Of a stretch of 64,000 nt of DNA, positions 1-64,000 are shown one piece after another (positions within the stretch are counted from its first letter, which is position 1; each line of letters starts with the position of its first letter). The notes beneath the pieces were generated by a model that had not been told where the DNA came from, did not search any database, and saw only the letters and a program-made list of their open reading frames with translations. Origin of the DNA: Microbacterium immunditiarum (GTDB taxonomy: Bacteria > Actinomycetota > Actinomycetes > Actinomycetales > Microbacteriaceae); the NCBI RefSeq assembly GCF_013409785.1, contig NZ_JACCBV010000001.1, positions 3,348,001 to 3,412,000 on the forward strand. Direction: 5' to 3'. A program made the translations under genes and the position numbers.

Positions 1-159
1 TTCGCTCCGGTTCGTGAGCGCGCGCTGACTCTCCTCGCCGATCCGGCCGAGCTCGACCGGGTGCTCGCGGTGAACGCGGGGAAGGCCGACGAGGTCGCCG
101 ATCGCACCCTCGCCGACGTGTACGACCGGGTCGGTCTGCTCCGCCGCGTGCGGGTGTGA
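1..159 (+). CDS. trpS: Tryptophan--tRNA ligase, C-terminal end (partial)
   Basis: The window opens inside a reading frame whose last 52 codons are visible before the TGA at 157-159. The residues (PVRERALTLLADPAELDRVL, then KADEVADRTLADVYDRVGLL) match the C-terminal helical tail of bacterial tryptophanyl-tRNA synthetase, which charges tRNA-Trp in the cytoplasm. The Rossmann catalytic domain with its HIGH and KMSKS motifs lies outside the window, so the call rests on the tail alone. The next gene may begin right at this stop codon (GTG at 156) but more likely begins at 201. Confidence 0.8.
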   Translation, partial: FAPVRERALTLLADPAELDRVLAVNAGKADEVADRTLADVYDRVGLLRRVRV

Positions 160-200
160 ACGGACGCGCCGCAGCCCCGCGGGGCGGCTATCGTGGCGGG

Positions 201-797
201 ATGCAGCCCGTCGTCCTCCGCTCCGCCAGACTCGAACTGTCGCTCCCCGTCGCCTCCGACGCCGACGCGATGTTCGAGGCGTGCCAGGATCCGGCGATCC
301 AGCGGTACACGACGATTCCGACGCCGTACGAGCGCCGGCACGCCGAGGCGTTCATCGCGCAGATCCCGAAGGACTGGGAGGCCGGTCGCAACCTGACATG
401 GGGCATCCGCGAAGCCGGTTCTCTCGTCGGAACGATCGGGCTCTACGGCGTCGACCAGGGCGCGGGCGAGATCGGCTACTGGGTCGCTCCGTGGTCCCGC
501 GGGCGCAGGATCCTCATCGAGGCGGCGGTCACCGTCATCGCCTGGGGCTTCTCGCCCGACGGGCTGAAGCTCCAGCGCATCGGGTGGCGCGCCGTCGCCG
601 GCAACATCGTGTCGGCGCGCGCCGCGCGCACGCTGGGGTTCCGCTACGAGGGCACGATGCGCCAGGCGCTCGTGAACGGCGAGGGCCGGCGCGACGACGG
701 GTGGATCGCGGGACTGCTCGTCGACGACGACCGGATGCCCCAGCCGTGGCCTGTGCTCGACGAAGCCGCACGCGAGACGCTCGTCGGCGGCACATGA
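201..797 (+). CDS. GNAT family N-acetyltransferase (RimJ/RimL-like)
   Basis: This encodes 198 residues with the layout of the RimJ/RimL branch of GNAT acetyltransferases. An N-terminal 'LRSARLELSLPVASDADAMF' strand-helix is followed by the central beta-sheet and a C-terminal 'SARAARTLGFRYEGTMR' segment, which in this family follows the acetyl-CoA site. The acceptor cannot be read from sequence; relatives modify ribosomal proteins, small amines or antibiotics. I chose ATG 201, preceded by GGCGGG, over the GTG at 156 that overlaps the trpS stop, because homologous sequence begins at the ATG. The acetyl-CoA loop, normally Q/R-x-x-G-x-G/A, reads 'WSRGRRIL' and is only a loose match. It lies 12 bases upstream of the glycosylase gene. 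Confidence 0.8.
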   Translation: MQPVVLRSARLELSLPVASDADAMFEACQDPAIQRYTTIPTPYERRHAEAFIAQIPKDWEAGRNLTWGIREAGSLVGTIGLYGVDQGAGEIGYWVAPWSRGRRILIEAAVTVIAWGFSPDGLKLQRIGWRAVAGNIVSARAARTLGFRYEGTMRQALVNGEGRRDDGWIAGLLVDDDRMPQPWPVLDEAARETLVGGT

Positions 798-809
798 CAG
801 GATGAGCGC

Positions 810-1691
810 ATGCCCGAGATGCCTGAGGTGCAGGGCCTCGTCGAGTTCCTGCGCGAGCGCACGACCGGTCTGCGGGTGACGCGCGCGACGATCGCGAACA
901 TCGCTGCGCTCAAGACGTACGATCCGCCCATCGAGTCGCTCAAAGACGCGGAGATCACGGGAGTCGAGCGCCACGGCAAGTTCGTCGACATCGCGACGAC
1001 GACCGGCGATGGTGCCGACTCCGGCCCGCACCTCGTGTTCCATCTCGCGAAGGCGGGGTGGCTGCGGTGGTACGACCAGCTGCCGACGACCCTCATCCGC
1101 CCCGGCAAGACGCCGATCGCGCTGCGCGTGGCGCTGTCCGACGGGTCGGGGTTCGACCTGACCGAGGCGGGCACGAAGAAGTCGCTCGCGGTCTATGTCG
1201 TGCGCCAGCCCTCCGAGGTGCCGGGCATCGCGCGGCTCGGACCCGACCCGCTCGACCCGTCGTTCGATCGCGACACGTTCGCGAAACTCCTCGCCGGGCG
1301 CCGCACGCAGATCAAGGGCGTGCTCCGCGATCAGGCGATCATCGCGGGTGTGGGCAACGCGTACTCCGACGAGATCCTGCACGCGGCGAAGATGTCGCCG
1401 TACGCGCTCGCTGCGGGGCTCTCCGACGACGAGATCGACAGGCTCTACACCGCGATGACGGAGACCCTCGCCGAGGCGGTGACCGCGGCATCCGGAAAGC
1501 CCCCCGCCGACCTCAAAGACGCCAAGCGCCGCGGAATGCGCGTGCACGGACGCCGCGGTGAGGCGTGCCCCGTGTGCGGCGACGAGGTGCGCAGTGTGTT
1601 CTTCGCCGACAACTCGCTCGAGTACTGCCCGACGTGCCAGACCGGCGGCAAGATCCTCGCCGACCGGCGGCTGTCGCGACTGCTCAAGTAG
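810..1691 (+). CDS. Fpg/Nei family DNA glycosylase
   Basis: This 293-residue protein begins MPEMPEVQ, the invariant start of the family: Pro2 is the Schiff-base nucleophile and Glu3 the acid, so ATG 810 is fixed. The C-terminus carries a four-cysteine zinc finger (CPVCGDEV...YCPTCQTGG). In between is a helix-two-turn-helix region with the family's conserved Asn in 'GVGNAYSDEILH' (about residues 180-190). It should excise oxidised bases such as 8-oxoguanine or formamidopyrimidines and nick the abasic site. The long KPPADLKDAKRRGMRVHGRR stretch before the finger is typical of actinobacterial paralogues. I cannot tell Fpg from Nei-type specificity. It is convergent with glpK, with three bases between the stop codons. 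Confidence 0.9.
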   Translation: MPEMPEVQGLVEFLRERTTGLRVTRATIANIAALKTYDPPIESLKDAEITGVERHGKFVDIATTTGDGADSGPHLVFHLAKAGWLRWYDQLPTTLIRPGKTPIALRVALSDGSGFDLTEAGTKKSLAVYVVRQPSEVPGIARLGPDPLDPSFDRDTFAKLLAGRRTQIKGVLRDQAIIAGVGNAYSDEILHAAKMSPYALAAGLSDDEIDRLYTAMTETLAEAVTAASGKPPADLKDAKRRGMRVHGRRGEACPVCGDEVRSVFFADNSLEYCPTCQTGGKILADRRLSRLLK

Positions 1692-1694
1692 CCG

Positions 1695-3233
1695 TCACGC
1701 GCCGGTCGTGCCCACGAGCGCGCGCGCGTCGTCGTCGACCCAGTCCAGCGACTTCGAGACGGCCTTCTTCCACAGGCGGTAGCGGCGCTCGCGCTCATCC
1801 GCCGGCATGCGGGGTTCGAAGCGGGTGTCCTCGCGCCAGTGCGAGCGCAGCTCGTCGCGGTCGCGCCATACGCCGGTGGCGAGCCCCGCGGCGTACGCGG
1901 CGCCCAGCGCGGTCGTCTCGACGACCTTGGGACGGACGACGGGGATGCCGAGGATGTCGGCCTGGAACTGCATGAGCAGGTCGTCGCGCGTCATCCCCCC
2001 GTCCACGCGCAGCTCGTCGAGCGGGCGTCCTGTGTCGGCGACGACAGCCTCGATGACGTCGCGGGTCTGGAACGCGGTCGACTCCAGCGCCGCACGGGCG
2101 ATGTGCGCCTTGTTGACGTACCGGGTCATGCCCACCAGGGCGCCGCGCGCGTCGGGGCGCCAGTACGGCGCGAACAGTCCCGAGAACGCGGGTACGAAGT
2201 AGGCGCCACCGTTGTCGGCGACGGTCGCCGCGAGCGTCTCGACCTCCTCCGAGCGGTTGATGATGCCGAGGTTGTCGCGCAGCCACTGCACCAGCGACCC
2301 GGTCACCGCGATCGAGCCTTCCAGCGCGTACCGCGCCGGCTCGTCGCCGCACCGGTACGCGACCGTCGCGATCAGACCGCTCTCGGAACGGACGATCTCG
2401 GTGCCGGTGCCCACGAGCAGGAAGTTGCCCGTGCCGTACGTGTTCTTCGACTCGCCCGCGTCGAACGCGGCCTGCCCGAAGGTCGCCGCCTGCTGATCGC
2501 CGAGGATGCCGGCGATGGGCACGCCGTGCAGCGAATCGGGAAGGTGCGCCGTGCCGACGACCTCGGACGACGAGCGGATCTCGGGCATCATCGCCCGCGG
2601 GATCCCCCACACCTCCAGCAGCTCGTCCGACCAGTCCAGCGTGCGCAGGTCCATCAGCAGCGTGCGCGACGCGTTCGTGACATCCGTCACGTGGATTCCG
2701 CCGCGCGCCCCGCCGGTGAGGTTCCACACGATCCACGTGTCCGGCGTGCCGAACAGCAGCTCCCCGGCCGCGGCCGCCTCCCGCGCGCCGGACACGTGGT
2801 CGAGGATCCACGCGATCTTCGACGCCGAGAAGTACGTGGCAAGCGGAAGCCCGGTGATCTCGGCGAAGCGCTGCGGGCCACCGTCACGGGCGAGCTCGTC
2901 GATGCGCGACTGGGTACGCGTGTCCTGCCACACCAGCGCATTGTTGATGGGGCGGCCGGTCCGCCGGTCCCACACGATCGCGGTCTCACGCTGGTTCGTG
3001 ACGCCGACGGCGGCGATATCGGATGCCGGCACCCCCGCGCGCGCGAGGCTCGCAGCGATCACCCACTCGGTGCCGGTCCAGATCTCGACGGGGTCGTGCT
3101 CGACCCACCCCGCCCGGGGAAGGATCTGCTCGTGCTCACGCTGCGCGGTCGAGACGATCGCACCCGCCGCATCGAACACGATCGCCCTCGTCGAGGTCGT
3201 GCCCTGGTCGATCGCCAGCACATGCTGCGTCAC
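1695..3233 (-). CDS. glpK: Glycerol kinase
   Basis: The 512-residue product has the FGGY-kinase layout of glycerol kinase and the normal length of about 500. It starts [20 protein letters not shown], the ATP phosphate-binding loop, and carries [14 protein letters not shown] near residues 80-95. The C-terminal domain contains '[20 protein letters not shown]', the adenine-binding strand. It phosphorylates glycerol to sn-glycerol 3-phosphate, the substrate of the GlpD enzyme encoded 58 bases upstream on the same strand, so the two form a glycerol-catabolism operon. No glycerol facilitator or glp regulator is visible beside them. Confidence 0.96.
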
Positions 3234-3291
3234 ATCGTCTCCTCGCCGTCGAGTCGCCGCATCCGCTCGTCAGGCTATCGCGACGCGACGG

Positions 3292-5001
3292 TCACGAGCG
3301 GACGCCGGTCCACGACGGATCGGCGGCATGCACAGCGGCGATGGCACGCGCGACCTCGGCCCCGACGGTCGCCTCGTCCCACCCGAGCACAGAGGCGACG
3401 GCGTCGGCGACCTCCCACGCGGCCGCCTCGGCCTCACCCGTGAACGCGAGGCTCGTGCGTCGCAGCAGCAGGTCGTCAAGGTGCACGACATGCTCGGTGC
3501 GCGCGAGGTGGCGCAGCTCACCGCTCGAGTAGCCGGGCGCATGCGCGAGAGGCGCATCGTCGGGGTCGGCGACGATCGCCGCGATGACGTCGGCCGCGAC
3601 GGTGCCGTACCGGTCGAGCAGCACCGACGCGCGCGCGAACCCCACGCCCGTGTCGCGCTCGGCGATCCACCCGTGCCGGGAGCGCTCGCTCATGGGGAAC
3701 CCCCGGCCGCCCCCGATCGGCACGCCGCGCGTGGAGCGGCGGCGCGGGACGGCGAGCACGTCGAGCACGCGGTCGGCGACGTGCGCGGCGGAGGCCCGGA
3801 AGGTGGTCCACTTGCCCCCGACGAGACTCAGCAGCGCTGCATCCGTCGCCCCGCCGATCGACCCGCACTCGATCCGGTAGTCGCGCGAGACGAAGCCGGG
3901 AGCGAGGTCTCCGTGCCCGGGGAGCGGGCGCACGCCGGAGAACCGGTACACGATGCCCGAGCGGTCGACCTCGATGCCGGGCAGCACGTGGCGGATGAGG
4001 GCGATGAAGTAGTCGACCTCTTCTTCGGTGCACACGATGGGGTCGGCCATGTCGTGCTCGAGATCGGTCGTCCCCACGAGCACGCGCCCCTTGAGCGGGT
4101 AGATGAGCACGATGCGCCCGTCGTCGTGCTCGAAGAACAGTTCGTGACCGCCCGTGGCCGCGAGCAGCGCGGGATGGTCGAGCACGATGTGCGAGCCCTT
4201 CGTGCCACCCATGAACCGGCTCGACTCGCCCAGCGCGGTGTTGGTGAGGTCGGTCCAAGGACCGGAGGCGTTGACGACGACGGATGCCGCGACCTCGACC
4301 TCTTCGCCCGACTCGACGTCACGCACGACGACACGGCCGTCGCGCTCGCCGACCGCCCCGGCGTAATTGGCCGCGCGGGCACGGTCGCCGCCCACGGCGA
4401 GCCCGTCGCGCAGCACGTCGAGCGCGAGTCGCTCGGGGTCGTGCAGCGACGCGTCCCAGTACGTGGCGGTGTAGCGGACGGCGGGGTTGAGCGACGGGAA
4501 GCGCTCGCGCGAGCGCCGGCGTCCGTGGAACGTGTGCCGCGGCACCCGCCCGCCCCCGCGCGAGAACGAGTCGTAGATCATGAGCCCGACCTTGATGAGC
4601 ACCGCCCCGCGCTCGCGCGGGCGTCCCCCACCGTGGCGGAGGAAGCGCAGCGGCGCGCTGAGCACACCCGAGAAAGTCGTGAAGATCGGGATCGTCGTCT
4701 GCAGCGGGCGAACGTAGTGAGGGGCGGTGCGCAGCAGGGCGTTGCGCTCTGTCACCGCCTCGGCGACGAGGCGGAACTCGCCGTTCTCGAGATAGCGGAT
4801 GCCGCCGTGGATCATGTGGCTCGAGGCCGCGGATGCCCCGCTCGCGAAGTCCCCTCGTTCGACGAGAGCCACGTCGACGCCCTGCATCGCGAGGTCGCGG
4901 AACGTCGCCAGGCCGTTGATGCCGCCGCCGACGATGAGCACGTCCGCGTACGGCCGTTCGGCGATCTCGCTGAACCCCGGCCGTCGCTGTGCCCCCTGCA
5001 T
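3292..5001 (-). CDS. glpD: Glycerol-3-phosphate dehydrogenase (FAD)
   Basis: This is a 569-residue flavoprotein of the respiratory GlpD family. The dinucleotide-binding fingerprint VLIVGGGINGLATFRDLAMQ lies at about residues 23-42, followed by 'SGASAASSHMIHGGIRYLE', the conserved FAD-contact stretch. A C-terminal alpha-glycerophosphate oxidase domain follows. It oxidises sn-glycerol 3-phosphate to dihydroxyacetone phosphate and passes electrons to quinone at the membrane. It is the upstream gene of the glpD-glpK pair. The non-coding stretch between its start and the FMN riboswitch should hold its promoter, but I cannot pick a convincing -10/-35 pair there. Confidence 0.95.
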   Translation of the reverse strand: MQGAQRRPGFSEIAERPYADVLIVGGGINGLATFRDLAMQGVDVALVERGDFASGASAASSHMIHGGIRYLENGEFRLVAEAVTERNALLRTAPHYVRPLQTTIPIFTTFSGVLSAPLRFLRHGGGRPRERGAVLIKVGLMIYDSFSRGGGRVPRHTFHGRRRSRERFPSLNPAVRYTATYWDASLHDPERLALDVLRDGLAVGGDRARAANYAGAVGERDGRVVVRDVESGEEVEVAASVVVNASGPWTDLTNTALGESSRFMGGTKGSHIVLDHPALLAATGGHELFFEHDDGRIVLIYPLKGRVLVGTTDLEHDMADPIVCTEEEVDYFIALIRHVLPGIEVDRSGIVYRFSGVRPLPGHGDLAPGFVSRDYRIECGSIGGATDAALLSLVGGKWTTFRASAAHVADRVLDVLAVPRRRSTRGVPIGGGRGFPMSERSRHGWIAERDTGVGFARASVLLDRYGTVAADVIAAIVADPDDAPLAHAPGYSSGELRHLARTEHVVHLDDLLLRRTSLAFTGEAEAAAWEVADAVASVLGWDEATVGAEVARAIAAVHAADPSWTGVRS

Positions 5002-5170
5002 CGCCGGCCCCCTTCCCGCTCCGTCCCTCCCAGGCTATGCGCGCTCTCCGACACACGGGCCGCACGCCCCGCGCGCGCCCCGCGACCCGCCGTCGTCACC
5101 CCACTGCGAGGCGACTGCGGTCATGGAATGAAATAACGGATGCCGCGTTGGGTAGACTCGTGAGCATAAA

Positions 5171-5325
5171 CGTGCTCCGGGGTCGGTGAGAATCCGAACC
5201 GGCGGTGACAGTCCGCGAGCCGTGGCTCCGCCCTTCGGGGTCGGTTCTGCGGTTGATCCGGTGGAATTCCGGAACCGACGGTGATGCGACGCGATGCGTC
5301 GCTAGTCCGGATGGGAGGCAGCACG
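5171..5325 (+). promoter_or_regulatory. FMN riboswitch (RFN element)
   Basis: The leader of the riboflavin operon has the hallmarks of an RFN element: 'gtcggtgagaatccgaacc', 'ggcggtgacagtccgcgagc', a central 'cggaaccgacggtgatgc' and a final 'agtccggatgggaggcagca'. The outer helix P1 is closed exactly by CGTGCT (5171-5176) and AGCACG (5320-5325). It binds flavin mononucleotide and turns down the downstream genes by termination or translation block. It lies 64 bases before the ribD start. No run of U follows the aptamer, so control by sequestration of the ribosome-binding site is a plausible guess for this GC-rich genome. Confidence 0.95.
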
Positions 5326-5389
5326 AGCGCCGTCCTCGACGTCGCCGCCGCCTCCCGTGCCGAGCGCTGCGACGGACTGAGGGATCCAG

Positions 5390-6433
5390 ATGACGGCCAC
5401 CGAGCGGGAACGCGACGCGATGCGGCACGCCCTCGACCTCGCGCTGCGCGGTCCTCGGGGCATCAATCCCCAGGTGGGTGCCGTCATCCTCTCCCCCGCC
5501 GGCGACGTGCTCGCCGAGGGCTGGCATCGCGGTGCCGGAACCGCGCACGCCGAGGTCGACGCACTGTCGAAGCTTGCGCCCGGCGCCGCCCGCGGCGCCA
5601 CAGCGGTCGTCACCCTCGAACCGTGCAACCACCACGGGCGCACGGGTCCGTGCGCGGTGGCGCTCATCGAGGCGGGCGTCGCCCGCGTGGCGTTCGCGGT
5701 CGCCGACCCGAACACGATCTCGTCCGGCGGCGCCGAGCGGCTGCGCGCCGCAGGCGTCTCGGTCGAGGAGGGCCTGCTCGAGAACGATGGCGAGGCGCTG
5801 CTCTCGTCGTGGCTCGAGGTGCAGCGTCTCGGGCGGCCGCACGTGACCGTGAAGTGGGCGCAGAGCCTCGACGGACGCATCGCGGCATCCGACGGATCGA
5901 GCAAGTGGATCACCGGCGCGGCCGCGCGCGAAGACGTGCACCGCCGCCGCGCACGCGCCGACGCGATCGTCGCGGGTATCGGCACGGTGCTCGCCGACGA
6001 CCCCGCACTCACGGCCCGCGCGGCTGACGGGTCGCTGCTGGATCGCCAGCCGACGCCGGTCGTGCTGGGCGCGCGCGAGATCCCGGCAGACGCCGCGGTG
6101 CGGCGGCATCCGCGCCCCGTCCTGCAATACGACGGCCACTCCCTCTTCGACGTGCTCCGCGAGCTCCGCTCGCGCGGGGTGCAGCGCGTGTTCGTCGAAG
6201 GCGGTCCCACGATCGCGAGCGCGTTCGTTCGGGAGGGACTCGCCGACGAGGTGCTCGCGTACGTCGCGCCCGTGCTGCTCGGAGGCGACCACCTCGCGAT
6301 CGGCGACATCGGCGTCGGCACGATCGGCGACGCACGGCGACACATTCTCGCATCCGTCGAGCGCCTCGGCGACGACCTCCTGATCGTGGCCACTCCGCGT
6401 AAGACTTCTGAACCACACGAAGGAGACGCCTGA
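5390..6433 (+). CDS. ribD: Bifunctional deaminase/reductase RibD
   Basis: This 347-residue protein fuses two domains. The N-terminal cytidine-deaminase-like domain (about residues 1-145) carries the zinc motifs HAEVDAL and LEPCNHHGRTGPC. The C-terminal domain resembles dihydrofolate reductase (VKWAQSLDGRIAASDGSSKWIT onward, then FVEGGPTIASAF). It deaminates diaminohydroxyphosphoribosylaminopyrimidine and reduces the ribose with NADPH, the second and third steps of riboflavin synthesis. It is the first gene after the FMN riboswitch, and its stop overlaps the ribE start by one base (TGATG), which implies coupled translation. Confidence 0.96.
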   Translation: MTATERERDAMRHALDLALRGPRGINPQVGAVILSPAGDVLAEGWHRGAGTAHAEVDALSKLAPGAARGATAVVTLEPCNHHGRTGPCAVALIEAGVARVAFAVADPNTISSGGAERLRAAGVSVEEGLLENDGEALLSSWLEVQRLGRPHVTVKWAQSLDGRIAASDGSSKWITGAAAREDVHRRRARADAIVAGIGTVLADDPALTARAADGSLLDRQPTPVVLGAREIPADAAVRRHPRPVLQYDGHSLFDVLRELRSRGVQRVFVEGGPTIASAFVREGLADEVLAYVAPVLLGGDHLAIGDIGVGTIGDARRHILASVERLGDDLLIVATPRKTSEPHEGDA

Positions 6434-7095
6434 TGTTCACCGGCATCGTCGAAGAGATGGGCGCCGTCACGGCTGTCGAGCCGTCGGGAGACGGCGAGCG
6501 CATCACCGTTCGCGCGCCGAAGGTCGTGGCGGATGCCGCGCACGGCGACTCGATCTCCGTCAGCGGCGTGTGCCTCACAGTCGTCGACCAAGGCGACGAC
6601 TGGTTCACGGCCGACGTCATGAAGCAGACCCTCGACATGTCCACGCTCGCGGGCATCGAGCCCGGCCGCGCCGTCAACCTCGAGCGCGCGACGCCCGCGC
6701 ACGGGCGCCTGGGCGGACACATCGTGCAGGGCCACATCGACGGCACCGGCACCGTGCTCCAGGTGCGTCCCGGCGACCAGTGGCGGGTCGTGCGGATCAG
6801 TCTTCCGCGCGAGCTGGCGCCGCTCGTCGTCGACAAGGGCTCGATCGCGGTCGACGGCGTCTCCCTCACGGTGAGCGCGGCGAGCCCCGCTCCCCAGCCG
6901 TCGGTCGCTGAGCCTGCCGAAGCGTGGTTCGAGGTCTCGCTCATCCCCGAGACGCTCGAGGCGACGACGCTCGGCGCGCGCGAGCCCGGCGACCGCGTGA
7001 ACCTCGAGACCGACATCCTGGCGCGCCACGTGCAGCGCCTCCTCGCTTTCACTCCGGCGGCCGCGGCCGTCGCCACAGAAGGAGGCTTCCGATGA
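6433..7095 (+). CDS. ribE: Riboflavin synthase, alpha chain
   Basis: The 220-residue product starts MFTGIVEEMG, the conserved first strand of riboflavin synthase. It contains two lumazine-binding barrel repeats; the second begins near 'HGRLGGHIVQGHIDGTGTV'. It dismutates two 6,7-dimethyl-8-ribityllumazine molecules into riboflavin and the ribityl-pyrimidine dione. The insert SAASPAPQPSVAEPAEAWFEVS (about residues 140-161) is a little longer than in Bacillus subtilis and looks like a linker. It overlaps ribD by one base and ribBA by four (ATGA), as part of a tight four-gene operon. Confidence 0.96.
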   Translation: MFTGIVEEMGAVTAVEPSGDGERITVRAPKVVADAAHGDSISVSGVCLTVVDQGDDWFTADVMKQTLDMSTLAGIEPGRAVNLERATPAHGRLGGHIVQGHIDGTGTVLQVRPGDQWRVVRISLPRELAPLVVDKGSIAVDGVSLTVSAASPAPQPSVAEPAEAWFEVSLIPETLEATTLGAREPGDRVNLETDILARHVQRLLAFTPAAAAVATEGGFR

Positions 7096-8375
7096 GCCTT
7101 TCCACCATCCCCGAAGCCCTCGAAGCACTCCGCGCCGGACGTCCCGTCATCGTCGCCGACGACGAGGACCGCGAGAACGAAGGCGACATCGTCCTTTCCG
7201 CGCAGTTCGCGACCCCGGAATGGCTCGCATGGACGATCCGCTGGTCGAGCGGCTTCCTGTGCGCGCCGATGCCCGCCGATTGGGCCGACCGCCTCGACCT
7301 GCCGCCCATGGTGGCCCACAACGAGGACGCGCGCGGCACGGCGTACACCGTGAGCGTCGACGCCGCCGACCGCGAGTCGACCGGCATCAGCGCGTCCGAC
7401 CGTGCCCACACGCTCAACGTGCTGGCCGATCCCGACTCGACCCCCTCGTCGGTCATCCGTCCGGGCCACATCCTTCCGCTGCGCGCGGTCGACGGTGGCG
7501 TGCGCGAGCGGGCCGGCCACACCGAGGCCGCGGTCGAGCTCATGCGCCTCGCAGGTCTCAGCCCGGTCGGCGCGATCGGCGAGGTCGTGGCCGAGGACGG
7601 CAGCATGATGCGCCTCCCAGGCCTGCTCGAGATGGGCGAGCGCGAAGCCATCCCGGTGATCACCATCGAGCAGCTCATCGCCCACCTCGACGAGGTCGAC
7701 CCGCGCAATGACGCTGCGCCGGCCGAGCACCATCACCGTCGCCGCGTGAGCCTGCGCGCCGAGGCGCTCGTGCCGACGGCGCACGGCAAGTTCCGCTTCC
7801 TCGCGTACAAGGACCGCGTGACGAGCACCGACCACGTCGCGATCGTGTCGGGCGAGTTGGACGCCGACGCACCGCTCGTGCGCGTGCACTCGGAGTGCCT
7901 CACGGGCGAGGCGTTCGACTCGCTCAAGTGCGAGTGCGGCCCGCAGCTCGACGCCGCGCTCGACGCGATCGAGCAGGACGGCGGCGTCGTCATCTACATG
8001 CGCGGGCACGAGGGCCGCGGCATCGGGCTCATCAACAAGCTCCGCGCCTACAGCCTTCAGGAGCGCGGCCTCGACACCGTCGACGCCAACCTCGCGCTGG
8101 GCCTTCCCGCCGACGCGCGCGACTACGCCGCCGCGGCAGGCATCCTCGCCGACCTCGGGATCGAGCGCGTACGCCTGCTCACGAACAACACCGACAAGGT
8201 CAAGCAGCTGCGTGACCTCGGGCTCGACATCGTCGAGCAGGTGCCGCTCCTCGTCGGCGTCGGACCGAACAATCACCAGTACCTGGCGACCAAGCGCGAC
8301 CGTATGGGGCACCTGATCGACGAGGACGACCTCAGCGACGCGCTCTCGCAGATGAAGGAGGGCGCCGGACGATGA
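7092..8375 (+). CDS. ribBA: 3,4-dihydroxy-2-butanone 4-phosphate synthase / GTP cyclohydrolase II
   Basis: This is a 427-residue fusion. The N-terminal half is dihydroxybutanone phosphate synthase, recognised by [16 protein letters not shown] (about residues 20-35) and the '[16 protein letters not shown]' stretch. The C-terminal half is GTP cyclohydrolase II, with the zinc-binding sequence '[20 protein letters not shown]' and the '[16 protein letters not shown]' loop. The enzyme makes both starting compounds of riboflavin synthesis, from ribulose 5-phosphate and GTP. The start ATG 7092 overlaps the ribE stop. All zinc cysteines are present, so both halves look active. Confidence 0.96.
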
Positions 8376-8845
8376 GCGGCAAGGGAGCGCCGATCACAGG
8401 CGGCACGAATGCGTCAGGCCTCGACATCGTCGTGATCGCCGCGACATGGCACGACGAGATCACGAACGGCCTCATCGCCGGGGCGGAGCGGGTGCTCGAG
8501 GCATCCGGCGCGTCCTATCGCCTCATGCGCGTGCCTGGCTCGTTCGAGCTCCCCGTCGCCGCCAAGGTCGCGCTCGACGCGGGGGCCGACGCGGTCGTCG
8601 CGCTCGGCGTGATCATCCGCGGCGGCACGCCGCACTTCGAGTACGTCTCGTCGGCCGCGACCGACGGCCTCACGCGAGTCGCGCTCGACACCGGCAAGCC
8701 CGTCGGATTCGGGGTGCTCACCCTCGACGACGAGCAGCAGGGTTTCGACCGGGCGGGTCTGCCCGATTCGAAGGAGGACAAGGGCGCAGAAGCGGCGGAT
8801 GCGGCGATCCGCACTGCCCTCGCGCTGCGAGCGCTGCGCGCCTGA
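8372..8845 (+). CDS. ribH: 6,7-dimethyl-8-ribityllumazine synthase
   Basis: The product has 157 residues, the usual length for lumazine synthase. Motifs are '[14 protein letters not shown]' (substrate loop), '[21 protein letters not shown]' with the catalytic His in the middle, and '[13 protein letters not shown]'. It condenses the ribityl pyrimidine with 3,4-dihydroxy-2-butanone 4-phosphate and normally forms icosahedral or pentameric shells. It is the last gene of the riboswitch-controlled operon, joined to ribBA by an ATGA overlap. Confidence 0.96.
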
Positions 8846-8913
8846 CGCCCGCGCTCGCGGGTTGTGGCGCGCCGTGGTGGCGCAGCCCCGTGGAACACCC
8901 TATGGTGGCGGCC

Positions 8914-9285
8914 ATGGACCCTCTGCAGTATCTGCGTCTCATCGTCGTCTTCATCCACCTCAGCGGCTTCGCGCTGCTGTTCGGCGCGTGGGCGGCCGAG
9001 CAGTTCAGCGGGCGCCGGCAGGTGACGCCGCTCATGAACATCGGCCTCGCCATCGCCGGTCTGGCGGGCCTCGTCCTCGCCGCGCCGTGGGGCATCTCGT
9101 ACGACCTGAACTACGTCAAGATCGGCGTGAAGCTCGTCGTGCTCATCGTCATCGGCGCGCTCATGGGCATCGGCCAGTCTCGCGCCCGTAAGGGCGGCGG
9201 CGACGGAAAGGTCGCCCCGGGCATCTTCTGGTCGATCGGAATCCTGACTCTGCTCAACGCCGGGCTCGGCGTGCTCTGGCGCTGA
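8914..9285 (+). CDS. Small four-helix membrane protein, function unknown
   Basis: This encodes 123 residues, almost entirely hydrophobic, with four predicted membrane spans: roughly residues 6-26, 42-63, 70-90 and 103-121. Conserved-looking spots are HLSGFALLFGAWAAEQ in the first span and 'YDLNYVKIGVKL' before the third. The ATG at 8914 is preceded by a GGTGG stretch; an in-frame ATG at 8902 is possible. I do not recognise a catalytic motif. Similar short proteins are common in actinobacteria and remain unnamed. It sits 68 bases after ribH and may be read through from the riboflavin operon, but nothing ties it to flavin. Confidence 0.75.
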   Translation: MDPLQYLRLIVVFIHLSGFALLFGAWAAEQFSGRRQVTPLMNIGLAIAGLAGLVLAAPWGISYDLNYVKIGVKLVVLIVIGALMGIGQSRARKGGGDGKVAPGIFWSIGILTLLNAGLGVLWR

Positions 9286-9301
9286 CGCGGCTCGCGTACC
9301 T

Positions 9302-9362
9302 GCCGAGATCGCACGAACGACGGGTGGTCGACTGAGACACCCGTCGTTCGTGCGATCTCGGC
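9302..9362. terminator. Perfect 25-bp inverted repeat, likely bidirectional terminator
   Basis: Arms 9302-9326 and 9338-9362 are exact reverse complements (beginning GCCGAGATCGCAC) around an 11-base loop. It lies between the convergent membrane-protein gene and ABC permease gene, where a two-way terminator is expected. There is no U-run. The arm length is greater than that of an ordinary terminator, so it may be a copy of a genome-wide palindromic repeat. Confidence 0.7.
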
Positions 9363-9377
9363 GTCTTCGTCGCGCCC

Positions 9378-10202
9378 TCAGCCGAGGAAGAGCGCCCGCA
9401 GCCGCTTCGTCGTGAAGATGAGGCCCACGCCGATCATGACGACGTAGTACAGCACATGCCACAGCATGCCCGGGTACAGCGCCCCGGTCGTCAGGCCACG
9501 GACGAGCTCGACCCCGTGCCACAGCGGGAGCGCCTGCACGATCGCCTGCACCCATTCGGGATAGACGGTGATCGGGTAGAACGTCGCCGAGAAGAGGAAC
9601 ATCGGCAGCAGGACGAAGTTGATGAGGTCCATCTGCTGGAAGACCTTCATGTAGCTCGTGACCGCCATGCCGAGCGACGCGAAGCCGAAGGCGATGAGCA
9701 GCACCGCGGGCAGGGCCAGGATCGCCGTCCACGAGAGGTTGAGTCCCCACACCTGCATGATCACGAGGAAGCCCGACGCGTAGACGAGTCCTCGAAGGAG
9801 CGCGTAGACGATCTCGCCGAGCGCGACGTCGAGCGGGCCGAGCGATGTCGCGAGCATGCCCTCGTAGAGCTTCCCGTAGTTCATCTTGAAGAAGACGTTC
9901 CACGTCGAGTCGTAGATCGCGCCGTTCATCGCCGACACGGCGAGGAGGGCGGGCGCGATGAACGCCGCGTACGGGACCTCGACGCCTGTAGAGGTCTGCA
10001 CGTCGCCGATGAGGACGCCGAGTCCGATGCCGAACGACGCGAGGTAGAAGACGGGCTCGAAGAAGCCGGACAGCACGACGACCCAGCTCGAGCTGCGCGC
10101 GGCGACGAGACCGCGCTGCACGACGGCGCCCGGGTTGCCCGCGTACAGGGCGCGGACGCCACCGGAACGCAGGTGCGCGGAGGTCTCGACCGTGGTGGTC
10201 AC
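9378..10202 (-). CDS. ABC-2 type exporter permease
   Basis: This encodes 274 residues with six hydrophobic spans after a hydrophilic N-terminus of about 35 residues, the layout of ABC-2 permeases of the DrrB/NodJ type. The 'FLFSATFYPITVYPEWVQAI' loop between spans 5 and 6 is the family signature. GTG 10202 was chosen because it forms a GTGA overlap with the stop of the upstream permease gene. With the other permease and the ATPase it should form a heteromeric exporter. The substrate is unknown; relatives move drugs, lipids or cell-wall polymers. Confidence 0.85.
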   Translation of the reverse strand: MTTTVETSAHLRSGGVRALYAGNPGAVVQRGLVAARSSSWVVVLSGFFEPVFYLASFGIGLGVLIGDVQTSTGVEVPYAAFIAPALLAVSAMNGAIYDSTWNVFFKMNYGKLYEGMLATSLGPLDVALGEIVYALLRGLVYASGFLVIMQVWGLNLSWTAILALPAVLLIAFGFASLGMAVTSYMKVFQQMDLINFVLLPMFLFSATFYPITVYPEWVQAIVQALPLWHGVELVRGLTTGALYPGMLWHVLYYVVMIGVGLIFTTKRLRALFLG

Positions 10203-11071
10203 TTGGCCAGCCTCCTCGCGAAGTGGCGCCGCGCGAGCACGTAGCCGACGACCGAGAGCAGCACGAGGTACGCGATGTGCACGACGATCGCGAACGGCTC
10301 CGTCGGCCGTCCGTACAGGAACGTGCGACCGAGCTCGGTCGCGTGCCACAGCGGCGAGATCCAGCCGATCCACGCGAGCCAGATCGGCAGGGAGTCGAGG
10401 GGGTAGAAGGTGCCCGAGAACAGGAACATCGGCATGAAGATGAACCGCTGCACGAGGGCGAACTGACCCTTGTCCTCTTCGATCGACGCCGCGTAGGCCA
10501 TGAGCGGGGCGCCGAACGCCCAGCCGCCGAGCACGCCGACGAGGATCGCGATCCAGCCGGTCTCGGGCGTCACGAGCGGCGCGGGCTGGAAGACGAGCCC
10601 GAACAGCCAGATGAACAGGTAGTACCCCGCGACGGCGACGAGCACGCGCGCGCTTGCGCCGAGCAGCACGCCCGTCGTGATCTGACCGGGTGAGATGGGC
10701 GAAGCGCTGAAGCCGAAGAAGAAGCGCCGCCACTTGAACCCGTCGACCACGGGGTAGCTGAACTCCTCGGTCGCGACCTGGATCGCGGCGGTCATGAGGA
10801 GCGCGGGCGCGACGAACGTCACGTACGAGACGGACATGCCCGAGGCATCCGTGATCGGCACCGTGATGAGCGCCGCGAGACCCAGCGCGAGCCCGAGCAG
10901 GTACAGGATCGGCTGGCCGAGCGCGCCGACCACGATCGTCCAGCCGTACGCGCGCATCGCGCGCACGATGTGCTCGGCGACGTAGAACGTGCCGTTCGCG
11001 CGGGGCTTGCGCCCCCACTCCATCGCCTCCGCGCGCAGCGCGTCGAGAGAGGCGTCGGTCGCAGTGCTCAT
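10199..11071 (-). CDS. ABC-2 type exporter permease
   Basis: The 290-residue membrane protein is a paralogue of the downstream permease and shares the closing signature 'MFLFSGTFYPLDSLPIWLAW'. Six spans follow an N-terminal cytoplasmic stretch of about 40 residues. It overlaps the ATPase gene by ATGA and the second permease by GTGA, so all three proteins are probably translated as one unit and assemble as one ATPase dimer with two different permeases. No clue to substrate is visible. Confidence 0.85.
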   Translation of the reverse strand: MSTATDASLDALRAEAMEWGRKPRANGTFYVAEHIVRAMRAYGWTIVVGALGQPILYLLGLALGLAALITVPITDASGMSVSYVTFVAPALLMTAAIQVATEEFSYPVVDGFKWRRFFFGFSASPISPGQITTGVLLGASARVLVAVAGYYLFIWLFGLVFQPAPLVTPETGWIAILVGVLGGWAFGAPLMAYAASIEEDKGQFALVQRFIFMPMFLFSGTFYPLDSLPIWLAWIGWISPLWHATELGRTFLYGRPTEPFAIVVHIAYLVLLSVVGYVLARRHFARRLAK

Positions 11072-12009
11072 TCGATCAGCGACCTTCCCGTGAGCCGGAG
11101 GAACACGTCCTCGAGCGACGAGCGTCGCACGAGCGACGTGATCGGCTCGAGGCCGGCGGCGGTGACCCGCTCGAGCGCCTGCTCGCCGTTCTCGGTGTAC
11201 ACGAGAATCCGATCGGGCAGCACCTCGATCCGATCGCCGATGCCCTCGAGCGTGGGCGCGACCTGCTGGTTGCGGTTGGAGCCGAACCGCACCTCGAGCA
11301 CCTCGCGGCTCGAGTGCTCGCGGATGAGCGACGCGGGCGTGCCCTCGGCCATGATCCGGCCCTTGTCGACCACGATGAGCCGGTCGCACAGCTGTTCGGC
11401 CTCGTCCATGTAGTGGGTCGTCAGCACGAGGGTCGTGCCGCGCTCCTTGAGGCGGAACAGGCGGTCCCACAGCACGTGCCGCGCCTGCGGGTCGAGGCCG
11501 GTCGTCGGCTCATCGAGGAGCAGGATGCGCGGGTCGTTGATGAGGCCGCGCGCGATCGTGAGGCGCCGCTTCATTCCGCCCGAGAGCTGGTCGACCTTGC
11601 TCTTGGCCTTCTCCTCGAGCTGCGCGAACGCGAGCAGCTCGTCTGCCTTCTGGTGGCACACCTTGCCCGGGAGCCCGAAGTAGCGACCGTAGATGTAGAG
11701 GTTCTCGCGCGCGTTGAGCTCGCCGTCGAGGTTGTCCTGCTGCGGAACGACACCGAGCCGCGAGCGGATCTCGGGCCCGTACCGGTCGGGGTCGAGCCCC
11801 AGGATCGACAGGTCGCCGCTTGTGCGCGTCGAGACCGCGCCGATCATCTTCATGGTCGTGGACTTGCCCGCGCCGTTGGGTCCGAGCAGGCCGAACGACT
11901 CGCCCGGAGCGACTTCGAAGGACAGCCCGTCGACGGCGAGGAAGTCGGGCTTGCCCTTGATCTTGTACGCCTTGACGAGGTTCTTCGCTTGGATCACGGG
12001 AGCAGGCAC
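11068..12009 (-). CDS. ABC exporter ATP-binding protein (DrrA/NodI type)
   Basis: This 313-residue ATPase has Walker A 'GLLGPNGAGKSTTMKM' (about residues 40-55), a Q-loop in 'VVPQQDNLDGELNARENL', signature LSGGMKRR, Walker B ILLLDEPTTGLD, and the switch His in 'LVLTTHYMDEAEQLCDR'. The C-terminal extension of about 80 residues is typical of the DrrA/CcmA drug and lipid exporter group. It is the first gene of the exporter operon. The 125-base gap to the divergent MetE-like gene holds both promoters, but I could not define them. Confidence 0.92.
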   Translation of the reverse strand: MPAPVIQAKNLVKAYKIKGKPDFLAVDGLSFEVAPGESFGLLGPNGAGKSTTMKMIGAVSTRTSGDLSILGLDPDRYGPEIRSRLGVVPQQDNLDGELNARENLYIYGRYFGLPGKVCHQKADELLAFAQLEEKAKSKVDQLSGGMKRRLTIARGLINDPRILLLDEPTTGLDPQARHVLWDRLFRLKERGTTLVLTTHYMDEAEQLCDRLIVVDKGRIMAEGTPASLIREHSSREVLEVRFGSNRNQQVAPTLEGIGDRIEVLPDRILVYTENGEQALERVTAAGLEPITSLVRRSSLEDVFLRLTGRSLIE

Positions 12010-12134
12010 CGGACTACCCTAACCCCGGTCACGGACGCCGATTCCGCGCGGTGGGAACGATCCCGCAACCGCCCTGCATGACGAAGGGTGACGGATGCCT
12101 CGGCCCCGGCATCCGTGATGGCTAGGCTGACCGG

Positions 12135-13247
12135 GTGAGTGTTCGACCCCCGTACCGCGCCGATGTCGTCGGCAGCTTCCTCCGTCCCCCCGCCGTCGCC
12201 GAGGCGCGCGCCCGTCACCACGCCGGCGAGCTCGACGACGACGGCCTCCGCGCCGTCGAAGACGCCGCGATCGTCGACCTCGTGCAGAAGGAGGCCGACG
12301 CCGGCCTCGAGCTCGCGACCGACGGCGAGTTCCGCCGCTCGTGGTGGCACTTCGACTTCTTCGGTCTGCTCGACGGCGTCGACATCGTCGAGCTCGATCA
12401 CGGCATTCAGTTCCAGGGCGTGCAGACGCGCCCGCGCGGCATCGAGATCTCCAGCAGGATCGGCTTCAGCGACACGCATCCGTTCCTCGAGCACTTCCGC
12501 GCCCTGCAGGAGGACGTGAAGGCGACCGGCGCTCGGCCGAAGTTCACGATCCCGTCACCGACCGTGCTCGACTTCCGCCTCGAGCCCGGCCACATCGACC
12601 CCGCCGTCTACGACGGCCGCGAGGCGATCGTCGACGACCTCGTGCAGGCGTACCGCGACGCCGTGCACGCCTTCTACGACGCCGGCGCCCGCTACCTGCA
12701 GTTCGACGACACCGCGTGGGCGTACCTGTGCTCCGACGTCGAGCTCGAGAAGGCGTCCGAGCGGGGGATCGACACGAACGGCATCGCCGAACGCTACGCG
12801 GCGCTGCTGAACCGCATCCTCGACGGCAAGCCCGACGACCTCGTCGTGACGACGCACGTGTGCCGCGGTAACTTCCGCTCGACGTGGATCTCGTCGGGCG
12901 GCTACGAGCCGGTCGCCGAGCAGCTGCTGGGTGTCACGAACTACGACGGCTACTTCCTCGAGTACGACACCGACCGCGCGGGCGGCTTCGAGCCGCTGCG
13001 CTTCCTCCCGAAGGGCGACAAGACCGTCGTGCTCGGGCTCATCACGTCGAAGACGGGCGACCTCGAGGACCCGGACGACGTCAAGCGGCGCATCGATGAG
13101 GCGACGGCCTTCGCTCCGCTCGAGCAGCTCGCGCTGAGCCCGCAGTGCGGCTTCGCCTCGACCGAGGAGGGAAACATCCTCACCGAGGACCAGCAGTGGG
13201 CCAAGGTGCGTACGGTCGTCGACATCGCCCGCGACGTCTGGGGCTGA
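12135..13247 (+). CDS. MetE-like (cobalamin-independent) methyltransferase, short form
   Basis: The 370-residue product is the catalytic half of cobalamin-independent methionine synthase without the N-terminal domain, like Bacillus YxjG/YxjH. Zinc ligands are readable: His and Cys in TTHVCRGN and a second Cys in SPQCGFAST. 'YLQFDDTAWAYLC' corresponds to the substrate-binding strand of MetE. It should transfer a methyl group to homocysteine or a similar thiol; the donor used by short forms is not settled. It starts at GTG 12135. Its position just before a set of LigM-type demethylases, which produce methyl-tetrahydrofolate, is suggestive but unproven. A strong hairpin follows. Confidence 0.85.
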   Translation: MSVRPPYRADVVGSFLRPPAVAEARARHHAGELDDDGLRAVEDAAIVDLVQKEADAGLELATDGEFRRSWWHFDFFGLLDGVDIVELDHGIQFQGVQTRPRGIEISSRIGFSDTHPFLEHFRALQEDVKATGARPKFTIPSPTVLDFRLEPGHIDPAVYDGREAIVDDLVQAYRDAVHAFYDAGARYLQFDDTAWAYLCSDVELEKASERGIDTNGIAERYAALLNRILDGKPDDLVVTTHVCRGNFRSTWISSGGYEPVAEQLLGVTNYDGYFLEYDTDRAGGFEPLRFLPKGDKTVVLGLITSKTGDLEDPDDVKRRIDEATAFAPLEQLALSPQCGFASTEEGNILTEDQQWAKVRTVVDIARDVWG

Positions 13248-13256
13248 TCGCATTCA

Positions 13257-13298
13257 CGAGAGAGGGGGCGGATGCCGCGGCATCCGCCCCCTCTCTCG
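13257..13298 (+). terminator. Intrinsic terminator hairpin
   Basis: Exact 20-bp arms (13257-13276 and 13279-13298) of the 'gggggcggatgcc / ggcatccgccccc' type follow the MetE-like gene by nine bases. The same core recurs in other terminators of this window. Confidence 0.85.
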
Positions 13299-13332
13299 TC
13301 GGCCCCCTCGCACCGGCGGCAGGACATGGTGC

Positions 13333-13370
13333 GGGCGTAGGACGGGAATCGAGGCATCCGTCCTACGCCC
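13333..13370. repeat. 13-bp inverted repeat with a third partial copy
   Basis: GGGCGTAGGACGG (13333-13345) and CCGTCCTACGCCC (13358-13370) are exact reverse complements, and TCCTACGCCC recurs at about 13379-13388. It lies between the terminator of the MetE-like gene and the stop of the convergent dioxygenase gene, so it may terminate the latter or be an interspersed repeat. Confidence 0.5.
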
Positions 13371-13415
13371 CGCTCATCTCCTACGCCCGCCACCCTGCGG
13401 GCGCGAAAACCGCGC

Positions 13416-14444
13416 CTACTCGGAGCGCTCGTCCTTCTCGGGCTTCTTGTACGCTTCACCGCGCATCGCGGCGGCGTCGATCTCCTCCTGGTTCTCGACG
13501 AACGGCGTGCCGTGCGTGTGGAACGTCGGCACCGTCTTGGCGCCCCACGCCTGACCCTTCGCGCGCTCGGCCTGGCTCCACTCGACGACCGGCCAGTCCG
13601 GGTCGAGGATGAGCCGGGCGCCGGCGTTGGCAAGCTCGATGCGGTTTCCGCCCGGCTCCCACACGTAGATGAAGAACGTCTGGTTGATCGCGTGCTTGTA
13701 CGGGCCGAACTCGATGTGGATCTTGTTCTCGAGGAAGATGTCGGCCGCCTTGAGGATGTCCTCGCGCGTGTCGGGCGCGATCGCGAAGTGGTGGAAGCGC
13801 CCGCGCTCTCCTGTCCAGTCGTCCGAGTAGACGACGTCGTACGACTTCTGCTGGAAGCGGAACCACCACGCGCCGTACCCGCCGTCGTCGAGGCGCACAC
13901 GCTCAGACTCGCGCGACATCATGACGTCGCGCCAGAACTCGCCGGCGGCGTTGACGTCGCTCGCGAGGTAGTTGATGTGGTCCATGCGGCGCGCGTTCAC
14001 TCCGCGACCGGGGAACGCCGACGCCTGGTTCTTGAGCGCCGGGGTGTCCAGCTCGTCCGGCACGTAGTGCTCGGTGTCGTAGTACAGGCCCATGAGGTGC
14101 CCGTCCGGGTCCTCGAACTCGTAGGAGCGGCCGACGCCGACCTCGGGGTCGCGCCAGCCGTGGCCGAGGCCGGCCTTCTCGATCGCGGCGACCCGGCGCT
14201 CGAGCGCCTCGGGGCTCGTCGCGCGGAACAGCGTGCGGCCGACGCCGTTCGTGTCGGACGCGGTGAGCTTGAGCGTGTAGAGCTGGTACTCGTCCCAGCA
14301 CCGCAGGTACGAGGAGTCGCCGATGCGCGCGACCTCGCGCATCGCGAGGATGTCGCGGAAGAAGTGCAGGCTCTCCTCGAACTTCGGGGTGAACAGCTCG
14401 ATGCCGCCCAGGTGGGCGAGATCGAAGTTCTCATGACTGGCCAT
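13416..14444 (-). CDS. VOC-family extradiol ring-cleavage dioxygenase (catechol 2,3-dioxygenase type)
   Basis: The 342-residue product has two paired VOC modules: residues about 8-125 (LAHLGGIELFTPKFEESLHF) and about 152-275. The 2-His-1-Glu iron site of type I extradiol dioxygenases is intact: H156 (RMDHINYL), H218/H219 (GRFHHFAI) and E270 (GGNRIELANAGARL). The C-terminal tail 'ERAKGQAWGAKTVPTFHTHG' matches catechol 2,3-dioxygenases. It cleaves a catechol ring next to the diol using O2 and Fe(II) or Mn(II). It is the last gene of a four-gene run with GalB-, GalC- and GalD-type enzymes, which act on 4-oxalomesaconate. The likely substrate is therefore gallate, or possibly 3-O-methylgallate or protocatechuate, rather than catechol. 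The substrate is inferred; the fold and metal site are seen. Confidence 0.88.
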   Translation of the reverse strand: MASHENFDLAHLGGIELFTPKFEESLHFFRDILAMREVARIGDSSYLRCWDEYQLYTLKLTASDTNGVGRTLFRATSPEALERRVAAIEKAGLGHGWRDPEVGVGRSYEFEDPDGHLMGLYYDTEHYVPDELDTPALKNQASAFPGRGVNARRMDHINYLASDVNAAGEFWRDVMMSRESERVRLDDGGYGAWWFRFQQKSYDVVYSDDWTGERGRFHHFAIAPDTREDILKAADIFLENKIHIEFGPYKHAINQTFFIYVWEPGGNRIELANAGARLILDPDWPVVEWSQAERAKGQAWGAKTVPTFHTHGTPFVENQEEIDAAAMRGEAYKKPEKDERSE

Positions 14445-14470
14445 GATCGTGTCCTCTCTGACGCGGGGCT

Positions 14471-15544
14471 TTAGAGACGAGGTCGCGCGAACGCGACCCC
14501 GTCGAAGAGCTTTCGGGCGGTGCGCACCGAGGTCGACGTGCCGTGCCACACGCCGTCGGCGTCCTGCGCGACGTGTACGGCCGAGGCGAGCACGCCCGTC
14601 GGGTGCTCGATGTCGCTCGGACCCTGGGCGCGCACGCGGGCGAAGTCGGAGCCGACGGCTCCCGGGATGCGGACGCCGGCGGCGACGGATGCCGCCATCA
14701 GCACGCCCAGCGCGGTGTGCACGCGCTTCGGGATGAACGCCCGCGTCGACACGACACCGCCGTTGCGGGGCGGCGACACGAGGATCATCTTCGGAACGGT
14801 CTGGTCGGCGACGTCGCCGAACCCGAACAGGGGGCCGGCGGCCAGGCGCACGCGCTCGACGGCGGTCGCGAGATCGGGACGGGACTCGAGCTCGGCGGGC
14901 GACTCGTCGCCGGCGACTCCGAAGTCCTCGGCCCGCAGCAGCACGACCGGCATGCCGTTGTCGACGAGCGTCGCCGCGTGGCCGTCGAGCTCGTCCGTCG
15001 GGTTGCCGGTCGGCAGGAGGGGCTTGTCTGCGGCGCCGAGCTCGAGCTCGATGCGCGCGGCGGTGCCCGGAACACCGTCGATCGCCTCGTCGCCGTCGTA
15101 GTCGGGCCGGCCGCCGGGCGTCGCGAACACGGCGGTCGCGATATCTCCGGTGTTGACGAGACGGATGCGCACCGTGGTCGCCTCGTCGACCGCGGGGACG
15201 AGGCCGCGCTCGACCGCGAACGGTCCGATGCCCGCGAGCAGGTTGCCGCACGTCTGCCTCGTGCTCACGGTCGGCTCGTCGACACCGATCTGCAGGAAGA
15301 GGTAGTCCACATCGATGCCGGGCTCGGTCGAACGCGACACGACCGCCACCTTCGACGTGAGCGGATGCGCGCCACCCAGCCCGTCGATCTGACGCGGGTC
15401 GGGGCTGCCCATGATCCGCAGGAGCAGCTCGTCGCGGGCATCCGGATCTTCGGGCAGATCGTCGGCGACGAAGTACGCGCCCTTCGACGTCCCGCCGCGC
15501 ATGAGCATGCAGCGGACGCCGTCGCGGACCGGGTCAGCGACCAC
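14471..15544 (-). CDS. galD: 4-oxalomesaconate tautomerase (PrpF/GalD family)
   Basis: The 357-residue protein belongs to the PrpF family (diaminopimelate-epimerase fold). It begins 'VRCMLMRGGTSKGAYFVADD', the conserved opening of GalD and PrpF, and contains QTCGNLLAGIGPFAVERG and 'GVLASAVHVAQDADG'. In GalD the paired catalytic residues convert the keto tautomer of 4-oxalomesaconate to the enol form that the hydratase accepts. PrpF proteins isomerise aconitates, so annotation as a generic isomerase is the alternative. The neighbouring hydratase and aldolase favour GalD. It starts at GTG 15544, overlapping the aldolase gene by 11 bases, and ends 26 bases before the dioxygenase start. Confidence 0.87.
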   Translation of the reverse strand: MVADPVRDGVRCMLMRGGTSKGAYFVADDLPEDPDARDELLLRIMGSPDPRQIDGLGGAHPLTSKVAVVSRSTEPGIDVDYLFLQIGVDEPTVSTRQTCGNLLAGIGPFAVERGLVPAVDEATTVRIRLVNTGDIATAVFATPGGRPDYDGDEAIDGVPGTAARIELELGAADKPLLPTGNPTDELDGHAATLVDNGMPVVLLRAEDFGVAGDESPAELESRPDLATAVERVRLAAGPLFGFGDVADQTVPKMILVSPPRNGGVVSTRAFIPKRVHTALGVLMAASVAAGVRIPGAVGSDFARVRAQGPSDIEHPTGVLASAVHVAQDADGVWHGTSTSVRTARKLFDGVAFARPRL

Positions 15545-16244
15545 GCTCGTACTCCTCCTGCGTCACGAATGCCACGCCGAGGCTTTCGAGTACCGGACGC
15601 AGATCGTTGATGTCCATCGAGATCTCGCCCGCCTCGTACCGCTTGCGGTTGCGGGCCTCGCGCTCGGCACGGGCGCGCGATGCCTCGAGCGCCTCGTCCG
15701 CGCGGCGCCGGGGAACGATCGTCACACCGTCGTCGTCCGCGACGACGACATCGCCCGGGTTGACCACGACGCCGTCGAGGACGACCGGCACGTTGACCGA
15801 GCCGGCGGTGTCCTTCACCGTTCCCTGCGAGCTCACATGCGCCGTCCACACCGGGAAGCCCATCGCGCGCAGCTCGCCCGTATCGCGCACCCCGCCGGAC
15901 GTCACGTACGCGCGTACGCCCCGGACCTGCATCTGGGTCGCCATCAGCTCGCCGATGAACCCGAACGCCGAGTCGGTCGTGGGCACGACGACGATGACGT
16001 CGCCGTCCTGCGCCTGCTCGATCGCGGCGTGCACCATGAGGTTGTCGCCGGGAGCGGTCGACACAGTGATCGCCGAGCCCGCGATGGCCGCGCCCTGCTG
16101 AATGGGACGGATGCGCGGACCCGCGTAGCCGACTCGGCCCATCGCCTCGTGCACCGTCGCCGAGCCGAACGCGGCGAGCGCGTCGACGACATCGCGGTCG
16201 GCTCGCGCGATGTCGGTGACGACGACCGGCCCGGGAACGCTCAT
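15534..16244 (-). CDS. galC: 4-carboxy-4-hydroxy-2-oxoadipate aldolase / oxaloacetate decarboxylase (RraA-like, LigK/GalC type)
   Basis: The product is 236 residues, the length of the LigK/GalC/ProA class II aldolases. The active-site loop 'GVRAYVTSGGVRDTGELRAM' contains R120 and D121, equivalent to the Arg-Asp pair that binds pyruvate and the metal in the Pseudomonas enzyme. GELMATQMQVRG precedes it. It splits 4-carboxy-4-hydroxy-2-oxoadipate into pyruvate and oxaloacetate and usually also decarboxylates oxaloacetate. RraA proper is shorter (about 160 residues) and lacks the extra C-terminal helices seen here. It is coupled to galB by an ATGA overlap. Confidence 0.9.
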   Translation of the reverse strand: MSVPGPVVVTDIARADRDVVDALAAFGSATVHEAMGRVGYAGPRIRPIQQGAAIAGSAITVSTAPGDNLMVHAAIEQAQDGDVIVVVPTTDSAFGFIGELMATQMQVRGVRAYVTSGGVRDTGELRAMGFPVWTAHVSSQGTVKDTAGSVNVPVVLDGVVVNPGDVVVADDDGVTIVPRRRADEALEASRARAEREARNRKRYEAGEISMDINDLRPVLESLGVAFVTQEEYERGR

Positions 16245-16996
16245 TGCAGGACGCCCGTCACTTGCGGGAAGTACCGCACGTAGGCCTCGCCCATCGTGTC
16301 GTGCGGCAGGCCGAGGTTGGGCCCCGCGTTGCGCTTGACCTGCACGCCGCGGCGGATCGCGAGCTGCGTGTAGTACTCCCACATGTGCTTCTGCGCGGGA
16401 AGGCACTCCATCGCCTTGCGCTTGAGCGGGAAGGCATCCGTGATGTCGAGCAGCACGTTCGGCTTGAAGTCGCTCTGCTCGGGTTGGTGGGGCTCGAAGA
16501 AGAAGACGGGCGGGGCGCCGATGATGTCGTCCTTCGTCGGGAAGGAGCCGTCGCTGTTCGCGACGCCGATCGCCTGCGCGAGCACGCGCGCCTGAAGCGC
16601 CATGCGCGCAGCGGCCGGGTGGTCTCCGTTGTAAGGGTCGGCGAGTGGGTGCGTCAGCACGACGGTCGGCTGCACGCGACGGCAGACGTCCACAAGCTTC
16701 GCGACGGCCTGCTCGGACTCGACGAGCGGGTAGTCACCCAGGTCGAGGAACTCGATCTCGGCGCCGAGAGCGGATGCCGCGGCCTCCGCCTCCTCGCGGC
16801 GGATCGCCTTGATCTCGTCGAGCGGCTTGCCGGCGAGCCACTGGCTGGCGGATTCGCCGCGCTCGCCGAATGACAGGCACACCACGACCGCACGCTCGCC
16901 GCGCATCGTCGCGGCCGCGATCGCGCCTCCGGCGCGCCATACGAAGTCTCCGGCGTGGGCGCTGACGACCAAGAGCGTGTTCGGATTCTCTGCCAA
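16241..16996 (-). CDS. galB: 4-oxalomesaconate hydratase (PIG-L/LmbE-like, GalB type)
   Basis: The 251-residue product belongs to the PIG-L/LmbE fold but has 'LLVVSAHAGDFVWRAGGAIA' at the first zinc motif in place of the usual AHPDDE. This is the variant of Pseudomonas putida GalB, a zinc-dependent 4-oxalomesaconate hydratase. Further matches are CLSFGERGESASQWL and 'VLTHPLADPYNGDHPAAARM', with His residues that fit the metal site. It adds water to enol-oxalomesaconate to give 4-carboxy-4-hydroxy-2-oxoadipate. TTG 16996 is preceded by AGAGGAG at the right distance; reading further upstream gives only low-complexity residues. It is the first gene of the minus-strand block and diverges from LigM-1. 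Confidence 0.88.
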   Translation of the reverse strand: MAENPNTLLVVSAHAGDFVWRAGGAIAAATMRGERAVVVCLSFGERGESASQWLAGKPLDEIKAIRREEAEAAASALGAEIEFLDLGDYPLVESEQAVAKLVDVCRRVQPTVVLTHPLADPYNGDHPAAARMALQARVLAQAIGVANSDGSFPTKDDIIGAPPVFFFEPHQPEQSDFKPNVLLDITDAFPLKRKAMECLPAQKHMWEYYTQLAIRRGVQVKRNAGPNLGLPHDTMGEAYVRYFPQVTGVLQ

Positions 16997-18629
<1,633 letters not shown>

Positions 18630-18645
18630 TCGCCCGACCCGATAC

Positions 18646-18684
18646 GACGAGGGGGCGGATGCTGCGGCATCCGCCCCCCTCGTC
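18646..18684 (+). terminator. Terminator after LigM-1
   Basis: GACGAGGGGGCGGATGC (18646-18662) pairs with GCATCCGCCCCCCTCGTC (18667-18684), with one extra C as a bulge. It separates LigM-1 from the LysR-controlled tannase promoter. Confidence 0.8.
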
Positions 18685-18717
18685 ATGTCGGGCGCACTTA
18701 GGAGTGCTTTATGCAGC

Positions 18718-18732
18718 ATAACCAGTGGTTAT
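18718..18732. promoter_or_regulatory. LysR-type box upstream of tannase
   Basis: ATAACCAGTGGTTAT is a perfect 15-bp palindrome around a single G and fits the T-N11-A rule of LysR binding sites. The AACCAGTGGTT core recurs at 21550-21560 in front of lysR and LigM-2. A second palindrome, TTATGCAGCATAA (18709-18721), overlaps its left edge. It lies 86 bases before the tannase start. Confidence 0.75.
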
Positions 18733-18818
18733 CGCCACATCATGGTGTCAAAACCGACCGTTAGTACCATGGGCCGTGCGGCGCGCGCCATCCGAACCAA
18801 TCGAAGGAGATCGGTGAG

Positions 18819-20436
18819 ATGGGTGTGAAAAGAAGACTGTTGAGTTGTGCGGCGACGATGGCCCTCGCGGTGGCGAGCCTCACGTTCGTCGCCGGCGGAT
18901 CCGCCGCGGGCGACCAAGGATCGGCGGCCAAGGGGCCGGCGACCCCGGGTGATCCCGTGCGGAGCTGCGAAAGCCTCATGAACGTGGACCTCGGTCCGAA
19001 CACCGTGATCGAGTCCGCCGTCCAGCACGCGGCGACCGCAACGACACCCGCGTCGTGCCGGGTGCAGCTGTACACCACGCATCCGCCGGCCGGCGATGAG
19101 GTGACGATCTGGATCGCCCTTCCCACAACCGGCTGGAACGGTCGATTCCTGGGAGTCGGCGGCGGCGGATTCACAGGCGGGACGCCGGGATCGGTCGTCG
19201 CGCCGCTCGGTCAGGGGTTCGCGGCGGGTGCGACGGATGCCGGCAACCCCACCGGCCAGGCCCAGACGATCGGCGCCAACCCCGACCTCACGCGCAACTG
19301 GGTGGGTCAGGAGAACTTCGGCCACCGCGGTATCCACGAGATGACGGTGAACGGCAAGGAGCTCGTCGCGGCGTACTACGGCCGGTCGCAGGACTACGCC
19401 TACTTCAGCGGATGCTCGACCGGAGGACGCCAGGGGATGATGGAGGCCCAGAAGTACCCCGACGACTACGACGGCATCTCGGCCGGCGCGCCGGTGTTCA
19501 ATTACGCGGAGCTCGCGATCGCGCAGCTGTGGAGCCAGATCGTCATGAAGGAGGAAGGCAACGTCCTCTCGCAATGCAAGTTCACCGCTGCGCTCGAGGC
19601 GGGTGATCGACGAGTGCGACCTGGTGGGTGACGGCGTCGCGGACGGAGTGATCGGCGATCCCCTCGCGTGCGACTTCGACTTCACGTCGCTCGTCGGACA
19701 GGTGACGCCGTGCGGCGAGACCTTCACCGACGCGGATGCCGCGGTGCTTGAGAAGATCCGGCAAGGGCCACGTCGCACCAGCGGCGAGTTCCAGTGGTAC
19801 GGACTCGTGGAAGGTGCGCCGTATGCCGGCCTGAGCAACACCGCGCTCGTGAACGGCGAGCTCGTCGGGCAGCCGTTCCCCTTCGTCACCCTCGTGATCG
19901 CGTACTGGCTCGAGATGAACCCCGCGTGGGACTGGCGCACCGAGACGTACGAGAGCTTCGAGCAGCACATCGACCAGATGGTCGAGCTCTACGATGACGT
20001 CCACGGCGCCTCGGACCCCGACATCCGGGCGTTCCACGACAGCGGCGGGAAGCTCCTCGTGTGGCACGGCTGGAGCGACTTCGGCGTCTACGCGCAGGGC
20101 ACGCTCGACTGGTACGAGCGCGTGCAGGACATTCTCGGCCCGGGCAGGACGAAGCAGGCCGTCCGCGTGTTCCTCGCTCCCGGCGTCGACCACTGCGGCG
20201 GCGGCCCGGGGGCGCAGCCGACCGGCCAGCTCGAGGCGCTCATCGAGTGGGTCGAGAAGGGCCACGCCCCGAAGCAGCTGCTCGCCACGCGCGCCGAGGG
20301 TGGGTCGGTCGTCGCGACGCGCCCGATCTGCGACTACCCCACGGTCGCGAAGTACAAGGGCAGCGGCGACGTGAACGACGCGCAGCGGTACCGCTGCGTC
20401 CCGGCGGAGCAACTCACTCCGCGCATGGATCCCTGA
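18819..20436 (+). pseudogene. Secreted tannase/feruloyl esterase family protein, split by a one-base frameshift
   Basis: The two halves together (about 538 residues) form a complete tannase/feruloyl-esterase (Pfam Tannase type). A signal peptide (residues 1-30, MGVKRRLLSCAATMALAVAS) is followed by the nucleophile motif SGCSTGGRQGMM with S200. After the break come the acid in LVWHGWSDFG and the His in GVDHCGGGPG. These enzymes cleave galloyl or feruloyl esters outside the cell. The frame breaks at 19601-19603: removing one G turns EAGDRRVRP into EAVIDECDLVGDGVADGV, which fits the family's Cys-Asp calcium loop. The rest is intact, so the frameshift is recent or a sequencing error. A strong AAGGAG precedes ATG 18819. 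The promoter carries a LysR box shared with the adjacent lysR gene. Confidence 0.85.
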
Positions 20437-20465
20437 TCCGCTGAACCGGGCTGCGCGCCGGCCTG

Positions 20466-20488
20466 CCGGCATTCGAAACGGATGCCGG
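20466..20488. terminator. Hairpin between convergent tannase and lysR genes
   Basis: CCGGCATTCG (20466-20475) and CGGATGCCGG (20479-20488) pair with one mismatch around AAA. It lies between the convergent ends of the tannase and lysR genes. Confidence 0.5.
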
Positions 20489-20531
20489 TGGGCCGGCGTG
20501 CACCGTCCCGTTCCTCGCCGCGGGGAGCGAG

Positions 20532-21488
20532 TCAGGAGCGGGGCGCCTCGGCGAACGCGTCGCCGTGGATGACGAAGAACTGGCCGGACGAGCCGGCGAC
20601 CGCGCGCGCGACGGTGTCGTAGAGCCAGTCGAGCGCGGCCGTGTGCTGTGTCGTCGACCGCCGATAGAGGAACACCCCGACAGGCGGCATCTCGAACGGC
20701 AGGGGGCGGACGACGAGCGGCCACGTGGACGCCCAGCCCTGGGCGATCGTGTCGGGTGCGGTCGCGATGAGGTCGCGGCTCGCCGCCAGAACCGGCGGCA
20801 GCGCCGTGATGTGGCGCAGCGCCACTTCGGGTTCGACCACGATGCCCGCCCGGCGCTCGGCGGCGGCGAGCATCGGGGCTCCCGAGTCGCCGCTCACGGT
20901 CGCGTGCGCTGCGGACACGTACGCGTCGAGGTCGAGGGTGCCTTCCGCGAGCGGGTGGCTCGCCGACATCACGACGGCGTAGGGCTGCGACTTGAGCTGA
21001 CTGCGGACGAATCGGCCGGGAACGCTCGCGGTCGTGATGGCGAGATCGACCGTGCCTCGCGACAGCCAGTCCGAGAGCGCGTCGACCTGGATGGGCACGA
21101 CTTCGAGGCGCATGTGCGGGGCGCGGGAGCGGATCGCCGAGAGGATCGCCGGCAGCCAGCCGATCTCTCCGAGCTCGGACAGCGCGATGCGGAACAGCCG
21201 CCGCGACGAGGACGGATCGAATCCGTGCACGGCGTCGATCGTGCGGTCGATGCCCTCGATCGCGTCGCGGAAGCCGGGGAACACGCTCTCGGCGAGGGGT
21301 GTCGGGCGCATGAGGCGGCCGTCGCGCTCGAAGAGCGGGTCGTCGAGCTCGCGCCGCAGTCTCGCGAGAGCCTGACTCACGGCGGGCTGGGTGACGTAGA
21401 GCCGACGGGCGGCGATCGTGAGGCTGCGCGACTCGTACACCGCCACGAAGACGCGCAGGAGGTTCAGGTCCACGGTCGGCCCGGGCAT
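20532..21488 (-). CDS. LysR family transcriptional regulator
   Basis: This is a 318-residue LysR regulator. The N-terminal winged helix (residues 4-62, 'VDLNLLRVFVAVYESRSLTI' then ARRLYVTQPAVSQALARLRREL) is followed by a two-lobed co-inducer domain of about 220 residues. ATG 21488 gives the standard start; an in-frame ATG at 21512 would add eight residues. It lies between the tannase and LigM-2, transcribed away from LigM-2, and near-identical palindromes stand in front of both targets. It is therefore probably an activator that senses gallate, a methoxybenzoate or a related acid (inference). Confidence 0.92.
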   Translation of the reverse strand: MPGPTVDLNLLRVFVAVYESRSLTIAARRLYVTQPAVSQALARLRRELDDPLFERDGRLMRPTPLAESVFPGFRDAIEGIDRTIDAVHGFDPSSSRRLFRIALSELGEIGWLPAILSAIRSRAPHMRLEVVPIQVDALSDWLSRGTVDLAITTASVPGRFVRSQLKSQPYAVVMSASHPLAEGTLDLDAYVSAAHATVSGDSGAPMLAAAERRAGIVVEPEVALRHITALPPVLAASRDLIATAPDTIAQGWASTWPLVVRPLPFEMPPVGVFLYRRSTTQHTAALDWLYDTVARAVAGSSGQFFVIHGDAFAEAPRS

Positions 21489-21515
21489 CCGTCGCTTAGA
21501 AACGATTCCCATCGC

Positions 21516-21530
21516 ATAAGCAGTGATTAT
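21516..21530. promoter_or_regulatory. LysR-type box 1 (lysR/LigM-2 divergent promoter)
   Basis: ATAAGCAGTGATTAT is a variant of the perfect palindrome in front of the tannase (two changes). It lies 28 bases upstream of the lysR start, where autoregulation would act. Confidence 0.65.
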
Positions 21531-21547
21531 CTCTTGAAGACCCGGGA

Positions 21548-21562
21548 ACAACCAGTGGTTAC
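21548..21562. promoter_or_regulatory. LysR-type box 2 (lysR/LigM-2 divergent promoter)
   Basis: ACAACCAGTGGTTAC shares the 11-base core AACCAGTGGTT with the tannase box. Its centre is 32 bp from that of box 1, about three helical turns, as expected for the two half-tetramer contacts of a LysR protein. LigM-2 starts 35 bases downstream. Confidence 0.7.
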
Positions 21563-21596
21563 TAGCATGGCTTCGACCCGAACGAAGGAGCAAGTC

Positions 21597-22955
21597 ATGA
21601 CCGAGTCCGTCGCCGACGCGATCGCACGCGCGGGAAGCGCCGTCGAACTCCTGCGCAACTCGCAGGCACGCCCGACGATCTTCCCGGTGACGCCCGAGTT
21701 CTCGAACTGGCGCACCGAGCAGCGCGCCTGGCGCGACACCGTCGCCCTGCTCGACCAGTCCCACCACATGACGGATCTGTTCATCTCGGGACCCGACGCG
21801 CTCAGGCTGCTCTCCGACACCGGGGTCAACAGCTTCGCCGACTTCGGCGTCGACTGTGCGAAGCAGTTCGTCGCGGTCAACCACGAGGGCTACCTCATCG
21901 GCGACGCGATCCTGTTCCACCTGGAGGAGGATGTGTTCGACCTCGTCGGCTGGTTCATGGTGCTCGACTGGGTGCAGTACATCGGCGAGACCGGCGACTA
22001 CGACGTGACGTTCGAGCGCGACGCGAACTCGCTCATGCGCGAACCGGGCATCCCGCCGAAGCTCTACCGCTACGAGCTCCAGGGACCGAATGCCCTCGCG
22101 CTCATGGAGAAGGCCACCGGCGCCCCCGTGCCGACGACGAAGTTCTTCCACATGACGACGTTCGAGATCGATGGCCTCACGGTGCGGTCGCTGCGGCACG
22201 GCATGGCCGGGCAGCCAGGATTCGAGCTGTTCGGGCCGTGGGCCGACGGTGAGCGGGTGCGCGACGCGCTCATCCGCGCGGGAGAGGGGCTCGACCTCGT
22301 GCTCGTCGGAGCGAAGGCCTACTCGTCGGCGAACCTCGAGTCGGCGTGGGTGCCGTCCCCTCTGCCGGCGATCTTCTCGGGCAAGGGAACGGCGGATTAC
22401 CTCGCGTGGCTCCCCGCGAACCGCGCCGGCTCGCTCGCGGGCAGCTTCGTGTCGGACGACATCGAGGACTACTACCTCACTCCGTACGACCTCGGGTACG
22501 GACGCAGCGTCGCCTTCGATCACGACTTCATCGGGCGCGAGGCGCTCGAGCGCCACGCGCGGGGGCCTCGGCGTACGAAGGTCACGCTCGTGTGGAACCC
22601 CGAGGACGTCGCCGCGGTCCAGCGCTCGATGTACGAGCCCGGGCTGCCCGCCAAGTACCTCGACTTCCCGAAATCCCGGTATGGCACGTACCAGGTCGAC
22701 CGCGTACTCGCGGACGGCGTCGACGCCGGCATCTCGCACGATGTCGGCTACATCACCGGAGAGCAGGTGTTCGTGTCGCTCGCGAGCGTCGACGCCGCGC
22801 ACGCCGGGCCCGGGACCGAGGTCGTCGTGGTGTGGGGCGAGGAGCCGAACACGAGCAAGCCCGCCGTCGAGGCGCACCGCCAGGTCGAGGTGCGCGCGAC
22901 GGTCGCACCGGCGCCGTACTCGTCGTTCGCACGGGAGAACTACCGGAAGAACTGA
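21597..22955 (+). CDS. LigM-like tetrahydrofolate-dependent aromatic O-demethylase (paralogue 2)
   Basis: The 452-residue GcvT-fold protein is the second LigM-like demethylase. The catalytic Tyr is kept (Y242 in AKAYSSANLESAW), but the Arg of LigM position 122 is Trp here (W119 in DLVGWFMVLDW). It therefore probably binds a different substrate from paralogue 1, for example one lacking the usual carboxylate contact or with a second methoxy group such as syringate (inference). The ATG 21597 follows GAAGGAG. It is divergent from lysR with two LysR boxes between them, and convergent with marR at a gap of one base. Confidence 0.82.
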   Translation: MTESVADAIARAGSAVELLRNSQARPTIFPVTPEFSNWRTEQRAWRDTVALLDQSHHMTDLFISGPDALRLLSDTGVNSFADFGVDCAKQFVAVNHEGYLIGDAILFHLEEDVFDLVGWFMVLDWVQYIGETGDYDVTFERDANSLMREPGIPPKLYRYELQGPNALALMEKATGAPVPTTKFFHMTTFEIDGLTVRSLRHGMAGQPGFELFGPWADGERVRDALIRAGEGLDLVLVGAKAYSSANLESAWVPSPLPAIFSGKGTADYLAWLPANRAGSLAGSFVSDDIEDYYLTPYDLGYGRSVAFDHDFIGREALERHARGPRRTKVTLVWNPEDVAAVQRSMYEPGLPAKYLDFPKSRYGTYQVDRVLADGVDAGISHDVGYITGEQVFVSLASVDAAHAGPGTEVVVVWGEEPNTSKPAVEAHRQVEVRATVAPAPYSSFARENYRKN

Positions 22956-22956
22956 C

Positions 22957-23397
22957 TCAACGGGTTGTGGCGGGGTGACCCTCGCGGAGGGAGTGACGGA
23001 CGCGGCGGAGATACTCCGCGAACGCCGCTCCCTCCTCATCGGTGAATTCCTTGAGGATGAGGTGCTCGAGCTCGTCGACCCCCGGCCGAGCCTTCGCGAT
23101 CGCGGCGGCACCCTTGTCGGTGAGGTAGAGCAGCAGGCGACGCGCGTGCTCGGGGTCGCGCTCGCGGCGCACGAGCCCGGCTTCGAGCATCGGATCCATG
23201 GTCTGCGCCATCGTCTGCGCGCGCACGAACGAGCGACGGGCGAGCTCGGAGCTCGTGATGCCGGGGCGGCGTTCGAGCACCGTGAGCGCGGTGTACTGGG
23301 CGGTGGTCATGCCGGCCGCCGCGCAGGCCGCGTCGATGTACGGGCGGAGCGCGAGCTCGACCTGCTTGACGACATACGTGAAGTTCGTGTGTTCCAT
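22957..23397 (-). CDS. MarR family transcriptional regulator
   Basis: The 146-residue protein has the MarR winged-helix layout: a dimer helix at the N-terminus, the recognition region 'GITSSELARRSFVRAQTMAQ' at about residues 46-65, and the wing RRERDPEHARRLLLYLTDKG. It starts at ATG 23397 behind a strong GGGGGAGGGG. It diverges from an aldehyde dehydrogenase gene and lies upstream of a hydroxycinnamate-type beta-oxidation operon. MarR repressors that respond to hydroxycinnamoyl-CoA (CouR, PhdR, HcaR) occupy the same position in other bacteria, so this role is likely but not shown. Confidence 0.9.
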   Translation of the reverse strand: MEHTNFTYVVKQVELALRPYIDAACAAAGMTTAQYTALTVLERRPGITSSELARRSFVRAQTMAQTMDPMLEAGLVRRERDPEHARRLLLYLTDKGAAAIAKARPGVDELEHLILKEFTDEEGAAFAEYLRRVRHSLREGHPATTR

Positions 23398-23450
23398 ACC
23401 GACCCCTCCCCCAGGCCCGATCAGGCTAACGCCCGTCACGATCGGACCGC

Positions 23451-23485
23451 ATGCGTACGCGCTCTCATCCAGCGAGTGTACGCAT
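23451..23485. promoter_or_regulatory. Candidate MarR operator (inverted repeat)
   Basis: ATGCGTAC (23451-23458) and GTACGCAT (23478-23485) are exact reverse complements 19 bases apart, and a near copy, ATGCGTGC, follows at 23504-23511. They occupy the middle of the marR/aldehyde dehydrogenase divergent promoter. The spacing is wider than for a single MarR dimer, so two dimers, each on an ATGCGTAC-like site, is a possible reading. Confidence 0.45.
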
Positions 23486-23543
23486 AGCGGTCATTTCGTC
23501 GCAATGCGTGCAGACGGGCGTCCTCCGGTGTTAGCCTTCCGCT

Positions 23544-24986
23544 GTGCTTGAAGCAACCGATCTCCAGGAACGCATCTTCGCCGGCGGGGAGTACGTCCAT
23601 ACCTCCTCGACCCAGGTTCTCACCGTCGAGAACCCCTTCGACCGGTCCATCGTCGGCCACGCGCCCGACAGCTCGCCCGAGGACGTCGACCGCGCCGTCA
23701 CCGCGGCGCGCGAGGCGTTCGACAGCGGCTCCTGGTCCGAACTGAGCCCTGCCGACCGCGCCGACTGGATCGATCGCCTCGCCGACGAGATCGAGGCGCG
23801 CGGCGCGACCACGGCTCCCCTCGTCACCGACGAGATCGGCCAGCCGATCACCGTCGCGCGCGGCATGAACGCCATCCGCCCCGTGCAGCACCTGCGCTAC
23901 TACGCGAAGATCGCGCGCGGGCTCTCGGTGGAGCAGGAGCGCAAGAACGTCGACCGCGAGGGCAGCTCGCTCCACCTGCGCCGCCCGCTCGGCGTCGCTG
24001 CCCTCATCGTGCCGTGGAACCACCCGCAGTCCTCGACGACGCTCAAGCTCGGCCCCGCCCTCGCGGCCGGCTGCACGGTCGTCATCAAGCCGGCCGCCGA
24101 GTCCCCGCTCGACATCTTCACCCTCGCCGAGGCGAGCCGCGCGATCGGCCTTCCTCCCGGCGTCATCAACATCGTCACGGGCGGCCGCGAGACCGGTCAG
24201 GCGCTCGTCGCGCACCCCGGGGTCGACAAGGTCGCCTTCACCGGCTCGACCGCCGCGGGCCGTCACATCGCGTCGGTCGCGGGGCAGCGCCTGATCCCCG
24301 CCACGCTCGAGCTCGGCGGCAAGTCCGCGGGCATCCTCCTCGACGATGCCGACCTCGACGATGTCATGGCGAGCCTGCGCTACGCGTCCTTCGGCAACAC
24401 GGGCCAGAACTGCGTCGCGCTGAGCCGCATTCTCGCCCCCGCGCACCGCTACGACGAGGTCGTCGACGCACTCGTCGCCCTCGCGCGCGACCTGCGGGTC
24501 GGAGACCCGAAGGACGACACGACCGAGGTCGGGCCGCTCGTCTCCGCGACCGCGCACGCGCGAGTCACGGGCATGCTCGACCGCGCGCAGGCCGAGGGCG
24601 CCACGATCCTCGCGGGCGACACGCCGACTCCCTCGGAGGGTTACTTCTTCGCGCCGCGCGTGATCGTCGACGCCGCCGTCGACAGCGACATCGCGCAGAA
24701 CGAGATCTTCGGACCCGCGATCAGCGTGCACCGGTACACGGATGTCGACGACGCCGTGCGCATCGCGAATGCGACGACCTACGGCCTCGGCGGCGCGGTC
24801 TTCAGCGCAGACGCGGATGCCGCACAGACGGTCGCCCGCCGCGTGCAGACCGGCTCGATCGGCATCAATGGCTACCGCCCCGACCTCGGCTCGCCGTTCG
24901 GCGGCGTCAAGGCGTCCGGGCTCGGCCGCGAGTTCGGCCCCGAAGCGGTCGAGAACTACCGCGAGAGCACGTCGATCTTCCGCTGA
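23544..24986 (+). CDS. NAD(P)-dependent aldehyde dehydrogenase
   Basis: The 480-residue enzyme has all ALDH landmarks: Asn in IVPWNHPQSS, the nucleotide loop FTGSTAAGRHI, the general base Glu in LELGGKSAG, and the catalytic Cys in 'FGNTGQNCVALSR'. 'EIFGPAISVHRY' closes the active site. It starts at GTG 23544. Substrate cannot be read. Its place between a MarR regulator and an NDMA-type alcohol dehydrogenase fits an aromatic aldehyde such as vanillin, protocatechualdehyde or coniferyl aldehyde (inference). Confidence 0.9.
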   Translation: MLEATDLQERIFAGGEYVHTSSTQVLTVENPFDRSIVGHAPDSSPEDVDRAVTAAREAFDSGSWSELSPADRADWIDRLADEIEARGATTAPLVTDEIGQPITVARGMNAIRPVQHLRYYAKIARGLSVEQERKNVDREGSSLHLRRPLGVAALIVPWNHPQSSTTLKLGPALAAGCTVVIKPAAESPLDIFTLAEASRAIGLPPGVINIVTGGRETGQALVAHPGVDKVAFTGSTAAGRHIASVAGQRLIPATLELGGKSAGILLDDADLDDVMASLRYASFGNTGQNCVALSRILAPAHRYDEVVDALVALARDLRVGDPKDDTTEVGPLVSATAHARVTGMLDRAQAEGATILAGDTPTPSEGYFFAPRVIVDAAVDSDIAQNEIFGPAISVHRYTDVDDAVRIANATTYGLGGAVFSADADAAQTVARRVQTGSIGINGYRPDLGSPFGGVKASGLGREFGPEAVENYRESTSIFR

Positions 24987-25026
24987 GCGAGGAGCGGGGC
25001 ATCCGCCTCGACATCACCGCATTGAG

Positions 25027-25043
25027 TTACAGGTAGCCTGATA
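25027..25043. promoter_or_regulatory. TATCAGG-type operator, copy 1
   Basis: TTACAGGTAGCCTGATA matches the palindrome TTATCAGG-N3-CCTGATAA (perfect copy at 33298-33316) with one change in the left arm. It lies 41 bases before the alcohol dehydrogenase start. Confidence 0.65.
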
Positions 25044-25084
25044 CTGAGCGCTGTCGCTCAGTCGCTTGGTCCGAAGGAGGAGCA

Positions 25085-26209
25085 ATGCCCATCACGTCCC
25101 GCGCCGCGATCGTCCGCGAAGCCCCGGGAGAGTTCGAGATCGCCGAAGTCGAGGTCGGCGACCCGCGCCAGAACGAGATCCGAGTGCGGATGGTCGCCGC
25201 GGGAATGTGCCACTCGGACTACCACATGATGACCGGCGACAGCGTCGCGGGCCACCTGCCGATGGTGTGCGGGCACGAGGGAACCGGCATCGTCGAGTCG
25301 GTCGGCCCGAACACCCCCGGGTGGGAGGTCGGCGACGCCGTCGTCTTCACGTGGATCCCGAGCTGCGGCAAGTGCCGGTGGTGCACGACCGGCATGACGA
25401 ACCTGTGCGACCGCGGCCGGTACCTGCTCGCCGGGCACCGCTTCGACGACGAGGAGAGCTACCGCTTCGCCCTCCCCGACGGCACCGAGGTCGGGCAGAT
25501 GTGCCAGGTCGGCTCGTTCTCGGAGTACACGCTCGTGTCGGTCGACTCGGCGATCAAGCTGCCGAGCGACGCCGACCTCGACAAGTTTTGGCTGCTCGGA
25601 TGCGGTGTCGGCACCGGCTGGGGCAGCGCCGTCTACGCCGCCGAGACCCAGCCCGGCGACGTCGTCATCGTGATGGGGATCGGCGGCATCGGAATCAACG
25701 CCGTGCAGGGCGCGCACCACGCGGGCGCGGTCGCGGTCATCGCGGTCGACCCGGTCGAGTTCAAGCGCGAGTCGGCGCTCCGCCTCGGAGCGACCCACGC
25801 GTTCGCGACCATGGACGAGGCGGCCGACTTCGCGCGGTCCATCACGAACTGGCAGGGCGCCGACCGCGCCATCGTCGCGGTGGGCGTCGTCGAGGGCGAG
25901 CACGTCGCGCAGGCCGTGTCCGCCATCCGCAAGGGGGGCGTCGCGGTCATCACGGGCATCGCGCCCGACCGCGAGACGAGCATCCCGATCAGCCCGCTCG
26001 AGCTCACGCGCTACCAGAAGCGCATCCAAGGGACGATCTACGGCCACGCGAACCCGCGCGCCGACGTCCCCCGGCAGCTGCAGATGTACCAGGCGGGACA
26101 GCTCAAGCTCGACGAGCTCATCACGAAGATGTACACGCTCGACGAGATCAACCAGGGCTACCTCGACATGGTCGAGGGACGCAACATCCGTGGCGGCATC
26201 CGGTTCTGA
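25085..26209 (+). CDS. NDMA-type zinc alcohol dehydrogenase (MDR family)
   Basis: The 374-residue medium-chain dehydrogenase keeps the catalytic zinc ligands (Cys in AAGMCHSDYHMM, His-Glu in VCGHEGTGIVE) and cysteines for the structural zinc (SCGKCRWCTTGMTNLC). The nucleotide fold is at 'VIVMGIGGIGINAVQGAHHA'. The overall pattern is that of the actinobacterial group that keeps its cofactor tightly bound and is assayed with N,N-dimethyl-4-nitrosoaniline; such enzymes often depend on mycofactocin. None of the mycofactocin genes is visible here. Likely substrates are aryl or allylic alcohols (inference). It starts at ATG 25085 after AAGGAGGAGCA, the best ribosome-binding site in this region. Confidence 0.87.
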   Translation: MPITSRAAIVREAPGEFEIAEVEVGDPRQNEIRVRMVAAGMCHSDYHMMTGDSVAGHLPMVCGHEGTGIVESVGPNTPGWEVGDAVVFTWIPSCGKCRWCTTGMTNLCDRGRYLLAGHRFDDEESYRFALPDGTEVGQMCQVGSFSEYTLVSVDSAIKLPSDADLDKFWLLGCGVGTGWGSAVYAAETQPGDVVIVMGIGGIGINAVQGAHHAGAVAVIAVDPVEFKRESALRLGATHAFATMDEAADFARSITNWQGADRAIVAVGVVEGEHVAQAVSAIRKGGVAVITGIAPDRETSIPISPLELTRYQKRIQGTIYGHANPRADVPRQLQMYQAGQLKLDELITKMYTLDEINQGYLDMVEGRNIRGGIRF

Positions 26210-26300
26210 CGGGTCGTCCTCGACAGGCTCCGGCCGCCCGGATCACCGACTCGGGCGGCCGGTTCCATCCTGCGGAAGGTGCGTTGGCATCCACCGCGTA

Positions 26301-26317
26301 TTTCAGGTAGCCTGACA
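26301..26317. promoter_or_regulatory. TATCAGG-type operator, copy 2
   Basis: TTTCAGGTAGCCTGACA is the same palindrome with changed ends. TTGGCA at 26284-26289 and TAGCCT at 26308-26313 (18 bases apart) could form the promoter of the beta-oxidation operon, placing the operator over the -10 box. Confidence 0.65.
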
Positions 26318-26385
26318 TTCGAGCGGAGACGCTCCCCGAGCGCGGCGCGCCATGCCGCGCGACGCAAAGCAGCGAGTGAGGTGTG

Positions 26386-26847
26386 ATGGCCCAGAACGTC
26401 GTGTCCGCGACCGTCGATGAGCTGCCCGAGCTGGAAGGGCGGACATTCGGTCCCTCCGGCTGGCGGCCGATCACGCAGGAGGAGGTGAACCTCTACGCCC
26501 AGCTGTCCGGTGACGACAATCCGATCCACATCGATGAGGAGTTCGCCGCGTCCACGCCCTTCGGCACGCGCATCGCGCACGGACTGCTCACGCTGAGCCT
26601 CGTCGTGCGCCACATGCGCCAGATCTTCCAGATCACGGGCGCGAGCATGGGCATCAACTACGGCATCAACAAGGTGCGCTTCCCCGCGCCCGTGCCGTCC
26701 GGGTCCAACGTCCGCGTCCACGGTCGCGTCGCGAGCGTCACCGACGTCGGCGGCGGCTGGCAGATCGAGGTCCCCGTCACGTTCGAGATCGAAGGCGTCG
26801 AGAAGCCTGCGTGCGTGGCCGAGCTCGTGCTGAGGTATTACCGATGA
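26386..26847 (+). CDS. MaoC-like enoyl-CoA hydratase
   Basis: The 153-residue hot-dog-fold protein contains the hydratase 2 motif in 'YAQLSGDDNPIHIDEEFA' with the catalytic Asp and His, followed by 'HGLLTLSLV'. It adds water to a trans-2-enoyl-CoA. ATG 26386 fits the GAGG box better than the GTG at 26383. It is the first gene of a five-gene operon whose other members are an SDR, a CoA ligase, an amidohydrolase and an acyl-CoA dehydrogenase. That enzyme set is found in actinobacterial hydroxycinnamate clusters (phd of Corynebacterium, cou of Rhodococcus), in which the MaoC protein hydrates the cinnamoyl-CoA. Confidence 0.88.
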   Translation: MAQNVVSATVDELPELEGRTFGPSGWRPITQEEVNLYAQLSGDDNPIHIDEEFAASTPFGTRIAHGLLTLSLVVRHMRQIFQITGASMGINYGINKVRFPAPVPSGSNVRVHGRVASVTDVGGGWQIEVPVTFEIEGVEKPACVAELVLRYYR

Positions 26848-27755
26848 GCGCTCCCGACGGCATCCGCCTCGACGGCAAAGTCGCCATCGTCACCGGCGCC
26901 GGCCGCAGCCTCGGCCGCGCCTACGCGCTCGCCCTCGCCGACGCGGGAGCCGCCGTCGTCGTCAACGACGTCGATGCCCAGACCGCGTCGCAGACCGTCG
27001 CCGACATCGAGGCGGCGGGCGGCCGCGCCACTGCCGTCGTCGCCCCCGTGGGCCCGACCGAGACGGCCGACGCGCTCGTGTCCGCTGCGGTCGAGACGTT
27101 CGGCCGCCTCGACATCCTCGTCGCGAACGCCGGCGTGCTGCGCGACCGCGTTCTCTGGAAGATGGGCGACGACGACTTCGACATCGTCATCGAGACGCAC
27201 CTGCGAGGCTCGTTCACGACCGGCCGCGCCGCCGCGACCTACATGCGCGAGAACGAGATCCCCGGGCGCATCATCCTCATCGGATCCCCCGCCGGACAGT
27301 TCGGCAGCTTCGGCCAGACGAACTACGCCACCGCGAAGGCGGGCCTCGTCGCGATGGCGCGCACGTGGTCGCTCGAGCTCGCGCGCGCGGGCATCACCGC
27401 GAACACCGTCATCCCGACGGCCCTGTCCCCCATGACCGCGACGATCCCCGCGTACACCGAGGTGTACGAGGACTACGTCGCGGGCAAGGGCATCCCGACC
27501 GAGTACCGCCGCGACCACGCACTCGGCACGCCGGAGGACGTCGCGTCGCTCATCGTGTGGCTGGCCTCGGATGCCTCGGCCGGCGTCACCGGCCAGGCCC
27601 TCGGCATCGGCGGCGACCGCCTGACGCTCTACGCGCACCCCGACGTGCTGCGTACGATGAACCAGGACGGCGGCTGGTCGCCCGCGCAGATCGACGAGGC
27701 CTGGCGCGCCGAGCTCGCCGCCGACGCGCAGCGCTCCGGACCTCGGAAGGGCTGA
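26844..27755 (+). CDS. SDR family 3-hydroxyacyl-CoA dehydrogenase-like oxidoreductase
   Basis: The 303-residue short-chain dehydrogenase has the cofactor motif 'AIVTGAGRSLGRAYALALAD' (about residues 14-33), NAG in VANAGVLRD, and the active-site Ser, Tyr and Lys in 'IGSPAGQFGSFGQTNYATAK'. It belongs to the longer group related to the dehydrogenase domain of multifunctional beta-oxidation protein. It would oxidise the 3-hydroxyacyl-CoA made by MaoC to a 3-oxoacyl-CoA. ATG 26844 overlaps the maoC stop by ATGA; reading further upstream in frame gives only shadow sequence. Confidence 0.9.
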   Translation: MSAPDGIRLDGKVAIVTGAGRSLGRAYALALADAGAAVVVNDVDAQTASQTVADIEAAGGRATAVVAPVGPTETADALVSAAVETFGRLDILVANAGVLRDRVLWKMGDDDFDIVIETHLRGSFTTGRAAATYMRENEIPGRIILIGSPAGQFGSFGQTNYATAKAGLVAMARTWSLELARAGITANTVIPTALSPMTATIPAYTEVYEDYVAGKGIPTEYRRDHALGTPEDVASLIVWLASDASAGVTGQALGIGGDRLTLYAHPDVLRTMNQDGGWSPAQIDEAWRAELAADAQRSGPRKG

Positions 27756-27756
27756 C

Positions 27757-29361
27757 ATGCGCGCGCACTACGCCGACATCTGGCAGGCGATCGCGCGCGC
27801 CCTGCCCGACCGGACCGCGATCCTCGCGATCGACGGCGAGGAGTGGACCTACGAGCGATTCGCCCGCGAGGCGGGCTCGCTCGCCGCGACGCTCTCGGCG
27901 CACGGCGTGCGAGCCGGCGACCGCGTGGCGATGCTGCTCTACAACCGCCCCGAGTTCCTCCTCACGCAGTTCGCGTGCCTCGCCGCCGGGTTCACGCCCG
28001 TGCCGCTGAACTTCCGTCTGCGGGCGGGAGAGGTCGCTGCGCTGCTCGACGACTCCGGTGCCGCCGCACTCGTGTACCCGACGTCGCTCACGGCGGTCGT
28101 CGTCGATGCCGAGGAACGCGCCGGCCACGACGTGCTCCTCATCTCGGTCCGAGACGACGCCACAGCCGAGGCTCCCGGCATCGCGTGGAAGGACGCGGTC
28201 GCAGGCGACGCGCCGCTGCCGCCCGCGGCGATCGACGGCACCGAGCTGTGGATCTACACCGGCGGCACCACCGGGCGGCCGAAGGCCGTGCGGTGGGACG
28301 AACAGGACATGTTCGAGGTCCAGATGTTCGCGACCTACTCGCTCAGCGGGCTCGAGTGGCCTCAGACGACGAGCGACGCGGCCCAGATCGCGAGCGATCC
28401 CGCGACGCCGCACATGGTCAACCTGCCGCTCGCGCCGTTCATGCACGGCACGGCGCTGACCACGTCGATGAACACCCTGACGCTCGGCGGCACGGTGCTC
28501 GTGACCTCGTCGGCGCGCCTCGACGCCGACGCGGCGCTGCGGTTCGCGAACGACGCGCGCGCGACGCGCATCATCGTCGCCGGCGACGCCATCGCAGTCC
28601 CCCTCGTCGATGCGGCCGAGCGCTTGCGCCTCGGACTCCCGACGGTGACGTCGATCATGAGCTCGGGCATGCGCTTCAGCCCCGAGACCAAGCGCGGACT
28701 CCACCGGCTCGGAGCCCTGTCGATCCACGACCTGCTCGCCTCGACCGAGGGCGGCGGGTTCGCCGTCACGACCACGACCGGCGAGCACGACCTGCCCGGG
28801 CGTCCGAAGCTGTTCCCCACCGCGGTCGTCCTCGACGAGCAGCGCAACGAGATCCAGGACCGCCCCGGCGCGCTCGGAGTACTCGCCCAGCGCGGCGCGC
28901 TCCCCCTCGGCTACTACGGCGACCAGGAGAAGACGGATGCCACGTTCCCCGTCATCGACGGTGTGCGCCACGTCATCCCCGGCGACTGGGTGCGCGTGGA
29001 GGACGACCGGCACATCGAGTTCCTCGGCCGCGGCAGCGGTGTGATCAACACGGGCGGCGAGAAGGTGTACCCGCTCGAGGTCGAGGAGGCCCTGCTGTCG
29101 CATCCGGCCGTCGCCGACGCCGTCGTGCTCGGCACCCCCGACCCGCGCTTCGGCGAGGTCGTGACCGCTGTCGTCGAACGCGCGGCGGACGTCACGCCGG
29201 ACGAGCTGATCGCGCACGTGGACGGTCAGCTCGCCGGCTACAAGAAGCCGCGGCGCATCGTGTTCCGCTCGTCGATGGACCGCTCGCCGACCGGGAAGGT
29301 CGACATCGGCAGGCTGCGCGACGAGATCCTCGCCGCGAACGCATCGGGAGGCACCGCATGA
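27757..29361 (+). CDS. AMP-forming acyl-CoA ligase (probable aryl- or cinnamoyl-CoA synthetase)
   Basis: The 534-residue ANL-family ligase has the phosphate loop YTGGTTGRPKAV (about residues 167-178), the hinge region 'GDWVRVEDDRHIEFLGRGSG', and the C-terminal catalytic Lys in 'RSPTGKVDIGRL'. It activates a carboxylic acid with ATP and CoA. It is the only ligase in the operon and should perform the first step, making p-coumaroyl-, feruloyl-, caffeoyl- or sinapoyl-CoA (substrate inferred from neighbours). The start is one base after the SDR stop. Confidence 0.9.
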   Translation: MRAHYADIWQAIARALPDRTAILAIDGEEWTYERFAREAGSLAATLSAHGVRAGDRVAMLLYNRPEFLLTQFACLAAGFTPVPLNFRLRAGEVAALLDDSGAAALVYPTSLTAVVVDAEERAGHDVLLISVRDDATAEAPGIAWKDAVAGDAPLPPAAIDGTELWIYTGGTTGRPKAVRWDEQDMFEVQMFATYSLSGLEWPQTTSDAAQIASDPATPHMVNLPLAPFMHGTALTTSMNTLTLGGTVLVTSSARLDADAALRFANDARATRIIVAGDAIAVPLVDAAERLRLGLPTVTSIMSSGMRFSPETKRGLHRLGALSIHDLLASTEGGGFAVTTTTGEHDLPGRPKLFPTAVVLDEQRNEIQDRPGALGVLAQRGALPLGYYGDQEKTDATFPVIDGVRHVIPGDWVRVEDDRHIEFLGRGSGVINTGGEKVYPLEVEEALLSHPAVADAVVLGTPDPRFGEVVTAVVERAADVTPDELIAHVDGQLAGYKKPRRIVFRSSMDRSPTGKVDIGRLRDEILAANASGGTA

Positions 29362-30236
29362 CCCTCGACGGCATCCGTGCGATCGACACGCACGTCCACA
29401 TCCAGGTCGACGACAGCGGCCACTTCGGCGCGTCGCAGGAGCAGCGCGACGCGATGGACCGGTACTTCGGCAGCGGCGAGCCGCCGCGCACGATCGACCA
29501 GACCGCCGAGTACTACCGCGAGCGCGAGCTCATGGCGGTCGTGTTCACGGTCGACGCGACGACGAACTCCGGCCACCGCCCGAACAGCATCGACGACATC
29601 GCGGCAGGCGCCGCGCGCAACGCCGACACGCTCATCGCGTTCGGCTCGGTCGACCCGCTCCAGGGCGAGGCCGCGATCGACGAGCTGCGACGCCAGGCGG
29701 GCGAGCTCGGCGTGAAGGGCTTCAAGTTCCACCCCACGGTGCAGGGCTTCGACCCGTCGGCGCCGGAGTTCATCCCGCTGTTCTCGGCGATCGAGGAGCT
29801 CGACCTGCCGATCGTCGTGCACACGGGGCAGACCGGCGTCGGCGCCGGCGTGCCGGGCGGGCTCGGCCTGCGACTCGGGCTGTCGAACCCGATGCTGCTG
29901 GACGACGTGGCTGCGCGGCATCCGGGTCTTCGCATCATCCTCGCCCACCCGAGCGTGCCGTGGCAGGACGAGGCGATCTCGATCGCGACCCACAAGGCGA
30001 ACGTGTGGATCGACCTGTCGGGGTGGTCGCCGAAGTACTTCAGCCCCGCCCTCGTGCGCGCGACGCGGACGTACCTGAAGCACAAGATGCTGTTCGGGTC
30101 GGACTTCCCCGCGATCACGCCGGACCGCTGGCTGCGCGACTTCGCGGCGCTCGAGCTGCCCGAGGATGTGGAGCGCCTCGTGCTCAAGGACAATGCTGTG
30201 AAGCTGCTCGGACTCGACGGAGGGAGCACGGCATGA
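29358..30236 (+). CDS. Amidohydrolase family 2 protein, probable 3-oxoacyl-CoA side-chain hydrolase
   Basis: The 292-residue TIM-barrel hydrolase has HxH in AIDTHVHIQV (residues 12 and 14), His in 'IVVHTGQTG', His in ILAHPSVPW and Asp in 'MLFGSDFPAI', a full set of metal ligands. No thiolase is present in this operon. In the Corynebacterium and Rhodococcus hydroxycinnamate clusters an amidohydrolase fills that gap and is proposed to cut the 3-oxoacyl-CoA by hydrolysis. The same role is likely here. ACMSD-type decarboxylases share the fold and are the main alternative. It is joined by ATGA overlaps at both ends. Confidence 0.82.
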   Translation: MTLDGIRAIDTHVHIQVDDSGHFGASQEQRDAMDRYFGSGEPPRTIDQTAEYYRERELMAVVFTVDATTNSGHRPNSIDDIAAGAARNADTLIAFGSVDPLQGEAAIDELRRQAGELGVKGFKFHPTVQGFDPSAPEFIPLFSAIEELDLPIVVHTGQTGVGAGVPGGLGLRLGLSNPMLLDDVAARHPGLRIILAHPSVPWQDEAISIATHKANVWIDLSGWSPKYFSPALVRATRTYLKHKMLFGSDFPAITPDRWLRDFAALELPEDVERLVLKDNAVKLLGLDGGSTA

Positions 30237-31405
30237 CCGGACTCGACTACCCGGGCGACGTCCTCGGCTTCGCGAACGATCTGACGGATGCGGAGCGGGC
30301 GAAGCTCTCGCAGCTGCGCGCATACCTCGACGAGAACGTGCGGCCGGTGCTCGTCGAGCGGTGGGAGCGCGGCGAGTCGCTCGCGGACTTCCGCAAGCCC
30401 CTCGCGGGCCTGCATCTGCTCGACGACCCGTCCGTGCTGCAGGCCGACGGATCGCTCAGGCCGCTGTACCGCGGGTTCGTGACGCTCGAGCTGTGCCGGC
30501 TCGACCTCGCGATGTCGATCACGTACGGCGGCCAGGTGGGCATGTTCCGCACGCTCGTGCACGCGGGCGGCAGTCCCGAGCAGATCGCGGCGTGGGACCC
30601 GGGCATCCTCGATTTCACCTTCACCGGATGCTTCGCCCTGAACGAGCCCGACCACGGATCCGACGTCGCCGGAGGCATGGCGACCACGGCGCGCCGCGAC
30701 GGCGACCGCTGGATCCTCAACGGGGCGAAGCGCTGGATCGGCAACGCGACCATCTCCGACAACCTGTGCATCATCGCGCGCGAGGAGGGCGGCGAGCGCG
30801 TGCTCGCGTTCGTGGTGCCGTCCGACTCCCCCGGCGTGACGCGGAGTGTGATCGCGCACAAGGCCGCCGCGCGCATGGTGCACAACGCCGACATCGCGCT
30901 CCAGGACGTCGTCGTGCCCGAAGAGCGTCGCCTGCCGCGCATCGAGGGCTTCGCCGACATCAACCGGGCATTCCGCAAGCTGCGCGCCGACATCGCGTGG
31001 AGCGCGGCGGGCATGCAGCTCGGCGCGTATGCGGCGGCGATCGACTACGCGCAGCGGCGCGAGCAGTTCGGGCGCCCGATCGCGGGGTTCCAGCTCATCC
31101 AGCAGAAGCTCGTGCAGATGGTCGCGAACATCGCGCAGACGCTCGCCCTCGCGGTGCGCACGGCGGAGCATCCGATCGCCGACGATGTCTCTCCGAGCCT
31201 CGTCAAGCTCATCGCGGCCGACCGGCTGCGCGAGACCGTCGCGCTCGCGCGCGAGACGATGGGCGGCAACGGCATCCTGCTCACGGGCGACGCGGTGCGC
31301 TTCTTCGCGGATGCCGAGGCGATGTACACGTTCGAGGGCACGCGCGAGATGAACACCCTCATCGTCGGCCGGGCGCTGACGGGCCGGAGCGCCTTCACCC
31401 GCTGA
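30233..31405 (+). CDS. Acyl-CoA dehydrogenase family protein
   Basis: The 390-residue flavoenzyme has the FAD and substrate motifs 'CFALNEPDHGSDVAGGM' and 'KRWIGNATISDN', and a catalytic Glu in 'AMYTFEGTREMN'. Residues around the base resemble glutaryl-CoA dehydrogenase. It introduces a 2,3-double bond into an acyl-CoA. In an operon for hydroxycinnamates this would serve the saturated dihydrocinnamates (phenylpropanoids), which must be desaturated before hydration. It is the last gene of the operon, coupled to the amidohydrolase by ATGA. Confidence 0.9.
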   Translation: MTGLDYPGDVLGFANDLTDAERAKLSQLRAYLDENVRPVLVERWERGESLADFRKPLAGLHLLDDPSVLQADGSLRPLYRGFVTLELCRLDLAMSITYGGQVGMFRTLVHAGGSPEQIAAWDPGILDFTFTGCFALNEPDHGSDVAGGMATTARRDGDRWILNGAKRWIGNATISDNLCIIAREEGGERVLAFVVPSDSPGVTRSVIAHKAAARMVHNADIALQDVVVPEERRLPRIEGFADINRAFRKLRADIAWSAAGMQLGAYAAAIDYAQRREQFGRPIAGFQLIQQKLVQMVANIAQTLALAVRTAEHPIADDVSPSLVKLIAADRLRETVALARETMGGNGILLTGDAVRFFADAEAMYTFEGTREMNTLIVGRALTGRSAFTR

Positions 31406-31448
31406 GTCCGGCGGCCCGGGGCGAGCCTCCCTCGCGGGAGTCGATCTC

Positions 31449-32549
31449 TCAGAGGAGGTGCTGCGTGGCCCGTCGGTACTGCACGGGCACGCCGACCAGA
31501 TTCTCGGCTCCGAGCTCTCGCTCGGCTCGGCGTGCCCAGTAGGCGTCCTGGAGAATCGCCCGACCGATGAAGACGAGGTCCGCGTTTCCGGATCGAAGGG
31601 CCTCGCACGCCTCGGACGTCGTTCTGACCCGCCCGACGGCGCTCGTGGCGATCCGCGCGCGACGGCGAACCTCTCCGGCCATGCCGAGGTGGTACAGGGG
31701 CTCCTCCGGGATGGCCTCGCCCGGGAGGATGCCGGAGCTCGTGCCGTCGATGAGATCGACGCCCTCGTCTCGCATCCAGGAAGCGACCTGGACGGTCTCA
31801 TCGAGGCTGATGCCCCCCGGCAGCCAGTCGATCATCGAAAGCCTGATGAACAGGGGCAGGTCGTCGGGCCACGCCTGCCTCATCGCTCTCGCGACGGCGA
31901 GGGGAAGCCGGGCGCGATTCTCGAGTGACCCGCCGTACCGATCCGTCCGGCGATTGGCCAGAGGAGAGAGGAACTGGTGCATGAGGTACCCATGTGCGAA
32001 GTGCCCCTCGAGCACGCGATATCCGGCCTCGTGAGCACGCCGCGCGGCCACGCTGAAGTCGGAGACGATCCCTTCGATATCCGATGTCGTCATGGCCGTG
32101 GGCAGGTGCCAGTCGGGCTTGAACGGCTCCGCCGACGGCGCGAGCACCTGCCCCCACGCCTCGCGCGGCAGAGGTCGATTGCCTTCCCACGGCCGCGTCC
32201 TCCCGCCCTTTCGACCCGCGTGCGCGATCTGGATGCCGGGGACGGCGCCGTGGGCGGCGACCGCGGCGGTCAGCCGCCGGTGCCCGTCGACGTGCTCGTC
32301 CGACCAGATGCCGAGATCCCCCGGCGTGATGCGTCCATCGGCGGACACCGCCGTCGCCTCGGTGAACACGAGACCCGTGCCGCCTGCGGCACGGCTCCCG
32401 AGGTGCACCACGTGCCAGTCCGTCGGACGCCCGTCGCCTCCGCTCGTGTACATGCACATCGGCGACATCACGATGCGATTGGGGATGGTCAGCCCGCGAA
32501 TCGTGAACGCCGAGAACAGTGTCTCGGCCCCGCCCGCGGAAGTGCTCAC
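31449..32549 (-). CDS. Old yellow enzyme family NADPH:flavin oxidoreductase (YqjM/NamA-like)
   Basis: The 366-residue FMN barrel has 'FTIRGLTIPNRIVMSPMCMY' at the N-terminus, the substrate-binding pair in IQIAHAGRKGG, and 'AHGYLMHQFLSPLANRRTDR' with the following YGGSLENRAR. These are hallmarks of the thermophilic-like OYE class. It reduces activated C=C bonds (enones, possibly unsaturated ring-derived acids) with NADPH. GTG 32549 forms a GTGA overlap with the stop of the SnoaL-like gene, fixing the start. The two make a small operon that diverges from the ABC importer and shares its operator type. Confidence 0.9.
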   Translation of the reverse strand: MSTSAGGAETLFSAFTIRGLTIPNRIVMSPMCMYTSGGDGRPTDWHVVHLGSRAAGGTGLVFTEATAVSADGRITPGDLGIWSDEHVDGHRRLTAAVAAHGAVPGIQIAHAGRKGGRTRPWEGNRPLPREAWGQVLAPSAEPFKPDWHLPTAMTTSDIEGIVSDFSVAARRAHEAGYRVLEGHFAHGYLMHQFLSPLANRRTDRYGGSLENRARLPLAVARAMRQAWPDDLPLFIRLSMIDWLPGGISLDETVQVASWMRDEGVDLIDGTSSGILPGEAIPEEPLYHLGMAGEVRRRARIATSAVGRVRTTSEACEALRSGNADLVFIGRAILQDAYWARRAERELGAENLVGVPVQYRRATQHLL

Positions 32550-33115
32550 CGCGGGCGCGAGAGTCGAGTGCCGAACGAGAAGTCGGCCACGTCCTGCGGC
32601 CCCCAGGCGAGCGGGCGTCGATACGAGACGTCTCGCGCGTCCCATTCGCCTCGCGCGTAGGTCGCCAGCGTCCCCTTGGCGTCGGCGCCCTCCTTCGCCT
32701 CCGCTGTCCAGTCGACCGTCACCACGCGTTCGACGATGCCCCAGCGGCCGCCGCGGCGCTCGAGCCGATCGACGTAGCGCCCTCCGCTGATGTCGACGAT
32801 CGGCTCCGTCCGTCGCCAGAGGACGAACAGCACGTACGACTCCGAGTGGGCCACGTCTCCGTCGATCTCGACGGTCGTGTTGCAGATGAAGTGCTGGTGT
32901 CCTCGGGTGTGCGTCGCATGCAGGTCGTTGCCCCACGCGGAGAGCTCCGAGGGCCGGCGAGCCGCACCGCCGTGGTGGTCGATGCCGTCCTCGTGGAACG
33001 CGCTCTCGATCAGCGCTGAGTCGTGCCGGTCGATGCCCCGGGCGTAGCGCATCACGCACTTCTCGATGGCGCGCTCGTCCAAGAGCTGCTGGATGTCTGC
33101 GTCGGAGATTGACAT
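32546..33115 (-). CDS. SnoaL/NTF2-like protein
   Basis: The 189-residue protein has the cone-shaped NTF2/SnoaL fold pattern: an N-terminal helix pair (DIQQLLDERAIEKCVMRYAR, then GIDRHDSALIESAFHEDG) followed by a curved sheet (HFICNTTVEIDGDVAHSESY). Family members include polyketide cyclases, dehydratases, isomerases and small subunits of ring-hydroxylating dioxygenases. His and Asp in GIDRHD and DGIDHHGG could form an acid-base pair. The specific reaction is unknown. ATG 33115 follows AGGACGACGA. It is the first gene of the SnoaL-OYE operon. Confidence 0.8.
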   Translation of the reverse strand: MSISDADIQQLLDERAIEKCVMRYARGIDRHDSALIESAFHEDGIDHHGGAARRPSELSAWGNDLHATHTRGHQHFICNTTVEIDGDVAHSESYVLFVLWRRTEPIVDISGGRYVDRLERRGGRWGIVERVVTVDWTAEAKEGADAKGTLATYARGEWDARDVSYRRPLAWGPQDVADFSFGTRLSRPR

Positions 33116-33198
33116 TCGTCGTCCTGTCTCGCGGGGGCGAGGGCTCGTCGTCCCGTCGCCGGTCGGTGAGCGTCGCTGCGCACTCCACGTCGGTCGAG

Positions 33199-33215
33199 TT
33201 TCAGTGTGCCTGAAT
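33199..33215. promoter_or_regulatory. TATCAGG-type operator, copy 3
   Basis: TTTCAGTGTGCCTGAAT keeps the CAG-N5-CTG core of the palindrome with one change in the left half. It overlaps the presumed -10 box of the SnoaL-OYE transcript. Confidence 0.55.
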
Positions 33216-33261
33216 ATGAATGGACCGTCAACACTCGACGGACTCTCCGGGAAAGCGTGTC

Positions 33262-33291
33262 TTGACACGACTCGGCGGTGCGGCATATTGT
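33262..33291 (+). promoter_or_regulatory. Promoter of the polar-amino-acid-type ABC importer
   Basis: TTGACA (33262-33267) and TATTGT (33286-33291) stand 18 bases apart. The perfect operator copy begins seven bases after the -10 box, that is, at the transcription start. Confidence 0.7.
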
Positions 33292-33297
33292 GACGAA

Positions 33298-33316
33298 TTA
33301 TCAGGCAACCTGATAA
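33298..33316. promoter_or_regulatory. TATCAGG-type operator, copy 4 (perfect palindrome)
   Basis: TTATCAGGCAACCTGATAA has exact 8-base arms around CAA. Sitting on the expected transcription start of the importer, it would act as a repressor site. It is the best copy of the motif and defines the consensus. Confidence 0.75.
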
Positions 33317-33434
33317 ACGCCCGGTAACCCTCACCCGACGGACGGCCCGTTCTCCGGCCATCGGACACGAGGGGTGCAACGGCGATCGGCTGCCCGATCG
33401 AGCCGGCCGCCCGCCGGAGCGAACAGAGGCATCG

Positions 33435-34406
33435 ATGGAGATTCCGATGGAGACAATGTCGACACGTACGGCACGAACCCTGCTTTTCACGCTGGCTGTC
33501 GGTGCGACCGCCGCCCTCTCCCTGGCGGGCTGCGCGAGCACCGGCGGTGGATCACCCTCGGCCGCTCCTTCGGCACCTGCGGGAGGCGACTCCGCCGGCG
33601 TCGAGTTCAACCAGGAGATCCACGATCTGCTCCCCGCCGACATACGGTCGGCCGGCACCATCCAGCTCGGCGTCACCATCGGCGACCCGCCGTACATGGA
33701 CAAGGTCGACGGCGAGTACGTCGGCCTGATCCCCGATCTGGCCGATGCGGTCGGCACCGTGATGGGCGTCGACTTCGAGTACGTCGAGATGCCGTTCCCC
33801 GGACTCATTCCCGCGCTCCAGTCCGAGCGGATCCAGGCGGTCTGGACCTCGATGTTCGACAACGCGGACCGCGAACAGGTCATCGACATGGCGTCGTACG
33901 CACGGGCCAGCATGGGGATCATCGTCCAGAAGGGCAACCCGAAGGGAATCGAGGACCTCGACGACCTGTGCGGCACCGTCGCCGGGACGACCAAGGGCAC
34001 GGTGCAGGAAGCCACGCTGGTGGAGCAGCAGAAGAAGTGCCAGGACGAAGGCGAGCCCGAGCTCACGCTGAAGCTGTACGCGACGCAGAACGATGCCTAC
34101 ACGCAGGCGCAGGCGGGGGTTCTGGACTCGGTGATGCTGACGTACACGCCGATGAACTACCAGGCGGGACTCATCGAGGACGGAAACGCCTTCGACATCA
34201 TCGACTGGACGAGCCCGGCCGGATACCTCGCCGTCGGCGCCTCGAATCTGCAGGACGGCCTGGCCGAGTCGATCAACGCGGCATTGCTGCAACTCGCCGA
34301 GAGCGGCGACTACCAGCGGATCATGACCGAGCACGGCGCCGACGCCGACATCCTCGACGTGGATCTGCTCGTGGTCAACGGACGCACTTCGGGTGTGCTG
34401 GAGTAG
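33435..34406 (+). CDS. ABC importer substrate-binding lipoprotein (polar amino acid type)
   Basis: The 323-residue protein starts with a lipoprotein signal peptide (lipobox LAGC near residue 35) and a Gly/Ser/Ala-rich linker. It continues with the SBP_bac_3 domain (TIQLGVTIGDPPYMDKVDGE to about residue 315). It would capture the ligand outside the membrane. The family binds polar amino acids, but some members bind small organic acids. The promoter operator is shared with aromatic-catabolism genes, so an aromatic or organic acid is possible (inference). ATG 33435 and ATG 33447 both have Shine-Dalgarno-like boxes. Confidence 0.9.
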   Translation: MEIPMETMSTRTARTLLFTLAVGATAALSLAGCASTGGGSPSAAPSAPAGGDSAGVEFNQEIHDLLPADIRSAGTIQLGVTIGDPPYMDKVDGEYVGLIPDLADAVGTVMGVDFEYVEMPFPGLIPALQSERIQAVWTSMFDNADREQVIDMASYARASMGIIVQKGNPKGIEDLDDLCGTVAGTTKGTVQEATLVEQQKKCQDEGEPELTLKLYATQNDAYTQAQAGVLDSVMLTYTPMNYQAGLIEDGNAFDIIDWTSPAGYLAVGASNLQDGLAESINAALLQLAESGDYQRIMTEHGADADILDVDLLVVNGRTSGVLE

Positions 34407-34412
34407 GCGCCG

Positions 34413-35306
34413 ATGACAGACCTCGCGACTCGCGACGAAGCGAACCGGCTGGGTGCCGGTCCCGGCGAGCCGGCCTTCGTGCCGCTGAAGTCCGTGCCGA
34501 TCCGGCACTGGGGGCAGCTGATCGTCGCGACGATCCTGATCCTCCTGGTGATCGCGTTCATCGTCGCCCTCGCCCGCAACGAGAGGCTCGATTGGAGCGT
34601 CTTCTGGGAGAACCTGACCGCGGCCGACGTGCTGCACGGCCTTCTCGTCACCATCGAGCTCACGGTGGTCAGCATGGTCGGCGGCATCGTGCTCGGCATC
34701 CTTCTCGCGGTCGCGAGGCTGTCGTCGAATCGCGTGCTGCAGGCGCTGAGCGCCTCCTATGTGTGGTTCTTCCGCGGCGTTCCGCTCCTGGTCCAGATCC
34801 TGGTGTGGGGCAACTTCGCGCTGCTGTTCCCCCGCCTGGGCATCGGCATCCCGTTCACGGACGTGATGTTCGTCTCGGTGAACACGAACGCTGTGCTGAC
34901 GACGTTCGCCGCATCGTGCATCGCACTGGGTCTGCACGAGGCGGCCTATATGGCGGAGGTGGTCCGCGGCGGGATCATCGGAGTCGATGCGGGCCAGCGC
35001 GAGGCCGCCTCGGCCCTCGGCATGGGCGGCGGGCAGACGATGCGCCGCATCGTGCTCCCTCAGGCGATGCGGATCATCCTGCCCCCGACGGGCAACCAGC
35101 TCATCACCCTGTTCAAGTCCAGCTCGCTGGTCACCGTCATCGCCGGGCAGGATCTGATGACGGTCGTGACAGGCATCGGCGCGACGACGTACCGGGTGAT
35201 GGAGGCGCTGTTCGTGGGCACGTTCTGGTATCTCGTGATCGTCTCGGTGCTGATGGTCGGGCAGCGGTTCCTCGAGAAGCGCGCGGCGAGGGGTCACGAA
35301 CGATGA
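34413..35306 (+). CDS. ABC importer permease (polar amino acid type)
   Basis: The 297-residue membrane protein has an N-terminal cytoplasmic stretch of about 35 residues, a first span (ILILLVIAFIVALA) and the HisM-type core with ADVLHGLLVTIELTVVSMVG. The EAA loop 'GQREAASALGMGGGQTMRRI' contacts the ATPase. Only one permease gene is present, so it presumably works as a homodimer. Its start is six bases after the binding-protein stop, and it overlaps the ATPase gene by ATGA. Confidence 0.92.
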   Translation: MTDLATRDEANRLGAGPGEPAFVPLKSVPIRHWGQLIVATILILLVIAFIVALARNERLDWSVFWENLTAADVLHGLLVTIELTVVSMVGGIVLGILLAVARLSSNRVLQALSASYVWFFRGVPLLVQILVWGNFALLFPRLGIGIPFTDVMFVSVNTNAVLTTFAASCIALGLHEAAYMAEVVRGGIIGVDAGQREAASALGMGGGQTMRRIVLPQAMRIILPPTGNQLITLFKSSSLVTVIAGQDLMTVVTGIGATTYRVMEALFVGTFWYLVIVSVLMVGQRFLEKRAARGHER

Positions 35307-36097
35307 GCGCGAACGCACCGGTCGCGGGGGCAGCCCGGCCGATGGTGGACATCACGGGTCTGCACAAGCTGTACGGGAAGAACCATGTCCTGCGCGGCAT
35401 CGATCTGCAGGTGAATGCGGGCGAGGTCACGTGCATCATCGGGCCGTCGGGTTCAGGGAAGTCCACCCTGCTCCGATGCGTGAATCGGCTGGAGGCCCCC
35501 GATGCGGGCCGGGTCTACGTCGACGGTGTTCTGATGGGGTATCGGGAGCGGGACGGGAAGCTGTACGACCTGCGTCCGGCCGAGGTGGCGCGTCAGCGCA
35601 GGCCGATCGGAATGGTGTTCCAGCGGTTCAACCTGTTCCAGAACAAGACCGCGATCGAGAACATCATCGAGGCGCCGATGCGCGTGGCCGGCGAGCCGAA
35701 GGACGTCGCGCGGCGTCGCGCGGTCGAGCTGCTCGAGCGTGTCGGCCTCATGGAGCACTGCGATCACTACCCCGTCCAGCTGTCCGGCGGCCAGCAGCAG
35801 CGCGTCGCCATCGCGCGTGCACTCGCCATGCAGCCGAAGCTCATGCTGTTCGACGAGCCGACCTCCGCGCTCGATCCCGAACTCGTCGGAGAGGTCCTGG
35901 ACGTGATGCGCGGGCTCGCCGACTCCGGCATGACGATGATGGTCGTGACCCACGAGATCGGCTTCGCCCGCGAAGTCGGCGACCACGTCGTCTTCATGGC
36001 CGACGGGCAGGTCGTCGAACGCGGTGACGCTCGTGAGCTCCTTCGCAACCCGCGGAACTCGCGAACGAAGCAGTTCCTCGACGCTGTCCTGGCATAG
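35303..36097 (+). CDS. ABC importer ATP-binding protein (polar amino acid type)
   Basis: This 264-residue ATPase carries Walker [15 protein letters not shown], a Q-loop in '[18 protein letters not shown]', signature LSGGQQQR, Walker [15 protein letters not shown] and switch His in [11 protein letters not shown], all as in GlnQ/HisP. It has a short extra stretch ([20 protein letters not shown]) between Walker A and the Q-loop that is usual in one branch of this family. It powers uptake through the adjacent permease and ends the operon. Confidence 0.94.
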
Positions 36098-36286
36098 TGA
36101 TGCCGGGTTCCCCGACGCCGGCTCCGACGACCGGCCGCGAGCGTCGGGATCCGGACGAGCGCGACGGCGAGCGCCATCTTTTCGCAGACTGTCTCCGCCG
36201 GTCCCGCAACGCGATGCACCGCGCCGGCACTCGCGCCGGGTGTGGCCGACAAGCGTCATCTCGGCCGAGGACGCATTGAGCGCCTC

Positions 36287-37072
36287 TCAGGAGTCGGCGC
36301 TGCCGCCCTCGGCGACGATGCGCTCGAACCATGCGAGCGTCGCGCGGGTCATGTCGTCGGGCACGGCGAGCGCCGCGAGCTCTTCGAGGGCGTCGCGCAC
36401 CTCGATCTCGCGCCGCACGGCGTGGCGGTAGGTGCCGTCGATGAGCCGCTCGACGAGGTCGCGTCCGCCTGGGCCGAGCTCGTGCGCGAGCTGGTCGCGC
36501 ATCCAGTCCTCGGCTCCGGCCGCGCGCGCGGCGCCGACGCTCTCGAGGATGAGCGTCGCGAGCCCCTTCATGAAGACCGTCCGCAGCAGCTTCAGTCGCG
36601 CCGCCTCCCCCGCCTCTCCCGCCACCACCTCGACCGGGACCCCCAGGGGCGTCACGCGCTCCGCGAAGCGCCGTGCACCGTCGCCGCTCGCGAGGAGGCG
36701 GGTTCGGTGGCCTGCTCGCGGCACGGGCGCGAGCACCGCGACATCCGCCATCGGCACGCGCCGCTTGCCGGCGATCGCCGCGATGCGACGCTTCACGTCG
36801 GGTGCCGCCGTGTTGAGGTCGGCGAACACGGTCTGGGCGCCGGCCGTCACGAGCGCGTCGCGCGCGACCTCCTCGGCGGCCGGAGCGCCGACGAGGCTCA
36901 GCACGACGTCGGCGCCGTCGACGGCCTCGGCGACGGATGCCACCTGAGCGACCCCCGCGCCGGCGAGGTCGAGCGATGGGTCGTACCCGCGGATCACCGC
37001 ACCCGCGTCGCGCAGCCCCGTCGCGTACAGTCGTCCGGCCTCGCCGAGGCCCAGGATCGCGATCGTCGTCAT
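36287..37072 (-). CDS. 6-phosphogluconate dehydrogenase-like NAD(P)-binding protein (DUF1932)
   Basis: The 261-residue protein has a Rossmann start (MTTIAILGLGEAGRLYATGL), the substrate-side sequence 'ADVAVLAPVPRAGHRTRLLA' and an all-helical C-terminal DUF1932-type domain with 'KLLRTVFMKGLATLILE', where the Lys is the usual catalytic position in this superfamily. Relatives oxidise 3-hydroxy acids or similar compounds; this branch has no established substrate. It lies 13 bases downstream of an IclR regulator, which probably controls it. ATG 37072 is clear. Confidence 0.82.
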   Translation of the reverse strand: MTTIAILGLGEAGRLYATGLRDAGAVIRGYDPSLDLAGAGVAQVASVAEAVDGADVVLSLVGAPAAEEVARDALVTAGAQTVFADLNTAAPDVKRRIAAIAGKRRVPMADVAVLAPVPRAGHRTRLLASGDGARRFAERVTPLGVPVEVVAGEAGEAARLKLLRTVFMKGLATLILESVGAARAAGAEDWMRDQLAHELGPGGRDLVERLIDGTYRHAVRREIEVRDALEELAALAVPDDMTRATLAWFERIVAEGGSADS

Positions 37073-37085
37073 GCCGAAGCTCACC

Positions 37086-37958
37086 CTAGCCGCCCCGCGG
37101 GGCGCCGGATCCGTCGACGCCGTGCTCGAGCACGTACTCGAGCGAGCGCAGCGACGTGCTGACGAGAGGACGGATGCGCCCCTCCGTCGGACCCCCGTCG
37201 GGAAGGTATGCCCGCTCGAGATCGCGCGTGATTCCCGCCGCCGCCGTGGCCAGCAGCTCCACGATCGGCTGGATCGGTGCGTCGTCGTTCGCGACCACGA
37301 CGCCCATCGCCGCGTACACGACACCGTGGGGCCCCATGACCGGCACCGCGATCCCCCGCGACTCCTCGTAGATGTGCCCCGACGCGACGGCGAAGCCGTC
37401 GGCGCGCACGTGGCGCAGTCTCTCGCGCAGCTCACGGCCGTCTCGGATCGTGTGCGCCGTGTGGCGGGGCCATCCCGCGGAGACCACCTCGTCGACGAGC
37501 GCGGGATCCGCGTGCGCGAGCAGCACGAGGCCGCTGCTCGAGACGGGCAGCGGGATTCTCCCGCCGATGAGCGTCGCGTTGACGACGGCGTCGCGCGTCG
37601 ACATCCGCTCGATGAACAGCACATCCCGCCCGCTCAGAACCCCGAGCTGCGCGTGCTGGCGCACGCGGGAGTGCACCGCGCCGAGCCACGGGCGGGCGAG
37701 CTCGCGCAGCCCGAGCGCGCCCGGCGTGCGCGACGCGTACTCCCACAGGCGCACCCCGAGGCGGTACGTCCGATCGGGCGCTCGTTCGAGCAGTCCCTCG
37801 CGTTCGAGCTCGCGCACGAGGCGGTGCGCGGTCGAGATCGCGAGGCCCGCCGCATCCGCGATCTCTGTCAGCGTGCGGAACGGATGCAGCGCGTCGAACG
37901 CGTCGAGCACGCGCAGGTGCTTGTGCAGCACCGACTCGCCCGCCGATCCGCGCGCCAT
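37086..37958 (-). CDS. IclR family transcriptional regulator
   Basis: The 290-residue protein has an N-terminal winged helix (HPFRTLTEIADAAGLAISTA, about residues 25-44) and a C-terminal IclR ligand domain with 'LFIERMSTRDAV' and 'GIAVPVMGPHGVVYAAMG'. IclR proteins commonly sense aromatic acids or central metabolites. It leads a two-gene unit with the DUF1932 dehydrogenase. A GTTC/GAAC palindrome 24 bases upstream of the start may be its own operator. Confidence 0.92.
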   Translation of the reverse strand: MARGSAGESVLHKHLRVLDAFDALHPFRTLTEIADAAGLAISTAHRLVRELEREGLLERAPDRTYRLGVRLWEYASRTPGALGLRELARPWLGAVHSRVRQHAQLGVLSGRDVLFIERMSTRDAVVNATLIGGRIPLPVSSSGLVLLAHADPALVDEVVSAGWPRHTAHTIRDGRELRERLRHVRADGFAVASGHIYEESRGIAVPVMGPHGVVYAAMGVVVANDDAPIQPIVELLATAAAGITRDLERAYLPDGGPTEGRIRPLVSTSLRSLEYVLEHGVDGSGAPRGG

Positions 37959-37981
37959 CGCGACCTCCCGGCGCGATCGTA

Positions 37982-38010
37982 CCCCGGGTTCCGATGAACG
38001 GAACCCGGGG
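37982..38010. promoter_or_regulatory. Inverted repeat upstream of iclR: operator or terminator
   Basis: CCCCGGGTTCC (37982-37992) and GGAACCCGGGG (38000-38010) are exact reverse complements around GATGAAC. It lies between the iclR start and the stop of the upstream esterase gene. It could terminate the esterase transcript, bind IclR, or both; the GTTC...GAAC ends resemble the sites at 62608-62642 by the other IclR gene. Confidence 0.5.
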
Positions 38011-38073
38011 CGACCGCTGTGCGAGAGGGGCGGGGGCCGGTCGAAGCCGGTCCCCGCCGCATCCGGCTGCGGA

Positions 38074-40281
38074 TCAGCTCGCGTCTGCGAGCGCCTGGAT
38101 CGCCTTGACGACGTTGGCGTCGCTGGGCAGACCCGACTTGCGGATCGCGTTGTCCAGCTGCGTCTTCACAGCGCTCGACGACGCCTTGCCGTCGAGCTGC
38201 TCGGCCTTGTCGACGTGCTTGAGCACCTCGCTGAGGGCCTTGCCCGTGAGGTCGCCGTCGCGCTCCGCGATGTCGATGTGCCGGCGGACCACCTCGTAGC
38301 TCGGTCCGGGCAGCACGTCGAACAGCGTCACTGCGATGGCGCGGTTCTCGGCCTGGCGCTGAGCGGTGACGGGGTTCGTGCTGGCCTCGACGCCGAAGAG
38401 GTGCCAGTTCGTCGGGTCCATCGCCCACGACACCTGGTTGAGGTGCGTGTACGAGGCGTCGCTCGTGCCGAAGAGGAACCCCTCACCGCCCGCGAACGGG
38501 CCGCCCTTGCCGAGACCGGCCGGCAGTCCCTGCGCGGTCGAGATCGGTGTGCCCTTCGTCCACTGCGACACCCAGTACAGGTACTCGGTGAGCCCGTCCC
38601 AGTCGGAGTCCGAGATCGTCACCTCGAATGCGCCCTGCGTGCCCGTTACCGTGTACCAGTCGAGCGGAAGGCCCGCCCAGTTCGCGGCGCGGTTCGAGTC
38701 CTGCTGGCGCAGGAACACGTCGAGCGCGGCCTCCGCCTCGACCGCCGTGGTGACCGTCGAGACGTCGACGAGCGCGGGGCGGTAGGACTTGTTCTCGTTG
38801 AGCGTGAGCTCGAGCGAGGTCTCCATCATGTCGAGCAGCGTGCGCTTGACCGACGCCGGCGTGAGCCCGAGCTCGTACGTGTAGTCGTCGCCCTTCTGCG
38901 CGAGGACCGCGGCGCTCAGGAACTGCCACTCGGCGAGCGCGGTCGGGTTGTTGCGGCCGCTCGTGATGCCCGTCTCGTTCGCGTAGACGCCGTCGCGGAT
39001 CTTCTGGCGCGTCTCGTTGTACATCCACTCGGCCAGGTGGTCGGCTCGGAACGAGTCGATGATCGGGGCGCTCGAGAACGTCGCGAACACGTCGTCGCCC
39101 ACCGCCGGGTCATCCGCGTAGCCGCCGCCGTTCACGCTGAGGCCGAGCGCGCCGATCTCGGCGAGCGAGTCGAAGTAGTCCGAGCTGTTGCCGCTCGATG
39201 CGACCGCGGTCGTGAGACCGCCGCCGCCGCTCATGCCGTGGATGATGACGCGCTCCGGGTCGCCCGGCAGGCCGCCGTAGACCTGGTTGTACTTGAGGAA
39301 GCGGATCGCGGCCTTGGTGTCGGTCATCGTCGCGGGCGAGTGACCCTGGTACTCGCCGTTCACCGGAGCGTCGTTCATGCTCCGCGCGCCGTACGAGACG
39401 AGGATCATGCCGCGGTCGAGGATCTCGCCGAGCACCGCGGGGTTGTTGTTGCCGCCGCCCATCACGGTGTTGAAGGCGAGGTTGCCCGTGTTGTACGAGC
39501 CGCCGTTCACGATCGTGGCCGCGAAGTTGTTCGACGCCCAGCCGCCGTTGTTCGTGCGGAAGAACGTGGGGCTGTCATCGCGCACGTTCTCGGGCACGTA
39601 GATGCTGATCTTCTGCTTCGGGCTGTTCGGCGTCGCCGAGTACCAGCCCCAGTAGTGCGTCACGCCGAACGGCTGACCGTCGAGCGTGACCGTGATCTCG
39701 CGCATGCCGGTGTCGGACGACGACGTCACACCGCCGTTCGCGGTCTCGACGAACGTGCCGCCCTGGTAGGTGGTGACGTCCCACCAGCCCGTGGCGGGCT
39801 GGACGTCGGCGGGGTCGGACGACCCGGCCTCGGCGAGGATGCCGTCCATCCACTCGTACGCCTCGGCGGTGCTCACGTTCTCCGAGTGAGGCAGGTTCAT
39901 CACGAGCGTGAAGTTGAAGTTATCGATCTTGCCCGCGGCCTTGAGCCTCTCGAGGTTCGCGTACAGGATCGCCTCCGGCGCGAGCGTGACGCCGTCGTCA
40001 GGCACTCCGTTGCGCACGTACCAGTAGTCCGCGGGGTCGGCCCCCGTGGTGTCGGTGCCCCGAGCCACGTCGGCCAGGTACACGTTCGGAGTCGCCATCT
40101 TGCCCTGCTGCTGCAGCTCCGCGAACGTGTCGGATGCGGCGTACTCGTACCACGCGTCCAGCACGTGGGGCTTCAGGAACACGTTCTCCTCGGGCTCCGT
40201 CGCAGCGCTCGCGGTCGTCGCCGTCGAGGCGACAAGGGCCGCCGTCGCGACGGCAGCGGCCGCATACCTCATCTTTCGCAT
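38074..40281 (-). CDS. Secreted esterase resembling subtype B tannases
   Basis: The 735-residue protein has a signal peptide (residues 1-27, cut near ASA-A) and an alpha/beta-hydrolase core. The nucleophile elbow is 'VIIHGMSGGGGLTTAVASSG' with S351, followed by NSSDYFDSLAEIGAL. This stretch, together with the preceding 'MILVSYGARSMN' and TDTKAAIRFLKYN, resembles the Lactobacillus-type tannases. An extra C-terminal domain (about residues 660-735) reads like a helical FIMAH-type repeat (HVDKAEQLDGKASSSAVKTQ). It is unrelated in sequence to the tannase at 18.8 kb. It probably releases gallate or a related acid from esters outside the cell; cinnamoyl esterase activity is the alternative. AGGAGCATCC precedes ATG 40281. 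Confidence 0.68.
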   Translation of the reverse strand: MRKMRYAAAAVATAALVASTATTASAATEPEENVFLKPHVLDAWYEYAASDTFAELQQQGKMATPNVYLADVARGTDTTGADPADYWYVRNGVPDDGVTLAPEAILYANLERLKAAGKIDNFNFTLVMNLPHSENVSTAEAYEWMDGILAEAGSSDPADVQPATGWWDVTTYQGGTFVETANGGVTSSSDTGMREITVTLDGQPFGVTHYWGWYSATPNSPKQKISIYVPENVRDDSPTFFRTNNGGWASNNFAATIVNGGSYNTGNLAFNTVMGGGNNNPAVLGEILDRGMILVSYGARSMNDAPVNGEYQGHSPATMTDTKAAIRFLKYNQVYGGLPGDPERVIIHGMSGGGGLTTAVASSGNSSDYFDSLAEIGALGLSVNGGGYADDPAVGDDVFATFSSAPIIDSFRADHLAEWMYNETRQKIRDGVYANETGITSGRNNPTALAEWQFLSAAVLAQKGDDYTYELGLTPASVKRTLLDMMETSLELTLNENKSYRPALVDVSTVTTAVEAEAALDVFLRQQDSNRAANWAGLPLDWYTVTGTQGAFEVTISDSDWDGLTEYLYWVSQWTKGTPISTAQGLPAGLGKGGPFAGGEGFLFGTSDASYTHLNQVSWAMDPTNWHLFGVEASTNPVTAQRQAENRAIAVTLFDVLPGPSYEVVRRHIDIAERDGDLTGKALSEVLKHVDKAEQLDGKASSSAVKTQLDNAIRKSGLPSDANVVKAIQALADAS

Positions 40282-40392
40282 GGATGCTCCTCATCGAGTC
40301 ATGTCGACGACCTGGGGGTGATCGTCATCCATGCCGACTCAAGGTAGGCCGACAGATCGATGCGTGTGCGCACTGTTCCCATCAAGCGAGAG

Positions 40393-40424
40393 CGGCCCGG
40401 GGCGTGCTCCCACGCCCCGGGCCG
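40393..40424 (-). terminator. Terminator after LigM-3
   Basis: Exact 14-bp arms (40393-40406 and 40411-40424) around CTCC, eleven bases past the LigM-3 stop. It separates LigM-3 from the downstream esterase gene. Confidence 0.8.
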
Positions 40425-40434
40425 GGCGATGGCC

Positions 40435-41817
40435 TCAGGCCGTCGCGTACTCCTTCGCGCGGTACACCGTACGTGCGAACTCGTGGTAGGGCGCCGGCGC
40501 GACGGTCGCGCGGATCCGGACCTGCCGGTGGTTCGTGTCGACGGCCGCCTTCTTCGAGATCGGGTCCTCACCCCAGACCACCTCGACCTCGGCGCCATCG
40601 GGGACGACGACGTCGATCGTCGCGAGCGACATGTACAACTGGTCGTACGCGATGTATCCGGCATCCGTCGAGATGCCGACGCGCTCTCCGTCCTTCAGGA
40701 CTTCGTCCATCTGGTACAGGCCGTAGCGGGCCTTGGGGAAGTCGAGGAACTTCGCGGGCGTGCCCGGCTCGAGCTGGGAGCGGACGACGGATGCCACGTC
40801 CTCCGAGTTCCACAGCAGCGTGACCTTGCGGCGGCGCTGGTTCCCGGCGTGCTTCTCGAGCGCCTCGCGACCGTGGAAGTCGTGGTCGAAGCGCACAGAC
40901 TTGCCCAGGCCCAGGTCGTACGGGGTCATGTAGAAGTCGTGGATGTCGGTCGAGTACAGCGATCCGCCGATCGAACCGGCCCGAGCGGCGGGCAGCCACT
41001 CGCGGTACTCCGCGAAATCGTCGTCGAAGATCGCGGGGAACGGCGTCGGCACCCAGCCGGACTCGAGCGGGGTCGCGGAGTACGCCTTCGCGCCCACGCG
41101 ACGGATGCCGTGCTCGGCATCGGCCTCCATGATCGCCGCGAGGACGGCCTCGTTGTCCTCCCACGGACCGTAGAACTCGAATCCGGGCTGGCCCGCCATG
41201 CCGTGGCGGAGCGCCCTGACCGGGCGGCCGGCGATCTCGACGTCGCCGATATGGAAGAACTTGATGTCGGGCGCGGGGCCCCCGAACACCTTCTCCATCA
41301 CGTCGTTCGCGTGCGGGCCCTGCAGCTCGTACCGGTAGAACGTGGGCGGGCCCTGCCGCATGTGCGAGTTCGCCTCGAGGCGGTGGTGCACGTCCTTGCC
41401 GGCGGCCTCGGCTTTCTCGGCGTTGAACCGCACCCAGTCGATGAGCAGGTGGTGCCCGATGAGGACGAGCCCCTCTGGGCCCTCGGAGTTGTAGAACAGG
41501 ATCCCGTCCCCGATGAGGTACCCGTCCTTGTTGACAGAGATGAGCTGCTTGGCGACGCCCGGACGGAACGTCGCGAACGTGTTCGGCGAGATGCTCGAGA
41601 GCATCGCGATGAGGTCCGCGCCGTGCAGGAACAGCTGGGTCATGTGGTGCGACTGGTCCATGAGCGCGACCGTCGTGTTCCACGCGCGCTGCTCGTCGCG
41701 CCAGTTCGTGAACTCGGGCGCGACCGGGAACGTGAACGCGGGCCAGTCCTGGTTCCGCAGCAGCTCCACGGGGCTGCCGACGCGGGCGATCGCCTGAGCG
41801 AGTGACTCGGTAGTCAT
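40435..41817 (-). CDS. LigM-like tetrahydrofolate-dependent aromatic O-demethylase (paralogue 3)
   Basis: The 460-residue GcvT-fold protein is the third LigM-like demethylase. The catalytic Tyr is kept (Y246 in AKAYSATPLESGW). The residue at the LigM Arg122 position is His (H122 in LVLIGHHLLIDW), against Arg in paralogue 1 and Trp in paralogue 2. It is closer to paralogue 2 in its N-terminal third (RDEQRAW, LMDQSHHMTQLF). It probably demethylates another methoxylated benzoate, or accepts substrates of another shape (inference). It starts at ATG 41817 and diverges from the Liv-type importer operon, a natural partner for substrate uptake. Confidence 0.83.
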   Translation of the reverse strand: MTTESLAQAIARVGSPVELLRNQDWPAFTFPVAPEFTNWRDEQRAWNTTVALMDQSHHMTQLFLHGADLIAMLSSISPNTFATFRPGVAKQLISVNKDGYLIGDGILFYNSEGPEGLVLIGHHLLIDWVRFNAEKAEAAGKDVHHRLEANSHMRQGPPTFYRYELQGPHANDVMEKVFGGPAPDIKFFHIGDVEIAGRPVRALRHGMAGQPGFEFYGPWEDNEAVLAAIMEADAEHGIRRVGAKAYSATPLESGWVPTPFPAIFDDDFAEYREWLPAARAGSIGGSLYSTDIHDFYMTPYDLGLGKSVRFDHDFHGREALEKHAGNQRRRKVTLLWNSEDVASVVRSQLEPGTPAKFLDFPKARYGLYQMDEVLKDGERVGISTDAGYIAYDQLYMSLATIDVVVPDGAEVEVVWGEDPISKKAAVDTNHRQVRIRATVAPAPYHEFARTVYRAKEYATA

Positions 41818-41938
41818 CGTCGACCTTCCTTTCGATGTCGCCAGCAGGTTAGGCACGCATCGCCCCGATCCCACCAACAACTTCCGTTGAACAGAATCGG
41901 ATGCCCGCATCCGTCGCCACCCGCGCAACGATCGTTCT

Positions 41939-41958
41939 CTGTCACGATTGGGTGACAG
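41939..41958. promoter_or_regulatory. Candidate operator in the LigM-3/liv divergent promoter
   Basis: CTGTCAC (41939-41945) and GTGACAG (41952-41958) are exact reverse complements around GATTGG. The site lies 25 bases upstream of the liv -35 box and 122 bases from the LigM-3 start, a position suited to an activator of the importer or control of both genes. Confidence 0.55.
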
Positions 41959-41982
41959 TCGCCCGAAGTCGATCCAAAATCG

Positions 41983-42011
41983 TTGACAATCCTGGGCGAA
42001 GAACATACTTT
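41983..42011 (+). promoter_or_regulatory. Promoter of the liv-type importer operon
   Basis: TTGACA (41983-41988) and TACTTT (42006-42011) stand exactly 17 bases apart, a strong housekeeping-sigma promoter by actinobacterial standards. It lies 93 bases before the first importer gene. Confidence 0.75.
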
Positions 42012-42104
42012 TCGATTGTCGCGGGGAGCACATCGACGTGCCATGAGACCCTGGTCTCGATTCCTCGCATCGGCACAACGGAGCGACGAGTAGGAAGGCA
42101 GGCG

Positions 42105-42873
42105 ATGGCCGCACGTCTGACCCTGCGCGACGTCAATCTGCACTTCGGCGGAGTCAAAGTGCTGGAAGACGTCGGCTTCGAGGTCGAGCCCGGGCTGGTG
42201 TTCGGGCTCGTCGGGCCCAACGGGGCCGGCAAGACCTCGCTTTTCAACTGCATCAGCGGGCATTACCGGCCGAGCTCCGGTTCGATCAGGATCGACGACA
42301 CCGAGGTGCTCGGGTCGCGTCCGGCGACCCTCGCCCGCCATGGCCTGGCTCGCACGTTCCAGCACCCCGCGCTCCAGCTCCGCGAGACCGTGCTCGAGAA
42401 CGTCATGCTTGGCGCGCACAAGCGACTGCCAGGCGGTCCCGTCGAGTGGTCTCTGCGGCTGCCCCGCATGACCCGCACCGAGAAGGAGCTGCGCGCCGAG
42501 GCCCTGGAGCTGCTCGAGCGCCACGGGCTCCTGTGGGCCGCGAACCTGCACGCCGACGAGCTGTCGCACGGCCTGCACAAGGGCATCGAGCTGTGCCGTG
42601 CGCTGCTCATGCGCCCGAAGCTCCTCCTGCTCGACGAGCCGGCCGCGGGTCTGCCCCACTCCGAGGTCGAGCAGCTCATCGAGACTGTCAAGCGCCTGCG
42701 CGCCGAGGACGACGTCACGATCGTGATCGTCGAGCACCACATGGGCCTCATCGCCGCCCTCACCGACCGCGTCGTCGTGCTCGACCACGGCCGCAAGCTC
42801 ATGGAGGGCACGGCCGCCGAGGCGCAGTCCGATCCCCGCGTGATCGAGGCCTACATCGGGAAGGACGCGGCCG

Positions 42874-42887
<14 letters not shown>
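42105..42887 (+). CDS. Branched-chain-type ABC importer ATPase (LivG-like)
   Basis: The 260-residue ATPase has Walker A LVGPNGAGKTSLFN, Q-loop sequence 'LARTFQHPALQLRETVLENV', Walker B LLLLDEPAAGLPHSE and switch His in VIVEHHMGLI, as in LivG. The signature motif is unusual: LSHGLHKGIEL in place of LSxGQxxRxE, which changes residues that contact ATP across the dimer. It is the first of five genes of an importer divergent from LigM-3. The Liv family serves branched-chain amino acids but also benzoates and hydroxycinnamates, and the position favours an aromatic acid (inference). It starts at ATG 42105 after AGGAAGG. Confidence 0.9.
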
Positions 42888-43584
<697 letters not shown>

Positions 43585-43586
43585 CG

Positions 43587-44468
43587 TTGGGGACCTTCAT
43601 CCAGCTCGTCGTCGACGGCCTGTCGACCGGCTCGATCTACGCGGCTCTCGCGCTCGCGATCGTGCTCGTCAACCAGTCGACCGGACTCATCAACTTCGCA
43701 CAGGGCGGCCTGGCTGTGCTGTCCGCGTACATCGCGTACGTGTTCGTGCAGTGGAACGTGCCGCTCATCGTCGCGATCCTCATCGCGGTGGGGATCTCGT
43801 TCGTGATCGGCGGCATCATCGAGCGCCTCCTCATCCGGCGGTTCGAAGGCGGAGACCCCGACACCGCGGTCGTCGTCACGATCGGCCTGCTGACGCTCGT
43901 GACGGGGATCTGCGCGTTCATCTGGGGCTACAACAACCGCCAGTTCCCGTCGCTGTTCCCGCTCGGGGGCATCAACATCCTCGGCGCAACCGTCAGCCTC
44001 CGCTCGCTCGGCACCTTCCTCTCGATCGTCGTGATCATGCTCCTGCTGCAGGCGCTGTTCCTCGGCACGAAGCTCGGCCTTGCACTGCGCGCCGTCTCGA
44101 TCAACCCGCGGTCCTCGGCGCTGTCGGGCCTCCCGGTCGGCCGTCTTCTCATGGTCGGGTGGGGCTTGGCGGCCGCGCTCGGCGCGATCGCCGGCTCGCT
44201 CGTGGCGCCGCAGCTGACTCTGACCCCCGGGATGATGGACACCGCGCTCGTGTACGCACTGGCGGCGGTCATCATCGGCGGTCTCAACAGCCCCATCGGC
44301 GCCGTCGTCGCCGCGTGGGCCATCGGCGTCCTCGAGAACCTCGCCGCGGTATACGTGCCGTTCATCGGCTACGACCTGAAGATCGCGGTGCCTTTCATCC
44401 TCATCTTCGTGATCCTGATCCTGCGACCGCAGGGTCTGTTCGGACGGAAAGTCGTGGTGCGAGTCTGA
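43587..44468 (+). CDS. Branched-chain-type ABC importer permease (LivH-like)
   Basis: The 293-residue membrane protein has about eight spans and the LivH opening 'LVVDGLSTGSIYAALALAIV' followed by GLINFAQGGLAV. The ATPase-contact loop includes 'LGLALRAVSINPRSSALSGL'. TTG 43587 is the start: the previous stop is two bases upstream and homology begins at once. It ends in a one-base overlap (TGATG) with livM. Confidence 0.93.
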   Translation: MGTFIQLVVDGLSTGSIYAALALAIVLVNQSTGLINFAQGGLAVLSAYIAYVFVQWNVPLIVAILIAVGISFVIGGIIERLLIRRFEGGDPDTAVVVTIGLLTLVTGICAFIWGYNNRQFPSLFPLGGINILGATVSLRSLGTFLSIVVIMLLLQALFLGTKLGLALRAVSINPRSSALSGLPVGRLLMVGWGLAAALGAIAGSLVAPQLTLTPGMMDTALVYALAAVIIGGLNSPIGAVVAAWAIGVLENLAAVYVPFIGYDLKIAVPFILIFVILILRPQGLFGRKVVVRV

Positions 44469-45538
44469 TGGCCGCTGTGTCCGACCTCCTGCGCAACCGC
44501 TGGGTTCGCCTCGGCATCCTGCTCGTCGTGGCGGTGCTCCTGCTGCTCGCGCCGCTCATGCTGCCGGTGTTCTGGAACCAGACGCTCACGCGCGTCGGCG
44601 TCTACGCCGTCGCCGTGCTCGGCCTGAACATCATCATGGGGTACACCGGCCAGGTGTCGCTTGGCCAGATCTTCTTCGTCGGGCTCGGCGCGTACGTCAC
44701 CGCGTGGGGTGTCAACAACGACTGGAACATCGTCCTCGTCTTCATCGCCGCGTTCGCCGTCGCGGGTCTCGCCGGCCTCCTCGTGGCGCTGGCCGCCGCG
44801 CGACTCGGCGGGCTCGCCATCGCGATGGTCACGATCGCGCTGCCCATCGTCGGCGTGCCCCTCGCGAAGCGCCTCGTCGACTTCACGGGCGGCTCGCAGG
44901 GGACATCCGCCCGGTTCTCCAGCGCACCCGACTGGACGGGCCTCGACAACGACCAGTGGCAGTTCTACATCGTCCTGGTCATCGCGGTCATCGCGTTCGT
45001 CCTCGCACGCAACCTCGTGCGCGGCAAGTTCGGCCGCGCGATGGCGATCGTCAAGGAGAACGAGGCCGTCGCGACGTCGATGGGCATCTCGCCGTACCGC
45101 TACAAGGTGCTCGCCTTCACGATCGCGTCGATCTTCGGCGGCGTCGCGGGCTTCCTCTACATGGTCGCCGTGCAGTACACCTCGCCCGAGACTCTCCACT
45201 TCGGGCACTCGATCAGCCTCCTCGCCGCCATGGTCATCGGCGGCGCGGCGAGCATCGTCGGATCGCTGCTCGGCGGGTTCTACTACGTGCTCGTCCCGCA
45301 GCTGACGAACGCCATCGACCCGAACCTCACCGCGATCATCCAGGGCATCATCCTGCTCGCGGTGCTGTTCGTGCTGCCCGGTGGCCTGGTGAGCCTGCCC
45401 CGCGTCTTCCGCCGTTTCCGGCGGCACCGCGAGGGCACCTTCACCGGTGCGATCCCCAAGACCACTCCGGACTCCGCTCCCCCTGTGGAAGCGGCGCCGG
45501 AGGGACCCGAGAAGACAGAGAGGCAAGGTCAGGCATGA
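44468..45538 (+). CDS. Branched-chain-type ABC importer permease (LivM-like)
   Basis: The 356-residue permease has about nine spans, 'ALVLGLNI'-like sequence (VAVLGLNIIMGYTGQVSLGQ) and the coupling loop 'FGRAMAIVKENEAVATSMGI'. A hydrophilic Pro/Glu-rich tail of about 45 residues follows the last span. It pairs with LivH to form the channel and is coupled to the binding-protein gene by ATGA. Confidence 0.93.
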   Translation: MAAVSDLLRNRWVRLGILLVVAVLLLLAPLMLPVFWNQTLTRVGVYAVAVLGLNIIMGYTGQVSLGQIFFVGLGAYVTAWGVNNDWNIVLVFIAAFAVAGLAGLLVALAAARLGGLAIAMVTIALPIVGVPLAKRLVDFTGGSQGTSARFSSAPDWTGLDNDQWQFYIVLVIAVIAFVLARNLVRGKFGRAMAIVKENEAVATSMGISPYRYKVLAFTIASIFGGVAGFLYMVAVQYTSPETLHFGHSISLLAAMVIGGAASIVGSLLGGFYYVLVPQLTNAIDPNLTAIIQGIILLAVLFVLPGGLVSLPRVFRRFRRHREGTFTGAIPKTTPDSAPPVEAAPEGPEKTERQGQA

Positions 45539-46809
45539 ACATGCGCAAGACTCAGAAGGGCGTCGTCGGCATCGTCGCGATGGCGTCGGTCGTCGCGCTG
45601 GCCCTCACCGGCTGCGCACGCGGCGGCGACGGCGGTGGCGGTGACGGCGACGGCGGCGGCGAGGCGGCCGCCAGCCCCGGCATCACCGACACGTCGCTGA
45701 CGTTCGGCATCTCGAGCCCCCTCACGGGCCCGACCGCCGGCCCCGGCAACTGCACCGTCGACGGCGCGCTCGCCTACTTCGGCGTCAAGAACGCCGATGG
45801 CGGCATCGAGTTCGGCGACGGCAAGACCCGCACGATCGAGATCACCTCGTACGACGACACGTACGACCCGCAGAAGGCGCTCGCGAACTTCCAGCAGATG
45901 GTGGCCGACGACGTGTTCGCCGCCGGCATCGGCCTCGGCACGCCGACCAACCGCGCGTGGCGCGAGGCGGCGATCGACGAGGAGTTCCCGCAGGTGCTCG
46001 TGATGTCGGGTGACCCGATCTTCAGTGACCGCGCGGAGAGCCCCTTCCAGCTCGGCTTCGTGCCGATCTACCAGCAGGAGGGTGAGGCGTTCGGCAACCT
46101 GCTCGCCTCCTCGGCCGACGAGCACAAGGTCGCGATCCTCTACCAGAACGACGACTATGGCCAGGGCTACGTCGAGGGCTTCAAGTCGGCCATCGAGGGA
46201 GCCGACAACATCGAGGTCGTCGAGGAGCTGACCTACGAAGCGACCGACACGAGCGTCGACGCGCAGATCACCGAACTGGCCGCGAGCGGCGCAGACGTGT
46301 TCTTCAACGCGATGTCGATCACGCCGCTCGTGATCTCGTCGCTGCAGAAGGCGCAGCAGATCGGCTGGCTGCCCAGCTGGTTCCTGCCCTCCAACACCTC
46401 CAGCCCGACCGCGATCCTCGAGCCCGGCGGCGGTGCCGCGTTCCCGGGCATCTACACGGTCGCCTTCTCGGGTGCCGCGGCGAGCCCGGCGTTCCAGGAG
46501 AGCGAAGAGGGCCAGGCGTTCATGGAGGCGCTCGGCGAGTACACGAACCAGGACGGCGTCCCCGCCTTCCCGCACTGCGTGTGGAGCTGGATCGCGGCCT
46601 CGGTGCTCGAGCAGGCCTTCATGAAGATGGAGGAGCCGACGCGAGAGGCGTTCCTCGAGGCGCTGCTGAGCATCGACGGCTTCAACGCGCCGTTCATGCT
46701 CGAGGGCTCGACCATCAACACGACAGCCGACGGCCTGCCCGCCGTCGCCGACGTGCTGGTGCAGAAGTACAACGGCCGCGGTTACGAAACGGCGCAGAGC
46801 TTCGAGTGA
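45535..46809 (+). CDS. Branched-chain-type ABC importer substrate-binding lipoprotein (LivK-like)
   Basis: The 424-residue lipoprotein (lipobox LTGC around residue 26) has a Gly/Asp-rich linker and a type I periplasmic-binding fold (Peripla_BP_6), beginning 'TDTSLTFGISSPLTGPTAGP'. Binding proteins of this class near aromatic genes in other bacteria bind benzoates, cinnamates or phenylacetates. Its lobes contain several aromatic and Asn residues near the hinge (YDDTYDPQKAL, NAMSITPLV), but the ligand cannot be read. It is the last gene of the operon and is followed by two hairpins. Confidence 0.92.
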   Translation: MNMRKTQKGVVGIVAMASVVALALTGCARGGDGGGGDGDGGGEAAASPGITDTSLTFGISSPLTGPTAGPGNCTVDGALAYFGVKNADGGIEFGDGKTRTIEITSYDDTYDPQKALANFQQMVADDVFAAGIGLGTPTNRAWREAAIDEEFPQVLVMSGDPIFSDRAESPFQLGFVPIYQQEGEAFGNLLASSADEHKVAILYQNDDYGQGYVEGFKSAIEGADNIEVVEELTYEATDTSVDAQITELAASGADVFFNAMSITPLVISSLQKAQQIGWLPSWFLPSNTSSPTAILEPGGGAAFPGIYTVAFSGAAASPAFQESEEGQAFMEALGEYTNQDGVPAFPHCVWSWIAASVLEQAFMKMEEPTREAFLEALLSIDGFNAPFMLEGSTINTTADGLPAVADVLVQKYNGRGYETAQSFE

Positions 46810-46815
46810 TGCGCT

Positions 46816-46862
46816 GAGTCGAGCCTCGACTCGGGCGGGGCGGTCCTTCGGGGCCGCCCCGC
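46816..46862 (+). terminator. Double hairpin after the liv-type operon
   Basis: A small hairpin (GAGTCGA/TCGACTC, 46816-46832) is followed by a larger one (GCGGGGCGG at 46835-46843 with CCGCCCCGC at 46854-46862). It lies between the importer and the convergent GntR gene. Confidence 0.75.
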
Positions 46863-46951
46863 TCTCGCGTTCCCAGGGCACGCTTCGCCTCGCGAAGCAT
46901 CTCCCGATCGCGCGCGCGTCGTGAAGAAGAGCGCCCGGTGTCCGGTGCGGC

Positions 46952-47608
46952 TCAGTCGAGGCCGCGCAGCACCTCGACGATGCCCTCGAGGTGCACGCGC
47001 GTGACGCGCTCCGCGGCATCCGCATCGCGCGCGAGGATCGCGTCGATGATCGCGATGTGCTCGGGCGCCGACTGCGTCGCGCGTCCGGGCAGGAACGCGA
47101 GACGGAACTGGTGCCGCGCCGACTGCGCGCGCAGCCGCTCGAGCAGCTGGGTGGCCGTCTCGTGTTCGCTGTAGTCCCGGATGAGGCCGTCCATCTCCTG
47201 GTTGAGGCGCGCGTACTCGACGAGGTTGCCGCTGGCGACGGCATCCGTGATCCCCGCCCGGATCGAGCGCAGCGTCTCGGCGCCTTCGTCGGTGAGGTTC
47301 TCCGCGGCCTTGCGCGCGCACAGCACCTCGAGGCCGACACGGACCTCGACGATCTCGATGGCTTCCTTGACGCTGATCGCACGCACGCGCGCACCGCGAT
47401 TGGGCAGGCGCTCGACCAGCCCCTCACTCGTCAGGTTGAGCAGCGCGAGCCGCACGGACGCTCGCGATGCGTCGTAGCGCTCGCTGATGTCGGCTTCGAT
47501 GAGGCGCTGGTTGGGTGCGAACTCGCCGCCGAGGATCGCGTCGCGAAGCTGCTGCGTGAGGTCAGCGCGCGCCGGGCTCTCCCTCGACTCCACCGCCAGA
47601 TCGGTCAT
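46952..47608 (-). CDS. GntR family regulator (FadR/FCD subfamily)
   Basis: The 218-residue protein has a GntR winged helix ('RLIEADISERYDASRASVRL', about residues 35-54) and an FCD helical effector domain, with metal-ligand-like positions in 'EYARLNQEMDGLIRDY' and 'EHIAIIDAI'. FCD regulators usually repress catabolic genes and respond to carboxylic acids. It diverges from an aldehyde dehydrogenase gene across 253 bases that include the palindrome GTATTGCATAC. ATG 47608 is preferred over an in-frame upstream start in low-complexity sequence. Confidence 0.9.
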   Translation of the reverse strand: MTDLAVESRESPARADLTQQLRDAILGGEFAPNQRLIEADISERYDASRASVRLALLNLTSEGLVERLPNRGARVRAISVKEAIEIVEVRVGLEVLCARKAAENLTDEGAETLRSIRAGITDAVASGNLVEYARLNQEMDGLIRDYSEHETATQLLERLRAQSARHQFRLAFLPGRATQSAPEHIAIIDAILARDADAAERVTRVHLEGIVEVLRGLD

Positions 47609-47728
47609 CCGCCGTACCCCTCTCGCTGCGTCCGCCCTGACGCCAGCCTCGACGCCTTCGGGCATCTCGAAACGGCGGCGCCGTCGCCCCCGCGTCCTCT
47701 TTTCTGCTTCGAGGGTAACGCGCACTCG

Positions 47729-47739
47729 GTATTGCATAC
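47729..47739. promoter_or_regulatory. Candidate GntR operator
   Basis: GTATTGCATAC is a perfect GTAT-N3-ATAC palindrome in the AT-rich part of the divergent gntR/aldehyde dehydrogenase region; FCD-type GntR sites often have this GTnnnAC layout. The rest of the 253-base region (47609-47861) shows no other clear signal. Confidence 0.5.
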
Positions 47740-47861
47740 GAGATTCGTGAGAATTTTGTAGCCGATCTTGCCACCCGCGTCGCGAAGGAGCACGCTGGAA
47801 AGCGCCCGCGGCATTGATTCGCGTGCATCGATCTTTGACACACGGAGAGGTGGTCGTCGAG

Positions 47862-49361
47862 ATGTCAGACGTGGTGGAGACGTCCGCGAAGGTGCGGACA
47901 GGACTGTACATCGGCGGGGAGGAGCGGTTCACCGACGAAGTGCTCAAGGTCGCAGACCCGGGCAAGCCGGGAGTGATCGTGGGCGAGGCGGCGTCGGCGA
48001 CGCCGCAGGACGTGGCGGATGCCGTCGCGGCGGCCAAGGCCGCCTACCCCGCATGGGCGGCGGTCGGCGCCGAGGGCCGCGCGAAGGCGATGGCCGACGC
48101 GATCGCGGGCATCGCGGACGACCGGGATGAGGACGCGGCGATCCTCTCGCAGGAGAACGGCAAGATCCGCTTCGAGGCCTGGGTCGACGCGCTCGTGTTC
48201 GAGATCCGCTGGAACCTCGCCCTCTCGCTCAAGGACGAAGTGGAGACCTCGAAGACGCTTCCGGTCGTGCCGGGCGCCATCCCGGTGGCGACGGAGGTCT
48301 CGTACCAGCCGCTCGGCGTCGTGACGGTGATCGTGCCGTTCAACTGGCCGATCGCGATCCTGGGCGCCTCGCTCCCGCACGCGCTGCTCGCGGGCAACAC
48401 CGCGATCGTCAAGGTCCCACCGACGACGCCGCTCGCGACCGCCCGTGTCGTGCAGCGCGTGGCCGAGAAGCTTCCGGCCGGCGTGCTCAACGTCATCAGC
48501 GGCAAGGACGAGAACATGGCCGGGCTCATCCAGAACCCGGACGTCGCGAAGGTCTGCTTCACCGGAAGCGTCAACGGCGGCAAGCGCATCATGGAGATGG
48601 CGTCGAAGACGCTGACCCGCGTCACCCTCGAGCTGGGCGGCAACGACCCCGCGGTGTTCCTCGGCGACGCGATCCTCGACGACGCGCACCTCGACCGGCT
48701 CTACGCGGCGATCTTCGACACCACGGGTCAGATCTGCATGAACGCCAAGCGCGTGTTCGTGCACCGGTCACGGCTCGGCGAGCTCGTCGCCGGCCTCGAG
48801 ACGCGCCTGAACAAGGCGGTCATCGGCTACGGCCTCGACGAGGGCACGACGTTGGGCCCGCTGCACCAGGGTGCCCAGAAGGCGTTCGTCGAGGACATCA
48901 TCCGCGAGGCCAAGGACGCCGGCGCCGAGGTGCGCGAGTACGGCGAGCTCCCGGGCGGCGACCTCGCCGGCGGCAACTTCCTGCGCCCCGCGATCGTGAT
49001 CGACCCCGATCTCTCCCTGCGCGTGGTCACGCAGGAGCAGTTCGGCCCGGTGATCCCCGTCATCCCGTTCGACACCGAAGAAGAGGCCGTCCGCCTCGCG
49101 AACGACACGTGGGGCGGACTGTGCGGGTCGGTCTGGACCGCCGATCCCGAGGCGGCGCAGCGCGTCGGCTCGCAGCTCGTGTGCGGCTACGTGTGGGTCA
49201 ACGACCACGGCGCCACGCGCCTCGATCTGCGCGCCCCGTTCGGCGGCATGAAGCAATCCGGCTTCGGTCGCGAGCAGGGCATCGAAGGCGTGCGGGCGTT
49301 CCAGGACACCCGCTCGATCGCGACGATCGATCCCGAAGCGCTCGCCGCGATGGCCCACTGA
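47862..49361 (+). CDS. Aldehyde dehydrogenase family protein
   Basis: The 499-residue enzyme has VPFNWPIAILG (Asn of the oxyanion hole), FTGSVNGGKRIME (cofactor loop), LELGGNDPAV (base Glu) and 'FDTTGQICMNAKR' with the catalytic Cys. It is only distantly similar to the enzyme at 23.5 kb. Aromatic or semialdehyde intermediates are plausible given the divergent GntR regulator and the upstream importer, but the substrate is unknown. ATG 47862 follows GGAGAGG at a long spacing. A good terminator follows. Confidence 0.9.
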   Translation: MSDVVETSAKVRTGLYIGGEERFTDEVLKVADPGKPGVIVGEAASATPQDVADAVAAAKAAYPAWAAVGAEGRAKAMADAIAGIADDRDEDAAILSQENGKIRFEAWVDALVFEIRWNLALSLKDEVETSKTLPVVPGAIPVATEVSYQPLGVVTVIVPFNWPIAILGASLPHALLAGNTAIVKVPPTTPLATARVVQRVAEKLPAGVLNVISGKDENMAGLIQNPDVAKVCFTGSVNGGKRIMEMASKTLTRVTLELGGNDPAVFLGDAILDDAHLDRLYAAIFDTTGQICMNAKRVFVHRSRLGELVAGLETRLNKAVIGYGLDEGTTLGPLHQGAQKAFVEDIIREAKDAGAEVREYGELPGGDLAGGNFLRPAIVIDPDLSLRVVTQEQFGPVIPVIPFDTEEEAVRLANDTWGGLCGSVWTADPEAAQRVGSQLVCGYVWVNDHGATRLDLRAPFGGMKQSGFGREQGIEGVRAFQDTRSIATIDPEALAAMAH

Positions 49362-49376
49362 GACGTGTTCCAGCAC

Positions 49377-49408
49377 GAAGGCCCGGTCTCCTCGGAGGCC
49401 GGGCCTTC
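49377..49408 (+). terminator. Terminator after aldehyde dehydrogenase
   Basis: GAAGGCCCGG (49377-49386) and CCGGGCCTTC (49399-49408) are exact reverse complements around a 12-base loop. Confidence 0.85.
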
Positions 49409-49441
49409 ACCCTTCGCACGGCCTGTTCGCCACGGGCGAGC

Positions 49442-49485
49442 GTCAACGCAGGTTGACACTCCTCAAGCCGTCAACTACGGTTGAC
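49442..49485 (+). promoter_or_regulatory. Promoter with two tandem GTCAAC-N4-GTTGAC operators
   Basis: GTCAACGCAGGTTGAC (49442-49457) and GTCAACTACGGTTGAC (49470-49485) are two perfect palindromes with identical arms, 28 bp apart. TTGACA at 49453-49458 and TACGGT at 49476-49481, 17 bases apart, form a promoter, so one operator covers the -35 box and the other the -10 box. The small HTH gene starts at 49523; its product is the natural candidate repressor. Confidence 0.75.
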
Positions 49486-49522
49486 ACGGATGCCTCATCC
49501 GAGGCATCCGGAAGGACACACC

Positions 49523-49738
49523 GTGAGCGGCGACCAGATCAGCACCCTCATCGGCGCCGCGGGCGAGCGCGAGCCCATCGCCGAACTGCACCGCCTCGCC
49601 GACGTGCGGCGAGAGCTCGCGCGGGCCGAAGAGACGCAGGTGCGGCGCGCCCGCAACCTCGGCTACTCGTGGCAGGCGATCGCCGCCGCCCTCGGCGTGA
49701 CCCGACAGGCCGTCCACAAGAAGTACGGTCGAAGGTAG
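49523..49738 (+). CDS. Small helix-turn-helix DNA-binding protein
   Basis: The 71-residue protein has a helical dimer-like region (ELHRLADVRRELARAEETQV) followed by a helix-turn-helix 'GYSWQAIAAALGVTRQAVHK' at the very C-terminus. GTG 49523 is preferred to the GTG at 49481, which lies inside the operator. Such short proteins are common in actinobacteria and not well characterised. It probably represses its own promoter and the ABC exporter gene that starts 48 bases after its stop (inference). Confidence 0.8.
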   Translation: MSGDQISTLIGAAGEREPIAELHRLADVRRELARAEETQVRRARNLGYSWQAIAAALGVTRQAVHKKYGRR

Positions 49739-49785
49739 GCGTCTTCGCGCCGACCATCCCTCCCCACTCCCACCGAGGTATCGTC

Positions 49786-51759
49786 ATGTCGACCACCGCT
49801 CCCGCCGGCCGCCGCCTCCGCGGCCGCCGCTCCGAAGACGACGGACCACGCGCGAGCCTCAAGCAGCTCATCCCGTTCCTGCTCGAGCACAAGGGCGTCC
49901 TCGCCGTCGTCGCCGTGCTCAGTGTGATCGGCGCGATCGCGATGCTCGCCCAGCCGCTCGTCGTCGGCCAGGTGATCACCCTCGTGCAGGCGGGCGACCC
50001 CCTGGGGCAGCTCGTGTGGGTGCTCGTGGGGCTCGTGATCGCGGCATCCGTCATCTCGGGCTATCAGCACTACCTGCTCCAGCGCACCGGCACCGCGGTC
50101 GTGTTCTCGAGCCGTCGCAAGCTCATCTCCCGCATCCTGCACCTGCCGATCTCGGAGTTCGACGCGCGCCGCACGGGAGACCTCGTCTCGCGCGTCGGCA
50201 CCGACACGACACTCCTCTACGCGGTGCTCACACAGGGCCTCGCGGATGCCGTCGGCAACGCGCTCGTCTTCGTCGGCGCGATCGTGGCGATGGCCTTCAT
50301 CGACCCGGTCCTGCTGCTGCTCATCGTCGTCGTGATCGGCGCCTCGATCACCGTCGTCGGAATCCTGAGCGGTCGCATCCGCAAGGCCACGCGTCAGCAG
50401 CAGGAGAAGGTGGGCGAGCTCGCGTCCGGCGTCGAGCGAGCCGTCGGGTCGATCCGCACCGTGCGCGCCTCGGGTGCGAGCGAGCGCGAGCGCGTCGCGA
50501 TCTCGGGCCTCGCCGAGCAGGCGTATGACGTCGGCGTGCGCATCGCGAAGGTCTCGGCGCTCGTCGTGCCGGTCGCCGGCATCGCCTTGCAGCTGTCGCT
50601 GCTCGTCGTGCTCGGCGTAGGCGGCTTCCGCGTCGCATCCGGCGCGATCGAGATCGCGAGCCTCGTCACGTTCGTGATGTTCCTGTTCATGCTCATCGGT
50701 CCGCTCGGGTCGTTCATCGGCGCGATCACCTCTGTGAACCAGGCGCTCGGCGCGCTCGGCCGCATCCAGGAGATCCTCGATCTGCCGACCGAGACCGCGC
50801 GGGACGCCGAGATCGCGGTGCGCGTGGCCGAGGAGAGTGGATCTCTCGGAACGAGGACCGACGCGCCGGTAGACGGCCTCATCTCGCGAGCTACCCCCGC
50901 CCCGCCCGCCGCGATCGAGTTCCGCGACGTGCACTTCGCCTACCCCGAGGCCGTCGTCGCCGCGCGCCGCAAGGCCGAGACCGAGGCGCTCGCGATGCTC
51001 GAGAGCGCGCACGTCGACACCGCGCTCATCGAGCTGCCCGACACGGCCGCACCGGATGCCGCGACCCCCGCCGCCGACGGCGAGGTGCTGCGGGGGGTGT
51101 CGTTCCGCGTCCCGCAAGGCTCGCGCGTCGCGCTCGTGGGTCCGTCCGGCGCGGGCAAGAGCACGACGCTCGCGCTCATCGAGCGGTTCTACGACCCGAC
51201 GTCCGGCGCGATCCTCATCGACGGCGTCGACGTGCGCGCGCTCGACCGCGACGCGCTCCGCGCGCGGCTCGGCTACGTCGAGCAGGACGCCCCGACGCTC
51301 GCCGGCACGCTGGGCGACAACCTGCGGCTCGCGTCGCCCGAGGCATCCGATGCCGACTGCGAGCGCGTGCTGCACGCCGTCAACCTCACCGAGGTGCTCG
51401 AGCGCAACCCGCTCGGACTCGAAGCCCCCGTCGGCGAGAGCGGCGTCATGCTGTCCGGCGGCGAGCGCCAGCGGCTGGCGATCGCACGCGCGTTGCTGGC
51501 CGCTGCCCCGATCCTCCTGCTCGACGAATCGACGTCGTCGCTCGACGGACTCAACGAGCAGCGCATGCGCGACGCGATCGACGCCGTCGCGGCGGGGCGC
51601 ACGCTCATCGTGATCGCGCACCGCCTCTCGACCGTGGTCGACAGCGACCACATCGTCGTGATGGACCACGGGCGCGTCGTCGGACAGGGCACGCACTCCG
51701 AGCTCGTCGAGACGACTCCGCTCTACCGCGACCTCGCGCGCCACCAGCTCCTCGTCTGA
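49786..51759 (+). CDS. ABC exporter, fused permease-ATPase (multidrug/lipid type)
   Basis: The 657-residue half transporter has a six-span exporter domain (about residues 35-320, beginning 'LIPFLLEHKGVLAVVAVLSV') and an ATPase domain with Walker A VGPSGAGKSTTLAL, signature LSGGERQR, Walker B ILLLDESTSSLDG and switch His in VIAHRLSTV. The first strand of the ATPase (RDVHFAYPE) is separated from the usual next strand (VLRGVSFRV) by an insert of about 45 residues (about 388-433) rich in Ala and Glu. It should act as a homodimer; the substrate is unknown. It is probably co-transcribed with the small HTH regulator. Confidence 0.9.
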   Translation: MSTTAPAGRRLRGRRSEDDGPRASLKQLIPFLLEHKGVLAVVAVLSVIGAIAMLAQPLVVGQVITLVQAGDPLGQLVWVLVGLVIAASVISGYQHYLLQRTGTAVVFSSRRKLISRILHLPISEFDARRTGDLVSRVGTDTTLLYAVLTQGLADAVGNALVFVGAIVAMAFIDPVLLLLIVVVIGASITVVGILSGRIRKATRQQQEKVGELASGVERAVGSIRTVRASGASERERVAISGLAEQAYDVGVRIAKVSALVVPVAGIALQLSLLVVLGVGGFRVASGAIEIASLVTFVMFLFMLIGPLGSFIGAITSVNQALGALGRIQEILDLPTETARDAEIAVRVAEESGSLGTRTDAPVDGLISRATPAPPAAIEFRDVHFAYPEAVVAARRKAETEALAMLESAHVDTALIELPDTAAPDAATPAADGEVLRGVSFRVPQGSRVALVGPSGAGKSTTLALIERFYDPTSGAILIDGVDVRALDRDALRARLGYVEQDAPTLAGTLGDNLRLASPEASDADCERVLHAVNLTEVLERNPLGLEAPVGESGVMLSGGERQRLAIARALLAAAPILLLDESTSSLDGLNEQRMRDAIDAVAAGRTLIVIAHRLSTVVDSDHIVVMDHGRVVGQGTHSELVETTPLYRDLARHQLLV

Positions 51760-51822
51760 CGGGTTCGCGTCTCCCGCGCACCCGCAGCGCCTCTTGGCGA
51801 GTCGCCAGAAGGCGCGGAAACG

Positions 51823-51863
51823 ACGGATGCCCCGCCCCGCGTGACGCGGGGCGGGGCATCCGT
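51823..51863. terminator. Bidirectional terminator between ABC exporter and pckG
   Basis: Exact 18-bp arms (51823-51840 and 51846-51863) around GTGAC, of the same 'cggatgcc' type as other terminators here, lie between the two convergent stops. Confidence 0.88.
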
Positions 51864-51874
51864 TCATCGCTGTG

Positions 51875-53752
51875 TCAGGAGCGCTGGAGGCGGTACCGCA
51901 GCGCGGAGAGCTCGGCCTGCAATGCCGCCGGCACGCGTCCGTCGAACGTCGCGTAGAACTCCTCGGTGAGGTCGGCCTCGCGCAGCCACGAGTCGCGGTC
52001 GATCGCGAAGAGCTCGTCGAGGTCCTCGGGCGTGACGTCGGTGCCCTCGAGGTCGAGGTCGCCGGGTCGCGGAAGGCGTCCGATGGGGCTCTCGGCAGCC
52101 GGCACCTCGCCCTCGATGCGACGGACGATCCAGTCGATGACGCGCGCGTTGTCGCCGAAGCCCGGCCACAGGAAGCGGCCGTCCGAGCCCTTGCGGAACC
52201 AGTTCACCTGGAAGATGCGCGGGGCGCGGTCGAAGCGAAGCGCCTGCCCCATCTTGAGCCAGTGCCCGAAGTAGTCGGCCATGTTGTAGCCGCAGAACGG
52301 GATCATCGCGAACGGGTCGCGGCGCAGCTCGCCGACCGTTCCCTCAGCGGCCGCGGTGCGCTCGGACGAGATCGTCGAGCCGAGGAACACGCCGTGCGCC
52401 CAGTCGGTCGCCTCGATGACGAGGGGCACGTTGGTGGCGCGGCGTCCGCCGAAGAGGATCGCGTCCAGCGGCACGCCTTCGGGCTTGTCCCAGTCCGGCG
52501 CGATCTGCGGGCACTGCGCGGCACTCACCGTGAAGCGCGAGTTCGGATGGGCGGCGGGGCGACCGGATGCCGGCGTCCAGGGCTTTCCCTCCCAGTCGAC
52601 GAGCTCCGCCGGGGGCTCGTCCGTGAGCCCTTCCCACCACACGTCCCCGTCGGGGCGCAGCGCGACGTTCGTGAAGATCGTGTTGCCCCACAGGGTCTCG
52701 ACCGCGGTGACGTTCGTCGACTCTCCGGTGCCCGGGGCGACGCCGAAGAACCCGGCCTCGGGGTTGATCGCCCACAGGCGACCGTCCTCACCGGGACGCA
52801 GCCAGGCGATGTCGTCACCGAGGGTCTCGACGCGCCAGCCAGGGATGGTCGGCCGCAGCATCGCGAGGTTCGTCTTGCCGCATGCCGAGGGGAACGCGGC
52901 GGCGATGTGGTAGGCGCGCCCGGCGGGGTCGATCACGCGGATGAGCAGCATGTGCTCGGCCAACCAGCCCTCCTCGCGTCCGATGACCGACGCGATGCGC
53001 AGGGCGAAGCTCTTCTTGGCGAGGATCGCGTTGCCGCCGTACCCCGACCCGTACGACCACACCTCGAGTGACTCGGGGAAGTGGACGATGTACTTCTCCT
53101 CGTTGCAGGGCCACGCCACATCCTGCTCCCCGGGTGCGAGCGGTGCGCCCACGGAGTGGACCGTCTTGACCCAGGGCTTTCCGGTGGCGATCTGCTCGAG
53201 CACCGCTGCGCCGACACGCGTCATGATGCCGATCGAGGCGACCGAGTACGCGCTGTCGGTGAGCTGGACGCCGATGTGGGAGAGGGGTCCGCCGACGGGT
53301 CCCATCGAGAACGGGACGACGTACATCGTGCGCCCTCGCATCGAGCCCTCGAAGACCCCGCGCATCGTCGCGCGCATCGCAGCAGGCTCGGCCCAGTTGT
53401 TCGTGGGACCGGCGTCGGCGGGGTCTTCCGAGCAGATGAACGTGCGGGACTCCGTGCGGGCGACGTCGCTCGGGTGGGAGCGGGCGAGGTAGGAGCCCGG
53501 GCGCCACTCGGGGTTGAGCTTGATGAGCTTGCCCTCCGCGACCATCTCGCGCAGGAGGGCGTCGTTCTCGGCCCGCGAGCCGTCGACCCAGTGCACGCGG
53601 TCGGGCTTGGTGAGCGCGGCGATCTCGTCGACCCACGCCGCAAGCTCTCGAAGGCCATCGCTCTCCAGATTCGGCCGGCCGCCGAAGGCCGGTGCGATCG
53701 TGTCGACAGGACCCGTCTGCCGGGTGCGCGGGAAGATGTCGGCAAGAGCCAT
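51875..53752 (-). CDS. pckG: Phosphoenolpyruvate carboxykinase (GTP)
   Basis: The 625-residue enzyme has the GTP-type PEPCK motifs: [13 protein letters not shown], the P-loop [15 protein letters not shown] (about residues 287-301), '[17 protein letters not shown]' with the metal Asp, and [20 protein letters not shown]. It converts oxaloacetate to phosphoenolpyruvate, the entry step of gluconeogenesis. This would matter for a cell growing on aromatics, since the 4-oxalomesaconate route yields pyruvate and oxaloacetate. It diverges from a RamB-like regulator across 105 bases. Confidence 0.97.
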
Positions 53753-53857
53753 TTGGCCACCTCTCTAACTATGTCCTCTCCACTATCCGTGCTTTGTGCC
53801 CATCCTTTCGACGCCGGGACGTCATAAGAATCGAGGATCTTTCGCTACGATAAAGGA

Positions 53858-55300
53858 ATGCCCGCGTCCTCCCTCGAGCTCGCCACTCTTGGTCACCGCA
53901 TCCGCCATCACCGCGTCGCCAACGACCTGACGCTCGACGAGCTCGGCGCCCGAGTGGGCGTCGCCGGCAGCCAGCTGAGCCTCATCGAGAACGGCAAGCG
54001 CGAGCCGAAGCTCTCGCTGCTGCAGGCGATCGCCGATGTCACCGGGGCGCAGGTCGCCGACCTGCTCTCGCCCGAGCCGCCCAACCGCCGCGCGGCGCTC
54101 GAGCTCGAGCTGCAGCGCGCGCAGGCGAGCCCGGTGTTCCGTCAGCTCGGCATCGCTCCCGTGCGCATCACGAAGAGCCTCAGCGACGAGACGATCGAGT
54201 CGATCCTGGGGCTCCATCGTGAGCTGCAGCGTCGCGAGCGCGAGGCGATCGCGACACCCGAAGAGGCGCGCCGCGCCAACAACGAGCTGCGGCTGCGGAT
54301 GCGCGAGCGAGACAACTACCTGCCCGACATCGAGAAGCTCGCCGAGAAGCAGCTCAAGGCGGCCGGGCATGTGTCCGGCGCGCTCACCCATCGCACGGTG
54401 AGCGTCATGGCCGAGCAGCTCGGGTTCGAGCTCCTCTACGTGAACGACCTGCCCCACTCGGCCCGTTCGGTGACCGACCTCGAGAACGGCCGCATCTACC
54501 TGCCGCCCGCCTCGATCCCCGGCGGACACGGCCTGCGCTCGATGGCGCTCCAGGCGATGGCGCACCGCCTGCTCGGGCACACTCCCCCGACGGATTACGC
54601 CGACTTCCTGCAGCAGCGCCTCGAGATCAACTACTACGCCGCGTGCTGCCTCATGCCCGAGACGAACGCGGTCGCGTTCCTGCAGCAGGCCAAGAAGGAT
54701 CGCAACCTCGCCGTCGAGGACTTCCGCGACGCGTTCGGCGTCACGCACGAGGCTGCCGGCATGCGCATGACGAACCTGCTCACGCAGCACCTCGGGATCC
54801 GGCTGCACTTCCTGCGGGTCGACGGATCGGGCGCGATCACCCGGGTCTTCGAGAACGACGGCCTGCCGCTGCCGAGCGATGTGACGGGGTCGGTCGACGG
54901 GCAGATCGCCTGCCGCAAGTTCGCCGCGCGAGCCGCGTTCGCCGAGCAGAACCGCACGACGGAGTACTACCAGTACACAGACACGCCGAGCGGCACGTAC
55001 TGGTGCTCGACGCAGACCGGAACGACCGCCGACGGCGAGTTCTCGATCACGGTCGGAGTGCCCTTCGACGACGCCAAGTGGTTCCGCGGACGCGAGACGC
55101 CCAAGCGAGCCGTGTCGACGTGCCCCGACGAGTCGTGCTGCCGCCGCCCGCCCGGCGACGTCCGCGCACGATGGGAGGGCAAGGCGTGGCCGAGCGCACG
55201 CGTGCACATGCAGATGTTCTCGCCGCTGCCTCGCGGTGCCTTCCCCGGCGTCGACGACAACGAGGTGTACGCGTTCCTCGACCGGCACGCCGAAGGCTGA
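53858..55300 (+). CDS. RamB-like transcriptional regulator (short-chain fatty acyl regulator family)
   Basis: The 480-residue protein has an N-terminal Xre-type HTH (LGHRIRHHRVANDLTLDELG to about residue 65), a middle IrrE-like domain that lacks a clear HExxH (AHRLLGH remains) and a C-terminal domain with 'ACRKFAARAAFAEQNRTTEY' and a Cys cluster STCPDESCCRRPPG. This is the arrangement of RamB, which controls acetate and carbon-source genes in Corynebacterium. It is divergent from pckG, so control of gluconeogenesis is a reasonable guess. CTTT-N9-AAAG (53839-53855) just before the start is a weak candidate site. Confidence 0.88.
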   Translation: MPASSLELATLGHRIRHHRVANDLTLDELGARVGVAGSQLSLIENGKREPKLSLLQAIADVTGAQVADLLSPEPPNRRAALELELQRAQASPVFRQLGIAPVRITKSLSDETIESILGLHRELQRREREAIATPEEARRANNELRLRMRERDNYLPDIEKLAEKQLKAAGHVSGALTHRTVSVMAEQLGFELLYVNDLPHSARSVTDLENGRIYLPPASIPGGHGLRSMALQAMAHRLLGHTPPTDYADFLQQRLEINYYAACCLMPETNAVAFLQQAKKDRNLAVEDFRDAFGVTHEAAGMRMTNLLTQHLGIRLHFLRVDGSGAITRVFENDGLPLPSDVTGSVDGQIACRKFAARAAFAEQNRTTEYYQYTDTPSGTYWCSTQTGTTADGEFSITVGVPFDDAKWFRGRETPKRAVSTCPDESCCRRPPGDVRARWEGKAWPSARVHMQMFSPLPRGAFPGVDDNEVYAFLDRHAEG

Positions 55301-55321
55301 GACGGATGCCGCGCCCCGGCG

Positions 55322-56401
55322 TCAGCTCGTGATGAACACCTTGTAGCGCTCGAGCGCCGCCGCGATCTCGGCGTCGGGCGCGGCATCCGGCACGAACAGT
55401 TCCGGAATCGGATCGTCGGCATGCCGCGACAGGGCGATCGAGTGCGTCCACACCCCCACGACCTCGCCGTTGGCGACGAGGATCGGGCGCACGATGCCGT
55501 TCATCGCGGGACCGATCGCCTTCAGGAACTCCGGCGCGCACGGCACGGTGCGGTCGACGTACGAGAGGTAGTACTCCTCGAACGGCGGCAGGGCGACGAC
55601 CGACGGCGCCGACGGCACGCGCCGCGGCGCAGGACCGACCGCGACGAACTGCGGCTCGGGCTCGTCGGCGACGACGATGAGCCGGTCGGAAGCGCGCTCG
55701 GCGGCATCGCGGGACACACCCAGCGGCAGGCCGGTCCACCACGCGAAGTCGCGGGCACCGGCCGGCCCGTGCGATGCGATGTAGCGGGAGAAGAACTCGG
55801 CGAGCGGGTCGGCGGGCCACACCTGATCGGGCGCCCACTCCTCGAGCAGCACCCAGTGCTGTTCGCGCGTCGGTCCTCCGGGGCGGACCGCGACCGGCCC
55901 CTGGCACAGGATCGAGCGAATGGAGAGCGCGACGAGCGTGTGGTACCCGCGCTGTCCCTTGGTCGAGACGCCCGCGGCCTCGAACACCTCGAACATCTGC
56001 TTGCGAGTGAGCCGGTTGCCGCCGCCCAGCGCTGCGCGCACGGCCCGCTCGGCCTTCGCGACCTCCTCCTCGTCGAGCCCCTCGTTGCGGTGCACCGCGG
56101 CGGCCTGACGCCGTTGCCGCTCCCCCGTGATGCTCATCACCCACGCCAGCTCGCGCGCGGGGATGATGTGGATCGTGCCGCGCATCGTCCACGAGCGCAC
56201 GATCTCACCGCGGTCGAACGCGGCATCGACGTCGCTCACCGAGGGCGCACCGCGCGTGCGCTGCGCGATCGCCCAGCGCCCGCCCCAGAACTCCTGCGCC
56301 TGCGTCGCGAGCATGTGCTCGGCCGCCGCGGCGACCGTTGGGGCAGGCGAGCTCAGCCGATGCGACCTCAGCCGCTGCTCGCGGACGCGCTGGACGGACA
56401 T
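55322..56401 (-). CDS. Winged-helix DNA-binding domain protein (AlkZ-like)
   Basis: The 359-residue protein belongs to the HTH_42 winged-helix family. Members such as AlkZ of Streptomyces are DNA glycosylases that unhook interstrand cross-links. Landmarks are ATQAQEFWGGRWAIAQRT near residue 30, 'RSWTMRGTIHIIPARELAWV' and a C-terminal PFEEYYLSYVDR. The AlkZ catalytic QxQ pattern may be represented by QAQ in ATQAQEF. Activity is unproven, and many members have no known role. ATG 56401 matches family starts; an in-frame GTG at 56434 is possible. Confidence 0.8.
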   Translation of the reverse strand: MSVQRVREQRLRSHRLSSPAPTVAAAAEHMLATQAQEFWGGRWAIAQRTRGAPSVSDVDAAFDRGEIVRSWTMRGTIHIIPARELAWVMSITGERQRRQAAAVHRNEGLDEEEVAKAERAVRAALGGGNRLTRKQMFEVFEAAGVSTKGQRGYHTLVALSIRSILCQGPVAVRPGGPTREQHWVLLEEWAPDQVWPADPLAEFFSRYIASHGPAGARDFAWWTGLPLGVSRDAAERASDRLIVVADEPEPQFVAVGPAPRRVPSAPSVVALPPFEEYYLSYVDRTVPCAPEFLKAIGPAMNGIVRPILVANGEVVGVWTHSIALSRHADDPIPELFVPDAAPDAEIAAALERYKVFITS

Positions 56402-56564
56402 GGTGCGCGGGCGGCGGGCGATCGGAGCATCCACTCCCCAATCATGGCGGCGCCCGCCGACAGCGCGCGACCCGCCGCTGCGGGAGACGGCCGGCCGCGG
56501 CATCCGCGCCGGCCACCGTCCCACCGGCCGTGCGCGCCGATACGATCGGTCGCGGAGGACACCG

Positions 56565-56933
56565 ATGGTCGTTGCGCTGTGGATCGTCAACGTCGTGCTC
56601 GCCGTCGCCTTCCTCGTGGCGGGCGGCATCAAGCTTCTCCGTCCGCGGGAGGCCCTTCCCACGCTGGGGATGGCCTGGACCGAGGACTTCAGCGATGCAT
56701 CCGTCAAGGCGATCGGCGCAGCCGAGCTCCTCGGCGCGATCGGCCTCATCGTCCCGCTCGCGACCGGGATCGTGCCCGTCCTCGCGATCATCGCCGCCGT
56801 CGCGCTCGCGGCGCTCATGACGGGAGCGATCGTCACGCACATCCGTCGCCGCGAGCAGTTCGTCCCGCCGCTCGTGCTCGGCATCATCGCGATCGGGAGC
56901 GCGATCCTCGGGTTCCTCGTCGTGCTCGGCTGA
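56565..56933 (+). CDS. DoxX family membrane protein
   Basis: The 122-residue protein has four spans (about 4-22, 45-64, 68-88 and 100-120) and the DoxX-like elements 'VLAVAFLVAGGIKLLRPREA' and AIGAAELLGAIGLIVP. DoxX_2 proteins are small membrane proteins linked to redox stress in some bacteria; no function can be assigned here. ATG 56565 follows CGGAGGACACCG. It appears to be a single gene. Confidence 0.85.
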   Translation: MVVALWIVNVVLAVAFLVAGGIKLLRPREALPTLGMAWTEDFSDASVKAIGAAELLGAIGLIVPLATGIVPVLAIIAAVALAALMTGAIVTHIRRREQFVPPLVLGIIAIGSAILGFLVVLG

Positions 56934-56976
56934 CCCGGGATGCTCGGGTCTGTCGATCTCTACTGCACGCACATCT

Positions 56977-56992
56977 AGTGTGACTGCACACT
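56977..56992. promoter_or_regulatory. Candidate operator before the Tat amidohydrolase
   Basis: AGTGTG-ACTG-CACACT is a perfect 6-base-arm palindrome 77 bases before the gene start, in the only AT-richer part of the 136-base gap. ACTGCAC also occurs at 56962-56968. No regulator gene stands beside it. Confidence 0.45.
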
Positions 56993-57069
56993 CCCTGATA
57001 CTGTCTGGCTCATCCCGGCTGGTCTCGGCGAAGCCGCGACGTCGACGAAGACACACCAGAGGAGTGCCG

Positions 57070-58965
<1,896 letters not shown>

Positions 58966-58974
58966 CCCCAGAGG

Positions 58975-59013
58975 ACCGGCGGGGAGGGTGCTCGAGTCAC
59001 CCTCCCCGCCGGT
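58975..59013. terminator. Bidirectional terminator
   Basis: Exact 16-bp arms (58975-58990 and 58998-59013) around CTCGAGT lie between the convergent amidohydrolase and gabD-like genes. Confidence 0.88.
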
Positions 59014-59035
59014 TCGCGTCACGAACGCCGGAACG

Positions 59036-60505
59036 TCAGAACGGGTTCGGCGTGAGCGTGTACTTCGTCTGCAGGTACTCGTGGATGCCCTCGGCGCCGC
59101 CCTCGCGGCCGAGGCCCGACATCTTCCACCCGCCGAAGGGCGCGGCGGCGTTCGAGACGACGCCCATGTTCAGGCCCATCATCCCGGTCTCGAGACGCTC
59201 GATCATCCGCTGGCCGCGCGCGAGGTTCTCGGTGAAGACGTACGACACGAGTCCGTACTCGGTGTCGTTCGCGAGGCGCACCGCCTCGTCCTCGTCGTCG
59301 AACGGGACGATCGCGAGCACCGGCCCGAAGATCTCCTCGCGCAGGATCTCGGAGCCGGGCTTGACGCCCGTCACGACGGTCGGCTCGTAGAAGGTGCCGG
59401 GTCCGTCGATCGGGTTGCCGCCCGTGCGCAGGTCCGCGCCGCGGCCGACCGCGTCCTTCACGAGCTCCGACGCCTTGGCGACGGCGCGGTCGTCGATGAG
59501 GGGGCCGATCTGGACGCCATCCTCGGTGCCGCGGCCGATCTTCATCGCCTTGACGCGCTCGGTGACGCGGCGGGCGAACTCGTCGGCGACCGAGCGGTGC
59601 ACGATGAAGCGGTTCGCGGCTGTGCACGCCTGGCCGATGTTGCGGAACTTCGCCAGCAGCGCGCCGTCGACGGCCTTGTCGAGGTCGGCGTCGTCGAAGA
59701 CGACGAACGGCGCGTTGCCGCCGAGCTCCATCGACGTGCGCAGCACGCCGCCGGCGGCCTGCTCGAGCAGCTGCTGGCCGACGGGAGTCGAGCCCGTGAA
59801 CGAGAGCTTGCGCAGGCGCGGGTCGCGGATGATCTCCTCCGACACCGGGCCGGACGCCTTTGTCGTGACCACGTTGACCACGCCCGCCGGGAGGCCTGCG
59901 TCTTCGAGGAGCTTCGCGAAGTACAGCGTCGTGAGCGGCGTGAGGGCGGCCGGCTTGATGACCACCGTGCACCCCGCCGCGAGCGCAGGCGCGATCTTGC
60001 GCGTCGCCATCGCGAGGGGGAAGTTCCACGGCGTGATGAGGTAGCACGGCCCCACGGGGTGCTGCGACACGATCATGCGCCCGGTGCCCTCGGGGTTCGC
60101 GCCGTAGCGGCCCTGGATGCGCGCGGCCTCCTCGCTGAACCAGCGCACGAACTCGCCGCCGTACACGACCTCGCCACGCGCCTCGGCGAGAGGCTTGCCC
60201 ATCTCGATCGTCATGAGCAGGGCGAACTCCTCCTTGCGCTCCTGCAGAAGGTCGTACGCGCGGCGCAGCAGCTCGGCGCGCTCGCGCGCCGGGGTCGCCG
60301 CCCACGAGGGGAACGCCTCGACTGCTGCGTCGAGTGCGGCCTTGCCGTCGGCGACGGATGCCGAAGCGATCGTCTTGACGACCTCACCGGTAGACGGGTC
60401 CGACACCGCAAGTGTCTTGCCGTCCTCGGCGGGTCGCCACTCCCCTCCGATGAGCAGTCCGTCGGGGACGGATGCCAGCAGCTCGGTTTCGCGCTCGTCG
60501 GTCAC
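59036..60505 (-). CDS. gabD: Succinate-semialdehyde dehydrogenase (GabD-like)
   Basis: The 489-residue enzyme is close to the NAD(P)-dependent succinate-semialdehyde dehydrogenases: 'ITPWNFPLAMATRKIAPALA', FTGSTPVGQQLL, MELGGNAPFVVF, the catalytic Cys in 'FRNIGQACTAANRFIVH' and GGWKMSGLGREGG. It oxidises succinate semialdehyde to succinate; related enzymes accept glutarate semialdehyde. GTG 60505 follows GAGGGAG and matches family starts; ATG 60541 would add 12 residues. It is 124 bases downstream of the hydroxylase stop on the same strand and may or may not share its transcript. Confidence 0.9.
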   Translation of the reverse strand: MTDERETELLASVPDGLLIGGEWRPAEDGKTLAVSDPSTGEVVKTIASASVADGKAALDAAVEAFPSWAATPARERAELLRRAYDLLQERKEEFALLMTIEMGKPLAEARGEVVYGGEFVRWFSEEAARIQGRYGANPEGTGRMIVSQHPVGPCYLITPWNFPLAMATRKIAPALAAGCTVVIKPAALTPLTTLYFAKLLEDAGLPAGVVNVVTTKASGPVSEEIIRDPRLRKLSFTGSTPVGQQLLEQAAGGVLRTSMELGGNAPFVVFDDADLDKAVDGALLAKFRNIGQACTAANRFIVHRSVADEFARRVTERVKAMKIGRGTEDGVQIGPLIDDRAVAKASELVKDAVGRGADLRTGGNPIDGPGTFYEPTVVTGVKPGSEILREEIFGPVLAIVPFDDEDEAVRLANDTEYGLVSYVFTENLARGQRMIERLETGMMGLNMGVVSNAAAPFGGWKMSGLGREGGAEGIHEYLQTKYTLTPNPF

Positions 60506-60629
60506 AGGGGCTCCCTCGTTCGTCGCATGCTCTTCGGCCATTCTGCCCGCGGTCGCACGGCCGAAGCCTTGTACGTCGCGTACTCCTCGCGGGGGTCCAT
60601 CGCCGACGTGTACAAGTCAAGCGCCGCGC

Positions 60630-62564
60630 TCACGCGCGGACCGCTTCGGAGCGCGTCTCGTCGGTCGACGCCCGCGACGCGGCTGCCGGGACGAACACGC
60701 CCGCGAAGAACTCCGCGAGCTCCGACGTCGCGGTCAGCGGCAGCACAGCGGCCACGTACTGATCGGGACGCACGACGACCACGGCGCCGTCGCGCGAGAT
60801 GCCGCGCTCGGCGAAGATGTCGACGTCGGTCCAGGCGCTCGGACCCGAGGCGTACACCTTCTCCCAGTCGGTCAACCCGAACGGGCCGGTCTTGGGCAGG
60901 AACACCTCCGGCACGCGGCCGAGGTCCACATCCTCGAACTTCTGCTGGTAGACGACCTTCACGTCGAACACGGCGTCGACGTCGGCGCCGGCCGGCGTGT
61001 GCTTGCGCACGGGCGACTCCGGCGAGGCGATCCACTCGGCCCAGTCGGCGAGGGCGGATGCCTCACCCGGCGCCGCCGCGTCGGCGAACGCGTACACGCG
61101 CCAGCGTCCGTCCGCCTTCGCGTGGTGCCCGAGGTGGATGGCGTTGCCGTCGCACACGCGCACGACCTCGGCGGACTTGAAGCGCTTGCCGAGCGGGAAG
61201 CCCTCGGCGAGCGCCTGATGCGCCGCATCCGTCACGATCTGGGACGCGCCGTACTGCGTCATGAAGCCGGACGGGAACTCTGCCGTGCCGAGGTAGTAGT
61301 TCGCGAGGTCCTGGGGGTCGGTGATCTCCTCGGGCTTGCGGGCCATGAGCGACGACCACTCGCGGTCGAAGTCGATGAGCTGCTGCGCGACGGGCTGGCG
61401 CTCGGCTGAGTACGTCTCGAGGAGCGACTCGGGGCTGAGCCCGGTGAGCACGTACCCGAGCTTCCAGCCGATGTTGAAGCCGTCCTGCATCGACACGTTC
61501 ATGCCCTGCCCCGCCTTGGCGGAGTGCGTGTGGCACGCGTCTCCGGTGAGGAACACGCGCGGCGAGCGGCCGTCGTCGCCGTCGTCGAAGCGGTCGGTGA
61601 CGCGGTGACCGACCTCGTACACGCTGTGCCACGCGATGCTTCGCACATCGATCGTGTACGGGTGCAGGATCTCGTTCGCGCGGCGGATGATCTCTTCGAT
61701 CGGGGTCTGCCGCACGCGGTGGTTGTCGTCTTCGGGAACCTCGCCGAGGTCGACGTACACACGGCAGAGGTATCCGCCCTCGCGCGGGATGAGGAGGATG
61801 TTGCCCGCCGCCGAGTTGATCGCGCACTTGGTGCGCCAGTCGGGGAAGTCGGTGTTGACCAGGACGTCCATGACGCCCCACGCGTGCGCCGAGACGCGGC
61901 CGACGTGCTTGCGGCCGATCGCGTCGCGGACGCGGCTTCGGGCGCCGTCACATCCGACGACGTACTTCGCACGGATCGTGCGCTCCTCGCCCTCGCGTGC
62001 GCCGGCGACGTGGCGCACGCGCACCTCGACGGGGTACTCGCCCTCGCCGTGCACCGTGAGTCCGACGAACTCGACGCCGTAGTCGGGGGTGATCCGGCCG
62101 GGACCGAACGCGGCGGCCTCGGCGAAGTAGTCGAGCACGCGCGCCTGGTTCACGATGAGGTGGGGGAACTCGCTGATCTTGAGCCCGTAGTCCTCGGTGC
62201 GCGTCGTGCGGATGATGTCACGCGGATTCTCGGGGTCGGGCCCCCAGAAGTTCATGAAGGCGATGTTGTACGCCTCGGCGATGATCCGCTCGGCGAAGCC
62301 GAACGCCTGGAACGTCTCGACGCTGCGCGGCTGGATGCCGTCGGCCTGCCCCAGCACGAGCCGCCCGTCGCGCCGCTCGATGACGCGTGTGGTGATCTGC
62401 GGGAACTGCGACATCTGCGCCGCCAGCAGCATGCCGGCGGGGCCGGATCCGACGATCAGCACATCCGTCTCATCGGGCAGCTCTGCCGGACGGTCGATGC
62501 CCGTCCCGGTTGCGGGCTGCACGCGCGGCTCTCCCGAGACGTATCCGTGGTGGTGGAACTGCAT
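60630..62564 (-). CDS. FAD-dependent aromatic hydroxylase (3-hydroxybenzoate 4-monooxygenase/phenol 2-monooxygenase family)
   Basis: The 644-residue protein has three parts: an FAD fold with DVLIVGSGPAGMLLAAQMSQ (about residues 34-53), the second FAD motif 'PRVFLTGDACHTHSAKAGQG', and a C-terminal thioredoxin-like dimer domain. The length fits MobA-type 3-hydroxybenzoate 4-monooxygenase (about 640). It adds one oxygen next to a phenolic hydroxyl using NADPH and O2; the product from 3-hydroxybenzoate is protocatechuate. Substrate is inferred from family only. It is divergent from an IclR gene, with two palindromes in between that look like the IclR operators. Confidence 0.87.
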   Translation of the reverse strand: MQFHHHGYVSGEPRVQPATGTGIDRPAELPDETDVLIVGSGPAGMLLAAQMSQFPQITTRVIERRDGRLVLGQADGIQPRSVETFQAFGFAERIIAEAYNIAFMNFWGPDPENPRDIIRTTRTEDYGLKISEFPHLIVNQARVLDYFAEAAAFGPGRITPDYGVEFVGLTVHGEGEYPVEVRVRHVAGAREGEERTIRAKYVVGCDGARSRVRDAIGRKHVGRVSAHAWGVMDVLVNTDFPDWRTKCAINSAAGNILLIPREGGYLCRVYVDLGEVPEDDNHRVRQTPIEEIIRRANEILHPYTIDVRSIAWHSVYEVGHRVTDRFDDGDDGRSPRVFLTGDACHTHSAKAGQGMNVSMQDGFNIGWKLGYVLTGLSPESLLETYSAERQPVAQQLIDFDREWSSLMARKPEEITDPQDLANYYLGTAEFPSGFMTQYGASQIVTDAAHQALAEGFPLGKRFKSAEVVRVCDGNAIHLGHHAKADGRWRVYAFADAAAPGEASALADWAEWIASPESPVRKHTPAGADVDAVFDVKVVYQQKFEDVDLGRVPEVFLPKTGPFGLTDWEKVYASGPSAWTDVDIFAERGISRDGAVVVVRPDQYVAAVLPLTATSELAEFFAGVFVPAAASRASTDETRSEAVRA

Positions 62565-62607
62565 CGGATTCTCCTCAGCGTCGAGGTCTTGTGAACGGCG
62601 GCAACGT

Positions 62608-62642
62608 GTTCTATATTCGAACGCGAAGTTCTACTATTGAAC
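62608..62642. promoter_or_regulatory. Tandem GTTC-N7-GAAC operators in the hydroxylase/iclR divergent region
   Basis: GTTCTATATTCGAAC (62608-62622) and GTTCTACTATTGAAC (62628-62642) share GTTCTA and GAAC ends with identical spacing and lie 20 bp apart, two helical turns. They occupy the only AT-rich part of the 232-base region between the hydroxylase and iclR; I see nothing else in the remaining bases. Confidence 0.7.
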
Positions 62643-62796
62643 AGATCGTATACGAAGCGGATGCCCCCGCGCAACGCCCTCGGCGCGCACGCGCGCCGGG
62701 CACACCCCGTCGGGATCGCTCGAACGACGGGCTGGCTGGCGGGGCGGTCGTGATTCGGGCGATCTCGACGGGTCCGGCGCGAACGGGGAGCGGCAC

Positions 62797-63507
62797 ATGG
62801 GCGGATCGAACGGACAGGTGTCGGCGTCGCAGACGCTGAGCCGCGGCATCCGGATCCTCGAGATCCTCGCCGACGCCCGCGGCCCGCTCTCGATCGACGA
62901 CCTCGCCGCGCGGCTCGGCGTGCACCGCTCGATCGCCTATCGGCTCGTGCGCACGCTCGAGGACCACGGCGTCGTCGCGCGCGACGCGTCCGGGCGGGTG
63001 CAGCTCGGCGCACGCATGGCGGCGCTCGCGGCGGGCGTGGCCCACGATCTGCAGGCCGAGGCTCTCCCCGAGCTCACGGCCGTGGCGAACGAGCTCGGCA
63101 TGACGTGCTTCCTCGCGGTGCTCGACCGCGACGAGTGCATCACGCTCGCGAGCGTCGAGCCGCGGCACGCGGTCGCGTCGGTCGCGCAGCGTCCCGGCGC
63201 GCGACATTCGATCCTCGTGGGTGCGCCGAGCAAGGCGATCCTGTCGACGCTGCCCGAGTCGGAGTGGCCCGTCGAGGTGCCGCCCGGCCTGCGGGCCGAG
63301 ATCGCGCAGGCGGCCGAACGCGGCTACGCGACGAGCCACGACGAGGTCATCCCGACCGTGCAGGCGGTGTCGGTGCCGCTGCGGCTGCGCTCGCACCGCC
63401 CTGCGGCGATCGCCGTCGTGCATGTGGCGGGACCCACAGACCCCGCGTCGATCGCCCAGCGCCTGTCGCGGTCGGCCGCCGCGATCCGGGAGGCGCTGGG
63501 CGGCTGA
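62797..63507 (+). CDS. IclR family transcriptional regulator
   Basis: The 236-residue protein has an IclR winged helix ('GPLSIDDLAARLGVHRSIAY', about residues 29-48) and a shorter ligand domain ('CFLAVLDRDECITLASVEPR'). It is divergent from a MobA-like hydroxylase and separated from it by tandem palindromes, the usual set-up for an aromatic-acid-responsive IclR protein such as PobR. ATG 62797 is the only sensible start. Confidence 0.92.
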   Translation: MGGSNGQVSASQTLSRGIRILEILADARGPLSIDDLAARLGVHRSIAYRLVRTLEDHGVVARDASGRVQLGARMAALAAGVAHDLQAEALPELTAVANELGMTCFLAVLDRDECITLASVEPRHAVASVAQRPGARHSILVGAPSKAILSTLPESEWPVEVPPGLRAEIAQAAERGYATSHDEVIPTVQAVSVPLRLRSHRPAAIAVVHVAGPTDPASIAQRLSRSAAAIREALGG

Positions 63508-63826
63508 TCCGGGCGGCGGGCGCCCGATCCGGGCGGCGGGCGCCCGATCCGGGCGCGGGGCGGCGGATGCCCGGCGTGCAGAACTCCGGACATCTGGGCG
63601 CCCCGCCCGCGCACGCCCGCGGATTCGCGCGGCGCCCTCACCGGGGACCCTCGATTTCTGTGGAGTTCTGCACGCGCGAACCGCGCTCCGGCGCCGTCCT
63701 ATACTCGTACCCGTCCGGCGAGGCGCAGCCGCCCGCCGGTGCTCGAAAAATGGGCACGCAGCCGCCCTGCGGGGTGCGCGAGACACATACGGCCTCACAT
63801 CCGTCCTTGTCTCGAGGAGTCTCCGC
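63508..63826. repeat. Repeat-rich intergenic region (tandem 20-mer and long inverted repeat)
   Basis: These 319 bases carry no gene. GATCCGGGCGGCGGGCGCCC is repeated head to tail at 63506-63525 and 63526-63545, with a partial third copy from 63546; the first copy includes the last two bases of iclR. Exact 14-bp inverted arms (GCGTGCAGAACTCC at 63574-63587 and its complement at 63662-63675) enclose 74 bases. The rest should hold the promoter of the ThDP-enzyme gene, but I cannot define it. Confidence 0.65.
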
Positions 63827-64000
63827 ATGCCCACTGTCTCCGCCCACGTCGCTCACACGCTCGCCCGCCACGTCTCCGAGGTCTTCGGGGTCATGGGCAA
63901 CGGCAACGCGTACTTCCTCGACGCGCTCGAGCGCTCGACCGACGTGTCCTTCACGGCTGTTCGCCACGAGGCGGGCGGCGTCGTCGCGGCCGACGCGTTC
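63827..64000 (+). CDS. Thiamine diphosphate-dependent enzyme, N-terminal part (partial)
   Basis: The first 58 codons are visible before the window ends. MPTVSAHVAHTLARHVSEVF, then 'GVMGNGNAYFLDALERS' and 'AVRHEAGGVVAADAF', match the start of the ThDP-binding N-terminal domain of acetolactate-synthase-like enzymes, with the activating Glu in RHEAGG. Synthase, oxidase and decarboxylase members (for example benzoylformate decarboxylase) cannot be separated from this fragment. Confidence 0.8.
   Translation, partial: MPTVSAHVAHTLARHVSEVFGVMGNGNAYFLDALERSTDVSFTAVRHEAGGVVAADAF

Follow-up and report, generated by a model that had tools for sequence, protein, structure and literature searches.

A predicted gallate dioxygenase of the type I (VOC) extradiol fold, linked to the 4-oxalomesaconate pathway in Microbacterium immunditiarum and other bacteria

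Gallate stands at the junction of tannin and syringyl-lignin breakdown, and the opening of its ring is the committed step. In Pseudomonas putida KT2440 and Sphingobium SYK-6, GalA and DesB, respectively, convert gallate to 4-oxalomesaconate (OMA), which is then processed by GalD, GalB and GalC. In the accessible parts of the sources, gallate dioxygenases are assigned to the LigB superfamily (PMC4250580) and DesB is described as type II (PMC3962378). The OMA pathway is also supplied from protocatechuate, 3-O-methylgallate (3MGA) or gallate by LigAB, DesZ, MgaAB and the actinobacterial PcaA; in the same excerpts LigAB, DesZ and PcaA are termed type II, while MgaAB resembles GalA and LigAB (PMC3962378, PMC12314914, PMC8431788). 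We found no description of a type I (VOC) gallate dioxygenase in the open-licence literature, of which the sources were available in part and preprints lay outside the scope; this is weak evidence, and within the literature searched the word 'undescribed' used in the original prediction holds.

In the current study, we detected a block of four genes, in the order galB, galC, galD and VOC on the minus strand (13416-17002), within a window of 64,000 nucleotides of M. immunditiarum, the window being the whole stretch of DNA analysed. The original prediction had claimed this block, and all four genes were found in place. galB and galC overlap by 4 bases, galC and galD by 11 bases, and the VOC gene starts 26 bases downstream of galD, a spacing that is operon-like. 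The galB-like gene (16241-17002, minus strand) encodes a PIG-L fold protein assigned as OMA/KCH hydratase from its Pfam fold (PF02585) and its nearest solved structure, the 4-oxalmesaconate hydratase 5cgz (250 bits, E 2.5e-73), as the libraries scanned gave no hydratase-specific model. The galC/ligK-like CHA aldolase of the RraA family (15534-16244, minus strand) exceeded the cut-off of NF006731 (293.6 bits, cut-off 179), remained below that of TIGR02798 (272.9 vs 304.5 bits) and matched 3noj in the PDB (E 4.2e-69). The galD-like OMA tautomerase of the PrpF family (14471-15544, minus strand) scored 443 bits with NF033377 (cut-off 440) and had the (4E)-oxalomesaconate Delta-isomerase 6p3j as its best PDB match (E 5.4e-107). 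Together, the tautomerase, hydratase and aldolase make up a GalBCD lower pathway.

The flanks of the block, missing from the original prediction, hold LigM/DesA-like demethylases, a tannase-family gene and a methionine-synthase-like gene. Divergent from the gal block lies a ligM-like gene for a tetrahydrofolate-dependent vanillate/3-O-methylgallate O-demethylase (17220-18629, plus strand; longest frame from 17163), whose product, scored over 17163-18629, reached 903.5 bits with NF047885 (cut-off 580) and matched the vanillate/3-O-methylgallate O-demethylase structures 5tl4/5x1i (E 5e-216). It is followed by a tannase/feruloyl esterase family gene (18819-20436, plus strand) that is split in two overlapping frames, with PF07519 positions 1-180 in 18819-19631 and 191-490 in 19603-20436, and by a LysR-type regulator (20532-21488, minus strand; PF00126 and PF03466 both above cut-off) for which no specific NCBIfam regulator model exceeded its cut-off. 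A second LigM/DesA-like O-demethylase (21597-22955, plus strand), nearest to the DesA model NF047633 with 583.8 bits, below the cut-off of 800, and with 515.0 bits also below the LigM cut-off of 580, is a candidate syringate demethylase. A third such protein (40435-41817, minus strand) likewise came nearest to NF047633 (493.3 bits), below the same cut-off of 800. On the other side of the block, a cobalamin-independent methionine-synthase-like protein (12135-13247, plus strand; NF005085 553.6 bits, cut-off 313) could serve as the acceptor of the methyl group that LigM removes, and relatives of it occur close to the block in many loci.

The VOC protein (13416-14444, minus strand, 342 aa) matched PF00903 (54 bits, cut-off 20.6), the sole Pfam family found, and gave no match to the LigB domain PF02900. 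Comparison of its AlphaFold2 model with the PDB placed type I dioxygenases closest, in a structure library that ends in April 2026 and with 9wgj not among the matches listed. The window protein thus differs from GalA and DesB in its type I, VOC fold, and the convergence proposed in the original prediction follows from this unrelated fold. Its best NCBIfam match was the classical catechol 2,3-dioxygenase model TIGR03211, below cut-off (283.3 vs 320.2 bits), and it also fell below the cut-off of the homoprotocatechuate dioxygenase model TIGR02295 (167.9 vs 321.4 bits). The original prediction had left the second metal ligand as His218 or His219. Alignment to homoprotocatechuate dioxygenase (HPCD), with the ligand numbering that we take to apply to that enzyme, identified the triad as His156, His219 and Glu270; His156 and Glu270 were intact as claimed, and the ligand is His219 and not His218. 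The 2-His-1-Glu triad was kept in all 77 context-positive rows and in 120/120 of the close matches listed. The position of HPCD His200 is occupied by Tyr202, so that the usual acid-base histidine of type I enzymes is not present; Tyr at 202 was found in 76/77 context-positive rows and in all 14 Geobacillus-type rows. The acid-base histidine is a conserved catalytic residue that does not define the type I fold, and given its replacement by tyrosine, efficient turnover is not assured.

A search of the whole source genome, one contig of 3.9 Mb, yielded a single match to the PF02900/LigB family, at C1:1817842. This protein is MhpB-like (NF009909 355.6 bits, cut-off 286) and its gene adjoins, by sequence, an alpha/beta hydrolase, so we rejected a hidden LigB-type gallate dioxygenase, and no LigB-type protocatechuate 4,5-dioxygenase was found either. 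LigC and LigI, which the original prediction had not seen in the window, were unmatched (E <= 1e-30) in the whole genome when LigC- and LigI-type proteins of the genus served as queries, and a PcaH for protocatechuate was present (338.8 bits, cut-off 296.4). Considering the single, MhpB-like LigB match, the lack of LigC and LigI matches and the presence of PcaH, the VOC enzyme is the sole ring-cleavage candidate found linked to the OMA pathway. The LigJ-, LigI- and LigAB-type queries came from locus L121 and matched, respectively, the 4-oxalomesaconate hydratase 2gwg (559 bits), the 2-pyrone-4,6-dicarboxylate hydrolase 4d8l (363 bits) and the protocatechuate 4,5-dioxygenase model NF009912 (855.1 bits, cut-off 837). 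The LigC query carries PF19858, a Rossmann domain and a fitting cluster position; no LigC model came up for it, and its name is in part our assumption.

Linkage of the VOC gene to the OMA pathway extends beyond the genus. Among 90 distinct loci with a VOC protein of at least 50% identity, the window included, an aldolase and a hydratase lay nearby in 76, and the loci are distributed over three phyla (Actinomycetota, Proteobacteria and Thermus). Some lineages have GalB as the hydratase and others have the unrelated LigJ, and this exchange between unrelated enzymes implies that what is conserved is the shared intermediate. LigC was near none of the 90 VOC loci, LigI near 4 and LigAB near 2. The remaining 14 loci were without a linked aldolase-hydratase pair, some owing to a short contig; of the VOC genomes lacking a linked pair, seven were searched, and in 7/7 an aldolase adjoined GalB or LigJ elsewhere, two of the aldolases being below the model cut-off. 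At less than 44% identity, a hydratase was found in 0/10 VOC loci, nine of these having been collected by VOC similarity and one (L125) by a LigB match; two loci at 44-50% identity, one of them with the pair, are in neither count. The 90-locus count leaves out loci of 4.1 kb or less (G094 and G098 are thus counted only in the genus survey) and near-identical loci (L008, L120, L175, L179 and L194). Besides, 16 plasmid regions were chosen non-randomly from listings for different organisms, and for H47 the listing already showed the aldolase. A tannase-family gene adjoins the block both in the window and on the Agrobacterium pAt.

Within the genus, 119 genomes were surveyed: a VOC protein with at least 70% identity occurred in 28, and an OMA tautomerase scoring at least 430 bits likewise in 28. 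Both were present in 27 genomes, and in all 27 they lay side by side with matches at most 100 bp apart; G097 had galBCD with neither a VOC match (E <= 1e-40) nor a LigB match (E <= 1e-5). The set of genomes with LigC and strong LigI was identical to the set of 11 that had a strong LigAB-type match, and one further LigI match was weak, so that in this genus strong LigAB, as opposed to VOC, coincides with LigC and LigI. The VOC gene was found in one of these 11 genomes (G082), against 2.6 expected by plain arithmetic (28 x 11 / 119). VOC and LigAB are not mutually exclusive, since the two coexist in four genomes (G082 and the genomes of loci L005, L006 and L008, i.e., G794, G795 and G797), and we used the positive association of VOC with GalD instead. 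In a fifth genome (G796, locus L009), LigJ, LigK and LigI, neighbours of LigAB, are present and the stretch ends before LigAB. Given this coexistence, the role of the VOC enzyme in such genomes may be narrower.

The VOC relatives are further set apart by position 277, seven residues after the Glu ligand. It is Arg, or Lys in one lineage, in 77/77 context-positive rows and also in 14/14 rows at 50% identity or more without the aldolase-hydratase pair, whereas Tyr occupies it in AphC, in HPCD and in the 14 rows of Geobacillus type, of which 12 are from Bacillota and 2 from Ktedonobacteria. Arg was found at this position in 120/120 of the close matches listed, against 2/120 of those listed around the Geobacillus protein. 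On a tree placing the protein among VOC dioxygenases, a quick kind made without bootstraps in which 31/115 inner branches are open, 84 Arg277 rows formed one branch (SH-aLRT 98); the exception, L173, pairs with L086 through long branches, a placement that may be false. The nearest solved structure, 9wgj, has the sequence of a Geobacillus zalihae protein and was deposited as a catechol dioxygenase. About half of the residues are identical to the window protein (by eye, from the printed alignment), with the same metal triad and Tyr202 in common; on the other hand, the G. zalihae type has Tyr277 in place of Arg277. AphC (7q2a, 3lm4) differs at both positions, with His at 202 and Tyr at 277. It was crystallised with an alkylcatechol (4-ethylcatechol) in 7q2a, to which 3lm4, from Rhodococcus RHA1, is identical in sequence along most of the alignment. 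Homoprotocatechuate 2,3-dioxygenase (1f1r, 1q0c) shares the type I fold and takes a carboxylated catechol, but its carboxylate arginines, which we take to be 243 and 293, align with Phe246 and Gly297 of the window protein. For binding of the gallate carboxylate, Arg277 is the strongest candidate.

Based on gene content, linkage, residues and the known alternatives not found in the genome at the limits used, we infer that the VOC protein is very probably a type I extradiol-fold gallate dioxygenase that forms 4-oxalomesaconate, a non-orthologous counterpart of GalA and DesB. The direct conversion of gallate to 4-oxalomesaconate in the original prediction is thus favoured by the linkage and by the known alternatives not found. 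In the proposed pathway, LigM/DesA-like demethylases would convert syringate via 3-O-methylgallate to gallate, or gallate may be freed from tannins by the tannase. On an Fe(II) or Mn(II) ion bound by the His156, His219 and Glu270 triad, the VOC enzyme would chelate the gallate 3,4-diol and cleave the C4-C5 bond, and 4-oxalomesaconate would be formed directly because C5 bears a hydroxyl. After ring opening, GalD would tautomerise, GalB hydrate and GalC split the product into pyruvate and oxaloacetate.

The chief rival reading, which we consider unlikely, is that the VOC enzyme is mainly a 3MGA dioxygenase. Its product, CHMOD, would then undergo hydrolysis to CHMA/OMA or cyclise to PDC for opening by LigI, following the pattern of Pseudomonas NGC7 or sphingomonads, and LigM would serve vanillate. 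The position of LigM beside the block would suit it, as would the window SnoaL_4 protein (32546-33115, ~18 kb from the block), which shares its Pfam with the putative CHMA tautomerase MgaD, and the presence of LigI without LigC at L015, L017, L029 and the Roseomonas locus L063, which fits PDC from 3MGA rather than from protocatechuate. In the available portion of a study of Pseudomonas NGC7, a putative 3MGA dioxygenase is indeed coupled to GalD, GalB and GalC (PMC12314914). However, LigI is unmatched in the source genome and rare near the VOC loci, LigM takes off the methyl group of 3MGA, and the Agrobacterium, Roseibium, Paracoccaceae, Rhizobium Q54 and Thioclava loci combine VOC with galBCD and have no LigM in the stretch fetched. 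A VOC-type protocatechuate 4,5-dioxygenase would share the identical lower pathway after OMA, and LigM also makes protocatechuate from vanillate; that route needs LigC and LigI, though, which follow strong LigAB in the genus and had no match (E <= 1e-30) in the source genome, where PcaH is above its cut-off. We therefore rejected this cleavage, and regard it as highly improbable.

That an ordinary catechol 2,3-dioxygenase lies beside gallate genes by chance is suggested by the names of its relatives in the public records looked at (catechol 2,3-dioxygenase, bphC or VOC family protein), by TIGR03211 as best model and by the deposited name of 9wgj. Against it stand the unmet TIGR03211 cut-off, the linkage to the OMA pathway over three phyla, and Arg/Lys277, a residue by which the clade is told apart from enzymes of the Geobacillus and AphC types; the relative that does lie amid catechol-type genes (dmpG, acetaldehyde dehydrogenase) is one of Thermus thermophilus at 38% identity, and it has Tyr277. 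A plain catechol enzyme was rejected on context and residue 277, and we hold it to be improbable. Action on another trihydroxylated acid or a pyrogallol-type compound whose breakdown likewise leads to OMA-like intermediates is, in our view, as improbable as protocatechuate cleavage. It would agree with three in-clade Enterobacterales loci (L205, L210 and L211) that have none of GalB, GalC, GalD or LigJ within 6 kb. Against it, the tautomerase exceeds the cut-off of its OMA-specific model, and both LigM and the tannase-family gene suggest gallate as the substrate.

Extending the gallate dioxygenase reading to the whole Arg/Lys277 clade, we lean slightly towards a second class of gallate dioxygenases, of independent origin, across Actinomycetota, Proteobacteria and Deinococcota. 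Such enzymes would have a type I fold with tyrosine in the place of the acid-base histidine, and would recognise the gallate carboxylate through one basic residue, seven after the Glu ligand. The available parts of the literature describe the ring-opening enzymes GalA, DesB, LigAB, DesZ and MgaAB as LigB-type or similar (PMC3962378, PMC4250580, PMC12314914), and genome surveys based on LigB would therefore overlook the pathway in VOC bacteria. If the prediction is true, the VOC enzyme would be a single-gene alternative for lignin engineering to GalA, which is reported, in the excerpt available, to be inhibited by 3-O-methylgallate (PMC12481942). A second fold for gallate cleavage would also, if true, offer a natural test of the need for the catalytic histidine in type I enzymes.

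The window (C1:3348001-3412000) belongs to a genome of 3.9 Mb in a single contig, and the nearest named loci found were from Microbacterium, at 92% identity. Four genes follow one another on its minus strand: first that of a GalB-type hydratase, then those of an aldolase (GalC/LigK type), a tautomerase (GalD type) and a VOC (type I) extradiol dioxygenase (13416..14444). The overlaps measure 4 and 11 bases, and 26 bases separate the tautomerase gene from the VOC gene. Gene positions, together with the family and structure scans that backed the names GalB, GalC and GalD, confirm the tightly spaced block described in the original prediction; of two models for such aldolases, GalC scores over the cut-off in one. 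With a length of 342 aa and PF00903 by Pfam scan, the VOC protein reached 283.3 bits against the catechol 2,3-dioxygenase model, under the cut-off of 320.2.

Relatives were gathered by similarity to the VOC protein: 29 named loci, 15 genus loci at ~70%, a further 40 stretches (genus, order and phylum searches) and 16 plasmid regions. Once 5 near-identical loci were removed, 90 loci stood at ≥50% identity, the window included. Both an aldolase and a 4-oxalomesaconate (OMA) hydratase lay near the VOC gene in 76 of these; counted singly, the aldolase was present in 80, the tautomerase in 71 and the hydratase in 77, LigC in none, LigI in 4 and LigAB in 2. This linked pair occurred in one of two loci at 44-50% identity, while below 44% the hydratase was found in 0/10, with one weak aldolase-family and one weak LigAB match among the ten. 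Lineages differ in their hydratase: some have GalB, and others, including Citricoccus, Rothia, Kocuria, Brevibacterium and Corynebacterium (loci L004, L014-L017, L019, L021, L022, L026, L029 and others), have LigJ, whose nearest solved structure is a 4-oxalomesaconate hydratase. As the hydratase thus changes with lineage, it is the intermediate, rather than a fixed gene block, that is conserved. The Agrobacterium plasmid pAt carries consecutive PIG-L, VOC, aldolase, OMA tautomerase and tannase genes. On a Paracoccaceae plasmid the annotated gene order is galB, bphC, galC, galD, interrupted by a single small gene. In Thermus oshimai the VOC, PIG-L and aldolase genes fit inside 4 kb, unlike Thermus thermophilus, whose 38% VOC relative has catechol-type neighbours. 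In Agrobacterium, 23 plasmid records, locus L066 among them, match the VOC protein (E ≤ 1e-40), many of them from walnut, a gallic acid producer (PMC7943615).

Fourteen loci at ≥50% identity have no linked pair, some being truncated by contig ends. For L005, L006 (and its near-copy L008), L009, L018 (genome G082), L184 (G633) and L185 (G674), the genome does have an aldolase adjoining GalB or LigJ at another site, those of G633 and G674 scoring under the model cut-off. Three Enterobacterales plasmid loci, with none of the GalB/C/D or LigJ genes inside 6 kb, stand as exceptions. Two domains of unknown function also recur. DUF6282 lies ≤9 kb from the VOC gene in 8/90 loci: L173 and L203, where Pfam gave PF19799, and L166-L171, where tblastn located it. 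These are exactly the eight with GalB and GalC but without GalD, which makes DUF6282 a candidate non-orthologous replacement for the OMA tautomerase. Within the same distance, tblastn found a DUF1932 dehydrogenase in 39/90 loci vs 0/10 controls; three such proteins were scanned and have PF09130, and that of the window (36287-37066, minus strand) is 22 kb from the VOC gene.

Among 119 sampled genomes of the genus, a VOC match (≥70% identity) and an OMA tautomerase (≥430 bits) were each found in 28 and together in 27, always ≤100 bp apart (27/27). G082 has the VOC gene without the tautomerase at these limits, and G097 (locus L118) carries galB, galC, galD and a DUF1932 gene, with neither a VOC match at E ≤ 1e-40 nor a LigB match at E ≤ 1e-5. 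LigB (≥290 bits), LigC and strong LigI matches coincide in 11 genomes, with one extra weak LigI match elsewhere, and LigJ-, LigK-, LigI-, LigAB- and LigC-type genes stood together at all five of the 11 LigB loci inspected, the source of the reference proteins included. The 28 VOC genomes and these 11 share G082 only.

The metal ligands of the VOC protein are His156, His219 and Glu270 by alignment with homoprotocatechuate dioxygenase (HPCD); the carboxylate arginines of HPCD are not conserved here. Position 202, the acid-base His in HPCD and AphC, is mostly Tyr in the VOC clade: in 76 of 77 rows with the linked pair and in the 14 rows at ≥50% identity without it. Tyr202 also occurs in 14/14 Geobacillus-type rows (12 Bacillota, 2 Ktedonobacteria), and the other 13 rows of the alignment have His. 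At position 277 a basic residue (Arg or Lys) stands in 77/77 rows with the pair, and Arg in those 14 without it. Tyr takes this place in 14/14 Geobacillus-type rows and in both AphC and HPCD, and the remaining 11 rows lacking the context have Tyr (10) or Ile (1). Arg277 was present in 120/120 listed homologues close to the window protein, and among 120 listed around the Geobacillus protein Tyr277 occurred in 114 and Arg277 in 2. On the tree, 84 Arg277 rows, all but L173, form one branch (SH-aLRT 98), with six Lys277 rows and L173 placed apart; the basic residue requires a minimum of two changes. With so few changes, and hence little independent replication, residue 277 is a lead, not proof. 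L172 and L173, VOC relatives of ~50% identity, both have His202; L173 has GalB and GalC nearby and Arg277, and L172 has Tyr277 and no pathway genes in its short stretch.

Other ring-cleavage enzymes of the genome were weighed against the VOC enzyme. Its single LigB-family match is MhpB-like (NF009909, 355.6 bits, cut-off 286), and LigC and LigI gave no match at E ≤ 1e-30 with genus proteins as queries. Two more VOC matches are HpaD (432.4 bits, cut-off 321.4) and a catechol-type protein, under cut-off, near a fumarylacetoacetate-hydrolase-family gene. For protocatechuate there are PcaH (338.8 bits, cut-off 296.4) and a PcaB-like neighbour (338.1 bits, under its cut-off of 355.75). PcaHG of other species is known to convert some gallate to PDC (PMC12481942), so a gallate side route through it is possible, which without LigI would halt at PDC.

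A gene for a LigM-type demethylase (903.5 bits, cut-off 580) points away from the block. It is followed by a tannase-family gene (18819-20436), broken near 19600 into two overlapping frames by either a real frameshift or a sequence error, and then by genes for a LysR-type regulator and another LigM/DesA-like protein, the third of this kind being at 40435-41817. On the opposite flank is a methionine-synthase-like gene, by whose product, we infer, the methyl group is removed. Because in SYK-6 DesA converts syringate to 3-O-methylgallate and LigM converts this to gallate (PMC6888825; PMC12314914), the surroundings read as a putative syringate/tannin-to-gallate island. A SnoaL_4 protein of the window (32546-33115, minus strand; PF13577, 68.1 bits, cut-off 24) shares its Pfam family with MgaD, the putative CHMA tautomerase of Pseudomonas NGC7 (PMC12314914).

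Gene context, the absence of alternatives and the residues support the original prediction that the VOC enzyme is a gallate dioxygenase, and we regard this predicted activity as likely, the chief rival being that 3-O-methylgallate is the main substrate. DesB, LigAB and DesZ (PMC3962378), gallate and methylgallate dioxygenases (PMC4250580) and actinobacterial PcaA (PMC8431788) are placed in the type II/LigB superfamily, and MgaA and MgaB are similar to GalA and LigAB (PMC12314914). The VOC-type substrates given in the relevant part of the AromaDeg description do not include gallate (PMC4250580), and no type I gallate dioxygenase was found in the literature searched. An extradiol dioxygenase feeding GalBCD is of a known kind, while the pairing of a type I fold with gallate cleavage, as predicted here from sequence, would be new.
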